Below, in pieces: positions 1 to 12,881 of a stretch of DNA of 12,881 nt. The DNA comes from Candidatus Roizmanbacteria bacterium CG10_big_fil_rev_8_21_14_0_10_45_7 (GTDB lineage: Bacteria > Patescibacteriota > Microgenomatia > UBA1406), in NCBI GenBank assembly GCA_002793745.1, contig PFEE01000031.1:1-12881 (forward strand), written 5' to 3'. A model generated the notes under the pieces. That model searched no databases, was not told where the DNA came from, and saw nothing but the letters and a program-made list of their open reading frames with translations. The translations under genes were made by a program, and so were the position numbers. Position 1 is the stretch's first letter; every line of letters starts with the position of its first letter.

Positions 1-1
1 G

Positions 2-568
2 GCAGAAGTAGTAAATCCAAATATTATTAGACCGGATTACTTAAAGACATTTGATGGCTTTTTTATTAATGGAGAGCCGAAGATGTTTCGTGGGAATATT
101 CCAGATTGGCTTTCAATTGTTTTGAATACTGATCAAGTTTTTCCACGCTGGCGGCCATCGCTAGATAAAAAAACAAATTTAGTTTGGGCATCAGGGCAAA
201 GTAGTCTATTTGCACCAACAAATTTACTTTCTGCAGAAGGAATAGTGCAAGGAAACGGACAAAGGCTGGTAGTAAAAGGTAATGGATTTTCTTCTAATAA
301 TGTATTTGTTCAACCATCACCAGAAGACATGGACTACTTGTTGGGGTTAAACGGCGACTATGTGGTTCAGCCGTACCTTGAATCTGCACCCATAGATCCT
401 GTTTTTGTTTTAGATACATCAACGAACCGTGTACGATATTTGCAAAGTCCCCGCTCTAAATGGAATGTGTGGATTGTCAATAATCAGGTTGTTGGTTCTA
501 TGCTTTCTGTTTCAAACACCGATGTGATCAGCGATAAGGATTTTAATAGTATACCTAAGGAAAAATAA
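2..568 (+). CDS. ATP-grasp-like protein, C-terminal part (5' truncated by window edge)
   Basis: The reading frame is open from base 2, upstream of the internal ATG at 83, so the gene very probably begins outside the window; 188 codons are visible before TAA at 566-568. The visible part fits the C-terminal half of an ATP-grasp fold: a beta strand with a lysine and glycine-rich loop (VVKGNGFSSNN, about visible residues 90-100), a hinge-like strand with a glutamine (DYVVQPYL), then a late strand pair with a Val-Val-Gly turn and a Ser-Asn-Thr-Asp stretch where metal ligands usually sit. Family assignment rests on this pattern only; substrate and product are unknown. The gene is AT-rich. Its stop overlaps the next start by one base, so the two are probably one translation-coupled operon. 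Confidence 0.45.
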   Translation, partial: AEVVNPNIIRPDYLKTFDGFFINGEPKMFRGNIPDWLSIVLNTDQVFPRWRPSLDKKTNLVWASGQSSLFAPTNLLSAEGIVQGNGQRLVVKGNGFSSNNVFVQPSPEDMDYLLGLNGDYVVQPYLESAPIDPVFVLDTSTNRVRYLQSPRSKWNVWIVNNQVVGSMLSVSNTDVISDKDFNSIPKEK

Positions 569-942
569 TGAAAAAAATAATAATTTTTGATTTTGCCGGA
601 ACCTTAGTCTGTATGAGGCCGGTAAAGTTATTAGTGCCGTATCTGTTATTAGCGATACTGTCAAAGTTTTTTGTACTAGGCATTATTACCGGAGCCAATA
701 GAAGAAACACGATGCGCATACTTAATAAAGTTGGCATTGCTAACTTCTTTTCTGATAAGGCAATCATAACCAAAGATGATGTCTCTTACAGCAAACCAGA
801 TATCCGATTAATTAACTTTTTCGCTCGTAGACTCAGTAGCAAAGAAATATTTTTATATGTAGGTGACAGTGACAAAGATTTTAAAATGGCAAAACGCTAT
901 GGAGTAAATTTTTTGTGCTATAATTCTGTTAATGGAACATAA
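568..942 (+). CDS. small capless HAD-superfamily protein
   Basis: This is a 124-residue protein. The start ATG at 568 overlaps the previous stop by one base and has a good Shine-Dalgarno (AAGGA, 557-561), rare in this window. HAD motif I is DFAGTLV (D8 nucleophile, T12), motif II a Thr at 41, motif III Lys76 in SKPD, and motif IV GDSDKDF (D100, D104). There is little room for a cap domain between motifs I and II, so it is a bare core. The usual second acidic residue of motif I, the general acid/base, is alanine (A10). Phosphonoacetaldehyde hydrolases also have Ala there, but this protein is much shorter and lacks their cap. Phosphatase activity is therefore uncertain; substrate unknown. Residues 20-40 are hydrophobic. 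Base composition is AT-rich like the gene before it. The last codons overlap the leader peptide start by 11 bases. Confidence 0.75.
   Translation: MKKIIIFDFAGTLVCMRPVKLLVPYLLLAILSKFFVLGIITGANRRNTMRILNKVGIANFFSDKAIITKDDVSYSKPDIRLINFFARRLSSKEIFLYVGDSDKDFKMAKRYGVNFLCYNSVNGT
916..924 (+). promoter_or_regulatory. extended -10 promoter for the tyrA leader
   Basis: TGCTATAAT is a perfect extended -10 element inside the 3' end of the HAD gene. No convincing -35 was seen 17 bases upstream. Transcription would start near 931, one base before the leader-peptide ATG at 932, matching the short -10-to-ATG spacing of other genes in this window. It could be a chance match inside coding sequence, but its position directly before the leader peptide supports it. 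Confidence 0.55.
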
Positions 943-982
943 CGGAAACAACTTGGTAAGCTTTTATTTTTATACTCCGTAG
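932..982 (+). CDS. tyrA leader peptide with Phe-Tyr-Phe-Tyr regulatory codons
   Basis: This 16-codon reading frame encodes MEHNGNNLVSFYFYTP and ends at TAG (980-982). Four consecutive aromatic codons (TTT TAT TTT TAT, 962-973) lie just before the stop, and the next gene makes tyrosine. The Thr-Pro codons form segment 1 of the downstream attenuator, and the stop codon lies in the loop of the 1:2 hairpin. Phe/Tyr-rich leader peptides are established attenuation devices (the enterobacterial pheA leader is one). There is no Shine-Dalgarno; the frame starts about one base after the predicted transcription start, so leaderless initiation is assumed. Expression is not proven, but codon content, position and geometry agree. 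Confidence 0.7.
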   Translation: MEHNGNNLVSFYFYTP

Positions 983-1043
983 AGCGGGGTGTATTGTAGT
1001 GTTCTAAAACTACAGCGCTCCGCGAAAGCGGAGTTATTTTTTT
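974..1043 (+). promoter_or_regulatory. tyrosine/phenylalanine transcription attenuator upstream of tyrA
   Basis: Four segments give three competing pairings. 1:2 is 974-979 (ACTCCG) with 985-990 (CGGGGT), 6 pairs around the leader stop codon. 2:3 (antiterminator) is 984-992 with 1015-1023, 9 pairs including 3 G-U, continued after a two-base bulge (993-994) by 995-1000 with 1009-1014, 6 pairs. 3:4 (terminator) is 1018-1023 with 1028-1033. A ribosome stalled with Tyr codon 971-973 in its A site would cover to about 983, masking segment 1 and freeing segment 2, so the antiterminator forms. A ribosome at the stop codon would cover to about 992 and hide segment 2, so the terminator forms. Without translation 1:2 forms and the terminator wins. 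This is the logic of the trp and pheA attenuators. Pairings were found by eye; energies were not computed. Confidence 0.7.
1018..1043 (+). terminator. intrinsic terminator of the tyrA attenuator
   Basis: A perfect CTCCGC/GCGGAG stem with a GAAA (GNRA-type) loop is followed by TTATTTTTTT. The T-run ends exactly at the tyrA ATG, leaving no room for a promoter between terminator and gene. tyrA must therefore be transcribed through this terminator, which argues for conditional termination rather than a simple end signal for the HAD gene. The GGAG at 1030-1033 in the 3' arm could also serve as a distant Shine-Dalgarno. Confidence 0.85.
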
Positions 1044-1814
1044 ATGAGAAACATGAATCAAAAACCAACCATAACCATCGTCGGATTTGGGAGATTCGGG
1101 CAAACGCTGTGCCGACTATTGGATGGCGAGTGCACGATCCATATTTTGACGGCTCACCCTAAAAAAATTAAGCCAGAGCAGTTGCCTGGCAACTGCAGTG
1201 TTGTGGTCAGCATAAAAGAAGGATTAATGAGTGATGTTATTTTTTACTGCGTACCCATTCGAGATTTTAAAAAGGTATTGGCAAGTCATAAAAAATATTT
1301 AAAACAGCAATTATTAATAGATGTGTTATCGGTCAAGTTGCATGCACAGCAGGTGTTTGCGCAGGTATTGAAAGGCACCAATGCGCGAGCATTATTAACC
1401 CACCCCATGTTTGGGCCCGACAGTTCAAAAGAAGGATTTGCCCATTTGCGTATTGTTATGAATCGGTTTATGGCAACCGAAGACGAGTATGAGTTTTGGA
1501 AAACGATATTTATAAAAAAAGGATTAACCATTATTGAAATGGACGCTGATACCCATGACCGGTTGGCAGCCCGATCACAAGGTGTTGCTCATTTAGTGGG
1601 TCGTAGCCTGGCTCAGTTTGGCATGCAGGAAACACCGATCGATACGAAGGGCTCGAAATTATTGTTGGAGTTGATGGAACAAACGTGTCATGATTCGTGG
1701 GAATTATTTGAAGATATGCAAACCAAAAATCCGTATGCAAAAAAAATGCGCAAGGATATGTATAAAGCGATGCAGGCAGTATTTTCCTATTTTAAGTTCG
1801 ACCCGGGGGGTTGA
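1044..1814 (+). CDS. tyrA: TyrA-family prephenate/arogenate dehydrogenase
   Basis: This 256-residue cytoplasmic enzyme would catalyse NAD(P)-dependent oxidative decarboxylation of prephenate or arogenate, the late step to tyrosine. The N-terminal Rossmann domain has GFGRFG (14-19) after a beta strand. The family motif HPMFGP is at 120-125. The helical dimerisation domain carries the DADTHD segment (167-172) with Gln179 and His183. No chorismate mutase or ACT domain is present. The choice between prephenate and arogenate, and NAD or NADP, cannot be made from the sequence. ATG 1044 directly follows the terminator T-run; ATG 1053 (codon 4) is a close alternative and also precedes the Rossmann strand. 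It ends in an aromatic tail (VFSYFKFDPGG) that may act as a leader for the next gene. Regulation is most likely by the upstream attenuator. Confidence 0.93.
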   Translation: MRNMNQKPTITIVGFGRFGQTLCRLLDGECTIHILTAHPKKIKPEQLPGNCSVVVSIKEGLMSDVIFYCVPIRDFKKVLASHKKYLKQQLLIDVLSVKLHAQQVFAQVLKGTNARALLTHPMFGPDSSKEGFAHLRIVMNRFMATEDEYEFWKTIFIKKGLTIIEMDADTHDRLAARSQGVAHLVGRSLAQFGMQETPIDTKGSKLLLELMEQTCHDSWELFEDMQTKNPYAKKMRKDMYKAMQAVFSYFKFDPGG

Positions 1815-1866
1815 TGTGAGATAACGACTATCTCGCACATCTCCCCCCGCAAAAAAAACGGGGGGA
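1804..1866 (+). promoter_or_regulatory. possible second attenuator using the tyrA 3' end as leader
   Basis: CGGGGGG at 1804-1810, inside the last codons of tyrA, can pair with CCCCCCG at 1843-1849. This encloses an 11-bp hairpin (1813-1823 with 1829-1841, one bulged G at 1835). The rod would sequester the 5' arm of the terminator at 1842-1866. A ribosome reaching the tyrA stop (1812-1814) would block it and let the terminator form. One stalled at Tyr1788 or Phe1791 codons would leave 1804-1810 free. This is an inference from competing pairings; the poly-G/poly-C tracts could also be incidental. Confidence 0.4.
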
Positions 1867-1873
1867 TTTTTAT
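1842..1873 (+). terminator. intrinsic terminator between tyrA and DAHP synthase
   Basis: An 8-bp perfect stem, TCCCCCCG (1842-1849) with CGGGGGGA (1859-1866), has a C plus eight-A loop and is followed by TTTTTATTAT. It lies between two genes of the same pathway and strand, 29 bases before the DAHP synthase ATG. It either fully ends tyrA transcription or is regulated. A weak TATTAT (1871-1876) could give the downstream gene its own promoter, but no -35 was found. Confidence 0.85.
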
Positions 1874-1894
1874 TATCAATTTAAAAAAATTACT

Positions 1895-2770
1895 ATGAAC
1901 AACAGAATAGAACAACAAATTAGAATAGCCGGCCCCTGCGCCGTTGAATCGGTGAGTCAATGGGAGAAGGCGATCGTGGGGTTGAGGGATCATTGTGACA
2001 TTATCAGAGGGGGCGTGTGGAAACCGAGAACTAAACCCGGCTGGGATGGTATGGGCAGTGAGGCTCTTATTCCCATGCTTGAAATTGCAACCAAACATGG
2101 CATAACTCCCGCTATGGAAGTATTGGTGCCTGAGCATGTTGATGAAGTGGCACAAGCTATGCGCGCTGTGGGTGGGAACAGTGATGAGGCGATGCAAGTA
2201 GTGGTGTGGGTTGGATCGCGAAATCAAAACCATGTGGTACAGCAGGGCATTGGTCAACGGGTTAATGAAGGACCGGGCAGTATATCGGTGGGCATTAAAA
2301 ACGCTCCGTGGGCAAGCATAGATCATACGGTTGGAATAGCTCAGCACCTTATGGCGAGCGGTTTGCCACAGGACAGGCTTGCTTGGTTGGCACTGCGGGG
2401 ATTTGATCCATCGATATTGGATTTCATTGGCGGATGGAATGAGGGGGGTGTATCGATAGCCGATACGTTCAACCCTGATAGATTAAGAAATATCCCCCCT
2501 ACGGGCAATTGGGTAGGAAGGCTGCGAACAGAACTTAATCGGCAGGGTATTAGTGTCCCATTAATTGCAGATCCTTCCCACATTGCCGGCAGAGCAGATT
2601 TGGTGCAGGGTGTGTTGGAGCATATGCTGTCCACTATGGGACTGGATGGATTCATGACCGAAGTTCACCCGAATCCGCATGAGGCTCGTACGGATGCGCG
2701 TCAACAATTAAGTATTGAGGAGTTTGCAGCTATGATGGAACAACTTGATGCGAAGCATTTACTATGGTAG
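1895..2770 (+). CDS. aroF: type I 3-deoxy-7-phosphoheptulonate (DAHP) synthase
   Basis: This 291-residue enzyme would condense phosphoenolpyruvate and erythrose 4-phosphate, the first step of the shikimate pathway. Landmarks of the DAHP synthase/KDO8P synthase barrel are AGPCAVES (12-19, with the metal-ligand Cys15), RGGVWKPRT (38-46, PEP-binding Lys and Arg), IADPSHIAGR (224 onwards, His229) and GFMTEVHPNP (252-261, Glu256) followed by TDARQQL. It resembles the catalytic domain of enzymes fused to chorismate mutase, but no such domain and no ACT or ferredoxin-like regulatory domain is present. Feedback control, if any, would then be transcriptional. It starts at ATG 1895 with no Shine-Dalgarno. 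The symbol aroF is the usual family label. Its stop lies one base from the ftsH stop on the other strand, with no terminator between. Confidence 0.92.
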   Translation: MNNRIEQQIRIAGPCAVESVSQWEKAIVGLRDHCDIIRGGVWKPRTKPGWDGMGSEALIPMLEIATKHGITPAMEVLVPEHVDEVAQAMRAVGGNSDEAMQVVVWVGSRNQNHVVQQGIGQRVNEGPGSISVGIKNAPWASIDHTVGIAQHLMASGLPQDRLAWLALRGFDPSILDFIGGWNEGGVSIADTFNPDRLRNIPPTGNWVGRLRTELNRQGISVPLIADPSHIAGRADLVQGVLEHMLSTMGLDGFMTEVHPNPHEARTDARQQLSIEEFAAMMEQLDAKHLLW

Positions 2771-2771
2771 T

Positions 2772-4622
2772 TTACGCGCGTATTTTCATGATGGTTTCAA
2801 AGGCTTCTTGATCAAGGTTTTCTTTTTTAAGAAGCGCTTGTGCAACGGCAGTCAGCTTAGCTTTATGCTTGGCCAGGGTTTTTTTTGCCTGTGTGTAGCC
2901 ATCATTAAGGATACGTGCAACTTCCTTGTCAATTTTTGCCAGCAGCTCCTGTGAAACCTGACTCTCACCGCCGTGGATCCAGCTGGTGATGTCCATCATG
3001 TCATTAATAGCTATGGGACCCAGCGCGCTCATGCCGTAATTGGTAACCATGGCGCGGGCAATGGCCGTGGCTTGATTGAAGTCGTTTGCAGCGCCCGTGG
3101 TGGCCTCGTTAAACATGAGTTCTTCAGCCGCCCTGCCGCCCAGTATGGTGGCAATTTGTTCTATAAGCCTGGTTTTCGTTTCATGGATAAGATCATGTAT
3201 TGGAGGAATAAGCGTGTGTCCCAGCGACATACCGCGGGCAACAATGGAAATACGATGCACGGGGTCCATATGGGGCATGGCGTAGGAAACAATGGCATGG
3301 CCCGCTTCATGATACGCCGTTATTTTTTTATCAGCTTCGGTTTGTACCCGTTTCTTCTCTGGGCCCAGCTTCACTTTTGTAGCGGCTTCTTCAACCATTT
3401 CAGCATCGATACTGGTTTTGTTTTGGCGCGCAGCAAGAATAGCGGCTTCATTAAGCATATTTTCAAGATCCGCCCCCGAGTAGCCAACGGTTCGTTTGGC
3501 AATACGATCCCATTGTACCGAACCATCAAACGGTTTTCCTTTGGCGTGTAGTTTAAGAATCGCTTCGCGCTCTTCTATGTCGGGATAGCTGACGGTAATG
3601 CGGCGGTCAAAGCGACCTGGGCGCATGAGTGCCGAATCAAGCAGATCTCCTCGGTTCGTGGCGCCAATGACGACTACCTTTTGGGTGGGTTCAAATCCGT
3701 CCATCTCAACGAGTATTTGGTTAAGTGTCTGTTCCCGTTCATCATGCCCTCCTACCAGTCCGGTTGAACGAGCTCGTCCTATGGCGTCAATTTCATCGAT
3801 AAAAATAATGGCAGGGGCGTTTAATTTTGCTGTTTTAAATAGGTCGCGTACGCGTGCCGCTCCGATACCCACGAGCATTTCCATAAATTCCGATCCGGCT
3901 ATGGAATAAAAAGGCACATTAGCCTCACCGGCAATGGCTTTGGCGAGAAGCGTTTTTCCGCAACCCGCTGGACCAACTAAGAGAACGCCCTTGGGAGTGC
4001 GCGCTCCCAGGCGGGTATATTTATCGGGAAACTTCAAGAAATCAACCACTTCCTGTAGCTCTTCTTTTGCTTCCTTAATGCCGGCAACATCGTTGAAGGT
4101 AATACGTGAGGTTCCTTTTTGAAAACGCTTGGCGCGTGACTGTCCAAATGAGAAGATAGAATCTTGCGCTCCTCGTGCCTGGCGGAACAGGTATATAAAG
4201 AATGCGATCATAAGCACATAGGGAACGCTGTTGACAAATACATTGATCCAGAAGGCCATTTGATCAAAATTTTTGGTTTGAATCTGTACTGATAATGGAT
4301 TAATACCGGCGTCTTTTAATAGGGTAAAGATGTTGCTGTTTGATTCTTTCCCGGCAGTAGCTACTACATCAGAATTTTTGTAATACGCCTTAATTTCAGT
4401 ATCGGCAACCTCGAGTTTTTTAATTTTGCCTTGCTTAACATCGGTTAATACCTGCGAAATGGCTTTTTCGGGCGTGTTTTTTTTACTCTGTTTGTCAAGT
4501 CCTGCGGGGATGAATGAGAGTATGAAAAAAACAGAGAGCAGTATGAAAAATATGGTTTGGAAATTAAAACGGATTTGGAAACGTTTACCAAGTTGTTTGC
4601 CGTTTTGCTTTTGTTGTTTCAT
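2772..4622 (-). CDS. ftsH: ATP-dependent zinc metalloprotease FtsH
   Basis: This 616-residue membrane protease would form a hexamer that extracts and degrades membrane and regulatory proteins. Order: short basic N-terminus, membrane helix (about 22-40), small extracytoplasmic domain, second helix (about 128-147), AAA+ module, M41 peptidase. Walker A is GPAGCGKT (217-224), with Ala-Gly-Cys in place of the usual Pro-Gly-Thr. Walker B is IIFIDEID (D276, E277). The pore loop is FMEML (246-250). The arginine-finger region is MRPGRFDRR (R337, R340). The zinc site is HEAGH (438-442) with D514 as the probable third ligand. An upstream in-frame ATG at 4664 would add 14 residues, but a perfect extended -10 lies inside that extension, so ATG 4622 (KQQKQNGK start) is chosen. 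It is divergent from the RHH-nucleotidyltransferase gene. Confidence 0.95.
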
Positions 4623-4631
4623 GAGCATGGA

Positions 4632-4640
4632 ATTATACCA
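4632..4640 (-). promoter_or_regulatory. ftsH extended -10 promoter
   Basis: Read on the minus strand this is TGGTATAAT, a consensus extended -10. Transcription would start near 4625, giving a leader of about 2-3 bases before the ATG at 4622. The usual -35 position (about 4654-4660) holds only a weak TGTAAA. It abuts the plus-strand promoter at 4641. Confidence 0.7.
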
Positions 4641-4649
4641 TGATATACT
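4641..4649 (+). promoter_or_regulatory. extended -10 promoter of the RHH-nucleotidyltransferase gene
   Basis: TGATATACT is an extended -10 with one mismatch to TATAAT. The predicted start near 4656 leaves about 8-9 bases before ATG 4665. No -35 was seen. The same nine bases occur at 10494-10502 before the GT2 gene. Confidence 0.6.
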
Positions 4650-4664
4650 AGGGTTTACATACAC

Positions 4665-5438
4665 ATGAGAACGCGGCTCACGATTACGTTAAAAGATTCG
4701 GTCGTGCGCAGGGTCGATCGGTATGTTGATGGGTCCCGTATCCGCAACCGGTCACATGCTATTGAATACTTGTTAAACAAATCCCTGTATGCGTCACAAA
4801 CGCAGGCCGTGATATTGGCAGGCGGCACGGGTTTAGGTATGCGCCCGATTAAGCAAAAACCGCTGCTTGAGTATCAAATTACCCGCCTTAGGGATGCGGG
4901 TGTTCACGACATTATCCTGTGTGTTGGCGAGCGCGGTGAGGAAATAGAAAAGTATTTCGGTAAAGGCGAGCGGTTTAATGTCACCATTACCTACTGTCGT
5001 GATGGAAAAAAAGGATTGGGTACCGGCGGAGCATTACAGCATGCAAAAAAGTATATTGGCTCATCGCCTTTTTTGGTTCTGTATGGTGACGTATATACCG
5101 ATATTGATATCAAAGATCTGCTGTCATTCCACGTTCAGCACGGAGAGATTGTCACCATGGTACTGAAGTCGCTGCGCGAAGTAAAACAATACGGGCAAAT
5201 CACCATGCGCGGAACGAAAGTAACGGGTTTTGGCCGCTCTAATTTGGTAAATGCCGGCATCTATGTGTGCAATCAGGAAGTATTTGAATATATGCCCGCT
5301 ACAGAAGTATTCCAGTTTGAAACCATACTTGAAGACCTTATCCGCAAGCAGGTCGTAGACGGTTACGTCTACGATGGTATCTGGTTTGATGTCGGAACTC
5401 CTGAGGAATATGAGCTGGCGATCAAAGCCACAGTATAA
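4665..5438 (+). CDS. ribbon-helix-helix domain fused to a degenerate sugar nucleotidyltransferase
   Basis: This is a 257-residue protein. Residues 1-42 look like a CopG/MetJ-type ribbon-helix-helix DNA-binding domain: a strand RLTITL, helix SVVRRVDRYV, then RNRS (27-30) capping a second helix ending LLNKSL. Residues 47-257 are a GT-A nucleotidyltransferase of the glucose-1-phosphate thymidylyl/uridylyl or mannose-1-phosphate guanylyl type. Kept features are LAGG (51-54), LGTGGA (118-123), metal-binding GDV (D142) and WFDVGTPEEY (D242). The catalytic signature GxGTRxxP...PKP is damaged: it reads GTGLGMRP, losing the Arg, and about 11-12 residues holding the Pro-Lys-Pro are missing before KPLLEYQ. 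The loss is in frame. It may be a regulator that senses a sugar or nucleotide rather than an enzyme. Its gap to the convergent pilin-like gene is 3 bases. Confidence 0.8.
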   Translation: MRTRLTITLKDSVVRRVDRYVDGSRIRNRSHAIEYLLNKSLYASQTQAVILAGGTGLGMRPIKQKPLLEYQITRLRDAGVHDIILCVGERGEEIEKYFGKGERFNVTITYCRDGKKGLGTGGALQHAKKYIGSSPFLVLYGDVYTDIDIKDLLSFHVQHGEIVTMVLKSLREVKQYGQITMRGTKVTGFGRSNLVNAGIYVCNQEVFEYMPATEVFQFETILEDLIRKQVVDGYVYDGIWFDVGTPEEYELAIKATV

Positions 5439-5441
5439 CGA

Positions 5442-5816
5442 TTACGGAAAGAAGATACGCGTGGTGAGTTGTGCCAGCCAGTAGGAAACTGCCAACAGTA
5501 TGATGCCAATAACGGCGTTGGTGATTTGAGCCTGCGCTTTTTTAACAACCCCCGGATCTCCCATACTGCGCGATAAATCAAAACCGGCTTTAACAATCAA
5601 AACAAACGCAATAAGAATGGCAAGCGGAAATAAAATATTGAGTACGGCATTAATAATATCTCCCAACGTATTGAATTGCGAAACCGGTCCGGTAAGGATT
5701 TTTCTGACGCCACCGGTATTCTCGGGATCAATGATTTCAAGACTTTGTGCAATGAATGACATATAGCTATCATACGCAGTTGAAGTGCGTTTGACAAGCA
5801 TACGTAATTTATCCAT
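5442..5816 (-). CDS. small two-helix membrane protein, pilin/TrbC-VirB2-like
   Basis: This is a 124-residue protein. The N-terminal half (1-50) is soluble and mixed in charge, then come two hydrophobic helices (about 56-78 and 99-117). They are joined by a short loop with RSMGDPGVVKKAQ, after which the second helix starts ITNAVIGIILL. This helix, Gly-Asp-Pro-Lys loop, helix layout is typical of TrbC/VirB2-like or pilin-like proteins that are abundant in Patescibacteria. That is a family resemblance recalled from the pattern and not a verified hit. No cleavable signal peptide is clear. Start ATG 5816 is chosen because a -10 (TATAAA) ends 6 bases upstream; the frame runs open to 5993 but that would overlap the Clp gene. 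It is divergent from the Clp gene with an 11-base gap. Confidence 0.6.
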   Translation of the reverse strand: MDKLRMLVKRTSTAYDSYMSFIAQSLEIIDPENTGGVRKILTGPVSQFNTLGDIINAVLNILFPLAILIAFVLIVKAGFDLSRSMGDPGVVKKAQAQITNAVIGIILLAVSYWLAQLTTRIFFP

Positions 5817-5819
5817 AAT
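5791..5819 (+). promoter_or_regulatory. promoter of the ClpC-like gene
   Basis: TTGACA (5791-5796), a 17-base spacer and CATAAT (5814-5819) form a near-consensus sigma-70 promoter. Transcription would start near 5826, two bases before ATG 5828. The whole promoter lies inside the 5' end of the opposite-strand pilin-like gene, and the -10 overlaps that gene's start codon. No CIRCE or other heat-shock repeat was seen. Confidence 0.7.
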
Positions 5820-5822
5820 GAT

Positions 5823-5852
5823 TTTATATGGGCGTATTTGATTTTTTAGCAA
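5823..5852 (-). promoter_or_regulatory. promoter of the pilin-like gene
   Basis: On the minus strand, TTGCTA (5852-5847), an 18-base spacer and TATAAA (5828-5823) lie 6 bases before ATG 5816. It overlaps the Clp coding start and interlocks with the plus-strand promoter, so the two cannot easily be occupied together. Confidence 0.45.
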
Positions 5853-8800
5853 GTAAGAAACAAGAGGGAACGGCTCCAGCAAGCCCCCAAGTCGTTGAAC
5901 AAAAAACTGAGGAAGTGGTTGCCACCTCGCAAAGCTATAATGGCATCGGTACGCCTCCGGCCTCCGCTGAAGCTTCGGCCGGCACGCCTGCACCGGTAAT
6001 TCCTGTAGTTACGACTCAAGCGCCAGTGCAGCCTCAAATGCCAGCAAAGCCAGAAGAAGCGAATCCTACTACGCCAGCAGATAAACAAGACGCGAACGTT
6101 ATTGATCCGGCAAGTGATAAACACGCAGCGATGGATATCACCACGCGCCTTACGCAACGCTCCAACCGAGTGTTGGCAACGGCTGCCATGAAGGCAAAAA
6201 CATTAGGCGTTGGCTTGGTTGATAGCGAGCATGTGTTGTTTGGATTACTGTCAGATCAGGAAATTTTTAACCTTCTTTCCGGTATGAAGGTGATACCACA
6301 AGAACTATTGAAACAACTTGAAACGAGCTTTAAAAAAGGTACTGAAAAAGGTAATCCACAGCTTGCACCCCGCGTCAAAAAAATTCTTGAAGACGCATTG
6401 GTAGCGGCACGAAAGCAAGGATATGAGTTTATCTCACCTGAACACATACTGTATGCGCTCCACAATGAAGGTGAAGGTTTGGGTTCAACCATACTGACTA
6501 AAGCAGGACTCGATAAAGGGGCGCTGGGTAAGAAAGTAATGGGAAAGCGTGCAGAAACCGATGAAGAGGGAAATGGGAGCATGCAGGGCAAGGGCAAGCA
6601 GAACGCGGTAGAGCGATTTACCACTGACCTGACCGCAAAGGCGCAAGGCGGTGAGTTGGACGCGGTAGTTGAACGATCACGCGAAATTGAGCGCGTTATT
6701 CATATCTTGTCTCGACGAACTAAAAATAATCCGGTACTCATAGGAGAAGCGGGTGTTGGTAAAACAGCCATTGTAGAGGGGCTGGCGCAAAAAATCGTAC
6801 AAAAAGCGGTTCCCGAAACGCTACTTAATAAGCGCATCCTACAGCTTGACCTCATGGGTATGCTGGCTGGCGCCTCGCACCGGGGTGATTTTGAGGAACG
6901 GCTGAAGTCGCTTCTTGAGGAGCTCAAGTCCAGTAAAGGCGGCGTTATTCTGTTTATTGATGAAATTCACATGATTGTTGGTGCCGGTGGCGATGAGGGC
7001 AGCGGAGACGCAGCCAATATTATTAAACCGGCGCTTGCCCGTGGAGAGATCCAAACCATTGGTGCCACCACTACCACTGAATATCGCAAATACATTGAAA
7101 AAGATCCTGCCCTCGAGCGACGTCTGCAGCCCATTGTGGTACCAGAGCCAACCGAAGTACAGGCAATAAAAATGTTGCGCGCCGTTCGGGACAAATACGA
7201 GGCATTTCACAAAGTTAAGATTCCGGATGAGGCAATTGATGCTGCGGTAAAGCTGTCAAAGCGGTATGTGGGAGGACGTTTCCTGCCTGATAAGGCCATT
7301 GACTTAATCGATGAATCAGCCTCAGCGGTGCGTCTTCCTATTATTTCCCTTCCCGAGGAAATAAGCTCGTTACAGGAGCAAATGCAGGCACTTAATGCGG
7401 AGCAATCTGAAGCCTTAAAGACAAACAACAAAGTGAAAGCCAACGTGTATCAAAAGCGCATCATTGATCTGCAGGATGTATTGAATGAAAAACAGGAAGA
7501 GTATAAGCAGAAGAAGGCAATGTCAGTGGGAGTGATCAGCATACAGCTGATTAAGGACGTGATTGCCCGCTGGACCGGTATTCCGGTACAAAAAATTACT
7601 GAATCTGAAAAAGAAAAAATGGTTAAGCTCGAGGATATTATGCACAAGCGCCTCATTAATCAGGTACATGCTGTCGCGTCCGTTGCTCAGGCAGTACGAA
7701 GAGGACGCGCCGGGCTAAAGTCGCAAGAGCGTCCCATCGGTAGCTTTGTCTTTTTAGGCCCCACCGGTGTTGGTAAAACAGAATTGGCTAAAACACTGGC
7801 TGAAGTATTGTTTGGAACCGAGGAATCCATGGTGCGGTTTGATATGACCGAGTACATGGAAAAGCATGAGGTGGCAAAGTTATTAGGAGCTCCTCCCGGA
7901 TATATTGGGTACGAAGAAGGAGGAAAGCTGACTGAGGCGGTTAAGCGACGCCCGTATGCGGTGATACTCTTTGACGAAATTGAAAAAGCACATCCCGATA
8001 TTTTTAACATTCTGTTGCAGATTCTTGACGATGGACGGTTGACTGACAACAAAGGCCACACAGTCTCATTTAAGAACACGGTGGTTATTTGTACCTCCAA
8101 CATTGGAACCCGAACTATCCAGGAAGCCTTGATGAAACAGGGAAAAGACCATATCGAGGAGGCACCCAGCTTGTCTACCTATGCCATCTCACCAAAAGGG
8201 CGAAGCATTGTTTCCATCGGCAATCAGTTTTTTGTAAAAGAACCAGGAGCCTCGTCATGGCAGCCCATGCCTATCCTTGAGTATTTTGCTGGGCAAAAGA
8301 TTATTGAAAAAGGGGCTGACGGTAAAGAAGTGGAGTCAACGGGTCCCACCTTTAAGGTTGGCACGCATGCGATCTCGCCAAAAGGGGTAGAGGTTATTAG
8401 CGAAGGCGAAGCTTTGTATGTTCGCACATCAACTACTGCAAAAGATTGGAAAAAGATGCGCTTGGTTGACTACTTTGTTGACCAGATAGTGATTAATGCG
8501 CTACCTGATACGCCAGAGGAACAGCTTCCCACCAAAAAGTTGTATACGCATACATTTACTCCCAAAGAGGAAGAGGTTATTACGTATAAAGATCGTCTAT
8601 GGATCCGCAAAGGCGACAAGCCTGAATGGGAAACAAAAACACTGGCAGATTATATTGTCGGAGCAAAAACGAAAGAAGGGCGCGCAGTGCCTTCGGCCTA
8701 CTGGAATGAGCACGTATTTACCAATGATGGAAAAGAAGTGGTGATTGTCGGCAGTGAAGCGTACACCAAAGATAAAGACGTATGGAGTGTTACCAAACTG

Positions 8801-9532
8801 TCTGACTATTTCGGTAAAGACTTTCCGCTTGAGGAAGAGGTAAAAAAGGTACAAAAAGTTGAAGACGAGGTTGCGGATAAACAGTTTGCCGTTATTAAGC
8901 CACGGGTTTTGGATGAATTGTTGAAGTTTATGCGTCCTGAATTGGTCAACCGTTTTGACGAAGTCATTATTTTTGAACCGCTTAAGTTTGTCCACATGCT
9001 TGAAATTGTTAAACTTCAGTTGAAGAGCCTTGCGAAGCTGTTGGAAGAGCAGAGTATTGGACTTTTTGTAACCGAAGTTGCCGAAAAAGAAATCGTGAAA
9101 TCAGGGTTTGACCCGGTATTCGGCGCACGACCGTTGCGACGCACCATCCAACGAATAGTAGAAAATCCGATTTCTGAAATGATTATTGCCGAAAAAGTGC
9201 ACGAAGGAAATGTGATCGTGGTTGATTTTGATGGCGATCAGTTGACGTTCACTATTGATACCTCAGGAGCCTATGCTCCCCAAATGAAAGAGCAGAAAAA
9301 GACGTTTACCTGTGGCACGTGTAAGCGTGAGTTTACCACGGTGGTTATGCCCGACCGAAGCACACCGGTATGTCCCTATTGTGGAGCAGCACAACTACAA
9401 CAGAAAACAGACAGTCAGAAGCCGAATGAACCAGCGCCTGAGGAAAAAACAGAAGAGAAGTCGGAAGAAAAACCTGACGATAAATTGGTAAAGCCACAGG
9501 TGCCTCCGCAACCACACCTAGCGCCGTTGTAA
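5828..9532 (+). CDS. ClpC-like double AAA+ ATPase with inserted tandem repeats and zinc-ribbon tail
   Basis: This 1234-residue protein would be an ATP-driven unfoldase. Order: short head, Pro/Ala-rich linker (about 12-100); Clp_N double repeat (about 103-245); AAA+ D1 with GEAGVGKT (306-313) and D378/E379; a short coiled-coil middle domain of about 60 residues, ClpC-like rather than ClpB-like; AAA+ D2 with GPTGVGKT (644-651), D716/E717, sensor TSNIGT (756-761) and arginine-finger MRPELVNR (1035-1042). Between the last two lies an insert of about 250 residues with four repeats (785-995). ClpA and ClpC carry the ClpP-docking IGL/VGF loop there, and no such tripeptide loop is evident. After the D2 small domain comes a CxxC-CxxC zinc ribbon (C1162, C1165, C1182, C1185) and a Glu/Pro-rich tail. 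ClpC/ClpA length is usually about 750-850. It ends 2 bases from the convergent yidD. Confidence 0.9.
5957..5982. repeat. GC-rich imperfect palindrome in the Clp linker
   Basis: CCGGCC (5957-5962) is the exact reverse complement of GGCCGG (5977-5982), with an inner GCT-GA-AGC pair in the centre. It is read in frame as [10 protein letters not shown] (residues 43-52) in the disordered linker and is more GC-rich than its flanks. It could be a small palindromic element inserted in a permissive linker, or just biased low-complexity coding sequence. Confidence 0.4.
8180..8812 (+). repeat. four tandem protein repeats inside the D2 ATPase domain
   Basis: Repeat units start at residues 785, 847, 908 and 962, spaced 62, 61 and 54. 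Each follows the pattern [YH]-x-[IF]-[ST]-x-x-x-x-x-[IV]-[VI], a short turn, [FYWA]-[FYW]-[VIT]-[KR], a Trp, then L-x-[ED]-Y-[FI]. The first two share AISPKG, and all have the Trp and the closing Tyr-Phe/Ile pair. The alternating hydrophobic pattern predicts beta hairpins, as in a small propeller or stacked beta units. The copies are divergent in DNA, so duplication is old. Confidence 0.75.
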
Positions 9533-9534
9533 TC

Positions 9535-9789
9535 CTAGTTTTTAGGAACAGGATCAAGCCCTCCGCGAGACCATGGATTGCAGCGCACAATACGTTTCCC
9601 TCCCAGCATAAGTCCGCGCAGCACACCAAACCGTTCTACCGCCTTATACGTGTAGTGGGAGCAGGTGGGCTCAAAGCGGCAGGCGTTCCACGGCAGACCT
9701 ACGGCTCGCAACAGGCTACCCAAAAACGGTGAAATACGCTGGGAATAAAAAGTGATACCGGTAAGCATAAGGTTACGTGTATTTTTCAT
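9535..9789 (-). CDS. yidD: membrane protein insertion efficiency factor YidD
   Basis: This 84-residue protein matches the YidD family (typically 70-100 residues): FYSQRISPFLG, then CRFEPTCSHYTYKAVERFG with the paired cysteines, then RCNPWSRGGLDPVP near the C-terminus. YidD helps YidC insert inner-membrane proteins; neither yidC, rnpA nor rpmH, its common neighbours, is in this window. The start at 9789 overlaps the 3' end of the upstream flavoprotein gene by 17 bases. A second Met (codon 8, ATG 9768) would start 4 bases after that gene's stop and also keeps the family core. It is likely co-transcribed with the flavoprotein gene. Confidence 0.93.
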   Translation of the reverse strand: MKNTRNLMLTGITFYSQRISPFLGSLLRAVGLPWNACRFEPTCSHYTYKAVERFGVLRGLMLGGKRIVRCNPWSRGGLDPVPKN

Positions 9790-10477
9790 GAAAAAATCGA
9801 TCTTTGGGGACGGTATATTGTTGTTGTATAAAGGTAACGAGCGATTCTACTACAATGGGACGCCCGCACAGATACCAATCTGCCTGTGCTGCAACTTCCG
9901 GCGTAATGCTCGAGGTTATGCATTCCTGCATATGACCATTGAAATAGTGTGGTTCATCCATACGTTCACGAGATAAGCAGATGTGATAGGAAAAGTTGGG
10001 GTGTTTGGCATTAATCTCGCTCCAGAGTGAGGTAAAGTACACATCCTTTTTTCTGCGCAGCCCCCAGAACAGGTATAAGTCAGGCACGGGTTGCTGCTGG
10101 GCAATATGCAGTATCATGGATTTAAGTGGCGCAATGCCGGTTCCGGTTGCGAGCAGTATTTTAGGACGATGATTTTCTTTTAAGGTAAACACACCGATGG
10201 GTGCACGAAAATTAACAACACCTCCTTCTTTTAGTTGCAGTAAATATCGGGAACCTGGGCCCATGGGAGTAACGTCTACCATAGTTTCAATACGGGTACT
10301 CTCCGAGGGTGCGGAAGAAATGGAATACTGCCTAAATCCATCTGGTATTTGAAGCAGTATGTATTGCCCGGGGGTGAAGCTGATCAATGGTGGGTCTTTG
10401 AGGGTAAATACGAAACGGTAGATGAATGGCGCAACTTCTTCTTTAGCTTTTACCGTTGCTGCACATTGATAAAGCAT
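9773..10477 (-). CDS. ferredoxin-NADP reductase-like FAD/NAD(P)-binding oxidoreductase
   Basis: This is a 234-residue stand-alone flavoprotein reductase. The FAD domain (about 1-100) has FTPGQYILLQ and the flavin motif RQYS (49-52). The NAD(P) domain has ATGTGIAP (110-117) and YLCGRP (203-207), with an aromatic Tyr second from the end (EKYT), as in the FNR family. There is no 2Fe-2S or haem domain and no cysteine cluster, so the electron partner must be separate; SufC nearby hints at iron-sulfur metabolism, but that is only proximity. The frame opens at 10543; ATG 10477 is chosen because an extended -10 ends 7 bases upstream and the FAD-domain strand starts right after. It is divergent from the GT2 gene and overlaps yidD. 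Confidence 0.88.
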   Translation of the reverse strand: MLYQCAATVKAKEEVAPFIYRFVFTLKDPPLISFTPGQYILLQIPDGFRQYSISSAPSESTRIETMVDVTPMGPGSRYLLQLKEGGVVNFRAPIGVFTLKENHRPKILLATGTGIAPLKSMILHIAQQQPVPDLYLFWGLRRKKDVYFTSLWSEINAKHPNFSYHICLSRERMDEPHYFNGHMQECITSSITPEVAAQADWYLCGRPIVVESLVTFIQQQYTVPKDRFFHEKYT

Positions 10478-10484
10478 AGACAGA

Positions 10485-10493
10485 AGTATAGCA
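10485..10493 (-). promoter_or_regulatory. extended -10 promoter of the flavoprotein gene
   Basis: Minus-strand TGCTATACT ends 7 bases before ATG 10477, so the predicted transcript begins at or within a base or so of the start codon. No -35 was seen. It abuts the plus-strand promoter. Confidence 0.65.
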
Positions 10494-10502
10494 TGATATA
10501 CT
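10494..10502 (+). promoter_or_regulatory. extended -10 promoter of the glycosyltransferase operon
   Basis: TGATATACT is identical to the element at 4641-4649. It ends 10 bases before ATG 10513, giving a leader of about 3-4 bases. No -35 was seen. Confidence 0.65.
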
Positions 10503-10512
10503 TTAATATCGT

Positions 10513-11307
10513 ATGAGTACCAAGCCTGTTTCTGTGTCGGCATGTATGGCGGTTCATAATGAGGAAGAGCGTATTGGCCCTACCCTTGAGCGGGTAATTG
10601 ACTGGGTAGATGAAGTAGTGGTTATTGACGGGGAATCAACTGACAAGACCGTTAAAATAGCCCAGAGCTTCGGGAAAAAAGTACGCATATATCACGAAAA
10701 GAACGCCCCTAACTTCATAGAAAACAAGCAAAGGGCCATTGAACGAGCACAATCAGCTTGGACCCTTGAGCTTGACGCCGATGAGTTGGTAACCGATGAG
10801 CTGCAAGATGAGATTATGGAAGCGGTGACCACTGACAAGGCAGGATTTCGTATTCCCCGCCTTAATCATTTTTTAGGTAAACCACTCAAAAAAGGAGGTC
10901 AATATCCTGACTTGAAGTTTCGCCTGTACCGGACTGGTTTTGCACGATTTCCCCTCCGGTCGGTGCATGACGAGGCAGCGTTGACCACCGAACATGCAGG
11001 CATGCCAATCGGAGAACTGTCTTGCCCGCTACTGCATTATCCGTATGCGTCCATTGCTGTGTATATGCGAAAAACCGTCCAGTACGCTCAGTTTGAAGCA
11101 GATGTGCTGTACGACAGGGGAATTCGTCCCAGTACAGGACTGTGGACACAGTACTATATCGGCAAGCCGCTGTATTGGTTTGTGTTGACGTACCTGCGCC
11201 ACCGTGGGTATGTTGACGGGTTCCCCGGTTTTGCGTTTTCGTTATTTTCGTCAATTCGTTATTTGTTTGAATACGCAGCACTGTATGAACGTAGCACTCG
11301 TACATGA
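10513..11307 (+). CDS. GT2 family glycosyltransferase (WaaE/KdtX-like)
   Basis: This 264-residue enzyme would transfer a sugar from a nucleotide donor to a cell-envelope glycan or lipid. The GT-A core has MAVHNEEERIG (12-22), VVVIDGESTDKT (35-46) binding the nucleotide, and the metal-binding DAD (88-90) followed by Glu91. The C-terminal part is rich in Tyr and hydrophobic residues (about 190-255, with GYVDGFPGF), as in the LPS-core glucosyltransferase WaaE family, and may contact the membrane. Acceptor unknown. ATG 10513 has no Shine-Dalgarno and lies 10 bases after a -10. Its 3' end overlaps the next gene by 23 bases. Confidence 0.87.
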   Translation: MSTKPVSVSACMAVHNEEERIGPTLERVIDWVDEVVVIDGESTDKTVKIAQSFGKKVRIYHEKNAPNFIENKQRAIERAQSAWTLELDADELVTDELQDEIMEAVTTDKAGFRIPRLNHFLGKPLKKGGQYPDLKFRLYRTGFARFPLRSVHDEAALTTEHAGMPIGELSCPLLHYPYASIAVYMRKTVQYAQFEADVLYDRGIRPSTGLWTQYYIGKPLYWFVLTYLRHRGYVDGFPGFAFSLFSSIRYLFEYAALYERSTRT

Positions 11308-12421
11308 TTATTTAGTGGAATACGGAGGTGCGGAACGCGTGCTTGAGACGCTGCATGATATGTATCCGACTGCCCCAGTGTATGTAGCTGCATGCAATGC
11401 AAAGGGTATGGGTGTGCATTGGAGTCGATTACAGCATTGGGACATACGGGTGTCATGGTTTGGGCATATCCCCATTATGAATCGTTTTATCTCCCCGTTT
11501 CGTTTTTTGGCCCCCCATATCTGGGAAAGCTTTGATTTTTCTGGCTATGACCTGGTGATCTCCTCTTCGGGTTGGTTCATGTGCAAGGGAATATTGACCC
11601 GTCCGGAAACCCTGCATGTGTCATACATTCACCACCAAAATAAGTTTCTTACCTATTATGAAACGCCCAATGATTGGAAAAAGAATAGCCTTAAGCGGGT
11701 GTATGCCCACGTAGTGGGTCCATCGCTGCGTACGTGGGACTATATCGGCAGCCAGCGGCCGGATGTATTAATAGCAAATTCACACGAAACGCAAAAACGG
11801 ATAGAGAAATATTATCGTCGTGACTCGCTTGTTATATACCCGCCGGTTGACGAGCCTGCTGTCAGTCTTGAAGAGAAGCTAGCCAGTACGAAAGGTTATT
11901 ACATTACTGTAAGCCGTCTTACCCCACCCAAACATATTGAGATACTCATTCAAGCCGCAAACAAACTGGCGTTACCCTTCTATATCGTGGGAAGAGGTGC
12001 CGACGAGGAACGGCTTAAGGCGCTGAGCGGCCCAACGATTACATTTATGGGGCAAGTATCGGACACTGAGCGAAATAAGCTATTGTTGGGCGCAAAAGCA
12101 TTTTTGTTTGCTTCAAAAGACGATGAGTTTGGCATGGCGCCGGTAGAGGCCATGATGTATGGTGTTCCGGTTATTGCCTATAACAGCGGTGGAGTTCCTG
12201 AGAGTGTTATTGACGGAAAAACGGGATTATTGGTGAGTGAACTGAGCAGTGAAGCATTTGTGTCGGCCATCACCCAGTTTGAGAAGAACCCCTATGCGCC
12301 GTATGTGAAAGAAGCCTACCACCGTGCACGGAGCTTTTCGGTTAGTAAATTCAAGTCTCATTTTGTACAATTGGTGAACCATGCTGTCGCTGAAAAACAT
12401 CACCATTCGCCTGCGCAATAA
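11285..12421 (+). CDS. GT4 family glycosyltransferase
   Basis: This is a 378-residue GT-B retaining glycosyltransferase. The N-terminal domain starts NVALVHDYLVEYGGAERV, the glycine-rich acceptor-side loop typical of GT4 enzymes that act on lipid-linked glycans. The C-terminal donor domain has VSRLTPPKH, then VGRG, and the EX7E motif in DEFGMAPVEAMMYG (E281, E288) followed by VIAYNSGGVPESV. ATG 11285 is chosen over the longer frame opening at 11204 because the family N-terminus begins there. The 23-base overlap with GT2 suggests translational coupling and a shared pathway for a surface polysaccharide or glycolipid. Sugar specificity cannot be told. Confidence 0.9.
   Translation: MNVALVHDYLVEYGGAERVLETLHDMYPTAPVYVAACNAKGMGVHWSRLQHWDIRVSWFGHIPIMNRFISPFRFLAPHIWESFDFSGYDLVISSSGWFMCKGILTRPETLHVSYIHHQNKFLTYYETPNDWKKNSLKRVYAHVVGPSLRTWDYIGSQRPDVLIANSHETQKRIEKYYRRDSLVIYPPVDEPAVSLEEKLASTKGYYITVSRLTPPKHIEILIQAANKLALPFYIVGRGADEERLKALSGPTITFMGQVSDTERNKLLLGAKAFLFASKDDEFGMAPVEAMMYGVPVIAYNSGGVPESVIDGKTGLLVSELSSEAFVSAITQFEKNPYAPYVKEAYHRARSFSVSKFKSHFVQLVNHAVAEKHHHSPAQ
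12366..12371 (+). promoter_or_regulatory. possible internal -10 for sufC
   Basis: TACAAT inside the GT4 gene ends 9 bases before the sufC ATG, matching the spacing of other starts in the window. No -35 or complete extended element was seen. sufC may simply be read from the glycosyltransferase promoter. Confidence 0.3.
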
Positions 12422-12881
12422 ACCCATTGTAACCAATCTTTCACTGCAGATTAAACCAGGGGAACTGGTTGTTTTGATGGGTCCCAATGGATCAGGAAAG
12501 TCTACCCTGGCTCATACGATCATGGGTAATCCGTTGTACGAATTGGTGCAGGGAAGCAGTATTAAGATTGATGGACATGAAGTAAGCAATGCAAAACCAG
12601 AAGAGCGTGCGCAAGCCGGATTATTCTTAGGATTTCAAACCCCCATCGCCATTCCTGGTGTGAGTTTGGTGCGCTTGCTTCGCGAGCTGGTGCCGCAGGC
12701 AACGGCTGACACCAAGGCGTTTATGGTGCGATTGCGCACATATGCTAAAGAATTGGCGTTTTCGGAGGGGTTGCTGATGCGCGGACTTAACGACGGATTT
12801 TCGGGAGGCGAACAGAAAAAAATTGAACTGGTGCAGGCACTGTTTCTAGCAAAACACTACGCGATATTCGATGAGATTGAT
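12381..12881 (+). CDS. sufC: Fe-S cluster assembly ATPase SufC (3' truncated by window edge)
   Basis: 167 codons are visible and the frame is still open at the window end. SufC is the ABC-type ATPase of the SufBCD scaffold complex that builds iron-sulfur clusters in the cytoplasm. Seen: Walker A GPNGSGKST (34-42), Q-loop LGFQTP (Q86), SufC-typical ERAQAGLFLGFQ, signature FSGGEQKK (140-147) and Walker B ending IFDEID (D164, E165), directly followed by the cut. The pattern LNDGFSGGEQKKIE separates it from ordinary transporter ATPases. ATG 12381 lies 41 bases inside the GT4 gene in another frame; no later start keeps the first strand. sufB and sufD probably lie downstream, but that cannot be seen. 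Confidence 0.94.
   Translation, partial: MLSLKNITIRLRNKPIVTNLSLQIKPGELVVLMGPNGSGKSTLAHTIMGNPLYELVQGSSIKIDGHEVSNAKPEERAQAGLFLGFQTPIAIPGVSLVRLLRELVPQATADTKAFMVRLRTYAKELAFSEGLLMRGLNDGFSGGEQKKIELVQALFLAKHYAIFDEID

Follow-up and report, generated by a model that had tools for sequence, protein, structure and literature searches.

This locus raises the question of whether a member of the CPR (Patescibacteria), bacteria that are usually described as biosynthetically poor, controls its own synthesis of aromatic amino acids by transcription attenuation. The window, by which we mean the complete stretch of 12,881 nucleotides that was analysed, is contig PFEE01000031.1 from Candidatus Roizmanbacteria bacterium CG10_big_fil_rev_8_21_14_0_10_45_7, and the region of interest (916-1043) directly precedes a gene for prephenate dehydrogenase, tyrA. 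A first-pass annotation, made from the letters alone, had described a complete Phe/Tyr-dependent attenuator in this region and had taken the host to be CPR-like. The genus, Candidatus Roizmanbacteria, does belong to the CPR.

Anatomy, conservation and computed behaviour of the tyrA leader

Direct reading of the sequence confirmed all elements that had been annotated at 916-1043, together with their coordinates (Table 1), and the three competing pairings all pair as described. The terminator pairing 1018-1023:1028-1033 is present, and the T-run T1037-1043 adjoins the tyrA start codon at 1044. The first-pass annotation had missed the placement of the -10 box 7 nt from the leader ATG and a second candidate attenuator at the 3' end of tyrA. 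Beyond their Pfam assignments, tyrA matches the NCBIfam prephenate dehydrogenase models with scores below their cut-offs, and the NCBIfam DAHP synthase models are the best for 1895-2770, yet they also stay below their cut-offs.

Table 1. Features of the tyrA leader, of the genes behind it and of the candidate second attenuator in the window.
Feature	Coordinates	Strand	Basis or remark
Extended -10 promoter element TGCTATAAT	916..924	+	Sequence; ends 7 nt before leader ATG
Leader peptide frame MEHNGNNLVSFYFYTP and stop, 16 codons	932..982 (ATG 932, TAG 980-982)	+	Aromatic codons 962-973
Pause / anti-antiterminator hairpin, 974-979:985-990	974..990	+	P about 1.0 in nascent RNA ending at 1012
Antiterminator 984-992:1015-1023 (including G-U pairs), extended by 995-1000:1009-1014	984..1023	+	Folding
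Intrinsic terminator, GCTCCGC-GAAA-GCGGAGT-like stem and T-run up to the tyrA ATG	1017..1043	+	Folding, terminator prediction
tyrA, prephenate dehydrogenase, 256 aa, without fused prephenate dehydratase	1044..1814	+	Pfam PF02153 above cut-off
DAHP synthase (3-deoxy-7-phosphoheptulonate synthase), divergent PF00793	1895..2770	+	Pfam above cut-off
Candidate embedded leader, tyrA C-terminal codons FSYFKFDPGG and stop	1782..1814	+	Kept in G001
Candidate pause hairpin UCGACCC:GGGUUGA	1798..1814	+	Fold of 1700-1820
Candidate antiterminator CGGGGGG 1804-1810 : CCCCCCG 1843-1849, inner hairpin between	1804..1849	+	Computed pairing
Terminator TCCCCCCGCAAAAAAAACGGGGGGA and TTTTT before DAHP synthase	1842..1871	+	Folding, sister species

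A comparison of the region with related genomes, which had been proposed as a check, was possible with one sister species: G001, a second species of Ca. Roizmanbacteria, is the only relative from the same genus among the 77 genomes searched. The leader frame of G001, MARQEALFVSFYFYTP, likewise has 16 codons, and the aromatic codons and hairpins are kept, although the upstream genes differ (HAD-like in the window, an M20-family peptidase in G001). All 78 bases from 956 to 1033 are identical in the two species, followed by one inserted base in the tail. The tyrA genes are 82.6% identical in their DNA, no identical stretch being longer than 38 bases, and at that rate a run of 78 bases is expected by chance with a probability of about 3e-7; the DAHP synthase genes share 80.3%, with a longest run of 33. 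The start of the leader has diverged, as only 11 of its first 22 bases match. The -10 box of G001, TGGTATCAT, again lies 7 nt before the ATG, and both species have TGnTATNAT. The upstream ORF of the window (568-942) matches the HAD_2 profile (178 positions) only over 88-176 and is possibly truncated.

The region 931-1043 folds with z = -4.0, and none of 200 shuffles folded as well. The annotated logic, in which a ribosome stalled at the aromatic codons frees the antiterminator and one at the stop codon restores the terminator, was borne out when the terminator probability was computed codon by codon, assuming that the RNA is free from 12 nt past the start of the P-site codon. This probability is 0.00-0.03 with the ribosomal A-site at F962, Y965, F968 or Y971 and 0.01 at T974, and it rises to 0.79-0.99 at P977 and to 0.92-1.00 at the stop codon. 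The computed boundary between the two states thus lies one codon behind the last aromatic codon. In the calculation terminator and antiterminator are mutually exclusive, and the position of the ribosome decides between them. When the intervening sequence was shuffled 30 times, only one shuffle held the 5' arm of the terminator upstream equally well with a stalled ribosome. The naked leader without a ribosome folds as the antiterminator (0.93, computed), a point to bear in mind as regards basal control.

We consider it very likely that ribosome-mediated transcription attenuation takes place at 916-1043 in response to charged Phe/Tyr-tRNA, and that it sets the flow of polymerase to tyrA and DAHP synthase. 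This reading has direct support from the anatomy, its conservation, the computed switch and the finding that aromatic leaders stand before aromatic-pathway genes elsewhere in the CPR too; the start site, leader translation, stalling and termination at 916-1043 are predicted. The transcript would begin at the leader ATG (932) or right next to it, and the mRNA would be leaderless or almost so. When Tyr or Phe is scarce, the ribosome would wait at 962-973 and leave the strand 984-992 free, which would trap the 5' arm of the terminator (1015-1023), and polymerase would read into tyrA. When Tyr and Phe are plentiful, the ribosome would run on to Pro977 and the stop codon at 980 and cover 984-988, and the terminator at 1017-1034 would form.

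Aromatic leaders in other Patescibacteria

The aromatic attenuator before tyrA is no isolated case. TyrA relatives were scanned in GTDB contigs, and among the best 80 of 109 loci two further CPR tyrA leaders show the same anatomy with dissimilar sequence. In one of them (L082, Roizmanbacteria W9) the leader MTLLNPTNYYLYPVACGEGI is located at about 2893-2955, the T-run ends at the tyrA ATG, and the switch test was passed. The other (L043, WWE3) precedes a fusion of TyrA with prephenate dehydratase and failed the switch test (0.67 versus 0.62 in shuffles). At 15 of the 25 other TyrA loci listed (L004-L028) TyrA runs into a further domain, which it does not in the window; in both cases that were checked (L004, L043) this domain is prephenate dehydratase. 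Outside the CPR, a Marinimicrobia locus (L091, 2284-2343) has the leader MKTSYYYFRYATDGLEDCP in front of what reads as a prephenate dehydratase gene, and it failed under the switch criterion.

A scan of 125 locus records revealed long runs of Phe and Tyr, sometimes with Trp, in front of terminators (e.g. MKRILVLNFYFYFYPI), and many of these runs precede genes that read like DAHP synthase. To keep the choice of loci free of hand-picking, the genomes of the class to which the window belongs were searched for DAHP synthase, and a leader was counted where 4 or more of 6 residues are aromatic and a terminator is present. PF00793 is matched in 32 of the 280 genomes of this class, and among 29 class PF00793 loci run under this one rule a leader was found at 23. 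Two of the six class loci without a leader (L145, L151) are cut off by the contig edge. L126 codes for an AroFGH-type DAHP synthase and has no leader under the rule. At L153 the DAHP synthase lies behind a kinase-like gene, and a further stretch revealed the leader before the kinase gene. Two candidates were rejected as DAHP synthase loci, as L133 codes for KDO8P synthase and L154, by reading, for a carboxypeptidase. Five further stretches of the class were analysed; the leader stands directly before DAHP synthase in G317 and G037, and G211 is cut by the contig end. In G005 and G033 the leaders MSNFGLVTKKFYFYFYPTKRGEIF and MNKKISIIKFFFFYPPFFGAFF precede a PfkB-type kinase gene ahead of DAHP synthase (the kinase of G033 being assigned by reading).

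Counted by genome, 28 of the 32 are testable when the window's own genome, one false match (G105) and two loci cut by the contig end (G006, G211) are set aside. An aromatic leader with terminator before DAHP synthase or its operon is found in 27 of these 28, in 25 of them directly before DAHP synthase and in two (G005, G033) before the kinase-DAHP synthase pair. The exception, G235, has an AroFGH-type DAHP synthase without a leader. If these leaders act as charged-tRNA sensors, nearly every testable genome of the class would have one in front of the gene for the first shikimate step or in front of its operon, and carriers of the gene would meter DAHP synthase with an RNA device that needs no protein regulator. 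In a sample of the phylum, PF00793 is matched in 41 of 380 genomes, and outside the class a leader was found at 16 of 44 candidate DAHP synthase loci, several of them with only 4 aromatic residues in 6. At the loci L201 and L231 the order is aromatic leader, PfkB-type kinase gene and DAHP synthase. Four loci (L114, L116, L052, L054) carry two aromatic leader-terminator units in series before a single DAHP synthase-like gene.

The switch was also computed for a set of 57 leaders. An aromatic run and a terminator had been the grounds for including them, so that independent evidence comes from the antiterminator test alone. When the ribosome was stalled, the 5' arm of the terminator was paired upstream with a mean of 0.89, compared to 0.57 in shuffles, and for 40 of the 57 no more than 1 of 30 shuffles reached this upstream pairing. 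Under the switch criterion 44 of the leaders passed and 13, including L043, failed. Under a stricter equilibrium criterion 14 of 32 leaders passed (the row for L082 in that set was mis-framed and is to be disregarded), and equilibrium folding as the sole test is too strict. One candidate, L033, reached a terminator probability of only 0.62 at the stop codon and was left out of the set of 57 and of the start-signal set described below.

Leader translation in general, as affected for example by a shortage of initiation or by antibiotic stalling, might govern termination in place of Phe/Tyr supply, and in the calculation any stall from 962 to 974 does lead to antitermination. We regard this as very unlikely because the residues at the stall site fit the pathway: they are aromatic before DAHP synthase and tyrA and Leu-rich before an HMGL-like synthase (L040), and under the same rule none of the 27 hisG loci of the phylum has an aromatic leader, some of them having His-rich leaders instead. 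Still less probable is that the hairpin is the ordinary terminator of the upstream HAD-like ORF and that the FYFY frame arose by chance in T-rich DNA. That ORF stops at 942, within the leader, and the terminator at 1017-1043 is a good intrinsic one, but this reading is rejected on account of the sister species, in which the leader and hairpins follow another gene. The antiterminator pairing also exceeds that of shuffles, and frames that pass the rule of 4 aromatic residues in 6 are found near 25 of 53 DAHP synthase terminators of the class loci, in contrast to only 1 of 33 other terminators. Among 190 residue pairs FY ranks first (23 loci), followed by FL (13), which owes its rank partly to a shifted reading of the same DNA. 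A T-box or riboswitch, that is a tRNA- or metabolite-binding leader with an untranslated short frame, is the least credible alternative, for although T-boxes act on tyrosine genes of other bacteria according to the available part of PMC1262725, no Rfam family, T-box included, reaches its gathering score in the window and none besides tRNAs at ten related loci, the weak Rfam matches (E 0.64-2.1) belong to unrelated families, and conservation is centred on codons and hairpins.

Leader starts and comparison with known attenuators

The leader before tyrA would probably be translated from a leaderless or nearly leaderless transcript, as judged from its start signals. Its Shine-Dalgarno run is only 3, and the -10 box has the same distance from the ATG in both species. 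We scored 51 leaders for start signals, with L024 (near the edge) and L130 (no ATG) left out and L022, in which the upstream region is cut, counted as a miss. A -10-like hexamer with a score of at least 5 is found 4-14 nt from the ATG in 38 of the 51, compared to 20% of shuffles and 27 of 224 ordinary ORF starts, the latter being mechanical ORFs of which some are spurious. Lowering the hexamer score to 4 reduces the contrast (45 of 51 leaders, 50% of shuffles). A Shine-Dalgarno run of at least 4 occurs in 2 of the 51 leaders versus 50 of the 224 ordinary starts. As most leaders lack a Shine-Dalgarno sequence and have a -10 box just before the ATG, they look leaderless. The second leaders of the tandem pairs at L052, L054, L114 and L116 have Shine-Dalgarno runs of 3, 4, 6 and 5.

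Leaderless mRNA in CPR was not reported in the literature examined for it, and the leaders may represent dozens of natural candidates for leaderless translation. In uncultured lineages, their signature may also help to locate start sites as well as regulated operons. The pheL, trpL and pheST leaders of Escherichia coli have Shine-Dalgarno sites, and E. coli tyrA is controlled by TyrR. The leader peptide of ilvBNC from Corynebacterium glutamicum is reportedly formed without a ribosome binding site (Morbach 2000); it resembles most of the leaders described here, which would be translated without a Shine-Dalgarno sequence, and differs in its branched-chain amino acids. Another parallel is trpL (rnTrpL) of Sinorhizobium meliloti, where, as far as the accessible part of PMC7298713 goes, the transcript starts at the leader ATG, as predicted here, whereas the target is the trp operon and the host an alphaproteobacterium.

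The mechanism of attenuation is classical and already known. Cognate leader codons and competing RNA pairings are likewise used by E. coli pheA (pheL), trp (trpL) and pheST, according to the available sections of PMC11802643. The nearest published relative in logic that we found appears to be the aroR-aroF attenuator of C. glutamicum, which involves a Phe-Tyr-Phe leader peptide and ribosome stalling (Neshat et al. 2014, as cited in those sections of PMC11802643); the aroF leader is also covered in the accessible part of PMC4046766. As far as these excerpts describe it, aroR-aroF shares with the window the aromatic leader peptide, ribosome stalling (predicted for the window) and a downstream DAHP synthase, while it belongs to another phylum, is a single leader and lacks tyrA as first target, DAHP synthase being the second target in the window. 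Relative to the Phe-Tyr-Phe described there, many of the CPR runs extend further, and Trp is present in some. The first-pass annotation had known of no leader-peptide attenuator from a CPR-like genome, and we found no report for Patescibacteria/CPR in the open-licence literature, where absence is no proof.

The genome of the window has 634 kb and is 80% complete, that of G001 is 87% complete, and in neither of these two genomes of the genus were chorismate synthase and a CM_2 mutase found; PDT was not found in the window's own genome at its 80% completeness. The probable attenuator before tyrA and the recurrence of such leaders in relatives suggest that supposedly dependent CPR cells may tune their own amino-acid synthesis.

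A candidate second attenuator and leaders of other composition

Between tyrA and the DAHP synthase gene of the window there is a second arrangement of this kind, in which the aromatic C-terminal codons of tyrA take the place of the leader (Table 1). The tyrA tail, the inner hairpin and the C6/G6 terminator all occur in G001 as well, where the inner hairpin shows some changes, and a tail of the FSYFKFDPGG type is absent from the other TyrA tails listed (25 loci). The tail resembles the DAHP synthase leaders NFYFYFDPPCGGCNC (L120) and LYFYFDPKPGGDCC (L054), and its FDP and GG may be forced by RNA pairing. With the ribosome at F1782 to K1794, the antiterminator has a computed probability of about 0.99 before strand 4 has been made; at equilibrium, the complete terminator wins at most ribosome positions. 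The evidence is weaker than for the attenuator at 916-1043, and we lean only slightly towards a serial second attenuator that guards DAHP synthase with the tyrA tail as its leader.

Leader codons embedded in an upstream gene seem to recur, as hinted at by His-rich tails at hisG loci. Whether leaderless attenuators specific for an amino acid are a general control of amino-acid synthesis in Patescibacteria, with aromatic leaders at DAHP synthase and tyrA, Leu/Ile- and His-rich ones at other genes, serial copies, and leader codons sometimes within an upstream C-terminus as in tyrA of the window, is in our judgement evenly balanced. If it is true, FSYFKFDPGG at the end of tyrA would represent a leader peptide that an enzyme has captured.

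Runs of other composition were noted at several loci. At L205, L207 and L214 a His-rich run forms part of the C-terminal tail of an ORF that resembles Trp repressor, before a terminator upstream of hisG; the ORF of L205 is PF01371 by Pfam, and those of L207 and L214 were assigned by reading. His-rich codon runs also precede terminators at the hisG loci L217, L225 and L206. Leu/Ile/Val-rich leaders occur before terminators at L040 (stops at 4418, 4997 and 6570), L085, L035 and L019, examples being MSKQRAQIIIEIIIASPKGGLLR and a peptide ending in LLGLLLLALLLGAFLGRSF, of which the latter precedes an HMGL-like synthase.
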